From a virus, in the IMG/VR virus record IMGVR_UViG_3300046009_010528, positions 1-41,686 of that record: DNA of 41,686 bases; one strand, 5' to 3'. Positions 1 through 41,686 of the stretch are shown piece after piece. The notes beneath the pieces were generated by a model. It was not told the origin of the DNA. It saw only the letters and a list, made by a program, of their open reading frames with translations, and made no database searches. Position 1 is the first letter of the stretch. Each line of letters begins with the position of its first letter. The position numbers were made by a program, and so were the translations under genes.

Positions 1-1
1 A

Positions 2-104
2 GACATATATTTAATGGATCATCACCGCTAGGAAATTCCGTTCTTAAATAGCTTTTCCAAATCGACCATAACTCATCATTAGAAAACTTAGGCCATTCTC
101 TCAT
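2..104 (-). CDS. 5' part of the junction-crossing gene (duplicate in the terminal repeat)
   Basis: The first 34 codons of the gene annotated at 41439-41663 are repeated here as part of the terminal duplication, then run off the window edge. It is not a second gene. The start at 104 overlaps the stop of the 171-residue gene at 101-616. Confidence 0.8.
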   Translation of the reverse strand, partial: MREWPKFSNDELWSIWKSYLRTEFPSGDDPLNIC

Positions 105-127
105 TTATTATTCTCCTTAATTGAACT
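2..127. repeat. Terminal direct repeat, left copy (126 bp)
   Basis: These 126 bases are identical to 41561-41686 at the other end of the window. Base 1 (a) differs from base 41560 (c), so the identity stops exactly there. It either marks the overlap of a circular assembly or a real short terminal redundancy. A gene starting at 104 on the - strand is cut here and continues at the right end, which shows the two ends are contiguous. Confidence 0.95.
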
Positions 128-616
128 GCTGATTTCTCTGTAGATACGATCGATTGTTTCATCTGGCAAATCATCGTATTCTTTAGCCTCTAATTGGTCT
201 CGGTTATGCTCAAAGTCATGAATGCTTATACAAATGGTCTCATTTTCAGTCATGTTGCCTTTTTTGAACTGCTCCCATAACTCTTTTGGGGGGATAACCC
301 AGATAACCTTTATATTGTCAGATCCAGGATAGGCCTTGAAAAGCATTGAATTCGTCTGTGCTTTAGGCTTTGTTAGGCGAGGTTGCCAAATGATTGTTTT
401 CTCTGGAACCTGGTCTAAGGTTGCATATTTCCCTGATGAGTAGAGTTTAATCTTCTCATCTAATCCTAATGTTCTGGCATGGGCAAAGATATAGAAGGGA
501 TAGTCTCCGAAAGGTCTTTTATCTATCAGGTTTTGACAACAAGCGGCAATGTCGAAATCTTGCTTCTGATAGAAAGAAAAACGGTCATGCGCGTCAGTTC
601 TTGTAATCTTCATCAT
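101..616 (-). CDS. Conserved phage hypothetical protein, 171 residues
   Basis: An uncharacterised soluble protein. The segment with PFYIFAHARTLG, then IIWQPRLTKPKAQTNSMLFK, then IKVIWVIPPKELW is of a type I remember in several phage genomes, where no function has been assigned; that recollection was not checked. Residues 115-150 are acidic and contain a likely helix. The start MMKIT sits behind GAGGGAAG. The gene overlaps the end of the upstream 59-residue gene (594-773) by 23 bases and, across the map junction, the next gene by ATGA, so it is the middle of a small - strand operon placed between portal and scaffold genes of opposite direction. Confidence 0.75.
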   Translation of the reverse strand: MMKITRTDAHDRFSFYQKQDFDIAACCQNLIDKRPFGDYPFYIFAHARTLGLDEKIKLYSSGKYATLDQVPEKTIIWQPRLTKPKAQTNSMLFKAYPGSDNIKVIWVIPPKELWEQFKKGNMTENETICISIHDFEHNRDQLEAKEYDDLPDETIDRIYREISSSIKENNK

Positions 617-773
617 CTTCCCTCAAATACTCCAATTCACCTTGTAAATCGCCCATTCTTCTCTCCAACCATCTCAATCTATTGATTACGCAAAGGAAGT
701 GTTCGGCCGAATTGTAAGTTGGATTTGCAACTTTTGCATAGTTCATAAACTTCTCCAGCTCGTCGATGTCCAT
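594..773 (-). CDS. Small acidic helical protein, 59 residues
   Basis: The frame from ATG 773 to TGA 594 encodes a 59-residue protein beginning MDIDELEKFMNYAKV and ending EYLREDDEDYKN. It is highly charged, probably all helical, with heptad-like Leu/Trp spacing in the middle. It has a GAGG ribosome site nine bases before the ATG, and its end overlaps the start of the 171-residue gene by 23 bases. It is the first gene of a leftward mini-operon diverging from the scaffold-like gene. No family recognised. Confidence 0.6.
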   Translation of the reverse strand: MDIDELEKFMNYAKVANPTYNSAEHFLCVINRLRWLERRMGDLQGELEYLREDDEDYKN

Positions 774-850
774 AGTTGCCTCAAATAAGTGTTTATGTTA
801 GACGAACATATATCCAACCGCGCATCGGCGTCAAGATGAAAAGGATGTAT

Positions 851-1537
851 ATGTCAGAAGAAGTACAAGTCAATCCAACACAGGAAACAAAGAATGACAC
901 TATTGAAAGCAAACTTTCAAAACAACGTAAAATGTACGAACGTCAGCTCGAACAAGAACGACTCGCAAGACAACAAGCCGAGGAGAGAATTGCTGCTCTT
1001 GAAAGAGCTTCTCAAGAAAGATCAAGAAAATCTAGTTCCGATGATGAAGACGATCAAGAAGACAATGAGCCTTATGTCGATCGTCGAAAATTATCTAAAG
1101 AACTTAACAAATTTCAAGCCAACATTGAAAAAACAATAGACCAAAAAGCTGAAGCAAAAGCAGCTGCGATGATTGAAGTAGAGAGAAAGCATAGTTATTT
1201 GAGAGAAAATGCTGATTTTGAACAAGTCATGAACCCTGATACCATTGAGAAGTTTGCACAGAAGCACCCAAGACTTGCTGAAAACATATTAAGGATGCCA
1301 GATGGGTTTGAAAGGCAAAAACTCGTCTATGAGAATATTAAAGCCCTTGGCGTGGATAAGCCCGAACAAAAACAATCTTCTGTACAGGAAAAAATTGACG
1401 CTAATAAGAGAAGCCCCTATTACCAGCCTTCGGGCGTAGGATCGGCTCCTTATGCAGCAGCAGGTGATTTTAGTGAAGCGGGTCAAAAAAATGCTTATGA
1501 AAAGATGAAGGAATTAAAAAAGAGATTACGCATTTGA
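851..1537 (+). CDS. Probable capsid scaffolding protein
   Basis: A 228-residue, highly charged, mostly helical protein. Residues 20-70 form a Glu/Arg/Gln-rich coiled coil, followed by a Ser/Asp/Glu linker near residue 75 and a helical C-terminal half ending in a basic helix (KMKELKKRLRI). Internal scaffolds of tailed phages have this composition and a basic C-terminal coat-binding helix. The position right after the portal block on the circular map agrees. The frame is open further upstream to a TTG at 776, but the ATG at 851 has AAGG six bases before it and is preferred. A strong terminator follows at 1544. The coat gene is far away and on the other strand, which is unusual for a scaffold. 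Confidence 0.65.
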   Translation: MSEEVQVNPTQETKNDTIESKLSKQRKMYERQLEQERLARQQAEERIAALERASQERSRKSSSDDEDDQEDNEPYVDRRKLSKELNKFQANIEKTIDQKAEAKAAAMIEVERKHSYLRENADFEQVMNPDTIEKFAQKHPRLAENILRMPDGFERQKLVYENIKALGVDKPEQKQSSVQEKIDANKRSPYYQPSGVGSAPYAAAGDFSEAGQKNAYEKMKELKKRLRI

Positions 1538-1543
1538 TCTTTT

Positions 1544-1566
1544 AGGGGGAGAAATCCCCCTTTTTA
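1544..1566 (+). terminator. Rho-independent terminator after the scaffold-like gene
   Basis: GGGGGA (1545-1550), GAAA tetraloop, TCCCCC (1555-1560), then five T. This is a textbook intrinsic terminator and ends the portal-to-scaffold transcript. Confidence 0.9.
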
Positions 1567-1568
1567 TC

Positions 1569-1597
1569 TTGGAATAATCGAGGTTTTCGTCTATAAT
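1569..1597 (+). promoter_or_regulatory. Sigma70-type promoter for the 1621 gene
   Basis: TTGGAA (1569-1574), a 17-base spacer and an exact TATAAT (1592-1597). It begins three bases after the terminator T-run, so the two small membrane genes downstream have their own transcript independent of the scaffold operon. Confidence 0.75.
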
Positions 1598-1620
1598 GAT
1601 TGGGAAAATGAGGACAATTT

Positions 1621-1863
1621 ATGAATCTGTTTAAAAAACATGTGGATACGGTTGTTGTTTTAGGGGGAATTTTATCTTCTGTTTTTTGGATGAATCATAA
1701 ATTCACTCAAGTTGATGAAAAATTCACACAAGTTTACGAAAGATTCGCAAAAGTTGATCTTAAATTTGCTGAATTAGAGAAAGACATGGCCGTAATGAAA
1801 GCAGTATTGATGGTCAAAGATCAATTTCCAAAAGAATTGATGGCAGTAGCGGAGGAGAAATAA
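1621..1863 (+). CDS. Small membrane protein with coiled-coil tail
   Basis: Eighty residues: a short basic N-terminus, one hydrophobic segment at about residues 9-24, then a repeated helical tail with FTQVDEKFTQVYERFAKVDLKF (near-heptad FxxV repeats). Architecture of one membrane anchor plus a coiled coil occurs in phage holin-like and spanin-like proteins, but also in many unrelated small proteins. It is driven by its own strong promoter at 1569-1597 and is followed one base later by another membrane mini-gene, suggesting a two-gene membrane cassette. Compare the similarly built proteins at 9409-9600 and 19177-19548. Confidence 0.65.
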   Translation: MNLFKKHVDTVVVLGGILSSVFWMNHKFTQVDEKFTQVYERFAKVDLKFAELEKDMAVMKAVLMVKDQFPKELMAVAEEK

Positions 1864-1864
1864 G

Positions 1865-1924
1865 ATGGGATTTATTGCATTAAGCATTGTCGTTGCAATT
1901 TGGCTATGTCTTATGAACCGCTAA
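1865..1924 (+). CDS. 19-residue single-membrane-span peptide
   Basis: ATG at 1865, TAA at 1922: MGFIALSIVVAIWLCLMNR. Nearly the whole peptide is a membrane helix. A GGAGGAG ribosome site lies in the end of the preceding gene, only one base separates the two genes, and the stop overlaps the end of the opposing gene at 1921 by four bases. It is below usual annotation limits; the strong ribosome site and context make it plausible as a membrane-active peptide. Confidence 0.5.
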   Translation: MGFIALSIVVAIWLCLMNR

Positions 1925-3507
1925 TTCTTTTCCATTTCATTCTTCAAAACAGCCGTTGCCTTAGTATAGGCAGGTAGATCATTAGATATTAATGCCCTTA
2001 ACGATTCTTGGTAAGCTCTTCGTCTTGCCGGAGTAGAAAGATACATTCCATAGAGATGCTTTGATCCTTTAATCCCCTTAAGAGCTGTCAAAACGCCAGC
2101 AAAAACTTTCAATCCAGGAATCAAATATGAAATCGCATAGACTTTGTCAAATCCTGTTAGATCTTTGATAGGAATCTTCCTAATAGCGTCCCTTGACTGT
2201 TTTAAATCTGTCGCTATCTGCCTAATCTCTTTCGCACCGGAATTCCCCATCGACATTGATAATTTCTTAAATGTTTTCTCGTCATTAGCAAAACGTTCAA
2301 GTCTTTCAAGAGAAGGTCTTCCGCCTAAGAGTGGCCTTAGTTCTTTTAGAGCCTTCTTAGTCGCTTGGAATTGAGAATATCCCTTATTAAGGTCTCTGAA
2401 ATTCTTCATCCAAAGAGAGTCTTTAGGAAGCGTTTGCTCAAATGACCTAGCGATACTTCTATTCATATCAAGCAAGAAATCGGCATATTCTTGCTGTTTT
2501 CCACCTGTAAACGCCGTTTCATAAATATGTTTTAATTTCTGATTGTTTGAACGATATATCCTATATAGGCTTTTCAATCCTGTTTGAGGCTTATTTGCAA
2601 AGGATCGTATTTCTTTACCTATTTTAATGGCATCAGCATGCAGACTTGGGATGCCTCGATATTTCTCTCTAGTAGCTGCAAATAATTCACTAACTGGAGT
2701 AATGTTTATTTCTGGGTTCGCCTTTTCTGCAACTTTTTGTAATTCCCCAAATCGCTTTTCAAAATGTTGAGGAAAATCAAATCCTTTTTCTATTTCTTTA
2801 TAGATTGGAATGTTTTTTTCAACCGATGCTTTTGTCAGTTTAGAAGCTTCATCGTTAAGCTTTCTTACAACTTCTTTCTGTTTAACTGATTCTAGAGAAG
2901 CAAGAGCAGGATTTTTGGCCTCTAGTGCTTTGATTTTTGTTAGACCGCTAGGTAACTTCTCGGTTTCTCTAGTTAAAGCCCCTTTTACAGTTTTAAAACC
3001 CGCCTTAACTAGCCCTGGAATAGACATTGCAGTAGCTTCGGAAATGCCTTGGCCAGTTTTCCCAAGCCCCTTTTTTTCAGCTATATGACCAGCTAAAGTT
3101 CCGGCTCCTAGTTGAATACCTTTAGATAATAACCCTTCTGGCCCTGTTGCCACAATAGGAGCCAATTCCCCGGCTCTTTCAACAAATTGTTCAACGCCTT
3201 TTTCTTGAGATGGCATTTTTTCTTCGAAAGCCCTTTCAGCTAATTTTTCAGGAATTGGACCACTCGATAAAGGATTTAACGCAGCCAATCCCCTACGCAA
3301 ACCCTTAGTTCCCGCTGAAAGAATAGATTTTGTTCTAGAGGGTTGTTTAAGTTCACTTAAATGAACACTGACTTCTTCAGGTGAATAACCTGCTTGAATT
3401 GCCCCTTGTACATCGAAATGTGGGCTTTGTTCACCTAGATATGACCCTATTTCTTGATCTGAATAACCCGCTTTCCGCGCTCCTTCAAAATCAAATTTCT
3501 TGGCCAT
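1921..3507 (-). CDS. Probable DNA-ejection (internal virion) protein, 528 residues
   Basis: A large alanine/lysine-rich, mainly helical protein. The N-terminus holds two copies of a motif of the form FDxxGAxxAGYSxxEIxxxL (residues 5-25 and 32-52), which I know from other phage internal proteins. Glycine/alanine-rich segments around residues 105-180 could insert in membranes. It is the last gene in a three-gene leftward cassette with 3510-4130 and 4138-4728, the same arrangement of one large and two small proteins as the P22 gp7/gp20/gp16 ejection proteins; homology with those is inferred from layout and composition only. No lysozyme or transglycosylase motif was seen. Confidence 0.6.
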   Translation of the reverse strand: MAKKFDFEGARKAGYSDQEIGSYLGEQSPHFDVQGAIQAGYSPEEVSVHLSELKQPSRTKSILSAGTKGLRRGLAALNPLSSGPIPEKLAERAFEEKMPSQEKGVEQFVERAGELAPIVATGPEGLLSKGIQLGAGTLAGHIAEKKGLGKTGQGISEATAMSIPGLVKAGFKTVKGALTRETEKLPSGLTKIKALEAKNPALASLESVKQKEVVRKLNDEASKLTKASVEKNIPIYKEIEKGFDFPQHFEKRFGELQKVAEKANPEINITPVSELFAATREKYRGIPSLHADAIKIGKEIRSFANKPQTGLKSLYRIYRSNNQKLKHIYETAFTGGKQQEYADFLLDMNRSIARSFEQTLPKDSLWMKNFRDLNKGYSQFQATKKALKELRPLLGGRPSLERLERFANDEKTFKKLSMSMGNSGAKEIRQIATDLKQSRDAIRKIPIKDLTGFDKVYAISYLIPGLKVFAGVLTALKGIKGSKHLYGMYLSTPARRRAYQESLRALISNDLPAYTKATAVLKNEMEKN

Positions 3508-3509
3508 AT

Positions 3510-4130
3510 TTACCTCATAAATGAAGATAAAGAAGGTCTTTTTTGTTGCGATACAGGCGATCCAACTGAACTGTCTAATTGTTCCATTTGCATGCTATCG
3601 CGTATAATTCTTTCAAGAGCTTCTAATGATCCTTGAATATCCTCTAAATTTCTTGTTGGATCTTCTAAGTCTTCTGCATAATGTTGAAATTCTGCTCTAT
3701 TCGTAATTTTTAATGGAGCAGCAGCTTGAACAAGAGCTTTACCTATCTGTTTATATTCAGAACGAAGCTTCTGTCCTTCTGATGAAAAGGTGCTTCCAAA
3801 ATCACGCCCTGTTCCAAGAATTCCGACTTTGGGGCCAAGATGTCCTGTTTGAGAAATTTGTTTGGCTCTATTTATCAATCCTTGAGCTTTTTGATATGCC
3901 CCTTGTTTCGCTTGATTTTGGCCTTGGCCTTTCATGATATTTTGAAAAAACAATTGCTTCATTTCCGGGGAGAGGCCACTTACATTCTGGCCTGTCAATT
4001 GTTCAATTTTCTGATCTTCAGCCATATTTCCAAGTAGTCCAGGCAATTGTTGCCCAGCCTTTTGTACACCCCCAAGCAATTGATCCATAAACTTGGGTCT
4101 TTTAGGCATTTCGTCTATAATTTGTAACAT
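3510..4130 (-). CDS. Probable ejection-cassette protein, 206 residues
   Basis: A glutamine-rich helical protein. Residues 10-60 carry Gly/Gln-rich helices (LLGGVQKAGQQLPGLLG), the middle a basic AKQIS segment, and the end an acidic helix. The start has GAGGAAT just upstream of the ATG. It lies two bases from the 528-residue gene and seven bases after the 196-residue gene, so the three are one transcription unit. The composition matches small internal virion proteins of podoviruses; an exact family was not recognised. Confidence 0.55.
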   Translation of the reverse strand: MLQIIDEMPKRPKFMDQLLGGVQKAGQQLPGLLGNMAEDQKIEQLTGQNVSGLSPEMKQLFFQNIMKGQGQNQAKQGAYQKAQGLINRAKQISQTGHLGPKVGILGTGRDFGSTFSSEGQKLRSEYKQIGKALVQAAAPLKITNRAEFQHYAEDLEDPTRNLEDIQGSLEALERIIRDSMQMEQLDSSVGSPVSQQKRPSLSSFMR

Positions 4131-4137
4131 ATATTCC

Positions 4138-4728
4138 TCAATATTGCGTTGGTTGGAAGCCCGATGCCAATCCGCTGCCTAATTGTGATCCAAAAGAAGC
4201 CCCGATCGGCCCTCCAAATAAACCTCCAATCCCAGCCCCTGCTATGGGTGCAGCCGCTCCAAATAGCCTATTCCAAAAACCCGGTTGTTTTTGCTGTTTT
4301 CTAATCAAAAAGTTTTCTTCAGGTCTTTGGCCTAAAATCTGTCCACTTATTCCCATTAAATCCATTAGGGCTTGTCTTTGAAGTCCCTGTCTTTGCATAG
4401 CTAATTGGCTAGCGAAATCTTGCGCTCCTTGGGTCTGTGAATTCTGAAAACCGCTTCCTTTTCTAGCTCCCATGCCCAAACCACTAAACCGTGAAGCATT
4501 TTCCCCACTAAACTCCTGAAATTGTCGATGAGCATAATCCTCAAAAGGACCAAATCCTTGGTCGCTTCCTTGAGCTTGTTGAGATAGTTGACTGCCTGGT
4601 GAGACATAAGGAAACAAGCTTTGAAAGAGGCTTTGCTGCTCTGGAGTAAATTGTTGTAATCTACCCGCTGAATAACCTCTAGGGATCTTATTACCCGCCG
4701 CGCCTCTACTGCCTGCTGAAATAGACAT
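4138..4728 (-). CDS. Probable ejection-cassette protein with glycine-zipper tail
   Basis: A 196-residue Gln/Ser/Gly-rich protein. The last 50 residues contain alternating Gly/Ala (IAGAGIGGLFGGPIGASFG), a glycine-zipper pattern typical of membrane-inserting segments; the middle has Gln/Arg-rich repeats. This suits a protein carried in the particle and released into the cell envelope. It is the first gene of the leftward three-gene cassette and diverges from the ParB-like gene across 131 bases. A long open frame lying across its first half in another phase (4401-4751) is a shadow. Confidence 0.6.
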   Translation of the reverse strand: MSISAGSRGAAGNKIPRGYSAGRLQQFTPEQQSLFQSLFPYVSPGSQLSQQAQGSDQGFGPFEDYAHRQFQEFSGENASRFSGLGMGARKGSGFQNSQTQGAQDFASQLAMQRQGLQRQALMDLMGISGQILGQRPEENFLIRKQQKQPGFWNRLFGAAAPIAGAGIGGLFGGPIGASFGSQLGSGLASGFQPTQY

Positions 4729-4859
4729 GATATACCTCTTTTCTTCAACATAGCAGGAGAAAGAGATTTATTGAAGAAGGAAGTAAGGAATGTTTATATC
4801 TTTATAATATCTTTCAAATTTGGTAAAATTATGCAGAATTTTTAAAAAAAAGGAATGCT
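4729..4859. promoter_or_regulatory. Divergent promoter region between ejection cassette and ParB-like gene
   Basis: This AT-rich 131-base gap separates two outward-facing operons. It contains an exact TATAAT at 4803-4808 and TAAAAT at 4824-4829 on the + strand, but no well-spaced -35 box for either, so a promoter is likely but the exact site is uncertain. AAAGGA lies before the ATG at 4860. Confidence 0.4.
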
Positions 4860-5600
4860 ATGAAAAAACCACAAATACAGTCGACAACCGACTACTCAAT
4901 ATTTAAATTCGTAAGCTTCAACAGAGAAAAGCAAAAATCGCATATTGAAAACCTGAAGCATATAATTCAGGAAAATAATCTTCTGGCATTTCACCCTATC
5001 ATAGTTAATGAAAAAATGGAAGTTATTGATGGACAACACCGTCTGGCAGCAGCTCAGGATTTGGGATTAGAAATCTACTATGTATTGGGAGATGTAGACT
5101 ATTCCCATATTTTAAATGCAAATCTTATCCAAAAGCGTGGAAGTGTAAAAGATGCCATAAAATTTTATGCCGTAAAAGATCATTTGAAAGACTACATTTT
5201 GTTAATTGAATATATGAAAAAACTAGAACTTGATGTCAAAGCAATGCTTTGCCTACTTCTGGGTACATCTTCTCATGGAGTTTGTAATTTAATTCAGAAG
5301 GGAAAATTTATATTCCCCTCCGATAACATACAAAATAAAACCCTAATCGACTCATATGAAGAGCTTTTATGTTGGGCCAAAGAACGAAGGCTTGCCCCTC
5401 TTAGCATGATTAAAAGCGCTTATTTCACTTCGGCATTTAGATATTTAATTATCAGTGGAATCCCAATAAAAATCTTGTTACAGAAGCTCTCTATAAAATG
5501 GTTTGAATTAAAACCTCAAGCAAACTCAAAGCAATGGATGGAACTTCTGATTTCGATTTATAATTTCAAAAATCACCAACCATTTTCTTTAGATGAATAA
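4860..5600 (+). CDS. ParB-like domain protein
   Basis: A 246-residue protein whose N-terminal third matches the ParB/sulfiredoxin-like fold: residues 45-75 read HPIIVNEKMEVIDGQHRLAA and carry the IDGQHR signature. The rest is helical, with a possible helix-turn-helix near residues 128-145. In phages such proteins act as DNA-binding factors or nucleases/ATPases, and only rarely in partition; no ParA partner is present here. It overlaps the next gene by eight bases, so the pair is co-translated. The start has AAGGA at proper spacing. Confidence 0.75.
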   Translation: MKKPQIQSTTDYSIFKFVSFNREKQKSHIENLKHIIQENNLLAFHPIIVNEKMEVIDGQHRLAAAQDLGLEIYYVLGDVDYSHILNANLIQKRGSVKDAIKFYAVKDHLKDYILLIEYMKKLELDVKAMLCLLLGTSSHGVCNLIQKGKFIFPSDNIQNKTLIDSYEELLCWAKERRLAPLSMIKSAYFTSAFRYLIISGIPIKILLQKLSIKWFELKPQANSKQWMELLISIYNFKNHQPFSLDE

Positions 5601-6300
5601 AGTTGATCTTACTGAAAAAAGATATGGAAAATTAGTCTGTTTAAAACAATTAGATCAGGGGAAGATCCTTGTTAAATGCGACTGCGGGAATGAAAAGATA
5701 ATCTCACGATCAGACTTTAAAAAAACACTAACTTGCGGATGCTCAAAAATAAAATATCAAGTAATAGGCAAAAAATTTGGAAAACTAAAGTGCATAAAAT
5801 TCATTCCATCTAAAAAAAGATATGAATGCAAATGTTCATGCGGAAATATAAAATACAACAATGGGAAAGATCTGTTCGAGAACAAGATAAAATCTTGTGG
5901 TTGTCTTAAAGAAAAAAATAGGGGCAAAGCTCGAAAGAACTGGATTGGTAAAAAAATAGGTAAATACACAATTACAAAATTTTTAGGCATGAGGCCTAAA
6001 ACAAATAATCCAAAAAAGTTTAACTCATTTTATGAAGTTATTTGCGAATGTGGAGCTGTGCGAGAAAAAAACATCAATAATTTAGGCGACATGCAGAGCT
6101 GTGGTTGTCTAAGAAAATCCCCAGAGTATTTGAAAAAAATGATGAGGAATTTCAAGAGAACAGCCGATGTAAAGACGATTCGTTCTCTAGGGAAGTCATA
6201 TACGATAAAACAATTATGCGAAATGTTTGAAATGTCAGAACAGGCCATTAACAGAATCTTAAAAAACAAATCTTATAAATGGATAGAAGAAGACGAGTAA
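5593..6300 (+). CDS. Protein with three Cys-cluster repeats and C-terminal helix-turn-helix
   Basis: A very basic 235-residue protein. It has three repeats, each starting with a (I)GKxxGK motif and holding a CxC pair followed by an SCGCL-type pair: Cys at 29/31 with 48/50, 79-83 with 102/104, and 151/153 with 170/172. Each is likely a small zinc site. Residues 203-224 (YTIKQLCEMFEMSEQAINRI) form a helix-turn-helix. The repeat type occurs in phage proteins of unknown role, sometimes next to homing nucleases; no nuclease core is visible here. DNA binding is therefore the safest guess. The last base of the stop codon abuts the tRNA. Confidence 0.7.
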   Translation: MNKVDLTEKRYGKLVCLKQLDQGKILVKCDCGNEKIISRSDFKKTLTCGCSKIKYQVIGKKFGKLKCIKFIPSKKRYECKCSCGNIKYNNGKDLFENKIKSCGCLKEKNRGKARKNWIGKKIGKYTITKFLGMRPKTNNPKKFNSFYEVICECGAVREKNINNLGDMQSCGCLRKSPEYLKKMMRNFKRTADVKTIRSLGKSYTIKQLCEMFEMSEQAINRILKNKSYKWIEEDE

Positions 6301-6373
6301 GGGAATATAGCTCAGTTGGTAGAGCAACAAACTCATAATTTGTAGTGCCTTGGTTCAAATCCAAGTATTCCCA
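6301..6373 (+). tRNA. tRNA with CAU anticodon (Met elongator or Ile2)
   Basis: A full cloverleaf: acceptor GGGAATA/TATTCCC with discriminator A, D-arm GCTC/GAGC, anticodon stem ACAAA/TTTGT around loop CTCATAA, T-arm CTTGG/CCAAG with TTCAAAT. The 1-72 pair is G-C, so it is not an initiator. CAU could be elongator Met, or Ile reading AUA if modified by host TilS. CCA is not encoded. It starts at the base after the preceding stop codon, so it must be cut from a longer mRNA. Confidence 0.93.
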
Positions 6374-6389
6374 ATAAAGGAGATTTCAT

Positions 6390-6557
6390 ATGAAAGACCA
6401 AGAAAAAAGAATTGAAACATTGGAAAACCTGGTTAAACATCTTGCAACCGATATTCAAATATTATCTGACGCGTTTATACGCCTAGAACACTCCCTTTGC
6501 AATCTACAAGATGATATTAAAGAGATCGATCTGAATAAACTCAAAAAGAGAAAATAA
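6390..6557 (+). CDS. Small coiled-coil protein, 55 residues
   Basis: ATG 6390 to TAA 6555, with AAAGGAG before the start. The protein is a single amphipathic helix with heptads (RIETLENLVKHLATDIQIL) and a basic end (LKKRK). It lies 16 bases after the tRNA and in front of a hairpin. It probably oligomerises; no family recognised. Confidence 0.65.
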   Translation: MKDQEKRIETLENLVKHLATDIQILSDAFIRLEHSLCNLQDDIKEIDLNKLKKRK

Positions 6558-6560
6558 AAA

Positions 6561-6584
6561 CCCCCTTACTTACGGTTCAGGGGG
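6561..6584 (+). terminator. G/C-rich hairpin after the tRNA/coiled-coil unit
   Basis: CCCCCT (6561-6566) pairs with AGGGGG (6579-6584) around a 12-base loop. No T-run follows, so it may be a factor-dependent terminator, attenuator or RNA-end stabiliser. A second hairpin, CATTTG/CAAATG around a nine-T run, lies near 6633-6656 before the GroES-like gene. Confidence 0.5.
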
Positions 6585-6685
6585 AATTCGTCATAGTGAA
6601 AGCTGATGACATCATTGCTTAGCAATATATCTCATTTGTCTTTTTTTTTTGCAAATGGTAAGTTGTTGAAAACAGGAGTCTTCCA

Positions 6686-6943
6686 ATGATAAAATCATTA
6701 GGTAAACGCATCATCGTAAAGGAAATTACAGAAGAAAAAGATGAAAAAAAGCTCATCATTACTGTAAACGAAAAAAAACCATTTAAAGCAGAAGTTATCG
6801 CTATTGGACATGATGTCGATGAGCAGTTGATTGAGTCTGATATTGTCATCTTAAACCCTCATACAGGTAATGCAGTAGAGATTGAAGGAGAAAAATACCT
6901 AGCGATTTATGAAGATCAAGTATTGGCTGTTGTAGGGAAATAG
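6686..6943 (+). CDS. GroES-like co-chaperonin (Cpn10 family)
   Basis: Eighty-five residues that follow the Cpn10 fold from end to end: KRIIVKEI at the N-terminus, a central KPFKAEVIAIG strand, SDIVILNP, and the closing KYLAIYEDQVLAVVG. The loop at residues 15-30 replaces the usual GGIVL with KLIIT, still giving the hydrophobic tripeptide that contacts the chaperonin. Phage T4 gp31 plays this role, replacing host GroES so that GroEL can fold the large coat protein; the same use is inferred here. AGGAG precedes the ATG at good spacing. It is the last gene of a + strand cluster and faces the leftward operon, with 12 bases between stops. Confidence 0.88.
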   Translation: MIKSLGKRIIVKEITEEKDEKKLIITVNEKKPFKAEVIAIGHDVDEQLIESDIVILNPHTGNAVEIEGEKYLAIYEDQVLAVVGK

Positions 6944-6955
6944 GATTAAGCTATT

Positions 6956-7207
6956 TCAAGCCTTTTGATTTCTTTGCAGCCTTAAAACTTCGGCAATGAC
7001 TTTAGCTATTTGCTCTTCAGTGAATTTACGACATTGGCAGCTTGGATCATGTTTTACTTGAAGGTTATTACTGGTAACATCTTCGTAGAATACGATATAG
7101 GAATGACCTAGGGCTTCGACTTTGTACCATTTGAATGTTTTAGTAGGCAACGTTTCTGCGGAAAGGATAGATGCAAAGAACATCAAGATGGGAATGATAT
7201 ACTTCAC
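6956..7207 (-). CDS. Small secreted/periplasmic protein
   Basis: Eighty-three residues with a clear signal peptide (MKYIIPILMFFASILSAETL; cleavage likely after SA at about 17). The mature part is short and charged with a Cys pair, CQC, in a HDPSCQCRKF stretch that could bind metal or form a disulfide. It is the last gene of the long leftward operon and its ATG overlaps the phosphoesterase stop (ATGA). It may act in the periplasm during lysis or superinfection control; no family recognised. Confidence 0.65.
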   Translation of the reverse strand: MKYIIPILMFFASILSAETLPTKTFKWYKVEALGHSYIVFYEDVTSNNLQVKHDPSCQCRKFTEEQIAKVIAEVLRLQRNQKA

Positions 7208-7860
7208 AGGATAACTCTTATGGGTTTATTGACTGGTTCGTATTTTTCATTGACGTGGGAGGCGTTGATATAGGTTATTCCGTTAATTGCATTATAAAAT
7301 TTCCCATAGGATTCATGAATGTGACCGAAAACATGCAACTTACATCCACTTTTAATCATAGGAATAACAAGGCTTGAGCTTCCGACGTTGAAGTGCTTTG
7401 TTCCCCATTTAGTCACTTCGTTGATTTCATCTAAAACTCCTTCAGAAGGGGAATGAGTAACCAAAATATCAATATTTTCTGGAATCATCGCCCACTTCTG
7501 AGCCAGCTCCTCTTCCGTATCAACCGTAAAAGCCATGCAATTAGGATTCATTCCTTCAAATCGCTTAGTCCAAGGAGAGCCCCAGATTTTGAGACCTTCG
7601 AATTCGGTTCCGGAGTCGCAGAGGTAGGTAAATTCGTCGAACCTCTCTTGCATAAAACCTGGATTATACTCCATATATCGATCGTGGTTTCCGCAGATGA
7701 CGATCTTTTTTTTATAACACAGACTCTTGACCCAGGTAAAAAATCCCTTCCATTCCTGGTAGTCATCGGTTCGCGTCAAATCCCCCGCCACAATGAGCAA
7801 GTCTCCACCTTCTAGTTCTGGATAGTGACCATGGAGGTCGGAGATGCAGTCAATAATCAA
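7204..7860 (-). CDS. Calcineurin-like metallophosphoesterase
   Basis: A 218-residue protein with all motifs of the metallophosphoesterase fold: D8-x-H10 (SDLHG), GD27 (AGDLTRTDD), GNH59D60, H136 in VTHSP, and GH180xH182 (FGHIHESYG). These residues hold two metals in the active site. It most resembles the compact MPPED-type subgroup, which cleaves phosphodiesters such as cyclic nucleotides in vitro; the in vivo substrate is unknown. In a phage it could destroy a nucleotide second messenger of host defence, but that is a guess. It sits in the late operon between a membrane protein and a secreted protein, with four-base overlaps on both sides. Confidence 0.88.
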   Translation of the reverse strand: MIIDCISDLHGHYPELEGGDLLIVAGDLTRTDDYQEWKGFFTWVKSLCYKKKIVICGNHDRYMEYNPGFMQERFDEFTYLCDSGTEFEGLKIWGSPWTKRFEGMNPNCMAFTVDTEEELAQKWAMIPENIDILVTHSPSEGVLDEINEVTKWGTKHFNVGSSSLVIPMIKSGCKLHVFGHIHESYGKFYNAINGITYINASHVNEKYEPVNKPIRVIL

Positions 7861-8234
7861 CTTGAAGTCCTCGCCTTATGTTTTCTGGCGTCTTTCTTCT
7901 CTTGTCTTGAAGGCTTGGGCGGTTTTGAGGGCTTTGTTTTATGCCCGTGTTTTTTCTCTTTAGGCTTTTTCTGCTCAGGAGGCGCTTTCTTCTTGTCTTC
8001 TTTATGCTGTTTATATTTATCGACCTTTTCGCTAGCCTTTTGATCTCTATGCTTCTCTGTTTGCTGGCGATGATACTGTATTTCAGCATCCAATGCGATA
8101 TCAGGCGTATGAGGAGCAAAACCGAGAGCCGAACCCTTTATAGCTGCAAACACCATGATAACCAGGACAATGGCAAATGAGATGACCCTAAGATATGCGA
8201 ATAACTGACTAGATGATCCATGTATATTTTTCAT
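7857..8234 (-). CDS. Membrane-anchored lysine-rich protein
   Basis: A 125-residue protein: one membrane span at residues 13-35 (FAYLRVISFAIVLVIMVFA), then a very basic, proline-containing tail from residue 55 (repeated KKKAPPEQKKPKEKKHG type runs). With the N-terminus inside, the basic tail would lie in the periplasm, as in an inner-membrane spanin, but it lacks the usual long coiled coil. It overlaps the downstream phosphoesterase by ATGA and the upstream 51-residue membrane gene by 26 bases. Membrane function in lysis is inferred from context. Confidence 0.6.
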   Translation of the reverse strand: MKNIHGSSSQLFAYLRVISFAIVLVIMVFAAIKGSALGFAPHTPDIALDAEIQYHRQQTEKHRDQKASEKVDKYKQHKEDKKKAPPEQKKPKEKKHGHKTKPSKPPKPSRQEKKDARKHKARTSS

Positions 8235-8364
8235 AAACTCCTATATATAATGTTATTTTTACTCTTTTAGCTTCCCAGCCCATCGCTTGATCTATTCTAA
8301 TAGCTCCATAGGCCAAAATAAAAACAGCTAAGAAGAGATATACCAAAGACATGAATTCTTTCAC
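8209..8364 (-). CDS. Small membrane protein, 51 residues, GTG start
   Basis: The GTG at 8364 has GGAGAG just upstream and overlaps the previous stop as GTGA, deciding the start over an internal ATG at 8352. The product has one membrane helix near its N-terminus (LVYLFLAVFILAYGAI) and a short amphipathic tail. It belongs to a chain of five overlapping mini-genes. Size and shape are compatible with a holin or pinholin partner, without proof. Confidence 0.5.
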   Translation of the reverse strand: MKEFMSLVYLFLAVFILAYGAIRIDQAMGWEAKRVKITLYIGVYEKYTWII

Positions 8365-8489
8365 AATCTCTCCAATATTTGAATTTGTCCATCTTGAATC
8401 GTTCTAAGCCTGCACCACAGATCAAAGAGTAGAACATATGTGATGATGAAAAGGAACACTAAGATTATGAACCTGGTGGCGAATTTCAT
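8361..8489 (-). CDS. Small membrane protein, 42 residues
   Basis: ATG 8489 to TGA 8361. One membrane span at residues 5-23 (TRFIILVFLFIITYVLLF), followed by a short amphipathic helix ending LERL. Both ends overlap neighbours by four bases (ATGA upstream, GTGA downstream), a strong sign of translational coupling and that the frame is real. With the next gene it makes a pair of tiny membrane proteins in the late operon. Confidence 0.55.
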   Translation of the reverse strand: MKFATRFIILVFLFIITYVLLFDLWCRLRTIQDGQIQILERL

Positions 8490-8629
8490 TTCGCTGGCTC
8501 CAAAATTTTACAATGTTCCTTCATGCAGGTCGGGCATAGATAAACCGCATTATTATCCAGATTAACTAAAGCCCATCCCATTTTGTATTCAGATTTTTTA
8601 TAACACCAATAGCATTGGATTGTGCTCAT
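8486..8629 (-). CDS. Zinc-ribbon mini-protein, 47 residues
   Basis: ATG 8629 overlaps the stop of the DUF551-type gene as ATGA; its own stop overlaps the next ATG. It has CYWC at residues 6-9 and CPTC at 32-35, spaced for one zinc ribbon, with GWALV between. It is clearly similar to the protein at 19007-19180 (CxxxxC, GYAIV, CPDC, KENC), so the genome carries two copies of this module in separate operons. Confidence 0.6.
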   Translation of the reverse strand: MSTIQCYWCYKKSEYKMGWALVNLDNNAVYLCPTCMKEHCKILEPAK

Positions 8630-8937
8630 TTCGGTGGTTCCGGTAATGGCATCCAGTGGGTAATTTTATCCATATTTTCTCTATCGTGAGGAAGAAAATA
8701 TTCTGTCGTCCCACAGATCCATCTAATTCCAATTGAGCATCTTTTCCCATCGGAGCAAAGAACTTCATCAGAGCAAGGGTTTTGTGTAGACCCTCTTTGT
8801 TTTATCTCCGGCAATCTATCCTTCACATCGATCCACCCGCCCTTCTCCTTTAACGTCGCCTCATTGATAACCTGTCCACATTCTTCACAGGTGATAAAAA
8901 GCTTGTGATGGCCTCTTTTCTGGCAGTCATTCATCAA
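8626..8937 (-). CDS. DUF551-type phage protein with N-terminal zinc knuckle
   Basis: A 103-residue protein. Residues 35-98 match the DUF551 pattern seen in many phages: GWIDVKDRLPE, then VLCSDGKR, then ITHWMPLPEPP at the end. The N-terminus adds a CEEC pair with another Cys/His nearby. DUF551 proteins are small early/late phage proteins with no known activity. It overlaps the upstream gene by 11 bases and the downstream gene by four. Confidence 0.8.
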   Translation of the reverse strand: MMNDCQKRGHHKLFITCEECGQVINEATLKEKGGWIDVKDRLPEIKQRGSTQNPCSDEVLCSDGKRCSIGIRWICGTTEYFLPHDRENMDKITHWMPLPEPPK

Positions 8938-9145
8938 TATCCCCTATTACAATCTGGTCTGGCTGAAGATTCTTTTTGGCTTCTGCCAGAAATTCATTAT
9001 ATTTTTTTCTATCCGAATGTTTTGCCGTCATTCCATTCCCTGAAATAAACTCTATAATAACTTCTCGCTTAAGAAAGGTGATTTTTTTGACAAACTTCCA
9101 AGGGAAGACATCAATGGAAGTATTGATAACATCATTTAATTTCAT
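8927..9145 (-). CDS. Hypothetical 72-residue protein
   Basis: A small protein with alternating charged and beta-prone segments (FVKKITFLKREVIIEFISG) and an acidic end. No family recognised. It is six bases from the gene before it and overlaps the next one by 11 bases, so it belongs to the late leftward operon. Confidence 0.6.
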   Translation of the reverse strand: MKLNDVINTSIDVFPWKFVKKITFLKREVIIEFISGNGMTAKHSDRKKYNEFLAEAKKNLQPDQIVIGDIDE

Positions 9146-9151
9146 TTATCT

Positions 9152-9412
9152 CTAATGCTCCGCATAAATATTCGCTATAGCCAGAACCTCTTCCATTTTG
9201 AAGATCTCATCTTCAGAGCTATCCGCATTTAAAAACTTTGAAAGGTCTACAATATCTTTATCCGTCAACGTCGCATCGGATCGGTTTAGTGGAGGTGGCG
9301 TCTTAATCATCAAAGGATTTTTCTTTTGAGGAAAGTCCTTTTTAGATTCCAAACAACCACAAAACGTTGTGTGATGATGGGTTCGCACTACTGCATGGTG
9401 ATTAGATGTCAT
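9152..9412 (-). CDS. Hypothetical 86-residue protein with His-rich start
   Basis: The N-terminus is rich in His (NHHAVVRTHHHTTFCGC), a possible metal site; the C-terminal half is acidic and helical. No family recognised. The ATG overlaps the stop of the small membrane gene upstream as ATGA. Expressed with the late operon. Confidence 0.55.
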   Translation of the reverse strand: MTSNHHAVVRTHHHTTFCGCLESKKDFPQKKNPLMIKTPPPLNRSDATLTDKDIVDLSKFLNADSSEDEIFKMEEVLAIANIYAEH

Positions 9413-9600
9413 CCTTTCTCCAAAATCTTGTTTCTTCTCTCTTCAATAGCACATAGTCTTCCATGAAAGTCCCTCATTTCATCAGAAATCGTTTTCATTA
9501 AAACATTCATCTTATTATCCGAATGAATATATAGCGTTATCACGGTAATCAAATTCGTAGCCATAATCGCAAAAACAGTCAAAACCTGTGTCCAATCCAT
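9409..9600 (-). CDS. Small membrane protein with helical tail, 63 residues
   Basis: One membrane span at residues 5-26 (QVLTVFAIMATNLITVITLYI) followed by a helical, charged tail ending RRNKILEKG. Same build as 1621-1863 and the first half of 19177-19548: short start, one span, coiled-coil tail. It lies directly after the tail-type gene at 9624 in the late operon. It could be a holin-like or membrane-tethered adaptor protein. Confidence 0.6.
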   Translation of the reverse strand: MDWTQVLTVFAIMATNLITVITLYIHSDNKMNVLMKTISDEMRDFHGRLCAIEERRNKILEKG

Positions 9601-9623
9601 AAACTCCTTTAATTTTGCTTGTA

Positions 9624-10109
9624 TTAGAACTGACTAAGCCACTCTAAAACTATCGTCCCACTCGTGACGGCTGGTGCACCAGCATCGACAACGACAACGA
9701 TGTTAGCAGAAGTGATAGAAAATGTCACCTGTCCAGCGATGCCGACAGACGAAGAAAAGATAACCCCATACCAATTTGTCCCATCGGTATAAGAGCCATA
9801 AGTGTTAAAAGAAAATTGAGAAACCGCAGTTAAATCTATCCCATGGGCGATATTACCCGCTCCTGTGAAAGTATAAACTTGACGAAGGCTTTGTTGCGGT
9901 GTTGAAGATCCAGAAAAGTACCATCTTTCACCAGTGACAACTGGATAATTTATTGCATAGGTTCCGATTGTGCGGGCATTGACTTTAGAGGCAATATCGA
10001 TGTAAGAGATATCAATTTGATGAGATAATCCACGAAGATCATCATAAGGAAATTGCCACTGCGTCTTGAGATACGGGGATACTTGGAGGTTATTTGTTGG
10101 GGTTGTCAC
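9624..10109 (-). CDS. Beta-rich virion protein, probably tail or head fibre
   Basis: A 161-residue protein dominated by Ser/Thr/Gly/Val, beta-strand-rich, with a C-terminal segment VTFSITSANIVVVVDAG followed by EWLSQF typical of a jelly-roll knob. It contains few charges, like the fibres of this genome. It overlaps the 884-residue structural gene by four bases, supporting a shared place in the tail. No exact family recognised. Confidence 0.6.
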   Translation of the reverse strand: MTTPTNNLQVSPYLKTQWQFPYDDLRGLSHQIDISYIDIASKVNARTIGTYAINYPVVTGERWYFSGSSTPQQSLRQVYTFTGAGNIAHGIDLTAVSQFSFNTYGSYTDGTNWYGVIFSSSVGIAGQVTFSITSANIVVVVDAGAPAVTSGTIVLEWLSQF

Positions 10110-12760
10110 GCTAAATGACTCGCTTTATCCACCGTAAGGTGCATCCCCTGTAGAGTAATCTCACTCGTCGCGTAAGTCAAGTTTCTCATTTGTGCATCAC
10201 TGAGTGTAATTCCGATCTGCACACTGTCTCCGATCAAAGATGTATTAAATCTATGCCAAATTTGGAACTGACCTTCTGCTGTTGGCATTTGAAGATTTGT
10301 ATTAGCGGGTGTGAGGCCGATATTAGTAGACTCAGGACAGGTATACATAAGCTGCGAGTATACTAAAGCAGAAGTTTTATTAATGGGCTGTGGCGTATTC
10401 CATATATCATCGGGATCTTGTGATAAGTATACATTGACTGTAACTTGTGCGCTGGCCGTGTAATCCATTAAATATTTCTGAGCAGATAATCTTGTTTGCC
10501 GGCCCTGATCCCAATAGACTGCAAATTGTTTCGTCTGTAAAAGCGGTTGGGATAATCGAGTAAACTTGCCAAGACCAAGATAAGTTGTCGCATCAAATGG
10601 CAAGTCTATGACAAATGTATTAGCATCTGAGGTGGATTCAACCCTTCCGATCAGTCCATTATATGAAGTTGGCCCTAAAATGCCTGAAAGATAAAGATAG
10701 TCTCCAGGCCGAACGCAATGATTAATGGAGGTAATCTGAGTATTTCCCCCAGAACTCGCTATGGCTTGAATAGTCCCGGATATTCCCTCGCCAGTTCCTT
10801 GGCCCTTTGTTAAAACATACCCTTGGGGATTGCCGGCTACAATACTCGGGAACTGCGGTGAATTCGCTCCGGAATTCCAAGGCTCTCTCCAAGTATTCCA
10901 AGACTGATATCCAATTGTTGACCAAGACTTTTTCAACACGGGGCGATATGTTCCATGAGCTGTAAAGTTCTCGTATTGAACTCCCCACGTATTATCTCGA
11001 TAATTGAATAAAAACGTCTGAGTCGGGAACTTCCATTTGCTATTACTTACAGGATATGCAAAATAAACCCATTCCCTGTAAAAATCTCTAACTGCATTGA
11101 CTCTCAAAGCGCCATTGTTTAGCGCCTGAATTTGGAACACTTGATCTGGAATATCTAAATCTATCCTTTGGCTCGATTGCTGATCCGTCATAGCAATTCC
11201 ATAGGCCCCGATATCTAAAGCGCCTTTATCAAGAGTAATGGCAGAAAATGTACTATCGGATGGAAGCTCGGAGTTGATGTTATAGAATAAAAATGGCTGT
11301 AAATCATTGCTTGTGTAAACAAACCGTGTCTTACGGCCTGTTCCCCCAAATCCAATAATCAAAACATCTTCGTTATTAGCAACGGTGGCAATCGGCTGAC
11401 CTGTTCCAGCAGGAAGATTTCCACCGAGTCCTGTTTGATCCTGGTAATAAGCTCTAACATCGCTAGTTTCTCCAGCAGGCGTCAATGTTGAATAATATGG
11501 TGTGCCATTCCAGCTCCACAAAGCCGTATCTGAAAGCTGAATAGGATTACCTGTGCTTGTCTGAATCCATGGACTTAAAAACAATAAACGATCCTTGAAT
11601 GGAACGATTAATAACGCACCGACTAAGTAATACTTAGCAGCCGTCTCGTCATCAATTGAGACCGTTGCAGCCGTTAAAGGAGGGGCAAAATTGACCCAGC
11701 CTAATGCGGTGGTTGTAGGGAGTCCAGTCGCACTAGTTGGGTCACCATCATACCATTTAATGCCATCTTGGCCCGTGATACTTGCTGTAAGTGTTTGAGC
11801 TATTCCTGTTCCTGCAACAGTCTGATTTCCTGTAAAAGTTACGACGTAGTTTCCATTGGCTGCATCTGTCGCAGTTGTAACGGTTCCTGTTAAACCATTG
11901 ATCGTACTGCCGCCGGTAGACCATTCATTAAACCAAAGCTTGTCTCCTACAACCAGAGATGTGTAATTGACTCCTCCGGATTTAAAATTAAATGTGATGA
12001 CCGCAGTGCCACTCCCGGATGTATATGTCCCATTAACGAAATTAAATCCTGGCTTGTTGTTTGTTGCCCATAACGCCGCTTGATAGTTGGTCGTCCAAAA
12101 CTGTTGATAGTCCTGACCACTCCATGTCACAGGATTGTTTGTCTGCTTGTAATAGCTTACATTATAGAAGTTCTGTCCAGATGTAGTTTGATTAATCTGA
12201 TATGCCTTGGTGGTGTCAAATGCTAAAAGTTTTGGATAAAGAGAGCGCACAGGAGGAATATTGGCGACAGCACTATAAGCCAAATCACGAAGGCCCATAA
12301 CAGGGTTTCCAGGATAATAAGAAAATGTTCCTGTAACTGCACCTGCACCTCCTCCTGAGATTGTAAAAGTACCTGACGTATAGTTAATGGTTCCAGAACC
12401 TGCGGGCGTTCCCTGCAAAGTCCCATCCATATTCAAATCTGTATAGGTATTAGCCCCTACAATCAAACCCAACGATCCTGGTGTAATCGAGGCGCTTGAT
12501 CCAAGGCTGTAATGAGAAATGAGATTTCCGGCCCCTGCAACCAAATTAAAACTGGCAAGTTGCCATGCAAGCGGCACCGCGGCAATTTGCTCCTGAATCT
12601 GGAGTTGTCCTAAGAAAATCGTACCCCTTTTTCTTTTTGCCCTTCCTCTCCATGAATAGAAATTGAACATTGTCGGAAAGGAATCGTTATCTATGACAAA
12701 CGGAAGTCTACTAGTGGTAAGACCTTTTGCAAAGTTACCAATATAGATTTGATCAGGCAT
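10106..12760 (-). CDS. Large beta-rich tail/stabilisation protein, 884 residues
   Basis: The largest protein of the genome. It starts with a short conserved-looking segment (YIGNFAKGLTTSRLPFVIDNDSFP) followed by a hydrophobic MFNFYSWRGRAKRKRGT, then long Gly/Thr/Ser-rich beta sections, several of which look like inserted domains around residues 100-135 and 240-330. P22 gp10-like packaged-DNA stabilisation proteins and T7-like tail-tube proteins begin in a comparable way and occupy the same position between connector and fibre genes. The assignment to that class is inference. The stop overlaps the next gene by four bases. Confidence 0.6.
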   Translation of the reverse strand: MPDQIYIGNFAKGLTTSRLPFVIDNDSFPTMFNFYSWRGRAKRKRGTIFLGQLQIQEQIAAVPLAWQLASFNLVAGAGNLISHYSLGSSASITPGSLGLIVGANTYTDLNMDGTLQGTPAGSGTINYTSGTFTISGGGAGAVTGTFSYYPGNPVMGLRDLAYSAVANIPPVRSLYPKLLAFDTTKAYQINQTTSGQNFYNVSYYKQTNNPVTWSGQDYQQFWTTNYQAALWATNNKPGFNFVNGTYTSGSGTAVITFNFKSGGVNYTSLVVGDKLWFNEWSTGGSTINGLTGTVTTATDAANGNYVVTFTGNQTVAGTGIAQTLTASITGQDGIKWYDGDPTSATGLPTTTALGWVNFAPPLTAATVSIDDETAAKYYLVGALLIVPFKDRLLFLSPWIQTSTGNPIQLSDTALWSWNGTPYYSTLTPAGETSDVRAYYQDQTGLGGNLPAGTGQPIATVANNEDVLIIGFGGTGRKTRFVYTSNDLQPFLFYNINSELPSDSTFSAITLDKGALDIGAYGIAMTDQQSSQRIDLDIPDQVFQIQALNNGALRVNAVRDFYREWVYFAYPVSNSKWKFPTQTFLFNYRDNTWGVQYENFTAHGTYRPVLKKSWSTIGYQSWNTWREPWNSGANSPQFPSIVAGNPQGYVLTKGQGTGEGISGTIQAIASSGGNTQITSINHCVRPGDYLYLSGILGPTSYNGLIGRVESTSDANTFVIDLPFDATTYLGLGKFTRLSQPLLQTKQFAVYWDQGRQTRLSAQKYLMDYTASAQVTVNVYLSQDPDDIWNTPQPINKTSALVYSQLMYTCPESTNIGLTPANTNLQMPTAEGQFQIWHRFNTSLIGDSVQIGITLSDAQMRNLTYATSEITLQGMHLTVDKASHLA

Positions 12761-12761
12761 A

Positions 12762-13331
12762 TTAGTTGCCTATAGCAAGATAATAATATGTATAAGTTCC
12801 GCCAGATGAGCCGCTGACCCTAGCAGCAGTAAATCCTGCATTTGTGAGAGTCCCTACCTGAACAATCGGTAGGTTATTAGGACTTCCTGAGACGTTGCTA
12901 CCAAAATAAACCCCAAAAGGAGGGTTTGAGTTTGGGAAAGGACTTGCAAAGACAACCGGAGTTGTTGCAACACCATTGGCCATTGTGTAGCTTCCCCACT
13001 TCAAGATAATTCCTCCCATGACTAAAACACTGCCATTACCTGAAATCACATATTGATCTGAACTGTGAGCTGCATTACCTGAATAAAAGAAGAGCTGAGG
13101 CAGCCCTGCTGCTGTATTTGTAAACAATATTGGAGGGCTCACGGGTGGAACAGGAACATTATTTGCATTAAACGTCACCTGATTGTGCTGTCCGCTTCCA
13201 CTGACATTAAATCCTACATGATCTATCGCAACGATTTGACTTATTGCCCCTGCATTTGATTGCATGGTCGAGACATCATCTCCCGGATCGTTGACTGGAT
13301 CTGGAATGGCTGAAGAATAAGCTATTGTCAT
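12762..13331 (-). CDS. Tail-tip/fibre protein with gp53-like C-terminal domain
   Basis: A 189-residue protein. Its C-terminal half (from about residue 98) has the pattern GSVLVMGGIILKWGSYT, then PFPNSNPPFGVYFGS, then a Gly/Ser/Thr turn and YYYLAIGN, which is the layout of the small tail-fibre tip domain described for gp53-like proteins. The N-terminus has a helix that could trimerise (DVSTMQSNAGAISQI). It lies one base from the 884-residue gene and overlaps the upstream 410-residue gene by four bases. Confidence 0.65.
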   Translation of the reverse strand: MTIAYSSAIPDPVNDPGDDVSTMQSNAGAISQIVAIDHVGFNVSGSGQHNQVTFNANNVPVPPVSPPILFTNTAAGLPQLFFYSGNAAHSSDQYVISGNGSVLVMGGIILKWGSYTMANGVATTPVVFASPFPNSNPPFGVYFGSNVSGSPNNLPIVQVGTLTNAGFTAARVSGSSGGTYTYYYLAIGN

Positions 13332-14560
13332 GGTGTACCTACTCCGTAAACGCTATTTGAATTGCCTTGACCAGTTCCTTGACTATAGATCGTCTGGGTC
13401 CTAGTTGATGTAAACTGTCTTTGGCTTCTTTTCCAAACAAGAAGCTCTTGTTCTCTAAAAAGAGGCTCGTAGAAGTTAAATTGTTCGGTATCGCCGGTAT
13501 CAGACAGAATCTTTCTAGCAGCGCCTCGTGCGATATACTCGCTCATATAAGAAAATTGAATTCCTGTACTTCCATTTAAGAAAGCGGCAGGAGACAAATA
13601 GGCCTCTAATTCAACCAAATATTGTGTATCGGGGACTGTTCTTAAAGTAAGTGTGTTGTTGTTGAACAAAATAGCTCTTGGAATACCAGGATTGAAGTAA
13701 TAACACTGGGCATTAATTTGCTGCCCCGATGGAATATTTACAGGGCTTCCGCTAACCGGATCAGTAAAGGTGACGTTGGCTATTCCTGTATTGTAATTGA
13801 TGGTATTGAGCGCTGTTGTATAGACTTGAGCAACAGACTGCTGGCTTCCATTTAATTCCTGATATCCAGATGGAGCTGTTCCGTTGGTCATCATTAAGCC
13901 ATAATTGACATTGCCTTCTAGAAACTGACCTGAATCTTGTACAACACGTGATTGACCTGATGAGTCGACTGTTGTGAAATACACAGCTGGGTAGATACTT
14001 GTGTAGGGAATAGCCAAGTTTAGATTTGTAGCAACCGGCGGATCGACATTCTGCCCAGTAGCAATAATACCACTCATATCAACGTGGCCTCTCAATATCC
14101 CACTAGGAATTACATTTACACTTTGCTGTGATGCTGGAGCAAAAGGGATTTGAAGCGTGTAGTTTGCGCCACCATCTCCAATCCCCACGACTTCATAGGG
14201 TTGGATGTAGTTTTCCCAATAAGAGAAGAATTCAGCTCTCTGAGTATAAAACCCGACAGAAACTCCAGCTATTCTTGCATATGGTAAAAACCCTTGATAG
14301 ACAGGATAGAAATTGATGTTTGTTGTGGGCGTTGCCCCTTCAACTTGAACATCATAAAGTGGCATATTATATTGGTCTACACCAGGAACTGTCTGAAAAG
14401 TATAGACTGTTTTAAGATCGAAAAGCTGCATCCGAGCATCGACATCCATGATCCAGAATCTATTAATATAGTCTATAATCAGGTTGTCTGTGATAACAGC
14501 ATCCGACGGAGATTTGATCAGCCGCCGGACGTAGGTTATTATATCCGAGAGAAGGTTCAT
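13328..14560 (-). CDS. Probable head-tail connector/neck protein, 410 residues
   Basis: The N-terminus is helical (IITYVRRLIKSPSDAVITDN, then a YINRFW helix), the middle is beta-rich with Gly/Thr, and the end returns to a helical segment with EPLFREQELLVWKRSQRQF. Such a helix-beta-helix protein after the coat gene suits an adaptor that sits beneath the portal. The gene order coat, then this, then the large stabilisation protein, parallels coat-gp4-gp10 of P22, from which the role is inferred. A GAGG site precedes the start and the gene overlaps its upstream neighbour by ATGA. Confidence 0.55.
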   Translation of the reverse strand: MNLLSDIITYVRRLIKSPSDAVITDNLIIDYINRFWIMDVDARMQLFDLKTVYTFQTVPGVDQYNMPLYDVQVEGATPTTNINFYPVYQGFLPYARIAGVSVGFYTQRAEFFSYWENYIQPYEVVGIGDGGANYTLQIPFAPASQQSVNVIPSGILRGHVDMSGIIATGQNVDPPVATNLNLAIPYTSIYPAVYFTTVDSSGQSRVVQDSGQFLEGNVNYGLMMTNGTAPSGYQELNGSQQSVAQVYTTALNTINYNTGIANVTFTDPVSGSPVNIPSGQQINAQCYYFNPGIPRAILFNNNTLTLRTVPDTQYLVELEAYLSPAAFLNGSTGIQFSYMSEYIARGAARKILSDTGDTEQFNFYEPLFREQELLVWKRSQRQFTSTRTQTIYSQGTGQGNSNSVYGVGTP

Positions 14561-14742
14561 TTAGGCTTCTTTCCTGGCACTTTCATACCTTTCTTACGAG
14601 CTTCTGAAAGAGCAATAGCGATTCCTTGTTTCTTATTAACAACCACGGGACCTTTCTTAGATCCTGAGTGCAGATTCCCTGATTTGAACTCGCGCATTAC
14701 CGCCCCAATCTTACTCTGAGCTTTCTTGCTTTCTTTAGCCAT
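14557..14742 (-). CDS. DUF6496-type small basic phage protein
   Basis: Sixty-one residues, strongly basic. The pattern IGAVMREFKSGNLHSGSKKG followed by KKQGIAIALSEARKKG is the compact motif of the DUF6496 group found in phages and some plasmids; function unknown. The position among virion genes and the charge suggest a DNA-associated or head-interior protein. TAATG overlap with the 35-residue gene upstream and ATGA overlap with the connector gene downstream. Confidence 0.75.
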   Translation of the reverse strand: MAKESKKAQSKIGAVMREFKSGNLHSGSKKGPVVVNKKQGIAIALSEARKKGMKVPGKKPK

Positions 14743-14849
14743 TATTTGCCCTTTTTCCCCAAGAATTTCTTATGAGAAACCAGCTTTTTTTCATTCATTT
14801 CTTTCTTATCGCGCTTCATTTCTTTTTTCATAACTTTCTTCTTAGCCAT
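14742..14849 (-). CDS. Very basic 35-residue protein
   Basis: ATG 14849 to TAA 14742, with GGAGAAG five bases before the start; an in-frame ATG at 14861 lies inside that ribosome site and is rejected. The product has 17 Lys and 1 Arg in 35 residues (MAKKKVMKKEMKRDKKEM). It may bind DNA or RNA, or accompany the next basic protein in the capsid. Its stop and the next ATG overlap (TAATG). Confidence 0.55.
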   Translation of the reverse strand: MAKKKVMKKEMKRDKKEMNEKKLVSHKKFLGKKGK

Positions 14850-14866
14850 TTTCTTCTCCATTTTGG

Positions 14867-15460
14867 TTAAAAGCTTTTATCGCCCATAAAGATTGACTTT
14901 CTCTTAGTCACTGGTTGAGCATCCAGTCTTTGAATTGTTGTATCAGCGGCCATCTTTCCATACATTACACCCATGCCAGTTGTATCAGTGACAACGTTTT
15001 CTTTCATGACCAGGCGATGATAGAATTTGCGTTTGATTTGCTCTGCGAGATACCGTGGACCCCAAACAGGTGTATTTGTAGGAACTAACCACTCTTCAGC
15101 GGGCATACCAGGAAAAGGTCTAGTCCAAATATCAATGCTTTCTCCGATTAATTCTTTGTGTTCTGCAATGAAATTGACGTACTCTTTCTGATAGTTGTAT
15201 TCATCTCGGTATTTCTCATTGAATTTCTCTCTGCAACTAATCACCTTGTGGGGTTTTAGATAAACATCTTTAGAAGCCGCAATCTCGTTTTGCGAGAGTT
15301 TGGTTTGTGGCTCTACTTCTTCTTTAGGAGCCATATTCATACGATCCATTGTCATTTCTTTGACTTCAGCATCGAACTTGTCGAACTGCTGGGCGACTTT
15401 ATCTAACTCTTTCTCAGATGCAGAGTTAAGATTCTTTGGTTTTTGTTTCATTTCTGTCAT
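14867..15460 (-). CDS. Hypothetical structural-operon protein, 197 residues
   Basis: A charged, helical N-terminal half (residues 1-100, coiled-coil-like around ELDKVAQQFDKFDAEVKEM) and a more globular C-terminal half with DIWTRPFPGMPAEEWLVP and a basic end. GAGGTAATT precedes the ATG. No family recognised. The position between the beta-rich protein at 15469 and the basic mini-genes suggests a minor head protein or an assembly chaperone. Confidence 0.6.
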   Translation of the reverse strand: MTEMKQKPKNLNSASEKELDKVAQQFDKFDAEVKEMTMDRMNMAPKEEVEPQTKLSQNEIAASKDVYLKPHKVISCREKFNEKYRDEYNYQKEYVNFIAEHKELIGESIDIWTRPFPGMPAEEWLVPTNTPVWGPRYLAEQIKRKFYHRLVMKENVVTDTTGMGVMYGKMAADTTIQRLDAQPVTKRKSIFMGDKSF

Positions 15461-15468
15461 AATTACCT

Positions 15469-15891
15469 CTAGTTAGGACTGATGTTTATAAAGCTACCAG
15501 ATATGTAAGTTTGGTTATTTTGTCTACCAGTATTTGTAGGCCCAGTATTAATATCACCAATCGCTAGTATCTGTGCGGGTGTCGTTGCAGCCGATGCGAT
15601 ATATGGATCTGACCCAATAGAATTGAGGTCTAGCGTAACTTGATCTGGAAGAGTTACCGCGATCACATAGGCTGTTTTCTCATTTAGCTGACGGCATCCA
15701 AAAGTAGGTGGGATAATGAGTCTAACAAGTTGCCCAACAACGTAATTAAGCTCTGTTGTGGAAGGGATTGTCATAGTCACAACAGTCGTTGCTCCCAGCG
15801 TAATATTAGATATCACAAAGCGCCAGGGCGCGTAGAATTGTGCCGTGATTGTGACATTCGAATATAAAGCGATTGGACCGGTGATTGCCAT
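15469..15891 (-). CDS. Small beta-domain protein, paralogue of the next virion gene's central domain
   Basis: A 140-residue beta-rich protein. Its order of motifs (beta strand, LGATTVVTMT, then VGQLVRLIIPPTFGCRQLN, then AYVIAV, then ILAIGDINTG) matches residues 190-300 of the 375-residue protein at 15971-17098 (TTGATTTITT, VGQEIAFRIPSVYGTTQLN, GYVLSV, VVAVGDVNSG). They are therefore related by duplication. A decoration or accessory capsid role is inferred. A strong hairpin terminator separates the two genes. Confidence 0.65.
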   Translation of the reverse strand: MAITGPIALYSNVTITAQFYAPWRFVISNITLGATTVVTMTIPSTTELNYVVGQLVRLIIPPTFGCRQLNEKTAYVIAVTLPDQVTLDLNSIGSDPYIASAATTPAQILAIGDINTGPTNTGRQNNQTYISGSFINISPN

Positions 15892-15900
15892 AAATAATAA

Positions 15901-15928
15901 GAGGACGAGTGGTTAGGTCCTCGTCCTC
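15901..15928 (-). terminator. Nine-base-pair hairpin between capsid genes
   Basis: GAGGACGAG (15901-15909) and CTCGTCCTC (15920-15928) pair around ten bases. Read leftward the hairpin is followed by TTATTATTT, so it can act as an intrinsic terminator or attenuator, which would let coat and the 375-residue protein be made in excess over the downstream genes. Confidence 0.7.
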
Positions 15929-15970
15929 AAAATGCTGATATCAACTTTTATTTACAAGTCGATAAAAGAA

Positions 15971-17098
15971 TTAGCTGCCCAATCCCAGGCTGTCATAATA
16001 CGCAGCCCAATAAATGATATTGGTGTTTGCTCCAACTAAAACAGAAGAAGTCAGGTTAGAGCCAGCTCCTGTACCAATGACAAATCCTTGTCTTGTGTTG
16101 TTTGCAAATGCTCCGTTAATCGCAGGACCGTTGATCGTAGGAACACGGTTCGTTGATGTTGGGAACCTTGGTGATGGATATAATGGTGAGCCAGAGTAAA
16201 TAACTTGGCCTCCAGAATTAACATCGCCAACAGCCACCACTTGCGGGAATTGCAATCCAGGGTAATTAGCATAAGGCTGATTGCTATTGAATGCTGTATA
16301 ACCAACAGAGTTGATTGAGCAAACAAAAGTCCAGTTATCTGTTACCGAGAGCACATATCCATACACAGGTGATCCAGGGATCACAACGTTAGGAAGTGAG
16401 TTCAATTGAGTTGTTCCGTAAACGCTAGGAATGCGGAAAGCAATCTCTTGACCGACTTCAAAGTTATGATACATGGTTGTTGTGATAGTAGTTGTCGCTC
16501 CAGTTGTTACAAAAGAGACAACATTATCTTCTGGTGCATAGAGGAAAGGGTATAAAACCTTCATCACATAAGCGCCAGTAGGCGAGCCAGAAATAGCAGT
16601 GAAATTAGATTGGTTAGTATTCCACTCTACATCGAAATGGTCAGCATCTGACACAGTGACGATAGTAAAAGGAATTCCTGAAATCTGATTCATACCAGTT
16701 GTGGCCGACTGAGCAAGTCCACCTAAGATAACGGTATCACCCACAGAATATCCGTGAGCAGTGACGTTAACCCGAGCTGGGTTTGCTTTTGTAATCCCAA
16801 TAACTTGTTGCTTTGCCCCAAATTGTTGAGATAAACCTGCCGAAAATACGCTAATCCCGTTTGCTACGACAACGTCGGCAACTAAAACAGGAGTGGCATT
16901 ATAGGCTTGTTCAATCGCAAAACCGTTGCCCATGAAGCTATCCCAGTGCGCAGTTAAAACGGCGTTAGCCGATGGAGCTGCGAGAGCTGCTGAATAGTTC
17001 CAAATATCAACCCGTGTAGGCTGAAATGGCAAGTTAATGGCTTTAGCGGCGCCAGTGGAAACAAACGTTCCATGAGCCATTTTATCATATTCTCCCAT
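15971..17098 (-). CDS. Beta-rich virion protein next to coat, 375 residues
   Basis: A Thr/Gly/Val/Asn-rich protein with several beta domains; a KANPARVNVTAHGYSVGDTV segment (about residue 100) and VTTTMYHNFEVGQEIAFRIP (about residue 200) both look like Ubiquitin-activating-enzyme-type or Ig-like small beta modules found in phage head/tail proteins. A second domain repeats in the 140-residue protein downstream. The gene begins one base after the coat stop. Start could be 17098 or the ATG at 17080 (MAHGTF); GGGGG before the former favours it. Likely a head decoration or head-fibre protein. Confidence 0.6.
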   Translation of the reverse strand: MGEYDKMAHGTFVSTGAAKAINLPFQPTRVDIWNYSAALAAPSANAVLTAHWDSFMGNGFAIEQAYNATPVLVADVVVANGISVFSAGLSQQFGAKQQVIGITKANPARVNVTAHGYSVGDTVILGGLAQSATTGMNQISGIPFTIVTVSDADHFDVEWNTNQSNFTAISGSPTGAYVMKVLYPFLYAPEDNVVSFVTTGATTTITTTMYHNFEVGQEIAFRIPSVYGTTQLNSLPNVVIPGSPVYGYVLSVTDNWTFVCSINSVGYTAFNSNQPYANYPGLQFPQVVAVGDVNSGGQVIYSGSPLYPSPRFPTSTNRVPTINGPAINGAFANNTRQGFVIGTGAGSNLTSSVLVGANTNIIYWAAYYDSLGLGS

Positions 17099-17099
17099 G

Positions 17100-18068
17100 T
17101 TACACCCCCAAATTGGTTAAGCGTGTACAGAGCAGATTACGAATCGCAGTGTCTTGCGTCAGAGCTTGCGCTTGAGCAAATTTAACAGCGAGTGTCGCGT
17201 TCTGAGCGAGAATGCCAGAATAGTAAGGATCACGATAAATCAAATTCATGGAAAATCCATCTTGATTGATGTGAGTTACTGCCTGCTTTCCAGCGACGGT
17301 ATTATAGTACACGTCGTTTCCGTTAGCAGAGGCACCACGAGCAACAGGAGCTTCAGAGCTAGTAAGGATTCGTACGTTAAACACGCTACCCCATTCGCTT
17401 GCAAGAGCTGAGGAATTATTAGGATAATTCCAGTTGTTGATCACGCCAGAGCCAACGAGCGCATCAAAATCAGACTGAAGTTCTGTAGAACTTAGCATGA
17501 AATAAGATGAACGAATCGGGCCAGATCCATAGCGATCCTCGCCAAGAATACCCGCCATAAATTTATAGGCATTGTTGGTGTCAAGTGTAGTCGCAACTAA
17601 GCTGAAATCTGACAGTCCTAAATTCGTAGGATTGTCGCCGTTATTTCCGCCGCCTGCATTAATTTCCGACGCAGCAGAAATTATGTAGTCGCGGAGGATA
17701 AGGTCTTCAGCCTGTCTCATCGCAACAGCCAATCTCTCAGATACCCAGGCTAGTACGCCTTCTTGGTCTTGGAGAATAACTTGTTCGTTGATGATACATC
17801 CTGTTCCAAAGAACGCCATTTGAGCATCAATGATGTCTCTTTGTGGCACTTGTGCTGGAGGGTCAATTCCAGAGTTTCCCAACTGTACGGTGGGCGGTTG
17901 TAATGCGCGAGGTCTCATAAAGCGACAAGTCGTCCCACCATTGGAGGGCATCGAAACTTTGTCGCAAATTGTAATATAGTTCATTGTTGGCGTAGGAACA
18001 TAGAGCATTGCAGGAGCTAAGCTTTGCAAGATCAATGGGCCTAAATTGCCAGTTGTCGTAATTGACAT
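17100..18068 (-). CDS. Major capsid protein, N4-gp56-like family
   Basis: A 322-residue HK97-fold coat candidate. Segments typical of the N4-gp56 coat group are present: MLYVPTPTMNYI, then DKVSMPSNGGTTCRFMRPRA, a helix with WVSERLAVAMRQAEDLILRDYI (about residue 110), and GSVFNVRILTSSEAP with a C-terminal GKQAV..RDPYYSGILAQNATLAVKF. The open frame extends upstream to 18161, but AGGA lies eight bases before the ATG at 18068 (MSITTT), and the extra residues do not look like coat sequence. It heads the main leftward late operon and is its most strongly expressed gene by expectation. Confidence 0.82.
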   Translation of the reverse strand: MSITTTGNLGPLILQSLAPAMLYVPTPTMNYITICDKVSMPSNGGTTCRFMRPRALQPPTVQLGNSGIDPPAQVPQRDIIDAQMAFFGTGCIINEQVILQDQEGVLAWVSERLAVAMRQAEDLILRDYIISAASEINAGGGNNGDNPTNLGLSDFSLVATTLDTNNAYKFMAGILGEDRYGSGPIRSSYFMLSSTELQSDFDALVGSGVINNWNYPNNSSALASEWGSVFNVRILTSSEAPVARGASANGNDVYYNTVAGKQAVTHINQDGFSMNLIYRDPYYSGILAQNATLAVKFAQAQALTQDTAIRNLLCTRLTNLGV

Positions 18069-18270
18069 TTCAAATCCTATTGGACTTAAACGTTTGTGAT
18101 ATATTGATCCGTGGGCGAGGGAACGAGTTCCCGACGTGCTACAGCCCGTTTTCAGATACATCGATTGACATGTAACGCAATGTCAGCGATTATTTGGCTT
18201 TAACGCGGCCGGCGAGAAGCCATTTACGATGGCGAACGATAATTTGGGATATATATAGGAGTTACTTTAA
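18069..18270. promoter_or_regulatory. Divergent late/accessory control region
   Basis: A 202-base gap between the coat operon (leftward) and the + strand mini-gene island. It holds a perfect palindrome GGGAAC-GA-GTTCCC (18119-18132), which would be a hairpin in the coat leader, an inverted repeat TGACAT/ATGTCA with an eight-base centre near 18168-18187, and a GC-rich stretch with GGCTT/AAGCC arms. No consensus promoter is clear; leftward TTGCGT-N16-TATCTG near the inverted repeat is a weak candidate. The AGGAG for the 18271 gene closes the region. Confidence 0.5.
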
Positions 18271-18471
18271 ATGCAAGAAGACCAAGTAAAATCAATAGAA
18301 ATCAGTCTCTGTCCATGGGGCAATGGGTTTTCTTGCGATACTGTTTATGAAGGGCGAATGTGTTGTAAATTGTGCAGTCCTGCATATGAATCTCTTGAAC
18401 AAACGCCCGAAGAAAGAAGAAGCTCTTTGAAGATTCTGTGGGGAACCCCTTTTAAAGGAATTATGAAATGA
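18271..18471 (+). CDS. Cys-rich small protein, 66 residues
   Basis: Residues 14-40 contain five Cys (C14, C22, then CCKLC), enough for one zinc-binding site, followed by an acidic helix with TPEERRSS. AGGAG lies nine bases before the ATG. It is the first of three + strand mini-genes inserted between two leftward operons; stop and next start overlap as ATGA. No family recognised. Confidence 0.65.
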   Translation: MQEDQVKSIEISLCPWGNGFSCDTVYEGRMCCKLCSPAYESLEQTPEERRSSLKILWGTPFKGIMK

Positions 18472-18593
18472 GATGGTTATTACAAACGCTATTTCGCTTT
18501 GGACTACTCCAAAGATATTGGCTCAAATGCGATGGTAAAATGATTTATGTTTACGGCCCGTTGAAAGAGTCCTTTTTAGAAGAAAAGAGCTAA
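18468..18593 (+). CDS. Hypothetical 41-residue protein
   Basis: ATG 18468 overlaps the preceding stop. The product starts MRWLLQTLFRFGLLQRYW, an amphipathic, weakly hydrophobic helix with Arg/Trp, then ends acidic. It could be a membrane-surface peptide. No family recognised. Conserved overlap with the upstream gene is the main evidence. Confidence 0.45.
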   Translation: MRWLLQTLFRFGLLQRYWLKCDGKMIYVYGPLKESFLEEKS

Positions 18594-18614
18594 GATTAAC
18601 ACAGGACAATTTGA

Positions 18615-18782
18615 ATGAAACATTATTTAGCAAGCTTAATTATAAGATACTTAGAGTTCAGATTAGCGAAGCCAAGACATAATTGGGGGACACAAGAGAT
18701 TATAACGGCTCAATTTATAGCGGCGATAGACTGTGCTGTGTTGATCTGTTTATTTATTTGGATTAGAGGATTTATTAAATAA
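18615..18782 (+). CDS. Small C-terminal-anchored membrane protein, 55 residues
   Basis: ATG 18615 to TAA 18780. A basic N-terminal half (RYLEFRLAKPRHNWG) and one membrane span near the end (IAAIDCAVLICLFIWI). The stop lies eight bases before the opposing operon's last stop. Third gene of the + strand island; the role is unknown, though a single C-terminal anchor with a basic head suits a small toxin-like or superinfection-control peptide. Confidence 0.5.
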   Translation: MKHYLASLIIRYLEFRLAKPRHNWGTQEIITAQFIAAIDCAVLICLFIWIRGFIK

Positions 18783-18789
18783 ATTCTTA

Positions 18790-18993
18790 TCATTTTCGTG
18801 ACCTTACGGAATTGATATTGCTTTTTCCATCACTTAAAAACTCATTAATCATAATAGATGCTCCTGCCTTGAGAATAGCATCGCAGCCCCTACAAAACGG
18901 GAATGATTTACCTCCAGAAAACCAGACTGAACCGCCGTCAAGAGGCTTCTTGCATTTGGAGCATTGATCGCGACCATCTGTCTTTTTAGACAT
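18790..18993 (-). CDS. Zinc-ribbon protein, 67 residues
   Basis: Contains CSKC (residues 11-14) and CRGC (35-38) with FSGGKSFPF between, giving a four-Cys zinc ribbon of the DksA/TraR or small zinc-finger style, without their acidic coiled coil. The frame opens further upstream, but GGAGAAG before the ATG at 18993 sets the start. It is the last gene of the leftward operon that begins at 24163. Confidence 0.6.
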   Translation of the reverse strand: MSKKTDGRDQCSKCKKPLDGGSVWFSGGKSFPFCRGCDAILKAGASIMINEFLSDGKSNINSVRSRK

Positions 18994-19006
18994 CTTTCTT
19001 CTCCAA

Positions 19007-19180
19007 TTATCTAGGTGAAATATAAATACTCTTGTCTGGAATGTCAATTGTCTGGCAATTCTCTTTTACGCAATCGGGGCAAAGCCATATCTTTTCCCCC
19101 TCTACAATCGCATATCCCCAGCTTTTGGGCGAGTCCGACATCTTCCCGCATCCCACGAGATCGCATTTAATGAGAGTCAT
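19007..19180 (-). CDS. Zinc-ribbon mini-protein, 57 residues (paralogue of 8486-8629)
   Basis: The ATG at 19180 overlaps the stop of the upstream membrane gene as ATGA, deciding it over a GTG at 19219. Cys at CDLVGC and CPDC, with GYAIVEGEKIWL between, are the same plan as the 47-residue protein at 8486-8629, whose CPTC is followed by KEHC as CPDC here is by KENC. Function unknown, probably zinc binding. Confidence 0.6.
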   Translation of the reverse strand: MTLIKCDLVGCGKMSDSPKSWGYAIVEGEKIWLCPDCVKENCQTIDIPDKSIYISPR

Positions 19181-19548
19181 TCCTTCTTGTCCAGGCTCTT
19201 CTGCTTCCTTCTCTTCCACATCTCGCGCGCCGCTTCAGATCGGGGATTGGGTTGAACAGGCTCATAGGGACGTATGGCCATTGAGAATGAATTGTATGCC
19301 TCTAAGAATGTGAGGCGCTCTTTAATGTCCTGGATGTTCTCATGATTCTCGGCAAGATATTGGTTAACAATGTCGAATTTCCCATCTAGATCAACCCGTA
19401 GTCTTTCAATGTCATTATGGAGGTTTTCGATGTGATTGATTGAGTCATTTCCAAGGGATTTTGTCACACGCACAAGACCGCATGTGCAAACAACCATTAG
19501 CAGTTGGAATATCGCTATCATCCATAGCTCAAGATTCTGAATGTTCAT
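19177..19548 (-). CDS. Membrane-anchored coiled-coil protein, 123 residues
   Basis: One membrane span at residues 7-27 (LWMIAIFQLLMVVCTCGLV), then a long coiled coil from residue 35 to about 90 (INHIENLHNDIERLRVDLDGKF), and a basic end. The plan matches an inner-membrane spanin subunit (Rz-like) as well as many structural coiled-coil proteins. It overlaps the TerS-like gene upstream by 20 bases and the zinc mini-gene downstream by four. The early/middle operon position argues against a lysis role. Confidence 0.6.
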   Translation of the reverse strand: MNIQNLELWMIAIFQLLMVVCTCGLVRVTKSLGNDSINHIENLHNDIERLRVDLDGKFDIVNQYLAENHENIQDIKERLTFLEAYNSFSMAIRPYEPVQPNPRSEAAREMWKRRKQKSLDKKE

Positions 19549-19987
19549 CTATTTCCTCTAGTTTTACTGAGGATACATTCTGCCTACTTGCTTGCATTTC
19601 AGCAAGATCTTCCATTAATGATCGGTAGTTTTTTTCTGTCTCAGCCGATACTGCGATTGTGGTGGTTTCTTTTTGATCTAACCGTACTTTACCAAGCCAT
19701 ATTAAAAGAGTATTATCCCCATGCTCAGTTCTTCCAATTGCTTTATCAAATTGGGCTTTCTTTAATAAATAATCTCCAGATTGTTTCTTTTGTTGTGAAT
19801 AAGCCGTGAAAGTAGTTCCTTTTTCTTTCTGACATCTTTCATAAAGAGTATCAGGATAAACGCCCAATTGCGCTGCAATATCAGTCCCCGCACATCCAGC
19901 TTCTAGATAATCATCTACCAGCTTCCAGTCTATTTCGGCAGGCTGTCTTCCTGTAGGTCTCTTTATCTCTTTAGGCTTGCGTGGCAT
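19529..19987 (-). CDS. Probable small terminase subunit (TerS-like)
   Basis: A 152-residue protein. Residues 18-55 carry a helix-turn-helix (DYLEAGCAGTDIAAQLGVYPDTLYERC) preceded by a basic arm (PRKPKEIKRPTGRQP); the middle has SGDYLLKKAQFDKAI and TLLIWLGKVRLDQKE, a layout I know from small terminase or DNA-packaging-like phage proteins. TerS recognises the packaging site and feeds DNA to TerL. It lies 16 kb from terL and on the other strand, which is unusual, so another DNA-binding role cannot be excluded. It is six bases from the methyltransferase gene. Confidence 0.65.
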   Translation of the reverse strand: MPRKPKEIKRPTGRQPAEIDWKLVDDYLEAGCAGTDIAAQLGVYPDTLYERCQKEKGTTFTAYSQQKKQSGDYLLKKAQFDKAIGRTEHGDNTLLIWLGKVRLDQKETTTIAVSAETEKNYRSLMEDLAEMQASRQNVSSVKLEEIDEHSES

Positions 19988-19993
19988 ATAATT

Positions 19994-21112
19994 CTAAACC
20001 GCTGTACTAAAGAGATCTAAATCTTTCTCTTCTTTTGTGTTCATATAGTATTCTAGTCTTTTATTGGCAATCTCAACATATTCTTTCTGTTTTTCGATAC
20101 CAATGGCTTTAACACCTAATTGATGAGCTGCTATGATGGTAGACCCAGAGCCGGCGAATGGGTCGAGTAATATGCCGTCTTTTGGTGGCATGATGAGAGT
20201 GATGAGATAGCGCATGAGCTTGAGAGGTTTGACGGTGGGGTGGTTGTTCTTTTGAATCGTTATGTGACCTGATCTCGTATCACCAGAAACAGTTGAGCAC
20301 ATCCCCCCGCCAACTTTATCCGGCAAACCCTCCAACCCCTCATTTCTTTCCTTTGATGATGTCTTAGCGCAGTAGAAGAAGCGGGAAGATCCGCCGGAAT
20401 CATTATGACAAGGAATATCGAACTGCACCCCCATCCCATAATTGGATTGTCTTTTCCCTCTAGATGTTAATGAAGGGCTTTTACTCTCCCCACTCTGTTC
20501 ATCGAGCATCTTCGCCGCTTCCTCATCGAATATGACATTGGCTGGCCAGCGGCCTTTGGGACTGCTTCGAACATCCTCAGTGCGAGTGCCATCTGGTTCG
20601 CGTCCTACGCCCCCATGAAAGCCATTTCCGCCAGCTCCATTGGGATAAGAATATTTATCTGTTGTTGGAATCCTACACCCATCAATATTAATCCCAGCCT
20701 GACCCCATTTCTCAGCGTTCTGCTTGAATGTGCCATCAAGGGGTTTCATGGATAAGGTAATAGGCTCATAAGCAGGTTTAAGAGCTGTGCCGTATCCATC
20801 GAATCCGAAGTTATTGTGACTTTTAGGGAATCCTGATCCATAGAGCCACATAAGACAATCGCGTATTTCAAACCCTGAGTCCTCGATTGCACAAGTCTGA
20901 CGATGAAAGGTTCTAGTTCCTCCCATAGCAAGCAAATGTCCACCTGGTTTGAGGACTCTATAACATTCTCTCCAATATTCAATTCCTGGTACTGCATGAT
21001 CCCATCCTTTTCCCATGAATGATAACCCATAAGGCGGATCTGTTACAATCCCTGAAATGGAGTTATCCGCCATCTTCTTCATCTCATCTAAGCAGTCGCC
21101 GTGGATTATCAT
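19994..21112 (-). CDS. Orphan DNA methyltransferase, beta class (N6-adenine or N4-cytosine)
   Basis: A 372-residue enzyme. The catalytic DPPY is at residues 25-28 (VTDPPYGLSF), followed by the target-recognition middle part, and the S-adenosylmethionine motif DPFAGSGST near residue 315 with the NNHPTVKPLKLMRYLI lead-in. Motif IV before motif I defines the beta class, which methylates adenine N6 or cytosine N4. No restriction enzyme is adjacent, so it probably shields phage DNA from host restriction or marks replication/packaging sites. It follows the barrel-protein gene in the leftward operon. Confidence 0.92.
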   Translation of the reverse strand: MIIHGDCLDEMKKMADNSISGIVTDPPYGLSFMGKGWDHAVPGIEYWRECYRVLKPGGHLLAMGGTRTFHRQTCAIEDSGFEIRDCLMWLYGSGFPKSHNNFGFDGYGTALKPAYEPITLSMKPLDGTFKQNAEKWGQAGINIDGCRIPTTDKYSYPNGAGGNGFHGGVGREPDGTRTEDVRSSPKGRWPANVIFDEEAAKMLDEQSGESKSPSLTSRGKRQSNYGMGVQFDIPCHNDSGGSSRFFYCAKTSSKERNEGLEGLPDKVGGGMCSTVSGDTRSGHITIQKNNHPTVKPLKLMRYLITLIMPPKDGILLDPFAGSGSTIIAAHQLGVKAIGIEKQKEYVEIANKRLEYYMNTKEEKDLDLFSTAV

Positions 21113-21164
21113 TTAATACCTCGCGAATATCAGTAATGATGATAATAAAAATAATTGTCAAATA

Positions 21165-22424
21165 TTAAAGATTAAGGACATCCTTAGCATCGACATAATC
21201 TTCCCAGATGTGCAGTTCATTACCACCATTAAATGATGACGAAGCATGATGCTCTGGAGGTTGGTATGGCTCCCAAGTTTCCGGCTCATAAAACTTATTT
21301 GAAGGAAATGGTACCTCATAAAACTCATCTCCACTTGAAGAACTCAAGTCCGATGAGCCTGAGTTCATATATTCCCAGCTACTCGAAGAAGACTCTCTAG
21401 AAGCAGAGGATAACATCTCAAAAGAGCTAGATTCGCTTAACGGCTCTACTATTCTGATCGGTTGTTGCAAAGACTCTTGAGCTATTCCTATCCCTTTGTA
21501 GTTAAAAAAGGGGATATTGTCCCACCACGAATACGGTTTTTCTGGAGGAACTTCAATTTTTATAGGCTCTACAACAGGTTTTGCACTATTGCTTTTTTCT
21601 TCAATTGTTTCTTTAGGCAAAGACTCCTCTTCCTGCTCTATTGGAGGTAAAATAACAGGTTGTATAGCCGGCATAATTATGGGAGCTGGCGCATAAGCAG
21701 GCTTAAGCTCTAGCGTATAGATCTTAGGAATCCTCTTCTCGATGAGATAAGAAAAATCATTGGATCTATGAATCGACTGATTGGCTCTAGTTTTCTCACC
21801 ACCAAAGTTAATGCCAAAAGAAAATAGGCATCCGTTCCCTGATTTTTTTAGATAGGGAGACACGGCAAACTCAAACTTATCTTTGATCGTGTAAGTCACC
21901 TTGGAATTCAATCCCCACTCTTTTTTGGAATGGTCAAAGAATGGCAATAGCCCCAGCATTAGGTCTTTTGTTGGTTTATAGTTAATTCCCAACTCAGAAA
22001 CCAGACTGTGATATAGCGTTCCTTTCTTAAAGCTTTTCTTCATTTGAGTGGGTAGATAGGTATTATAAGAAAACTGAAAGTTGTTATAAAACACCTCAAT
22101 GCCAGGGCTTAGCTGGTGAATGAAAACACCAGGCTTCGTCATGTTCATATAATAGAAATTTAGACCCATCCCAAAAGCAGGGAAGATCTTTCGATATCCC
22201 AATCCTACTTCATTCTTGAAGAATTTAAGGTGAGGAGAATGAGACAAATGTAGAAGAAGAACATCCCCATTAGGAGCGTACAAATGTGATTGATGATCAA
22301 ACTTGACAGAAGAGGCTGCTGACTCAAAGGGGTTAACATTTATTGAAATCTGGCTATAGTTATCATGAGCTAATAAAGAACTCATGAACAGTGTTATTAG
22401 ACTTATACTTATTTTAGAAACCAT
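21165..22424 (-). CDS. Secreted barrel-like protein with Ser/Pro-rich tail
   Basis: A 419-residue protein with a signal peptide (MVSKISISLITLFMSSLLAH, cleavage after LLA). Residues 30-215 alternate like an outer-membrane beta-barrel (KNEVGLGYRKIF, then MGLNFYYMN, FIHQLSPGIEVFYNNFQFSY, LGINYKPTKDLMLGLLP), which from memory resembles the barrel of inverse autotransporters, notably from Chlamydiae. From about residue 235 it is Pro/Glu-rich, then very Ser-rich. It has the look of a host-derived gene. In a phage it may alter the host surface (exclusion of other phages, or conversion). A leftward operon gene between methyltransferase and mini-genes. Confidence 0.6.
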   Translation of the reverse strand: MVSKISISLITLFMSSLLAHDNYSQISINVNPFESAASSVKFDHQSHLYAPNGDVLLLHLSHSPHLKFFKNEVGLGYRKIFPAFGMGLNFYYMNMTKPGVFIHQLSPGIEVFYNNFQFSYNTYLPTQMKKSFKKGTLYHSLVSELGINYKPTKDLMLGLLPFFDHSKKEWGLNSKVTYTIKDKFEFAVSPYLKKSGNGCLFSFGINFGGEKTRANQSIHRSNDFSYLIEKRIPKIYTLELKPAYAPAPIIMPAIQPVILPPIEQEEESLPKETIEEKSNSAKPVVEPIKIEVPPEKPYSWWDNIPFFNYKGIGIAQESLQQPIRIVEPLSESSSFEMLSSASRESSSSSWEYMNSGSSDLSSSSGDEFYEVPFPSNKFYEPETWEPYQPPEHHASSSFNGGNELHIWEDYVDAKDVLNL

Positions 22425-22480
22425 AACAACCTCCTAGTTGATAGTTAGTCTCTAAAATTAATCCATAGCAGCAGAGTAGA

Positions 22481-22642
22481 TTATTTACAACGGCCCTTCA
22501 TCTTCTTGTATTTAGCAATCATAGGATCTCTGACCTTTTCGTCATAGTTGGCAAGCTTTGCGTTAGCCTTCTCGGCCTTATTCACTAGCTTTTCAGCCTT
22601 TTTAAGAGGTTTCCCGACTTGCTTTCTCATCTTTTTGTCCAT
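22481..22642 (-). CDS. Basic helical protein, 53 residues
   Basis: ATG 22642 to TAA 22481. A lysine-rich single helix (KKAEKLVNKAEKANAKL) with a loose heptad; the end reads KKMKGRCK. It lies two bases from the stop of the next upstream gene. Could bind nucleic acid or oligomerise. No family recognised. Confidence 0.5.
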   Translation of the reverse strand: MDKKMRKQVGKPLKKAEKLVNKAEKANAKLANYDEKVRDPMIAKYKKMKGRCK

Positions 22643-22774
22643 CTATCTCTTCCTCTTAAATCTTGGATGGCTTCTTTGGTTAAACGTTTCCTTGCAGAAT
22701 GGGCAAACTGAACTTCTTAGAAAGACAGCTTTGCACCATCGTTTAATTTTGATCTTGGCTTGGACAAGGGTCAT
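22643..22774 (-). CDS. Basic Cys-pair protein, 43 residues
   Basis: ATG 22774 to TAG 22643. It has one CPFC pair in a basic background and ends RFKRKR, so it may be half of a zinc site shared by a dimer. The start overlaps the stop of an 11-codon leader (22806-22771, MMYPKPKGATQ) as ATGA, with AAAGGAG inside that leader. Confidence 0.45.
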   Translation of the reverse strand: MTLVQAKIKIKRWCKAVFLRSSVCPFCKETFNQRSHPRFKRKR

Positions 22775-22806
22775 TGAGTTGCTCCTTTAGGCTTTGGATA
22801 CATCAT

Positions 22807-23022
22807 CTATTCTTTTTCTGGAAGCTCAGAATACCGCCGAAACCTCATTGTTTCTCCAGAGTTCGAGGGAAATCTGGTTGCTGTTGCGTTGCAATCCTCT
22901 AAATATTGCTTGGTTGCTTCTATTAGCAACTGTAATCCAGTAGAAGGGTTCTTGAGTTTTGTGTCCTTTTTCTGTTTCAAGCTCTTTTTCTTTAGCCAAC
23001 GTCCGCTCATATAACTCCACAA
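22807..23022 (-). CDS. Alternative frame over the end of the 131-residue gene
   Basis: This 71-codon frame overlaps the last 65 codons of the gene at 22826-23221 in another phase. Its end (GLQLLIEATKQYLEDCNATA, then FRRYSELPEKE) looks like a genuine helical C-terminus and its stop is right in front of the next mini-leader ATG. It may be the real 3' end of the upstream gene reached by a frameshift, a separate internal gene, or a shadow. Only one of the two frames is likely to be used. Confidence 0.3.
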   Translation of the reverse strand: MWSYMSGRWLKKKSLKQKKDTKLKNPSTGLQLLIEATKQYLEDCNATATRFPSNSGETMRFRRYSELPEKE

Positions 23023-23221
23023 ATTGTTTTTCTAATTGCTCGCACTCTTTTTTCCATTCAGGATATTTAACGCATTTTTTCATAAGCTTCGTCTTTATCC
23101 AAAAGTAAACTCGTCGAAGGGTTGCGCTATCATCGCGCATCTTTGGGGTTGGAAGGGATAGCATTTTTTCAGTAAAATACTGATGAATTTGCGGTGGAAT
23201 GGTCGTAGTTGTAAAAAGCAT
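22826..23221 (-). CDS. Hypothetical 131-residue protein (3' frame uncertain)
   Basis: The start at 23221 overlaps the upstream stop as TAATG; an earlier in-frame ATG at 23293 lies inside the upstream gene and is rejected. Residues 20-90 are helical and charged with WIKTKLMKKCVKYPEWKKEC and a coiled-coil stretch QLEKQFVELYERTLAKEKEL. The last 40 residues overlap a different open frame (22807-23022) that reads more naturally, so the true C-terminus may be in that frame. No family recognised. Confidence 0.45.
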   Translation of the reverse strand: MLFTTTTIPPQIHQYFTEKMLSLPTPKMRDDSATLRRVYFWIKTKLMKKCVKYPEWKKECEQLEKQFVELYERTLAKEKELETEKGHKTQEPFYWITVANRSNQAIFRGLQRNSNQISLELWRNNEVSAVF

Positions 23222-23412
23222 TATTTCGACTCCAAATAGAGCGCGTACATCTTTTTCAAGGATAGTGGGATCGTTTCGCTTGGAGTTATCCAAACTTTAT
23301 TCCCATGCTTTGAGTTCCATGTGTGCATTAATTGTATCTCATAATCCACTCCAGTCCTTCCAAAAGCCCAGAGTTCAAATGCTTGTTGGTCTTCGTGGTT
23401 CTTAAATTGCAT
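23221..23412 (-). CDS. Hypothetical 63-residue protein
   Basis: A small globular-looking protein (FELWAFGRTGVDYEIQLMHTW start; end KKMYALYLESK). It overlaps the initiator-like gene's end by 11 bases and its own stop overlaps the next ATG (TAATG). No family recognised. Co-translated with its neighbours. Confidence 0.55.
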   Translation of the reverse strand: MQFKNHEDQQAFELWAFGRTGVDYEIQLMHTWNSKHGNKVWITPSETIPLSLKKMYALYLESK

Positions 23413-24163
23413 AACTCATTCTCCGTTTTTTTTGTCGATTTAGAGCATTAATAAAATAAGCAGCTTCCGAGTCTATTGTCTTCAAGAATTTATATTGGTA
23501 GTTGTCCATATCTTGTTTTGCTGCTAAAATGTCGACATATTCAAAGTCCTGAGAGATGCGATATTTTTCGTAATCATTAAAAAACGAAAAGCTTCTCACA
23601 ATGGGTAGAATTTTCGGTATTTCAGGGACTCTTTTAGATTCCGAATCTGGCGCACGTATTCTAATACGTACTCTAGATCTAAGTCCTACTAAAGAAGAAG
23701 TCCTAATAGGGGGTACTTTTTGCGGATTTGAGGGGGGTACTTTTTTAGTTTTTCTCCTATTGTAGGCGTTATATTTATGGACCAAGAAAAGAGGGTTGTC
23801 GGCAAGTCCCTCCATTACCTCTTTCAAATATTTTTTTGGACTTATGTGGAAGTTAAGAAAGCGCAGTTGGGTGCAAAAGTCATAAACTAAACTATTTATT
23901 TCAAAAACATGCGTACATCCTGGTCTTGGAATAATATTTATCATTTTCTTTTTTAATAGAAGCTTCCAAGCGTCCTCAATGGCCTCAGCAGAATATTTCG
24001 TCTTGCGTTGAAAGTGGAGTTTCCCATACCAGATTTTAGTAAAGATCCCATCACGACGTTTTTTTTCTCCATCAATGAGTTCATTTAGAACAGCTTGAGC
24101 AGAGGGCGTGAGAGTGTAGTATTGGCCGGCGGCGTCTAGAAGTGTTGCGATTGATAAGATCAT
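23402..24163 (-). CDS. Probable replication-initiator/replisome-organiser-like protein
   Basis: A 253-residue protein. GGAG seven bases before the ATG at 24163 (MILSIATLL) sets the start over 24190. Residues 10-110 are helical with a winged-helix look (LTPSAQAVLNELIDGEKKRR, then YSAEAIEDAWKLLLKKKMI). A low-complexity basic linker at about 140-190 contains two KVPP units and RSRVRIRIRAP, and is encoded by short direct repeats (see 23654-23745). A helical C-terminus follows. DNA-binding start, repeat-encoded linker and helical end parallel lambda O, whose gene contains the origin. No sequence homology to O is claimed. Confidence 0.5.
   Translation of the reverse strand: MILSIATLLDAAGQYYTLTPSAQAVLNELIDGEKKRRDGIFTKIWYGKLHFQRKTKYSAEAIEDAWKLLLKKKMINIIPRPGCTHVFEINSLVYDFCTQLRFLNFHISPKKYLKEVMEGLADNPLFLVHKYNAYNRRKTKKVPPSNPQKVPPIRTSSLVGLRSRVRIRIRAPDSESKRVPEIPKILPIVRSFSFFNDYEKYRISQDFEYVDILAAKQDMDNYQYKFLKTIDSEAAYFINALNRQKKRRMSYAI
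23654..23745. repeat. Cluster of paired short direct repeats inside the initiator-like gene
   Basis: Three different motifs each occur twice within 92 bases: ACGTAYTCTA at 23654-23663 and 23667-23676; AAGTCCT at 23681-23687 and 23698-23704; GGGGGTACTTTTT at 23709-23721 and 23733-23745 (24 bases apart). They encode the basic linker of the protein. Iterons within a replication-protein gene often form the origin, so this is an origin candidate. Confidence 0.5.
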
Positions 24164-24190
24164 TGGGTCTCCTTTTTTGAAGAAGACCAC

Positions 24191-24454
24191 AAACTTTTTC
24201 TTTTATTTAATTTCTATTGCTTGAAATTAATGGCCACATTTAAGATAACCGGTATATCACTACTCGTTATCTTAAAGTTGGCTCGGACGTAAGTTCGGGC
24301 CTTCTTGCTTTGTAAGGGTTATCCTACCCAAACCTTTTCAAAAAAAGCCAGATATCTTTTTATCTTGCCCCAAAATGAGACCACGAAATAAGGTGAGTTT
24401 AGCCATGTCGGCTATTCCCTTTTCTTATTTTAGGGCGTGTAAAAGCGCCCTTTT
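24191..24454. other. 264-base noncoding region between initiator-like gene and repressor
   Basis: No convincing gene is present. From left to right it holds an AT-rich stretch (24191-24238), an 11-base inverted repeat (24239-24276), a G/C-rich stem GGCTCGG/TTCGGGCC (24280-24301), a GATATC-containing A/T stretch, AGCC/GGCT near 24410, and a terminator-type hairpin at 24432-24451. Possibilities are an origin, a regulatory RNA read rightward and ending in the last hairpin, or an operator region. Confidence 0.55.
24239..24276. repeat. Inverted repeat TTTAAGATAAC / GTTATCTTAAA
   Basis: Perfect 11-base arms (24239-24249, 24266-24276) around 16 bases. The right arm, extended to TTATCTTAAAGTT, recurs exactly at 37631-37643 upstream of the HNH/portal genes. 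Two or more sites for one regulator is the simplest reading. Confidence 0.6.
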
Positions 24455-24455
24455 C
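24432..24455 (+). terminator. Intrinsic-type hairpin, rightward
   Basis: AGGGCG (24432-24437) pairs with CGCCCT (24446-24451) and TTTTCT follows. This polarity fits a rightward transcript ending before the leftward repressor gene; in the leftward direction the hairpin lacks a T-run but may still serve the repressor mRNA. Confidence 0.6.
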
Positions 24456-24730
24456 TATTTCTTGCGATTTAGATATTTCCTAATCTCAATTGCATAGGCC
24501 ATAGACCCAGTGATTATCTCATCCTTACCATGAAGATAAACCCTTGGAAACATCTCAGGTGTTATCGGTATGCGGAAGTTTTTGGTGAGCTGCATTAATT
24601 TTCTGATAGTCCTAAAAACAACGGGCTTGTCTAATGTTATGTTCAAAATAGTTGTTGTCGATAGACCGCAGAGTTTAGCTAGAGCGTTCATGCTCATATT
24701 GTTTTCTTTAAGCCATTCGTTAAGAGTCAT
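24455..24730 (-). CDS. XRE-type helix-turn-helix repressor
   Basis: A 91-residue protein with an N-terminal helix-turn-helix at residues 14-36 (MNALAKLCGLSTTTILNITL) and a further helical region, similar to Cro/CI-type single-domain repressors. It is transcribed leftward from the symmetric promoter at 24755-24786 and faces away from the early recombination operon, the classic place of a lysis/lysogeny or early-gene repressor. It probably binds the inverted repeat that also forms the promoter. No separate cleavage/dimer domain is present. Confidence 0.8.
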   Translation of the reverse strand: MTLNEWLKENNMSMNALAKLCGLSTTTILNITLDKPVVFRTIRKLMQLTKNFRIPITPEMFPRVYLHGKDEIITGSMAYAIEIRKYLNRKK

Positions 24731-24754
24731 AATTACCTATTTTCATTTATACAC

Positions 24755-24786
24755 TTGATTATATGTTCATAGTTATATATAATCAA
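24755..24786. promoter_or_regulatory. Symmetric bidirectional promoter and operator
   Basis: On the + strand TTGATT (24755-24760), 17 bases, TATAAT (24778-24783). On the - strand TTGATT (24786-24781), 17 bases, TATAAT (24763-24758). The two promoters use the same DNA in opposite directions, because the region is an inverted repeat with ten-base arms TTGATTATAT/ATATAATCAA. One drives the early operon at 24804, the other the repressor at 24730. The arms are also the obvious operator. Confidence 0.8.
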
Positions 24787-24803
24787 CAGGAAATTGGAGA
24801 AAA

Positions 24804-25388
24804 ATGGAACAACCAGACCCCAAATGGATTCGAGTAAGCACAATCCTATCTATGCTCCCCACAATGGGCCAGAATGGCAAATGGTGCTATCCAATGCAGG
24901 CTATCGATGAAGAAGTGCTTCAGCGCAAGGCTGATCTTGGCACAGCCGTTCACGCCGCAATCTCTGCCCATGTTAATGATGAGTTTATCCCCACATCAGC
25001 CAAAGAAGATGGGTATGTAAAGTCTTATTTAGAGTGGGAGAAGTCTATATCAGTTAAGCCGATTACAACAGATTTAAGGATCTATTACGAGCCAATGAAG
25101 CTCACGGGGTCTATAGACATGCTTGCATGCTTAGGTTCATCTGAAAAGTCTTATCTGATCGATTTTAAATGTACTGTAGCCCAAGATCCCGTTAAATGGC
25201 CTCTTCAGGCTGCCTTTTATGCCATTTTAGCCGATCTGAATGGAATAGAGATTGAAAAAACATGCTTTTTCGTGCAACTTGACCAAAATGGACTTTACCC
25301 TAAAGTATGGGAATACGAAATAACCAAGGGGCTAACTTCGGCGGCGCTAGCTGCCTATAATCTATATATCCACTTGACTAATAAATGA
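24804..25388 (+). CDS. RecB/Cas4-like PD-(D/E)xK exonuclease
   Basis: A 194-residue protein with the RecB-like nuclease layout: GTAVH50, then LTGSID105, then LIDFK122 (D120-x-K122), then Q135 in LQAAFYA. These positions form the metal site of the PD-(D/E)xK fold. GGAG precedes the ATG. It is the first gene of the rightward early operon and is followed by the annealing protein, the standard pairing of a 5'-3' exonuclease with a RecT/Beta-type partner for recombination-dependent replication. Confidence 0.82.
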   Translation: MEQPDPKWIRVSTILSMLPTMGQNGKWCYPMQAIDEEVLQRKADLGTAVHAAISAHVNDEFIPTSAKEDGYVKSYLEWEKSISVKPITTDLRIYYEPMKLTGSIDMLACLGSSEKSYLIDFKCTVAQDPVKWPLQAAFYAILADLNGIEIEKTCFFVQLDQNGLYPKVWEYEITKGLTSAALAAYNLYIHLTNK

Positions 25389-25422
25389 AAGCCATTTTAC
25401 AATGGTGAATGTAAATGAAAAA

Positions 25423-25442
25423 CCCGACGCGTCAACGTCGGG
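25423..25442. terminator. CCCGACG/CGTCGGG hairpin between nuclease and next gene
   Basis: Seven-base stem (25423-25429, 25436-25442), six-base loop CGTCAA. Rightward it lacks a T-run and probably attenuates or protects the message; leftward it is followed by TTTTTC. A 25-codon frame starting with ATG at 25414 crosses the hairpin, and its use is uncertain. Confidence 0.5.
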
Positions 25443-25488
25443 CTAAAAGGAATAGTACACTAGAAAAATCAAACAAAGGTAGGAGCCA

Positions 25489-26133
25489 ATGAATGATACA
25501 AAAGACAATACAGACTTCTTCGATTTTCTAAAAGAAGATTACGATGTGCTGCCAGATGATAGACATCCGGCAATTTCTGAAATCGAAAAACACCTCCCTA
25601 CAATCAGCAAGCTATCTCTGATGGCTAAGAACCTAACCGTTGATGATTCATCAGCGTGTGGCGTTGCTTTAGATATAACGGCTGATATCCGGAATCTAGA
25701 CAAGGCGATCGAGGACTTGAGAAAGAAGGCCGGAGAGCCTGCTAGACGTTTGATTCAGATGATCAATGACTCTGCCAAGGGATTGCAAGAGATCCTTTCA
25801 AGGGCTGAGCATGATGTTAAAGTTAAGATCGCTACTTATCATATGAAAGAAGAAGAGAAAATGAAAGTGGCTGAGGAGTCCGTGAAAGAGCTTTCAGCTA
25901 AGTTAGGGGTAGATATTGTGATCCCTAGTGACGCTAGAAATGTTCACAGCGCTAAGGCAACGACATATTTTAAGGAAGAGCTTTCGTTTGAGATTGTTGA
26001 TGTGGATCTGATTCCAGATGAGTATTGGGTTGTTGATGAAAAGCTCTTACAGAAACATATTGATCTAGGGAAGAAGGAAATTCCTGGGGTGAAGATCGTG
26101 AAGGGGAAGAAGTTTGTTGTGAGGAGGAAATAA
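25489..26133 (+). CDS. Recombination-module accessory protein, 214 residues
   Basis: A helical protein. The middle (residues 55-125) is a long coiled coil with DLRKKAGEPARRLIQMIN; the C-terminal 60 residues (YFKEELSFEIVDVDLIPDEYWVVDEKLL, then LGKKEIPGVKIVKGKKFVV) follow the pattern VPxEY..DxxxIxxxxxxGxxxIPGVxI that I know from phage proteins beside annealing proteins. Role unknown; it may link nuclease and annealing activity. GTAGGAG precedes the start; TAATG overlap with the next gene. Confidence 0.7.
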   Translation: MNDTKDNTDFFDFLKEDYDVLPDDRHPAISEIEKHLPTISKLSLMAKNLTVDDSSACGVALDITADIRNLDKAIEDLRKKAGEPARRLIQMINDSAKGLQEILSRAEHDVKVKIATYHMKEEEKMKVAEESVKELSAKLGVDIVIPSDARNVHSAKATTYFKEELSFEIVDVDLIPDEYWVVDEKLLQKHIDLGKKEIPGVKIVKGKKFVVRRK

Positions 26134-26306
26134 TGGTTGCCTCCTACTATAGACCCAGCAGAGACGAGATCCTTTTAGATTCAGTCTATGATCAGATTGA
26201 TGAGATTGAAGAGGAAATTGCGAATCTTGAGAGAATCAAGAATAAGCTGATCGAGCAGACACAATTTATACAAGAAGATGTAACACGAAAAGGATGGGAT
26301 GTATGA
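26133..26306 (+). CDS. Small coiled-coil protein, 57 residues
   Basis: ATG 26133 (TAATG overlap with the previous stop) to TGA 26304 (ATGA overlap with the annealing gene). Residues 20-50 form an acidic/basic heptad helix (QIDEIEEEIANLERIKNKLI). Position inside the recombination cassette and double overlap support it. No family recognised. Confidence 0.65.
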   Translation: MVASYYRPSRDEILLDSVYDQIDEIEEEIANLERIKNKLIEQTQFIQEDVTRKGWDV

Positions 26307-27112
26307 GCAAAGATTTAATACCAACTCAAGCAGAAATTACAGCCATTGAAGTAATGGCTAAGCAAGCCGTTGAGAGTAAATTTATAGATAAGCTAGGGGG
26401 GTTTCCTGGAGCCTTCTCTATTGCGATGTACGCCAGGGAACTCAATGTCCCTATCATGTCAGCCCTATTCGGTGGCTTCTCTAATATCATGGGGAAGATT
26501 ACGATTGCTCCTCAGCTAATGAACGCGATGATCCGAAGAGCTGGCCATAAGCTTAAGATAGACAGTAACGATCAGAGATCAATTATTGTCGGCACTCGAA
26601 AAGATACGGGAGAGAGCTGCGAAGTCTCTTTTTCTCTCGAAGATGCTAGAAAAGCGGGACTTGTTAAACCAAATGGCGGGTGGGAAAAATATCCATCTGA
26701 TATGTGTTTTGCTAGGGCGCTATCTAGGTTAGCGCGTAGACTGTTTCCTGATGTTATTGGAATGGCATATGTTGAAGGAGAGCTAGATGAAGAAGAAAAA
26801 GATAAAAAAGAAAACATCGAAACAATTGAAACTTCCTCTGGTGAGGCAAAGTCCATTGATAACATTGATGCTTCTAATAAATTCAAGGAAACATTCAAAT
26901 CCATAGAGAATATGGATTATGACCTCAATGATTTCGTTTCGTTTATCTCCGAGAAAAGCAAGAAGACTTCCGAAGAAACCATCAACCAAGCAATTAAAAA
27001 TGCTGACAGATTCTCTAAGTCTTATCTAAAATGGGTTGAAGAAAAAATTGAATCTGACAAGAATATGGTTCTTGTTAAAGCCGAACCAATGGATATGTTA
27101 AGCACCCGATAG
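26303..27112 (+). CDS. RecT-like single-strand annealing protein
   Basis: A 269-residue protein. The start is the ATG at 26303, which overlaps the preceding stop (ATGA). The core (residues 15-165) has the RecT/Beta-type arrangement: FPGAFSIAMYARELNVPIM, then GGFSNIMGKITIAPQLMNAM, then GTRKDTGE, then WEKYPSDMCFARALSRLARRLFPDVIG. From residue 165 an acidic, Ser/Glu-rich linker leads to a helical tail, typical of a partner-binding extension. It anneals complementary single strands made by the nuclease at 24804. GGATG before the start provides the ribosome site. Confidence 0.82.
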   Translation: MSKDLIPTQAEITAIEVMAKQAVESKFIDKLGGFPGAFSIAMYARELNVPIMSALFGGFSNIMGKITIAPQLMNAMIRRAGHKLKIDSNDQRSIIVGTRKDTGESCEVSFSLEDARKAGLVKPNGGWEKYPSDMCFARALSRLARRLFPDVIGMAYVEGELDEEEKDKKENIETIETSSGEAKSIDNIDASNKFKETFKSIENMDYDLNDFVSFISEKSKKTSEETINQAIKNADRFSKSYLKWVEEKIESDKNMVLVKAEPMDMLSTR

Positions 27113-27139
27113 GGAATAACATAGGGGAAATGTTAAAAT

Positions 27140-27325
27140 ATGGAAAAGTTTAATGTTAATGATGACGTCCATTGGAATCAACTCAGAGAACAAGAATCGG
27201 AAGCACTGCAAAGCGCCTACGAGGATTTATCAGGGGAATTTGAAGATGAATTTGGTTATTGTCCAGATTTAGATGAATTTGCCGAGTGGTATCTTAAAAC
27301 TAAGAAGATCCAATGGACATGTTGA
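27140..27325 (+). CDS. Acidic protein, 61 residues
   Basis: A very acidic protein (ESEALQSAYEDLSGEFEDEFG) with a C-terminal WYLKTKKIQW. Its composition is that of DNA mimics or inhibitors, but no family is recognised. GGGG lies about 14 bases before the start, so translation may be weak or coupled. Confidence 0.6.
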   Translation: MEKFNVNDDVHWNQLREQESEALQSAYEDLSGEFEDEFGYCPDLDEFAEWYLKTKKIQWTC

Positions 27326-27331
27326 GATAAG

Positions 27332-27409
27332 ATGGAAGACTGGATTAATGAACACTTTAGAATCTTGGTTGTCTTGTTGTTAATTGGGATATGGTTAAAA
27401 ACTGAATGA
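27332..27409 (+). CDS. 25-residue membrane peptide
   Basis: ATG 27332 to TGA 27407, MEDWINEHFRILVVLLLIGI then WLKTE: one membrane helix after an amphipathic start. The stop overlaps the next gene's ATG as ATGA, which supports the frame. Function unknown. Confidence 0.45.
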   Translation: MEDWINEHFRILVVLLLIGIWLKTE

Positions 27410-27990
27410 CAGAAACACATCTTTTTACTTCAGAACAAAAATTGTCCTATTGGGGCTATGGAGAATGGGTAGAAGAAGCCGATGAGGTTCATTGGCACTA
27501 TAAAGATATCCGATGTGAAATCATTCGGAATGCGTCTTTAATGGATGGTCAATTAATTGGCCTGGGACACCTTTGCGGTTATATCATTCTACCAAAAGAA
27601 CATCCATGGGAACATGTGGAATCTCAGGATATAGATGCCGAAGTTCATGGAGGAATAACACATTTTTCTGATAATCAGGATGGATTAATTAAAATCGGAT
27701 TTGATTGCGCTCATTATAGAGACGAAATTCCATATACTGCCGAAAAAGGGTTACGTTTTATGATGTCAATGGTAGAAAAAGACTCCGAAGAATATTTTAA
27801 ATATAGAGAAGTATTGGAGAAAATTCAGAACGGCCCTACAGTTAAGTTTAATTCGTTTATGATGGAGAAAAAGACATATAGAAACATAGGGTTTGTAAAG
27901 TTTGAATGTGAAAAATTAGCTGATCAAGCTATTGAGGCTTTAAAGGCACATCCACCATCGGATCTACCACAGGATTTGCCGAAGTGCTAG
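27406..27990 (+). CDS. Conserved hypothetical protein, 194 residues
   Basis: The middle has GLGHLCGYIILPKEHPWEHV, then EVHGGITHF, then IGFDCAHYRDEIP, an ordered set that I remember from an uncharacterised phage/bacterial family (GHLCGYV and FGFDCAH motifs); the conserved Cys and His could bind metal. The C-terminal third is helical. It overlaps the membrane peptide upstream by four bases. Function unknown. Confidence 0.7.
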   Translation: MTETHLFTSEQKLSYWGYGEWVEEADEVHWHYKDIRCEIIRNASLMDGQLIGLGHLCGYIILPKEHPWEHVESQDIDAEVHGGITHFSDNQDGLIKIGFDCAHYRDEIPYTAEKGLRFMMSMVEKDSEEYFKYREVLEKIQNGPTVKFNSFMMEKKTYRNIGFVKFECEKLADQAIEALKAHPPSDLPQDLPKC

Positions 27991-28067
27991 CGTCGACTGT
28001 ACAGGTTGATCCGCTTTCATTGTGAACGCAGATGTCTGTTATAGTGCAACTGTTTAAGGGAAGTAAA

Positions 28068-28205
28068 ATGATTAAGGCAGCTAAGATTTTGCTGATTGCC
28101 TTCATGATTTGGGTTGTCATCGTTTTGGCTCCATATGGTATCTTCTATATATGTAGTAAGTTTTTTCTGTCTATTTTAAATACAACTGGGAATGTACGAT
28201 GGTAA
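28068..28205 (+). CDS. Membrane protein, 45 residues
   Basis: ATG 28068 to TAA 28203, with AAGGGAAG as ribosome site. The peptide has one membrane span (ILLIAFMIWVVIVLAPYGIF) and a second mild hydrophobic part. It overlaps the next gene's start by seven bases. A - strand frame (27929-28120) with a lipoprotein-like signal lies across it; the + strand gene fits operon direction better. Confidence 0.5.
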   Translation: MIKAAKILLIAFMIWVVIVLAPYGIFYICSKFFLSILNTTGNVRW

Positions 28206-28495
28206 AAATGAAGTTGTTGAACCTTTATAAATGTGAAGATGTTCCTGATTATGTCATAGAGGAAATGGGCGTACACATCAAAAAAATATGCGATGCTCTT
28301 CAGCCTATCATTAGCGATGCTAACAGCAATTTAAACCTATCAGCGATGAATCATGTTATGGCGATGATGGTTCAGCTATATATTTCCGATAAGCCCGAAG
28401 AAATCAAAAGAGCGGCTGTGATGCTAGCTAAAGGTTTTTTGGGGAATGTGAAGTTTTATACTGGGGTTGATGTGATGGAGGTCGAGGATGGATGA
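28199..28495 (+). CDS. Hypothetical 98-residue protein
   Basis: A helical protein; residues 45-80 hold methionine-rich helices (NHVMAMMVQLYISDKPEEIK) with FLGNVKFYTGV near the end. The start may be the first ATG (28199) or the internal ATG at 28208. It overlaps the next gene by eight bases. No family recognised. Confidence 0.6.
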   Translation: MVKMKLLNLYKCEDVPDYVIEEMGVHIKKICDALQPIISDANSNLNLSAMNHVMAMMVQLYISDKPEEIKRAAVMLAKGFLGNVKFYTGVDVMEVEDG

Positions 28496-28751
28496 GCAAA
28501 ATGGAAACTATTTTTATAGAGGAACCTTCTATGATACCCAGGAAGAGTGGGAAAAAGGAGTCGTCGCATACAATAAATCAAGAGTTACATCTACCAGCCT
28601 TTCAGAAATGATAAAATCTCTAGAAAAAGATTTATATTTCAACCTGATCGAAATCCGACGAACCAAAATCAGCAATATTGAAATGTCAACTATTATTGCA
28701 AACTCCGTGATTTGGATTTTGAATAGATGTTCAGACGAAGAAACTAATTAA
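28488..28751 (+). CDS. Hypothetical 87-residue protein
   Basis: A soluble helical protein (YFYRGTFYDTQEEWEKGVVAY start, then SLSEMIKSLEKDLYFNLIEI). The GGAGG of its ribosome site lies inside the preceding gene. No family recognised. It ends the tight part of the early operon; a 211-base gap follows. Confidence 0.6.
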   Translation: MDEQNGNYFYRGTFYDTQEEWEKGVVAYNKSRVTSTSLSEMIKSLEKDLYFNLIEIRRTKISNIEMSTIIANSVIWILNRCSDEETN

Positions 28752-28962
28752 ATATAAGTCAACCATAAAGATATTTCTTATTGTCTGATAATAGTCCTTA
28801 TGTCAGACAAAATAAAAGTTAAATAATACTATTCGATATACTTATAAGTTTAAATCATGCAATTCCGCTTCTGGCATTGTCCATCTTAACATCCCCTTCA
28901 TAATCTTGCTCTTTATCAGATAACATGAGATATCGAATAAATCTATCAAGCATACGGTAATC
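28752..28962. promoter_or_regulatory. 211-base gap with two inverted repeats
   Basis: TTGTCTGA/TCAGACAA (28781-28788, 28803-28810) forms a hairpin with 14-base loop and may end the early transcript. TATTCGATAT (28830-28839) recurs inverted as ATATCGAATA (28930-28939), 100 bases apart, and again directly at 37643-37652. A short leftward frame (28954 downwards, 32 codons) is open but lacks a ribosome site and is not called. Confidence 0.5.
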
Positions 28963-29163
28963 ATGGAAAAAGCGCAAGACACATATATAATATTTGAAGA
29001 TCAAGACGACTACATCGAAGATGTGAAAGAAGAGCTACGAGCTGGAATTAAGCGATATTTTATCTACTGCAAGATGTTTGGCGAAGTGAAAGACTATAGG
29101 GCAATGAAAGAGGAATTAAAAAGGTTTGTGCATCTTGAGGCAGAAAAGATGCTGCATTTTTGA
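28963..29163 (+). CDS. Acidic helical protein, 66 residues
   Basis: A protein with an acidic N-terminus (IIFEDQDDYIEDVKEELRAG) and helical remainder ending EAEKMLHF. No family recognised. It is isolated between two control regions. Acidic, small and at the end of the early region it might be a host-inhibitory protein, which is speculation. Confidence 0.55.
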   Translation: MEKAQDTYIIFEDQDDYIEDVKEELRAGIKRYFIYCKMFGEVKDYRAMKEELKRFVHLEAEKMLHF

Positions 29164-29166
29164 AGT

Positions 29167-29195
29167 TTGAAAAAACGATACCCTTAGTCTATTCT
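29167..29195 (+). promoter_or_regulatory. Promoter for the 29224 mini-gene
   Basis: TTGAAA (29167-29172), 17 bases, TATTCT (29190-29195), ending 29 bases before the ATG at 29224. Good sigma70-type spacing. Confidence 0.6.
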
Positions 29196-29223
29196 ATTAA
29201 TATGAAAAAATATTGGAGTCCCA

Positions 29224-29361
29224 ATGAGTCTTTATGATGACGATCGAGATGAAATTTTTAGAAACCGCGCCATCTATTTATTTGAAAAACAAAGGATCAA
29301 AATAAGGTTTTTTGCCAATTTATGGTTTATGATAAAAAGTAAAATCCTTGGAATAAAATAG
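29224..29361 (+). CDS. Hypothetical 45-residue protein
   Basis: ATG 29224 to TAG 29359, with GGAG five bases upstream. Acidic start (MSLYDDDRDEIFRNR) and a basic amphipathic end (KIRFFANLWFMIKSKILGIK) that may touch membranes. It ends inside the opposing fibre gene by 35 bases. It has its own promoter. No family recognised. Confidence 0.55.
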   Translation: MSLYDDDRDEIFRNRAIYLFEKQRIKIRFFANLWFMIKSKILGIK

Positions 29362-30538
29362 CGGTGTTATTCATGAAATTTGAATTAGACATTTGTACAG
29401 ACGCTCCTGTTGCAGAATCAGCATAAATGCAAAGTAAACTTGTTCCTCCAGTATTGATCTGTCCCCAAATTTGCGTTGTTGTATTTGGAAGGGTAAATTG
29501 AGTGATAGATAAAAAAGCGCTCGTTCCAAAATTGGCAGTAAATGGAAGATTTATAACTTGAGCGACACCTGTGCTACTTCCTTTGCTAGTTAAAGTAAAC
29601 TGAGCTTCAAAAAATAGCATATTGCCAATCACTGTATAAAGTCCGGTTCGGCTTAAATACGTGATCCCTGTACTTCCTCCTCCAAATTGCAAGGTGGGAG
29701 TAAAGGTTCCTTGAGTATAAATTGATTGAAAAGTAGGAAGCGATCCAGACCCTGTACTAGTAAAAACAAATCCGCTAGTAGATTGACCAGTCGGGGCCGA
29801 TTGAAGTGGCCCTGTTGTTGTTGTTCCTCCAACAATGGGAGCATATGCTGTAAAACTTGTATCGCCTGTTCCTCCTCCTGCGACCACAGCCGTACCAAAT
29901 AGGGGATCGGCAGCTGCACCTTGAGAAATTAAAGGAACTCCACTAGTCGCTGATGGTGCAATTTTTGTAATAGTGGTTGTTCCGGCTCCGACTAATACAT
30001 TGTGATTTGTTAACCCTGTAAGCTGAGTAGTTAAGGCGCTTGTACCAGGATTCCCAACGATGGTGATTGATCCTATGCCGAGCGTATTGATATTGCCAGC
30101 TGTTGGTGAAACAGCACCACCGCTATTTCCAGTTAATGTTTCCGTAATTACTGAACCTGTTACAACAGACGCAGTCAAGGTGTTAGTTCCTGGATTCCCG
30201 ACGATGTTTATGGTCGTTCCATCACCTATGACATTGATATTGTTGTTCATATCAACTGCAATAGGGCCACCGCTATTTCCAGTCAAAGTTTCAGTGGCTG
30301 CAAATTGTGAAGCATTGATGGGCTGCCAAACAGCGGTTTTTGTTTCATTAACAACGCTAAAGGCTGTAAGAATATATTCTGTTTCATTTATGTGATTGTA
30401 CCAGCGTTGCTGGATAGGATAGTTAACATCATTACTAGTAGGATTGCGTGGAGAAAAAACTGTGATGAAAGGATTCGTTGAGGAACGTCCTACTGCTAAG
30501 GCATCAAAGCTTGTTGGAGTGGTGCTATTATTTACCAT
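29327..30538 (-). CDS. Tail fibre protein C, 403 residues
   Basis: A beta-rich Gly/Thr/Ser protein. Residues 1-75 form the same N-terminal domain as in the fibre at 34318 (NYPIQQRW.N.INETEYILT here), likely the attachment part. Residues 85-205 hold repeats of the type ETLTGNSGG, then INTLG.GSITIVGNPGT, then LTGLTNHNVLVGAGT. The C-terminal 130 residues have FTPTLQFGGG and GLYTVIGNMLFFEAQFTLTS, a jelly-roll knob pattern of receptor-binding tips. It is the last gene of the fibre block and probably contacts the host. Confidence 0.75.
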   Translation of the reverse strand: MVNNSTTPTSFDALAVGRSSTNPFITVFSPRNPTSNDVNYPIQQRWYNHINETEYILTAFSVVNETKTAVWQPINASQFAATETLTGNSGGPIAVDMNNNINVIGDGTTINIVGNPGTNTLTASVVTGSVITETLTGNSGGAVSPTAGNINTLGIGSITIVGNPGTSALTTQLTGLTNHNVLVGAGTTTITKIAPSATSGVPLISQGAAADPLFGTAVVAGGGTGDTSFTAYAPIVGGTTTTGPLQSAPTGQSTSGFVFTSTGSGSLPTFQSIYTQGTFTPTLQFGGGSTGITYLSRTGLYTVIGNMLFFEAQFTLTSKGSSTGVAQVINLPFTANFGTSAFLSITQFTLPNTTTQIWGQINTGGTSLLCIYADSATGASVQMSNSNFMNNTAILFQGFYFLS

Positions 30539-30539
30539 A

Positions 30540-31835
30540 TTATCCTACTCTGGTTGCTGAAATTCTTCCTAAGCAAGTTGCTGTTCCAATAAAAGTTGCT
30601 TGTTGAACTAAATAAAAGGTTGTTGTCGAAGTTACCATAACTCTTTTAGAGGGAATGCTTACGGAAATCTGTGCATTCGTGGAAAATGTATTAATAAAAT
30701 TAACATAATCGTCACCCTGCGACCCTGTAAAAGTAGCACTAGTAATACTCAATCCAGTTGTTGTAGATGTTGCAGAGGTCGTGAAAGCATAGTTAGCAAT
30801 ACCTGAAACATCCCAGATTCCCGCAGTTAAGCTGATGGAAGTAACGTTCCCTGCTGTTGCTGTAGTAATTGAGACGGTTGCATTAGCTCGAATATGTTCA
30901 CCAATGAATCCAGCGTTAGGGTTTTGTGTTAATCCTCCTTTTAAAAGCCCACCTGTTTGTGTTGTTGTGCTAATTTTTGCACTAGTGTTTGTAAAATTTA
31001 ATGCCGAATAATTTATTGTTCCTGCTCCAGCTATAGCATTCGTGTTTGTAGAAGAAACTACTGATGATCGAACGTCCCCTGTAGTTCCAGATCCAATTGA
31101 AAGACATGAGGATGTTCCACTAGTTAAAGCTGAATTTCTAATTATTGTTTGACCAGTCCCAGATGTGGTTAAAGTTGTTGTGTTACCAGTATCGATATCA
31201 GATTGAATCATCGTGACTATTCCTGTTCCACTGGTAGTCATGACAGTGTTTCCATTAACATATTCTTGAGTCAAGACCCCTGCGCTATTGTTTGATGCAA
31301 CTGTTCCTGCTTGGGAAGATGAACAATAATAAAAAGATAGGCTTCCAGGAGAAGTCATATCGTACAAATTATATGTAGCATTGCTGATATATGTATTAGA
31401 ATATTGAATAAATATATTCGCACTAGAACTTGAGCTGGTAAATTCAATTAAATTATGATTAGAACCAGAAATGGTACAATTTGTTAATAAAACATTCGTT
31501 GCAGCTGATCCTGTTACAGAAAGAGCATAATCTGAATTTGTTTGAAATGTAACACCTGATATAACGGATGTTCCGGCAGTTGTCATTGAGACTTTCCCAT
31601 TAATTACGACAGTTCCTGTGTTTCCAGCAATTCCAATGACAAGACCATCACTATCGTATGCTGATAAATTAACTCCAGCTTTTAAAGCTGGGTTCTCTGT
31701 ATAAGTTCCTGGTCGAATAAAAATCGTTTGTCCAGATGAGGCTGCGGTTATAGCAGAAACAATGGTTGTAAAATCACCATGACCTGTGGAATCAACTATA
31801 TGACCTTTAGCCGAGCTATAATCTCTGTATCCCAT
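30540..31835 (-). CDS. Tailspike-like right-handed beta-helix protein, 431 residues
   Basis: The N-terminus (residues 18-45, GDFTTIVSAITAASSGQTIF then IRPGTYTE) is the opening cap of a pectin-lyase-like right-handed beta-helix. The following ~250 residues are Ser/Thr/Asn-rich with regular short strands and turns as expected for the helix. The last 120 residues have a different beta pattern with NATVSITTATAGNVTSI, probably a trimerising tip. Tailspikes of this fold bind or cut surface glycans; no catalytic residues can be named. It is one base from both neighbours. Confidence 0.72.
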   Translation of the reverse strand: MGYRDYSSAKGHIVDSTGHGDFTTIVSAITAASSGQTIFIRPGTYTENPALKAGVNLSAYDSDGLVIGIAGNTGTVVINGKVSMTTAGTSVISGVTFQTNSDYALSVTGSAATNVLLTNCTISGSNHNLIEFTSSSSSANIFIQYSNTYISNATYNLYDMTSPGSLSFYYCSSSQAGTVASNNSAGVLTQEYVNGNTVMTTSGTGIVTMIQSDIDTGNTTTLTTSGTGQTIIRNSALTSGTSSCLSIGSGTTGDVRSSVVSSTNTNAIAGAGTINYSALNFTNTSAKISTTTQTGGLLKGGLTQNPNAGFIGEHIRANATVSITTATAGNVTSISLTAGIWDVSGIANYAFTTSATSTTTGLSITSATFTGSQGDDYVNFINTFSTNAQISVSIPSKRVMVTSTTTFYLVQQATFIGTATCLGRISATRVG

Positions 31836-33325
31836 TAATAGACCTCATAAGTTGGAGTGGCGTTTGCAAGTAGATTTATGGCTTGATAATTTGAGTTCAT
31901 GGTATAAGTAGTAAGCCCATCAAAAGTGACTGTTGCTCCTGCTGTTGTAAGAGTGATATTATTAGTCGACGCATTTCCTGTTCTGTCTTTAACTATCCAA
32001 AATTCTTTTGAAGTTGGAGAATTTGGGAAATTAAGTTGCACAGTTCCTGCGGAACAGTCGACAGAAATATATTGATCTGTTGTTAATACTGTATAAGGAG
32101 ATGCGGCATGATTTACATTCGTATAATTTAATGCCACAGCCGTAGAGGCAATGGTGATTGATCCTGCACCATTTGTTATGGATATACCTGATCCCGCTGT
32201 TAATGTCGCCAATACGGGGTCAGCTCCGGTTGAACCGATAGGCAATTGTCCATTCGTGGCCACACCAAGATTAGTGATAGTTGCGGTTCCTGCACCTACA
32301 AGTAAAGAATGGTTGGTTAATCCTGTTAATTGGGTCGTAAGTGTACTCCCAGAGCCAGCAATAGTGATACTTCCTGTTCCAAGTGTATTTATGTTTCCTG
32401 CTGTTGGGCTTATGGCTCCTCCAGTATTACCTGTTAGAGTATTAAGCACTCCTGTTGCAGATGTAGAAACAAAACCATTAGCATCCACAGAAAATTTACT
32501 TGAATCAAAGTTCGCCAAGCCTACCTTTGTTGCATCTGTTGAAGCTATCGCTTGAGCTTTCTGAACATTTACAGTTAAAGTGCTAACTGCTCCAGATGTT
32601 GTAACGGGTGTTGTACCCGCAGCTGTAGAAACACCTAATATATTCCAATTGCCAGCTGTAGGTGAAAGGGCGCCTCCTGAATTTCCTGTTATCGTTTCTC
32701 CTACCACCGATCCATTAACTGCAATAGAAATAGATCCTGCACCATTTGTTATGGATATACCTGATCCCGCTGTTAATGTCGCCAATACGGGGTCAGCTCC
32801 GGTTGAACCGATAGGCAATTGTCCATTCGTGGCCACACCAAGATTAGTGATAGTTGCGGTTCCTGCACCTACAAGTAAAGAATGGTTGGTTAATCCTGTT
32901 AATTGGGTTGTCAGGGTGCTAGTTCCTGGATTCCCGACAATAGTTATAGATCCTGTACCAACTGTATTAATATTATTGGCTGTTGGTCCTACTGCACCAC
33001 CGCTATTGCCTGTCAGCGTCTCTGTTCCACCAGTTCCACTAAATTGAACAAATCCATTTACATCAACGCTAAATTGTGTGCTATCAAAAGAAGCCAATCC
33101 CATATTAACTGCACTAGACGATGCTTGAGCGCTGGCAGCTTGAACATTGACCGTTACAACATTCGTTGCACCTGATGTAAATACAGGATCGCCTTGTGCT
33201 ACGACATGTTCTCCATAGATTTCTATGTCATTAGCAATAGGAACTGCATTAGCTCCATCAGTCGAAAATGAAGTAGGAATATCTGGGTTATTCTTGATGA
33301 CACTTATTTCGCCAGCTTGTGAGAT
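31835..33325 (-). CDS. Tail fibre protein B, 496 residues, apparent ATC start
   Basis: The conventional ATG at 33103 has no ribosome site, and the frame continues upstream for 74 clearly coding residues: its VTVNVQAASAQA..MGLASFDSTQF is a copy of the internal VNVQKAQAIAS..VGLANFDSSKF of the same protein. The upstream frame opens at 33325 with ATC, six bases after AGG, where ATG would give MSQAGEIS. So the start is either ATC, or a mutated or misread ATG. The rest is repeated beta-rich fibre with LTGNSGG units and a perfect 176-base duplication. The C-terminus is a knob with ASPYTVLTTDQYISVDCSAG. Confidence 0.75.
   Translation of the reverse strand: MSQAGEISVIKNNPDIPTSFSTDGANAVPIANDIEIYGEHVVAQGDPVFTSGATNVVTVNVQAASAQASSSAVNMGLASFDSTQFSVDVNGFVQFSGTGGTETLTGNSGGAVGPTANNINTVGTGSITIVGNPGTSTLTTQLTGLTNHSLLVGAGTATITNLGVATNGQLPIGSTGADPVLATLTAGSGISITNGAGSISIAVNGSVVGETITGNSGGALSPTAGNWNILGVSTAAGTTPVTTSGAVSTLTVNVQKAQAIASTDATKVGLANFDSSKFSVDANGFVSTSATGVLNTLTGNTGGAISPTAGNINTLGTGSITIAGSGSTLTTQLTGLTNHSLLVGAGTATITNLGVATNGQLPIGSTGADPVLATLTAGSGISITNGAGSITIASTAVALNYTNVNHAASPYTVLTTDQYISVDCSAGTVQLNFPNSPTSKEFWIVKDRTGNASTNNITLTTAGATVTFDGLTTYTMNSNYQAINLLANATPTYEVY
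32160..32335. repeat. Direct repeat copy 1 in fibre gene (176 bp, perfect)
   Basis: Identical to 32733-32908, 573 bases away. Because 573 is a multiple of three the repeats are in the same frame, encoding about 58 residues of the fibre shaft. Recombination between them would delete exactly 191 codons without a frameshift. Confidence 0.95.
32733..32908. repeat. Direct repeat copy 2 in fibre gene (176 bp, perfect)
   Basis: Second copy of the 176-base unit; see 32160-32335. Perfect identity at the DNA level, including silent positions, points to recent duplication or continuing gene conversion rather than selection on the protein alone. Confidence 0.95.
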
Positions 33326-33332
33326 AAATTAC

Positions 33333-33974
33333 CTATCCCTGTTGCGAAAGTTCATTTTTTTTAACCTGTAAGACTAAATGCTCAAGCTTTCTTTCCAACA
33401 ACTTCATAGCCAATTCAATGTTGTTGGTTTTTAGAATTGCATTAGAAGCATCTAGCATTGCAACTTCAAGTTTTTCTAATATTCTGTTATTGCTTTCTAA
33501 CACAGATTTAGGAGCAGATAAAGCCTCTGATCTAAAAGATTCTAGTTGTGATTTTTGCTTTTCTGCGTATTCGTTAAACCTTCCAGAAAAGCTTGTTGAA
33601 ATGTCTACGATTTTTTTAGACGCTTCTTGCTTTACTTCATCTGTTTGCTTTTCTAATACAGGCAATAGCTCTGAGGTAATTCTGATTCTTTCCTCATGAA
33701 TAACCAAAGCTCTCTTTAATGAGTCGACGTCTATTTTAATTGATTCAATGGAAGACTTGTTTGTAACTTGCTTTTGATTCAGATCACTAATAAAACTCTC
33801 TGTTGCAAGTCTAAAAGATTTAAATTCCTCTGGAACATCAGGCTTTTTATTTAGTTCTTGTATTTGTGTTTTAAAGACATTTATAGAATGGTTAATTGAT
33901 TCATATTCAATTTTATATTGTTCAAGTTTGCTTTCTACCGCATGAAGTGAAGCAACAACCTGAACATCTTTCAT
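33333..33974 (-). CDS. Coiled-coil fibre-associated protein, 213 residues
   Basis: An almost entirely helical protein with long heptad stretches (SKLEQYKIEYESINHSINVF, then SIKIDVDSLKRALVIHEERI, then LAMKLLERKLEHLVLQ). The start at 33974 overlaps the preceding stop as TAATG; an ATG at 33986 lies inside the previous gene. It sits between fibre genes, so it may be a fibre chaperone or a coiled-coil shaft/adaptor. Its stop is eight bases before the ATC start of fibre B. Confidence 0.65.
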   Translation of the reverse strand: MKDVQVVASLHAVESKLEQYKIEYESINHSINVFKTQIQELNKKPDVPEEFKSFRLATESFISDLNQKQVTNKSSIESIKIDVDSLKRALVIHEERIRITSELLPVLEKQTDEVKQEASKKIVDISTSFSGRFNEYAEKQKSQLESFRSEALSAPKSVLESNNRILEKLEVAMLDASNAILKTNNIELAMKLLERKLEHLVLQVKKNELSQQG

Positions 33975-34309
33975 TATTGCCCCCAAAGGGCTTCAATATA
34001 AACCGCTCCTGACATGGGTGCTGTGCTGTATTTGACATAAAATTGAGTGCGGATAGGAAGCACCCAATATTGATCTTGCGCTAATCTATTAGTATTTAAA
34101 TCGAATAACTTGAATGCTCCTTTGGGAATGAATAGCATATCGGTTGACGCGTCTACTGAAAATAGCATGTCGCCATCGGTGTTGTTCGTAATGCAGATCA
34201 ATCGCACTGGATGGGTAAAGGGAGTGCCAACAGCAACATAGCTTGTAGAAATACTGCCACTAGCTAAAGCTCTTAAAGCATCAAAAGACACTGTTTGAAC
34301 ATTGCTCAT
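33974..34309 (-). CDS. Small beta-rich virion protein, 111 residues
   Basis: A compact protein: FDALRALASGSISTSYVAVG, then PVRLICITNNTDGDMLFSVD, then PKGAFKLFDLNTNR and an end with FYVKYSTAPMSGAVYIEALW. I know this plan from small proteins beside fibre genes in podovirus-like genomes, where they are thought to be virion or fibre-attachment proteins. It lies eight bases after fibre A. Confidence 0.68.
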   Translation of the reverse strand: MSNVQTVSFDALRALASGSISTSYVAVGTPFTHPVRLICITNNTDGDMLFSVDASTDMLFIPKGAFKLFDLNTNRLAQDQYWVLPIRTQFYVKYSTAPMSGAVYIEALWGQ

Positions 34310-34317
34310 TTTAGACC

Positions 34318-35370
34318 TTAGTTAATTACTATAAAATTCATCACTATGTCGTCAGTAGAGGTGGTTGCTCCTGTGCCATTCGTTACCACGATTGCTGAAG
34401 ATCCAGCACTATTAGTTATGCTCTTAATAGACAAAGCTGAACCTGTAGTTGCTCCGCTCATTGAGTAGATAACTTGAGTTGTTGCTCCTGTAATAGCTGA
34501 GTTGGTAATAGTCAAGGTTAGGTCAGCTGCTGCTGCGATACTTACGGTTGTGAAAGTTGCTTGGCCAGATCTTCCGTTAACAACAACTGGGGAAGCCGCG
34601 ACACCTGATGCAGCAGGAGAGTTAAATAAAAGACCAGTTCCTGCTGTAGAACCTACAAAGTTTCCATTGGTTGCTGTGATATCTCCAAGTGTTGCAGTGA
34701 TAGTGGTTGCTGCCGTGACTGAACCATTAAAAGATGGTGAGCCAGTAAATACAGGATCAGCTCCTGTGCTTCCCATTAATGTTTGACCAGTAGATCCTGC
34801 TGCTGTTACTCCAAAGGCGCTTGCGCCTTCTCCCAATACTATCCCGTGAGCAGTAAGTCCAGATCTAATGCCTATAGCACCAAACGAAGGATCAGCACCT
34901 GTAGCACCAGTCAATACTTGGCCATCCGTACCTGCTGCGGTAGCTGCAATAGAACTTGTTCCTTCACCTATTAATACACCATGAGCTGTGTATGTTGCAG
35001 GTGTATAAGGTCCAGTTAAAGCATATGTGACAGTTGATCCTGAAGCAGAAGTGACGATTTGATTTGCTGTGCCAGCGTGTTTGATATTTCCAGCTGCTGG
35101 GGTAGCTGTTCCTGTATCGCCTGTTTCAGTTGAAACGGCACCAGTTGGACTGGCTGTGACTTGCCAATTTGCTGTTGTGACACCACCTGAAGATGTTTCT
35201 GATGTTAAAACATATTCAGCGTTTGCAATTCTATTAACCCAACGTTTACCAAGAGGATAATTAGTATCGCTCGTTGATGGTGAAACAGTTGAGATAACAG
35301 GGACTTCGACATTCTCAGGTCTTGAGCCGAATCCTTGCGTATATAACATTGCTGGTGGTTGAACAGTCAT
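34318..35370 (-). CDS. Tail fibre protein A, 350 residues
   Basis: AGGAG six bases before the ATG at 35370 (MTVQPPAML) sets the start over 35394. Residues 30-75 (DTNYPLGKRWVNRIANAEYV) match the N-terminal domain of the fibre at 29327. Then come repeats with the units YTAHGVLIGEGTSSIAATAA and LTAHGIVLGEGASAFGVTAA, each followed by TG..GADP, and a C-terminal beta domain. It heads the leftward fibre operon. The shared N-terminus suggests both fibres attach to the same tail protein. Confidence 0.72.
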   Translation of the reverse strand: MTVQPPAMLYTQGFGSRPENVEVPVISTVSPSTSDTNYPLGKRWVNRIANAEYVLTSETSSGGVTTANWQVTASPTGAVSTETGDTGTATPAAGNIKHAGTANQIVTSASGSTVTYALTGPYTPATYTAHGVLIGEGTSSIAATAAGTDGQVLTGATGADPSFGAIGIRSGLTAHGIVLGEGASAFGVTAAGSTGQTLMGSTGADPVFTGSPSFNGSVTAATTITATLGDITATNGNFVGSTAGTGLLFNSPAASGVAASPVVVNGRSGQATFTTVSIAAAADLTLTITNSAITGATTQVIYSMSGATTGSALSIKSITNSAGSSAIVVTNGTGATTSTDDIVMNFIVIN

Positions 35371-35430
35371 AGGGTCTCCTATATTTAACCCCACACTTAC
35401 AACTAACCAACATTTTTTTAAAGCAAATAA

Positions 35431-35829
35431 TCAACTATTTTTTTTGGCCTTTAAAATTGCTAAGATGATAGCCATAAACGAAAACATATCGTAATGATTA
35501 ATAGGCTGTGACATGGCTCCTGTAGGTAGATTTTCGATGTTCTTGACCATCGCTTCAAACATCTCAATCATCTCTTTTCGTGTAACTTTACCAGGGATTT
35601 CTACAAAATCCGAATTATCACTAGGTAATTGACTGTCTTTCACTTTTATAACAACCTCATTTCCTTCATCATCTACCCTTAAAAAGTTTTCCCAATTTTT
35701 AGCAGAACACTCTAACTTATCATTTCCTCCTGATATGCTGATTTCACCACATTTGCATGTGACATAATCATAGGTATGGAAGCTTTCCAGGATCTGATTA
35801 CACAGTTTGCATTTAGCTCTATTTTTCAT
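35431..35829 (-). CDS. Zinc-ribbon protein, 132 residues
   Basis: The N-terminus has CKLC (residues 7-10) and CKCG (25-28) around a YDYVT segment, a four-Cys zinc ribbon seen in several small phage/bacterial proteins (the CxxCG, ...CxCG, ISxGG style). The middle is acidic with VVIKVKDSQLPSD and the end helical. It overlaps the upstream gene by 11 bases. No function is known. Confidence 0.65.
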   Translation of the reverse strand: MKNRAKCKLCNQILESFHTYDYVTCKCGEISISGGNDKLECSAKNWENFLRVDDEGNEVVIKVKDSQLPSDNSDFVEIPGKVTRKEMIEMFEAMVKNIENLPTGAMSQPINHYDMFSFMAIILAILKAKKNS

Positions 35830-36166
35830 CTAAATAACTCATGCCAATTTTATATTTTAATCCAATTGTGTTCAGTTCTTCTTGATGTTGACTATACGCT
35901 TCTTTTAAAATTGGATCTACGTCAACAGGGACATATATATAAGGTCTTTTCTCATATTTATGATCTTCATAGGAAAATCTATAACAATTGAAATTCATCT
36001 TCTTTTCTAAAAAAACCATTGCACAATCTAATTCATCTTGATCTTGAAAAGGCAGCCAATCACCCCATTGATCATCGCTTACCCAGACCAAAAATTCATG
36101 TCCTGAAGAGAGGTATTTTAAATCCGGCAATTTCCACTTGTATTCTTCTCTGCTAATCCTTTTCAT
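35819..36166 (-). CDS. Hypothetical 115-residue protein
   Basis: A Trp/Tyr/Asp-rich protein (EFLVWVSDDQWGDWLPFQDQ, then a basic KYEKRPYIYVPVD), probably globular. No family recognised. It overlaps both neighbours (11 and 14 bases), so the three small leftward genes 36311-35431 are one unit preceding the fibre operon. Confidence 0.6.
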   Translation of the reverse strand: MKRISREEYKWKLPDLKYLSSGHEFLVWVSDDQWGDWLPFQDQDELDCAMVFLEKKMNFNCYRFSYEDHKYEKRPYIYVPVDVDPILKEAYSQHQEELNTIGLKYKIGMSYLDEK

Positions 36167-36311
36167 TTAACAACTTTTTCCTTAATGATTTTGCTTCTTC
36201 TTCCAATTTTGCCTCCTTATATACCCACAGGAGATATTGCGATGCTGTCATTTTACTCGTGCCTACTTTATCACGTAATTTAATTATTTTACTTTTATCT
36301 TCATTTTCCAT
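36153..36311 (-). CDS. Small basic helical protein, 52 residues
   Basis: ATG 36311 to TAG 36153. Highly charged helix (KIIKLRDKVGTSKMTASQYL, then EAKLEEEAKSLRKKLL) with a helix-turn-helix flavour in its first half. It overlaps the next gene by 14 bases and diverges from terL with only 15 bases between starts, so it could be a local regulator. No family recognised. Confidence 0.55.
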   Translation of the reverse strand: MENEDKSKIIKLRDKVGTSKMTASQYLLWVYKEAKLEEEAKSLRKKLLNEKD

Positions 36312-36326
36312 AAAGACTCCTTATAT

Positions 36327-37613
36327 ATGCAAAAATTGCTTGCTCCACGTCAGATGGAGTTTATCTTAGACTCAACAAAAAAGATCAACATTGCGTATGG
36401 ATCTGTACGATCAGGTAAAACTGTTAGCACCTTATTTAGATTTATGCAAGCGGTTGATGCGTGTCCAGATAGTCAGATTTGGATGATCGGCCACAGTTCT
36501 AGTACGATATACCATAACGCTGTGCGTCTATTAATGGAAGCCAATACACCAAACAACCCCTTAAGCATCTATCAACCATTCCTCACTTGGCATCCAGGTA
36601 AAGCTGAACTCAAGTTCAGAAATAAGACAATCTCCACGGTCGGGGCAAAAGATGAAGGCGCAATCGGAGCTATACAAGGGAAAACATTTTCTCTGGCCTA
36701 TTGCGACGAGATTACACTTTATCCAGAGTCTATCATTGACATGATCCATACACGACTTTCTAACCCCCATTCTCAGCTTTTTGCATCTTGCAACCCCTCT
36801 CATCCTACTCATAAGATCAAGCAATGGATCGATAAGGCCACAAATGGCGACCCCTTATATTATGCACTAAAGTTTGTTTTGGATGACAATCCATATGTTG
36901 ATGAAGAATATAAAAGGATGGTCAGAGAAAGCTTATCCGGGTTGTTTTATAAGCGAAATTACCTTGGGATGTGGTGTTTAGCAGAGGGTGCGATCTTTGA
37001 TTTCTTTGATAAGAAGATCCACGTTGTAAAGAGACCTCCAAGAGCTGCCGAATATTGGATAGCCGGGATCGATTATGGAGTTACTAACAACTTCGCTTGC
37101 ACCTTAATAGGTGTAAATACTGGCCATGCTACACAACAAGGTGTAATAAGGTGGGTAGAAAAGGAGTATGTATGGAATTCAGCCAAAAGAGAGCGGCAAA
37201 AGACAAATGCTGAATATGCTAGAGATGTTGAAGAGTTCCTAGCTCCATATGCTATCCGCGGCGTATATATAGATCCAAGCGCTGCTTCATTCAAGGTAGA
37301 ATTGAGAAAAAAGGGAATCGCAACGATTGATGCTGATAACGATGTGTTAAGTGGTATTACTTACATGACATCCGAGATGGCTCAGGGAAATTTATTCGTC
37401 TGCGAAGGTTGTAATGTATTAATAGATGAAATAGAACAATATGTTTGGGATAAACGAAAGGCTGAGAAAGGAGAAGATGCTCCTTTGAAGCAGAACGACC
37501 ATTGTTTGGATTCATTACGTTATGCTGTTTTTACTCATAAAGTGAGCAAATACCAGCCTTATGCACACAACCCTAACAAATACATGCAAGATAGATTTAA
37601 GAGCAACTTCTAG
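36327..37613 (+). CDS. terL: Terminase large subunit
   Basis: A 428-residue packaging motor with all expected motifs: Walker A GSVRSGKT (25-32), Walker B LAYCDE (123-128), coupling motif SCNP (154-157), and the RNase-H-like nuclease acidic residues D249 (GIDYG), D316 (YIDPSAAS) and D395 in DHCLDSLRYA. It pumps DNA into the head and cuts it at the end. The start has little ribosome site, so leadered translation or coupling is possible. The partner TerS-like gene is 16 kb away. A palindrome overlaps its stop codon. Confidence 0.95.
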   Translation: MQKLLAPRQMEFILDSTKKINIAYGSVRSGKTVSTLFRFMQAVDACPDSQIWMIGHSSSTIYHNAVRLLMEANTPNNPLSIYQPFLTWHPGKAELKFRNKTISTVGAKDEGAIGAIQGKTFSLAYCDEITLYPESIIDMIHTRLSNPHSQLFASCNPSHPTHKIKQWIDKATNGDPLYYALKFVLDDNPYVDEEYKRMVRESLSGLFYKRNYLGMWCLAEGAIFDFFDKKIHVVKRPPRAAEYWIAGIDYGVTNNFACTLIGVNTGHATQQGVIRWVEKEYVWNSAKRERQKTNAEYARDVEEFLAPYAIRGVYIDPSAASFKVELRKKGIATIDADNDVLSGITYMTSEMAQGNLFVCEGCNVLIDEIEQYVWDKRKAEKGEDAPLKQNDHCLDSLRYAVFTHKVSKYQPYAHNPNKYMQDRFKSNF

Positions 37614-37643
37614 TTGATTTAATAATCAACTTATCTTAAAGTT
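37612..37643. promoter_or_regulatory. Palindrome plus TTATCTTAAAGTT box after terL
   Basis: AGTTGATT-TAAT-AATCAACT (37612-37631) overlaps the terL stop; its halves resemble the TTGATTA/TAATCAA arms of the repressor operator at 24755-24786. Directly after comes TTATCTTAAAGTT (37631-37643), identical to 24267-24279, and then TATTCGATAT (37643-37652) shared with 28830-28839. A regulator site for the HNH/portal genes is likely. Confidence 0.5.
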
Positions 37644-37650
37644 ATTCGAT

Positions 37651-37923
37651 ATGAAATCTCATCAAATCTATTTTGGAAAGAAGTTCTACGAAAGAAAAGA
37701 TGGTTATTGGGTTTGTACAACCGATCCCAAATTATATGCTCATCGTTGGGTCTGGATGATCCATTTTGGAGACATCCCATCAGGAATGGATATTCATCAC
37801 AGAGATGATGACCCATCTAACAACGAAATTTCTAATCTTTTAATGCTTACACCATCGCAGCATTTAAAGTTTCACTGGAGAATTAGAAGGACTAATCCCA
37901 ATCAAATGTTGTTAGCGATTTAG
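37651..37923 (+). CDS. HNH endonuclease (packaging-associated type)
   Basis: Ninety residues with the HNH core: AHRWVWMIHFGDIPSGMDIH, HHRDDDPSNN, and NLLMLTPSQHLKFHW. H-H-D-N/N-H spacing matches the compact HNH nuclease fold. Phages often code an HNH next to terL and portal, where it assists the packaging cut; here terL, HNH and portal are in one direction. A homing nuclease is possible but less likely because the gene does not interrupt another. The coding start is at the end of the shared TATTCGATAT box. Confidence 0.85.
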   Translation: MKSHQIYFGKKFYERKDGYWVCTTDPKLYAHRWVWMIHFGDIPSGMDIHHRDDDPSNNEISNLLMLTPSQHLKFHWRIRRTNPNQMLLAI

Positions 37924-37993
37924 CGCTATTGACCCTATAAAACCTTTAATGTAAGGTGAATTTTTAAACCTTCACCTAATTAAAGGGGGCTGC

Positions 37994-40144
37994 GTGTCCT
38001 TTTATTATCCGCCTTGGCAGAACGATCTAGAACCTAATCAGGGCAATGTCCGCACGTGGCTCGACAACCTCTACGCCAAGGTGATGCCTATAGAGCAAAG
38101 TCGCTGGAACCAATCCAACATCGACACGCTTTTCTATGCCGGAGAGCAGTCATTTCTTAATCGATATTTGGGAAATAATAATGGCAATAACAGCTCTTCC
38201 AATTCCAACTACTACTTCAATATCTGCCAGCAACCTATTAATATGGTTACTGGGTATGAGAGGCAACATCGTAAGGGATTTATGTGTCAGGCTATTGAAG
38301 GGGCTGACAATCAGACTACAGATCAATATACCAAGCTATTAACACATACAGCCAATATTGGAGGAATTCATGAAAAGAAATCTAAAGCAAAAGAATTGGC
38401 TGCAATTTGTGGCATGGTTCTTGTTCAGCCCTATCTTGATTATACTGGAGATGATCAGGCACAAGGTGAACTAAAAACAAAAATATGGGAATACAACTCA
38501 TTTCTAATAGATCCATACTTCCGAAATCCTGATATGTCTGATGCACAGTTTATATGGTGTCAAGAATACATTTCCAAAAGAGAGGCTGAATCCAGATTCC
38601 CAGACAAAAAAGTCAATATTGCTCCAATGTCTGGCGCACCACAGCGTTATGGATCTTTCTATTTCCTTCCTGAAAACTACAACATGGCTCGTAATGATTT
38701 AATGGTGCTTTCATATGTGTGGTATAAATGGAAGCGGAAGAAGAAAAGACTATATTCTCAGAAAAGAAACCAATTCTTCGATTTTGCTGGAGGAGATGGT
38801 AATATTGATATCCTTATCCAGAATATTCCAGATTTAGAAGAAGTCACTGTAGAAGTGCCCACCTGGAAAGTTGCTGTAGTCTTAAACGATCAATTAGTCT
38901 ATCAAGGCGATAATCCTCTTAAATTTGATTCATGCCCATTCATTAATTATCACTGGAATTACGAACCTCATATTAATTACTATGATTTACGGGTTCGTGG
39001 ACTTATAAGACCAATGCGATCGTCTCAATTTTTATTCAATCATAAAGTCATCCAAAATAACGATATTGCTGCTGCTACCATAAATGCTGGATGGAAGCGT
39101 AAAATAGGGGCTGTAGCGAATGAAGATAATCTTAAGAAGTCCGGTCAAGGGTGGGATGTTATCGTCAATGATGGATATGAGTTGACTGACGTTGAAAAGA
39201 TCATTCCTTCTGCTGTTCCAGAATCCGATCTTGCTTTAGCTCAACAGATGGAAGACTTGATGTATAAATCATCAGGGATCAATCTTGAAAACTGGTCAGG
39301 TCAACAAGATAAGCAAACTTCTAGTTTGACTGTCTTGCTAAAACAGGCCGCAAATTTGATGGTATTTCAGAAGTATTTCGATCAATGGGATTACTCTGAC
39401 ATGTTGCTTGGAGAAACAAATCTTCAGATTATGTTAAATAATTGGAGTGCAGAAAAAGTAGAAATGCTTATCGGTGAAGAACCAAGTCCATTTTTTTACT
39501 CTAAGGTATTCTCAAAATATAAAGTAATCGTAGAAGAGAGCGATTTAACTCCGACGCAGCAAAACTTGCAAGCACAGCAAATGCTAGATATGAATGAACG
39601 TTTTGGACGTGAAGTATTTACTCCAGATCAAATCATACCTAAGCTCAATATTACTGGAAAAGCAGAGATCATTAAGATCCTTGAACAACAAAAACAACAA
39701 CAAGCTGCTGCTGCTGAACACAGCATGCACCTTGAACACGCTGTTGAAGAAGCTAAACTTAAAGAGCTGTATGCTAAAACTGCTATGGCAGTGGCAAATG
39801 CTAGAGAAAGACATGGGCGTGCTGAGTCAAATATTGGGCTATTTGAGGAGCGTTTAAGTATGATCGGGCGCAACAATTCAATGAGTACCAAGGCTAAAAT
39901 GGAAGCCCTTGAGAAACTTGTTGAAGTCACTCATCGTTATGGTGAACTTGAAGCTCATCTTAAGATGAACAATATTCAATCCTTAGATACACAAGAACAG
40001 ACTAAAGAAGATATAGCTAAGGATGACGCAAAAAGAACCTCGATGTCAAACGATTTTGTTGCTCAAATGCTAGCTGGTATGGGTGGTGGACAAGAACAAC
40101 AAGGCGAAATGGGCAATCAAGAACAAAATGTAATGAATTCTTGA
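37994..40144 (+). CDS. Portal protein, P22-like, GTG start
   Basis: A 716-residue protein of P22-portal size. The N-terminal part (VRTWLDNLYAKV, then EQSRWNQSNIDTLFYAGEQS, NYYFNICQQPINMVTGYERQ) and a core with QFIWCQEYISKREAESRF, FSPFINYHW and GLIRPMRSSQFLFNHK are typical of the family; the last 130 residues are a long Gln/Glu/Ala coiled coil (barrel helix), followed by a Gly/Gln-rich end. GTG at 37994 follows AAAGGGGG. It forms the twelve-subunit ring at the head vertex through which DNA enters. Confidence 0.85.
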   Translation: MSFYYPPWQNDLEPNQGNVRTWLDNLYAKVMPIEQSRWNQSNIDTLFYAGEQSFLNRYLGNNNGNNSSSNSNYYFNICQQPINMVTGYERQHRKGFMCQAIEGADNQTTDQYTKLLTHTANIGGIHEKKSKAKELAAICGMVLVQPYLDYTGDDQAQGELKTKIWEYNSFLIDPYFRNPDMSDAQFIWCQEYISKREAESRFPDKKVNIAPMSGAPQRYGSFYFLPENYNMARNDLMVLSYVWYKWKRKKKRLYSQKRNQFFDFAGGDGNIDILIQNIPDLEEVTVEVPTWKVAVVLNDQLVYQGDNPLKFDSCPFINYHWNYEPHINYYDLRVRGLIRPMRSSQFLFNHKVIQNNDIAAATINAGWKRKIGAVANEDNLKKSGQGWDVIVNDGYELTDVEKIIPSAVPESDLALAQQMEDLMYKSSGINLENWSGQQDKQTSSLTVLLKQAANLMVFQKYFDQWDYSDMLLGETNLQIMLNNWSAEKVEMLIGEEPSPFFYSKVFSKYKVIVEESDLTPTQQNLQAQQMLDMNERFGREVFTPDQIIPKLNITGKAEIIKILEQQKQQQAAAAEHSMHLEHAVEEAKLKELYAKTAMAVANARERHGRAESNIGLFEERLSMIGRNNSMSTKAKMEALEKLVEVTHRYGELEAHLKMNNIQSLDTQEQTKEDIAKDDAKRTSMSNDFVAQMLAGMGGGQEQQGEMGNQEQNVMNS

Positions 40145-40205
40145 ACGAATATGGTTATAGTGTTACTAAAAAAGAAGAACAACAATAAATTACCCGGAGG
40201 TAATT

Positions 40206-40421
40206 ATGTCAGGTGGACAAAAAATTAACGATTTCGGAGGAATGCCGCACACTTCCGATATGGCTATGAAATCAAAGAACTCTGTGAAGCATTATTCTTC
40301 AGTAGAGGGCGCTGGAAAAGAAACTGAATACGAAGATACCGACGCTGCAATTAAGAGCCAACAAGAGAAAGGCGTTTCAAAAGCGAAAGGTCATCCTCTT
40401 AAGCCTTCTTACAGAAACTAA
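40206..40421 (+). CDS. Small hydrophilic head-operon protein, 71 residues
   Basis: A Lys/Ser/Gly/Glu-rich protein (DFGGMPHTSDMAMKSKNSVK, then QQEKGVSKAKGHPLKPSYRN), probably unstructured. A strong GGAGG ribosome site lies before the ATG. It directly follows the portal and precedes a terminator. Comparable short hydrophilic proteins follow portals in other podovirus-like genomes, with no known role. Confidence 0.7.
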   Translation: MSGGQKINDFGGMPHTSDMAMKSKNSVKHYSSVEGAGKETEYEDTDAAIKSQQEKGVSKAKGHPLKPSYRN

Positions 40422-40426
40422 ACTTA

Positions 40427-40449
40427 AGGGCAGTTTATACTGCTCTTTT
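40427..40449 (+). terminator. Terminator after the 40206 gene
   Basis: GGGCAGT-TTAT-ACTGCTC with a TCTTTT run: a seven-pair stem with one G-U and a four-base loop, ending the portal transcript or attenuating it. Confidence 0.7.
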
Positions 40450-40486
40450 GTATAACCCCTGTATAACCGTGTATAAATAGGTATAA
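40450..40486. repeat. Four phased GTATAA repeats
   Basis: GTATAA at 40450, 40461, 40471 and 40481, that is, spaced 11, 10 and 10 bases, on one face of the helix. They lie between a terminator and the ATG at 40489. They may be binding sites for a regulator, overlapping -10-like boxes, or a flexible element in the leader. Confidence 0.6.
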
Positions 40487-40488
40487 AT

Positions 40489-40755
40489 ATGGAAAAATCA
40501 GGATTTAAAGACCCTATCGCAGTCAAAGAAGGCAAACAGATGAAATCTCCCTGGGATTTTACATGTCCTGATTATGATGAAAGGTCTAGCTGCTATGTCA
40601 ATGCAGGTTCTCATTACGGCGTAGGCCATAAACAGCCTGTCGGACATTCTGGAAATCCTAAATCGACATCCCCAGTACTTCCCAAAGGCCGAGTTAAAAC
40701 TATGGAAGTAGACGAAATCCCTCGTAAAAACTTATCTATTGAAATGGAAAAATGA
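40489..40755 (+). CDS. Hypothetical head-operon protein, 88 residues
   Basis: A small protein with PWDFTCPDYDERSSCYVNAG, then HYGVGHKQPVGHSG; the two Cys and several Tyr/His are of a kind I remember from short proteins found downstream of phage portals. The C-terminal third is basic, with VLPKGRVKTMEVD. The role is unknown; virion cementing or an assembly helper is possible. It overlaps the next gene by four bases (ATGA). Confidence 0.7.
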   Translation: MEKSGFKDPIAVKEGKQMKSPWDFTCPDYDERSSCYVNAGSHYGVGHKQPVGHSGNPKSTSPVLPKGRVKTMEVDEIPRKNLSIEMEK

Positions 40756-40973
40756 TAGATCAGAGTCTATTTGAATCCACAACCGTGACAATTTGTCCTG
40801 AATGTGATGAGATTTTCCGTTTCAAAGAAGCGCCTCTCCCATTAGTTAAGCAATGTCCTCACTGCTTTAAAAAGATCACCATAAAGAAGATTGGTCCATG
40901 TAAACAACTCTCGTCTAAAGACGAAAGCTTTTTGACACCCAACCCGAACATTCACTCGCGCACCAGCGATTGA
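40752..40973 (+). CDS. Zinc-ribbon protein, 73 residues
   Basis: CPEC (residues 15-18) and CPHC (35-38) around FRFKEAPLPLVKQ form a zinc ribbon; a basic segment with KKITIKKIGPCKQL follows, then an unstructured Ser-rich end. It is co-translated with the gene before it. In the same frame, two stop codons later, coding-like sequence continues (see 40992), so this gene and what follows may once have been neighbours in a denser arrangement. Confidence 0.68.
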   Translation: MIDQSLFESTTVTICPECDEIFRFKEAPLPLVKQCPHCFKKITIKKIGPCKQLSSKDESFLTPNPNIHSRTSD

Positions 40974-40991
40974 CTCTAAGGCGGTGATTTA

Positions 40992-41205
40992 TTGTACCCA
41001 CAAGGGGCCAACATTGAGACGGTTTACCTCGGGGATATACCCCTTACGCCTGTTACACAACCAATAGGTTGGCAAGCCCCGATGTGCTTTTAGTGTCTCG
41101 CGACGGTGGTCGTGTCGTGGGCAATACAGACCAAAACAACAACTTTAACATGGAGCGGGAATTCCTCCAAGTCCTAAAGAACTTGGTTTCCTTCCCGAAA
41201 AAAAG
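40992..41205 (+). pseudogene. Frameshifted or split reading frame upstream of the 57-residue gene
   Basis: Coding-like text runs through three frames in order. First a TTG at 40992 after AAGGCGGTGA (nearly perfect anti-Shine-Dalgarno complement) reads YPQGANIETVYLGDIPLTPV to a TAG at 41091. Then a GTG overlapping that stop (41093) reads SRDGGRVVGNTDQNNNFNME to a TGA at 41207. The third frame reads GAGIPPSPKELGFLPEKK into the gene at 41206. Adding one C to the run 41077-41080 and one G to 41152-41153 restores a single 130-codon frame. Either a broken gene, two homopolymer errors, or three coupled mini-genes. Confidence 0.55.
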
Positions 41206-41379
41206 ATGAAGATGAAAAAGCATAAAGAAGCACATTCAGCAAATGCTAAGTTTGGAATGGGCGATTTCTATGGTAAAGCGATTCCTCAGAAGGTGGGGAA
41301 AATGCGCTCATCTTATCCGATTGATTCGAACCCTCCAAAACCGAAAGCGATGAAAAAACCACCTAAGAGTTTAGCCTAG
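41206..41379 (+). CDS. Small basic head-operon protein, 57 residues
   Basis: ATG 41206 (ATGA overlap with the frame before) to TAG 41377. The core reads KFGMGDFYGKAIPQKVGKMR and the end KPKAMKKPPKSLA, a plan (GDFYG ... GKMR ... PPKSL) I know from short proteins in phage portal regions; function unknown, perhaps capsid-internal. In-frame coding-like residues before the ATG suggest it is the end of a longer protein whose start is in other frames (40992-41205). Confidence 0.65.
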   Translation: MKMKKHKEAHSANAKFGMGDFYGKAIPQKVGKMRSSYPIDSNPPKPKAMKKPPKSLA

Positions 41380-41438
41380 TTTTTACCAAATGAAACTCAA
41401 TAAAAAGTAAAATCTTAAGAAGTCTATCTTCTAACCCA
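41380..41438. other. Convergent gap with a small hairpin
   Basis: This AT-rich stretch between the last + strand gene and the junction gene contains AGAAG/CTTCT around TCTAT near 41418-41432, a weak bidirectional terminator candidate. Nothing else is visible. Confidence 0.35.
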
Positions 41439-41663
41439 TCAAATAATCTTTGCTTTTCCATCGGGCGCCTCTTTGTCTTTGATTTCCAATCTATTCATCA
41501 GCTCTTCGACTAGTCGTATGATTTCCATAGGAGTAAGTCTTATTGACTTATCTTTTATCCGACATATATTTAATGGATCATCACCGCTAGGAAATTCCGT
41601 TCTTAAATAGCTTTTCCAAATCGACCATAACTCATCATTAGAAAACTTAGGCCATTCTCTCAT
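41439..41663 (-). CDS. Hypothetical 74-residue protein (gene crossing the map junction)
   Basis: A short soluble protein I do not recognise. It is rich in Trp and Arg near the N-terminus and ends in a charged tail. On the circular map it directly follows the gene at 101-616: that gene's stop overlaps this ATG as ATGA, so the two are co-translated. The first 103 bases of the gene occur twice because of the terminal repeat. It lies opposite the portal/head gene cluster and may be a small regulatory or virion-assembly factor, but nothing in the sequence fixes a role. Confidence 0.6.
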   Translation of the reverse strand: MREWPKFSNDELWSIWKSYLRTEFPSGDDPLNICRIKDKSIRLTPMEIIRLVEELMNRLEIKDKEAPDGKAKII

Positions 41664-41686
41664 TTATTATTCTCCTTAATTGAACT
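41561..41686. repeat. Terminal direct repeat, right copy (126 bp)
   Basis: This is the second copy of the 126-base terminal repeat, identical to bases 2-127. Joining the copies gives a 41,560-bp circular map in which the - strand genes at 101-616 and 41439-41663 become neighbours with a 4-base ATGA overlap. Confidence 0.95.

Follow-up and report, generated by a model that had tools for sequence, protein, structure and literature searches.

Near-cognate start codons in known systems

In the mobile element IS911, orfB has an AUU start that is connected with programmed -1 frameshifting. The phage genes described here are similar in that an AUU-type start on a mobile element is tied to an upstream reading frame, but the start of orfB is frameshift-linked, whereas here no usable frameshift route is present and the portal start stands alone.

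The infC gene starts with ATT (ATC in Streptomyces) and sigR with GTC, and both have low output and are repressed by initiation factor 3 (IF3) (PMC5472188). As in infC, where start-codon discrimination leads to low output (PMC5472188), a near-cognate AUU/AUC start is kept in evolution at the locus studied here; however, infC is one cellular gene in an IF3 feedback loop, whereas the phages have such starts in more than one virion gene, the codons turn over frequently, and the role of IF3 is proposed. In S. aureus, cvfC1 (AUU) and ccpN (AUA) combine low output with an extended Shine–Dalgarno (SD) site (PMC13009471). These two genes and Streptomyces sigR share with the phage genes a non-canonical start, which sets a low output in the cells and would do so in the phages, but they are cellular regulatory genes, while the genes concerned here are phage structural genes and include ACG starts. 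For prokaryotic GUG and UUG starts, the weaker codon is paired with a stronger SD, and AUG was replaced by AUU once among 61,358 ancestral AUG starts (PMC5622118). Weak start codons likewise occur with stronger SD sites in the phages, but in contrast to that single replacement, about half of their portal genes have a near-cognate start. Among the open-licence papers searched, no report was found of near-cognate starts of portal genes.

The fibre gene and its AUC codon

The window, i.e., the whole stretch of DNA that was analysed (41,686 nt; IMGVR_UViG_3300046009_010528), belongs to a group of uncultivated, short-tailed phages with a P22-type portal, of which the portal, adaptor, and fibre genes often appear to be started by AUU, AUC, or ACG. 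The features at its fibre gene are as follows:

33325-31835, minus strand: tail-fibre gene, 496 residues, AUC to TAA (31837-31835)
33323..33325, minus strand: probable AUC start of the fibre, aligned with the M of M-SQAG in relatives
33329..33331, minus strand: in-frame TAA ahead of the AUC that closes the fibre frame
33331..33334, minus strand: SD-like AGGT, which overlaps the stop codon of the upstream gene and lies 5 nt before the AUC
33333..33974, minus strand: gene upstream of the fibre, 213 aa, no known family

The C-terminal part of the fibre protein matched phrog_31660 (tail fiber protein, E 2.9e-7). The sequence-only reading had described a fibre frame beginning with ATC where ATG is expected, and the sequence facts it gave on this start were all correct on re-examination. 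The ATC (33325-33323), followed by TCA CAA GCT GGC, and the in-frame TAA (33331-33329) are present; the first canonical start in the fibre frame after this TAA is codon 74 (ATG 33103), with no ATG, GTG, or TTG in between, and it lacks an SD site, while the ATC lies 6 nt past the end of AUAGG. The TAG of the upstream gene (33335-33333) is in a different frame from the fibre, and a single frameshift from that gene is stopped on both routes, by this TAG and by the TAA. In both the window and the nearest relative, the TAG lies 7 nt upstream of the start, which is the stop-near-start arrangement of termination–reinitiation coupling. The ATC also has the properties of a near-cognate initiation site, namely, the absence of an in-frame canonical start compatible with homology and a properly spaced SD (AGGT, 5 nt before). 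The fibre is very probably translated from AUC 33325-33323 and not from an AUG.

Relatives of the fibre gene

A scan of IMG/VR retrieved 60 loci encoding relatives of the fibre. Their start codons, mostly ATG and in a few cases TTG, align exactly with the fibre ATC (M-SQAG). The nearest relative (IMGVR_UViG_3300050821_017785, hereafter L004) originates from another metagenome and has ATT at the homologous codon. The 74 codons ahead of ATG 33103, which had been claimed to be coding, are indeed so: residues 1-74 share 68% identity with L004, and identity to many other relatives is about 43-54%. The L004 fibre has no canonical start for 92 codons, compared with 74 in the window. The proteins of the upstream genes are just 48% identical between the two phages, yet the 7-nt stop-to-start gap is the same, and TAGGTAWTTTATYTCACA is kept in this region. 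When the whole genomes were compared, the fibre was the only sense gene pair in which homology began, in each genome, tens of codons ahead of the first canonical start.

A near-cognate codon is kept in L004, the sole close relative found (three scans yielded none beyond it), and the more distant relatives have mostly ATG. Among SQ-type fibres, starts were ATG (39), TTG (5), GTG (5), ATT (3), and ATC (1), and those of two further genomes (G026 and G054) are ATT starts with SD sites. The fibre start codon is odd, as had been noted, but it is not an isolated case; such starts recur throughout the family, most markedly in the portal gene.

Portal gene start codons across the family

Related phages were reached via the capsid protein, and 72 genomes (70 genomes, that of L004, and the window) were surveyed for homologous start positions with a non-canonical codon. 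The portal gene of the window is as follows:

37994..40144, plus strand: portal gene with a GTG start, PF16510 (P22_portal), E 6.9e-50

Its PF16510 score was 170.6 bits, above the curated cut-off of 26.1. About half of the genomes had ATT, ATC, or ACG at the portal start (M-SFYYPPWNN). For the 76 distinct sequences of the merged set, the start codons were ATT (22), TTG (16), ATG (15), ACG (9), GTG (8), and ATC (6). A separate pattern scan on the post-start residues, counting genes recognisable as portal and leaving out non-portal matches, gave ATT (23), TTG (15), ACG (13), ATG (10), GTG (9), and ATC (2). Under strict rules, eight genomes of the portal table were excluded, as they had another possible start in frame or an N-terminus that was not aligned properly. 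In 31 of 37 near-cognate portals, the stretch from -8 to +15 was free of ATG, GTG, and TTG in all three frames. Neither ATA nor CTG was found as a start in the portals surveyed, the chance of which would be 6e-9 if the five near-cognate codons were equally likely.

On the portal protein tree, at least 20 switches between near-cognate and canonical starts were counted and at least 38 start codon changes of every kind, with no one codon conserved. Individual ATT or ACG starts of portal genes were each found in two to four different metagenomes, and an ATT portal start was also present in a GTDB MAG assembly. The portal genes mostly lie 45-300 nt downstream of the previous ORF and therefore, unlike the fibre of the window, are without tight coupling.

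Gene specificity of the near-cognate starts

Two further genes of the window were compared across the family:

13328..14560, minus strand: putative adaptor gene with an ATG start and a SU10_adaptor match (E 3.8e-5) that does not reach the curated cut-off
17100..18068, minus strand: major capsid gene (control) with an ATG start

The adaptor assignment is putative and combines a sub-threshold Pfam match (SU10_adaptor, 24.7 bits against a cut-off of 27) with matches of a structure model (mean pLDDT 72), for which the 15 best VIA-align matches (Z 6.3-8.8) were portal-tail or tail complexes of phages and the best Foldseek E was no lower than 0.01. Starts of this gene in 52 genomes were ATG (34), TTG (9), ATC (5), ATT (3), and ATA (1). 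In the window, only the fibre has a near-cognate start, as its portal starts with GTG and its adaptor with ATG, which counts against the dose-control reading proposed below.

In a separate sample of 54 distinct relatives, the capsid gene started with ATG (52) or TTG (2). Portal and capsid could both be scored in 38 genomes; the portal was non-ATG and the capsid ATG in 26 of them, and the opposite was found in none. Other gene families of the surveyed genomes had about 96% ATG. Under strict criteria, 22 near-cognate and 114 canonical starts were counted for portal, adaptor, and fibre together, and no clean near-cognate start was found in other families against 677 canonical ones; the Fisher p value for this difference (2e-18) is not to be taken literally because the three families were picked post hoc and the sequences are related. 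Seven of the eight genomes with a near-cognate adaptor also had a near-cognate portal (p 0.046).

Shine–Dalgarno strength and spacing

In every one of the 37 near-cognate portals, 4-7 nt separate the end of the SD core from the start codon, 5 nt being the commonest distance. Calculated energies of the duplex with the assumed anti-SD had medians of about -9.3 kcal/mol for near-cognate portals and -6.1 kcal/mol for ATG portals (p 5e-8 without kinship correction), and were -7.1 kcal/mol for the AGGT before the fibre AUC and -4.1 kcal/mol for its counterpart in L004. On independent pairs, the association with SD strength had the same direction (4.5 pairs in favour to 0.2 on average) but was not significant (median p 0.125). 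The position, homology, recurrence, and gene specificity of the near-cognate starts and their association with strong SD sites are read directly from the genomes; actual initiation at the near-cognate codons is inferred from them, with good support.

Proposed dose control of vertex proteins and alternative explanations

The portal and the adaptor are rings of twelve in known phages. The capsid protein is present in hundreds of copies per particle, and few copies of portal, adaptor, and fibre are expected. We consider it more likely than not that near-cognate initiation, probably throttled by IF3, gives a low output of these few-copy vertex proteins and that the fibre AUC is one member of this family pattern. 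The fibre AUC would be read by the initiator fMet-tRNA with a third-base mismatch, aided by the AGGU SD and by the stop of the upstream gene 7 nt before. Discrimination by IF3 against the weak codon would limit how much vertex protein is made for a given amount of capsid protein, and the strong SD site would keep their output above a minimum. We infer the IF3 step and the dosage purpose of the weak codons, the latter because the few-copy genes share them and such codons reduce output in the known cases. A gene of which little product is needed does not necessarily have a weak codon; terminase is an example, having mostly ATG with a weak SD. The ACG starts also weigh against this reading because a second-base mismatch, as in ACG, was poorly tolerated in one in-vitro survey of IF3 (PMC10158994).

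The broader claim has about an even chance of being correct, namely, that in a large group of uncultivated phages AUU, AUC, and ACG are a standing device that sets the dose of portal, adaptor, and fibre against capsid in balance with SD strength, and that ACG is a regular natural start codon of the bacterial type. If initiation at these codons is real, all three are among the regular starts of natural phages, and virion assembly is under dose control by the start codon. Gene finders restricted to ATG, GTG, and TTG clip the N-termini of portals and fibres, by 74 codons in the window and by up to about 90 in relatives.

Near-cognate initiation could also be real but purposeless, with selection for AUG relaxed, little product needed, and a strong SD allowing mutations to persist. 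This is unlikely, albeit to be taken seriously: the number of codon changes on the portal tree and the lack of any one conserved codon are what relaxed selection would produce, and terminase reaches low output by another route. Relaxed selection fits less well with ATG being found in just 15 of 76 portals, with the imbalance of 26 to 0 between portal and capsid in one genome set, and with many other presumably low-output phage genes that have no near-cognate start.

A permissive host, in which an altered IF3 or initiator tRNA makes AUU, AUC, and ACG ordinary starts, is rather improbable. A genome-level cause of this kind would predict the co-occurrence of near-cognate portals and adaptors (seven of eight genomes), but it is weakened by the gene specificity of near-cognate starts, as the capsid genes remain ATG and the other families of the same genomes have no clean near-cognate start; the portals also lack ATA and CTG.

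We regard it as very improbable that the N-terminal part of the fibre is produced by recoding (frameshift, bypass, or readthrough from the upstream gene) and not by initiation. The upstream gene does stop just ahead of the fibre in the window and L004, with A-rich runs near its end, which would fit recoding; however, single shifts in the window run into the TAG and TAA, the corresponding codon of relatives is ATG or TTG, most portals lie 45-300 nt after the upstream ORF, and around the SD of 31 of 37 near-cognate portals no alternative start exists in whichever frame is read. For L004, recoding was considered and rejected, the fibre frame being open for just 15 codons before the ATT.

A sequencing or assembly error or the dead start of a mutant, for which it can be said that ATC is one substitution from ATG, is extremely improbable given the ATT at the same codon of L004 in another sample and the same near-cognate portal starts in independent assemblies (two to four metagenomes and a GTDB MAG). 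Of the possibilities raised by the sequence-only reading, an AUC start is therefore strongly supported, whereas a base-call error and a silenced fibre are unlikely; a quantitative lowering of fibre output is plausible.

tRNAs, host, and interrupted genes

A phage tRNA was considered as an explanation of the starts and rejected; the CAU tRNA of the window (6301-6373) is not initiator-like because it has G1-C72 and an AU-rich anticodon stem, and it was the only CAU tRNA in the 72 genomes. Asn(GTT) and Thr(TGT) tRNAs were commoner than CAU across these genomes. No cultivated relative was found in 50,697 phage records, either by fibre-region DNA or by portal protein, and the MAG matches obtained for the host were scattered over unrelated phyla. 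For a beta-barrel-like phage protein, a search of 192 genomes belonging to the same phylum as G104 gave no match, which shows little without a positive control. The gene at 21165-22424 of the window had a weak match to the PF11924 inverse-autotransporter beta domain (E 2.4e-4, just below the cut-off), and its product is possibly a phage-carried outer-membrane barrel.

Terminase genes started with ATG and almost no SD site in about 20 genomes (e.g., 36327 in the window), and the terminase of genome G047 has no canonical start ahead of its GPVRSGKT motif.

In the L004 genome (G001), the portal frame (about 8007-7700, minus strand) is broken after ...NVRQWL by about 250 bp; this insertion looks like a small group I intron, although it was not called by Rfam at the gathering threshold. 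At this portal site, a stop is present in two other loci (L387 and L413). The major capsid gene is broken in several genomes (L142-L148 and the MAG loci L155-L158), with matches that are fragmented or extend over about 1.2 kb or more, suggesting introns or inteins. Small homologous genes resembling HNH endonucleases are located between terminase and portal in the window (37651-37923) and in L004 (955-1248).
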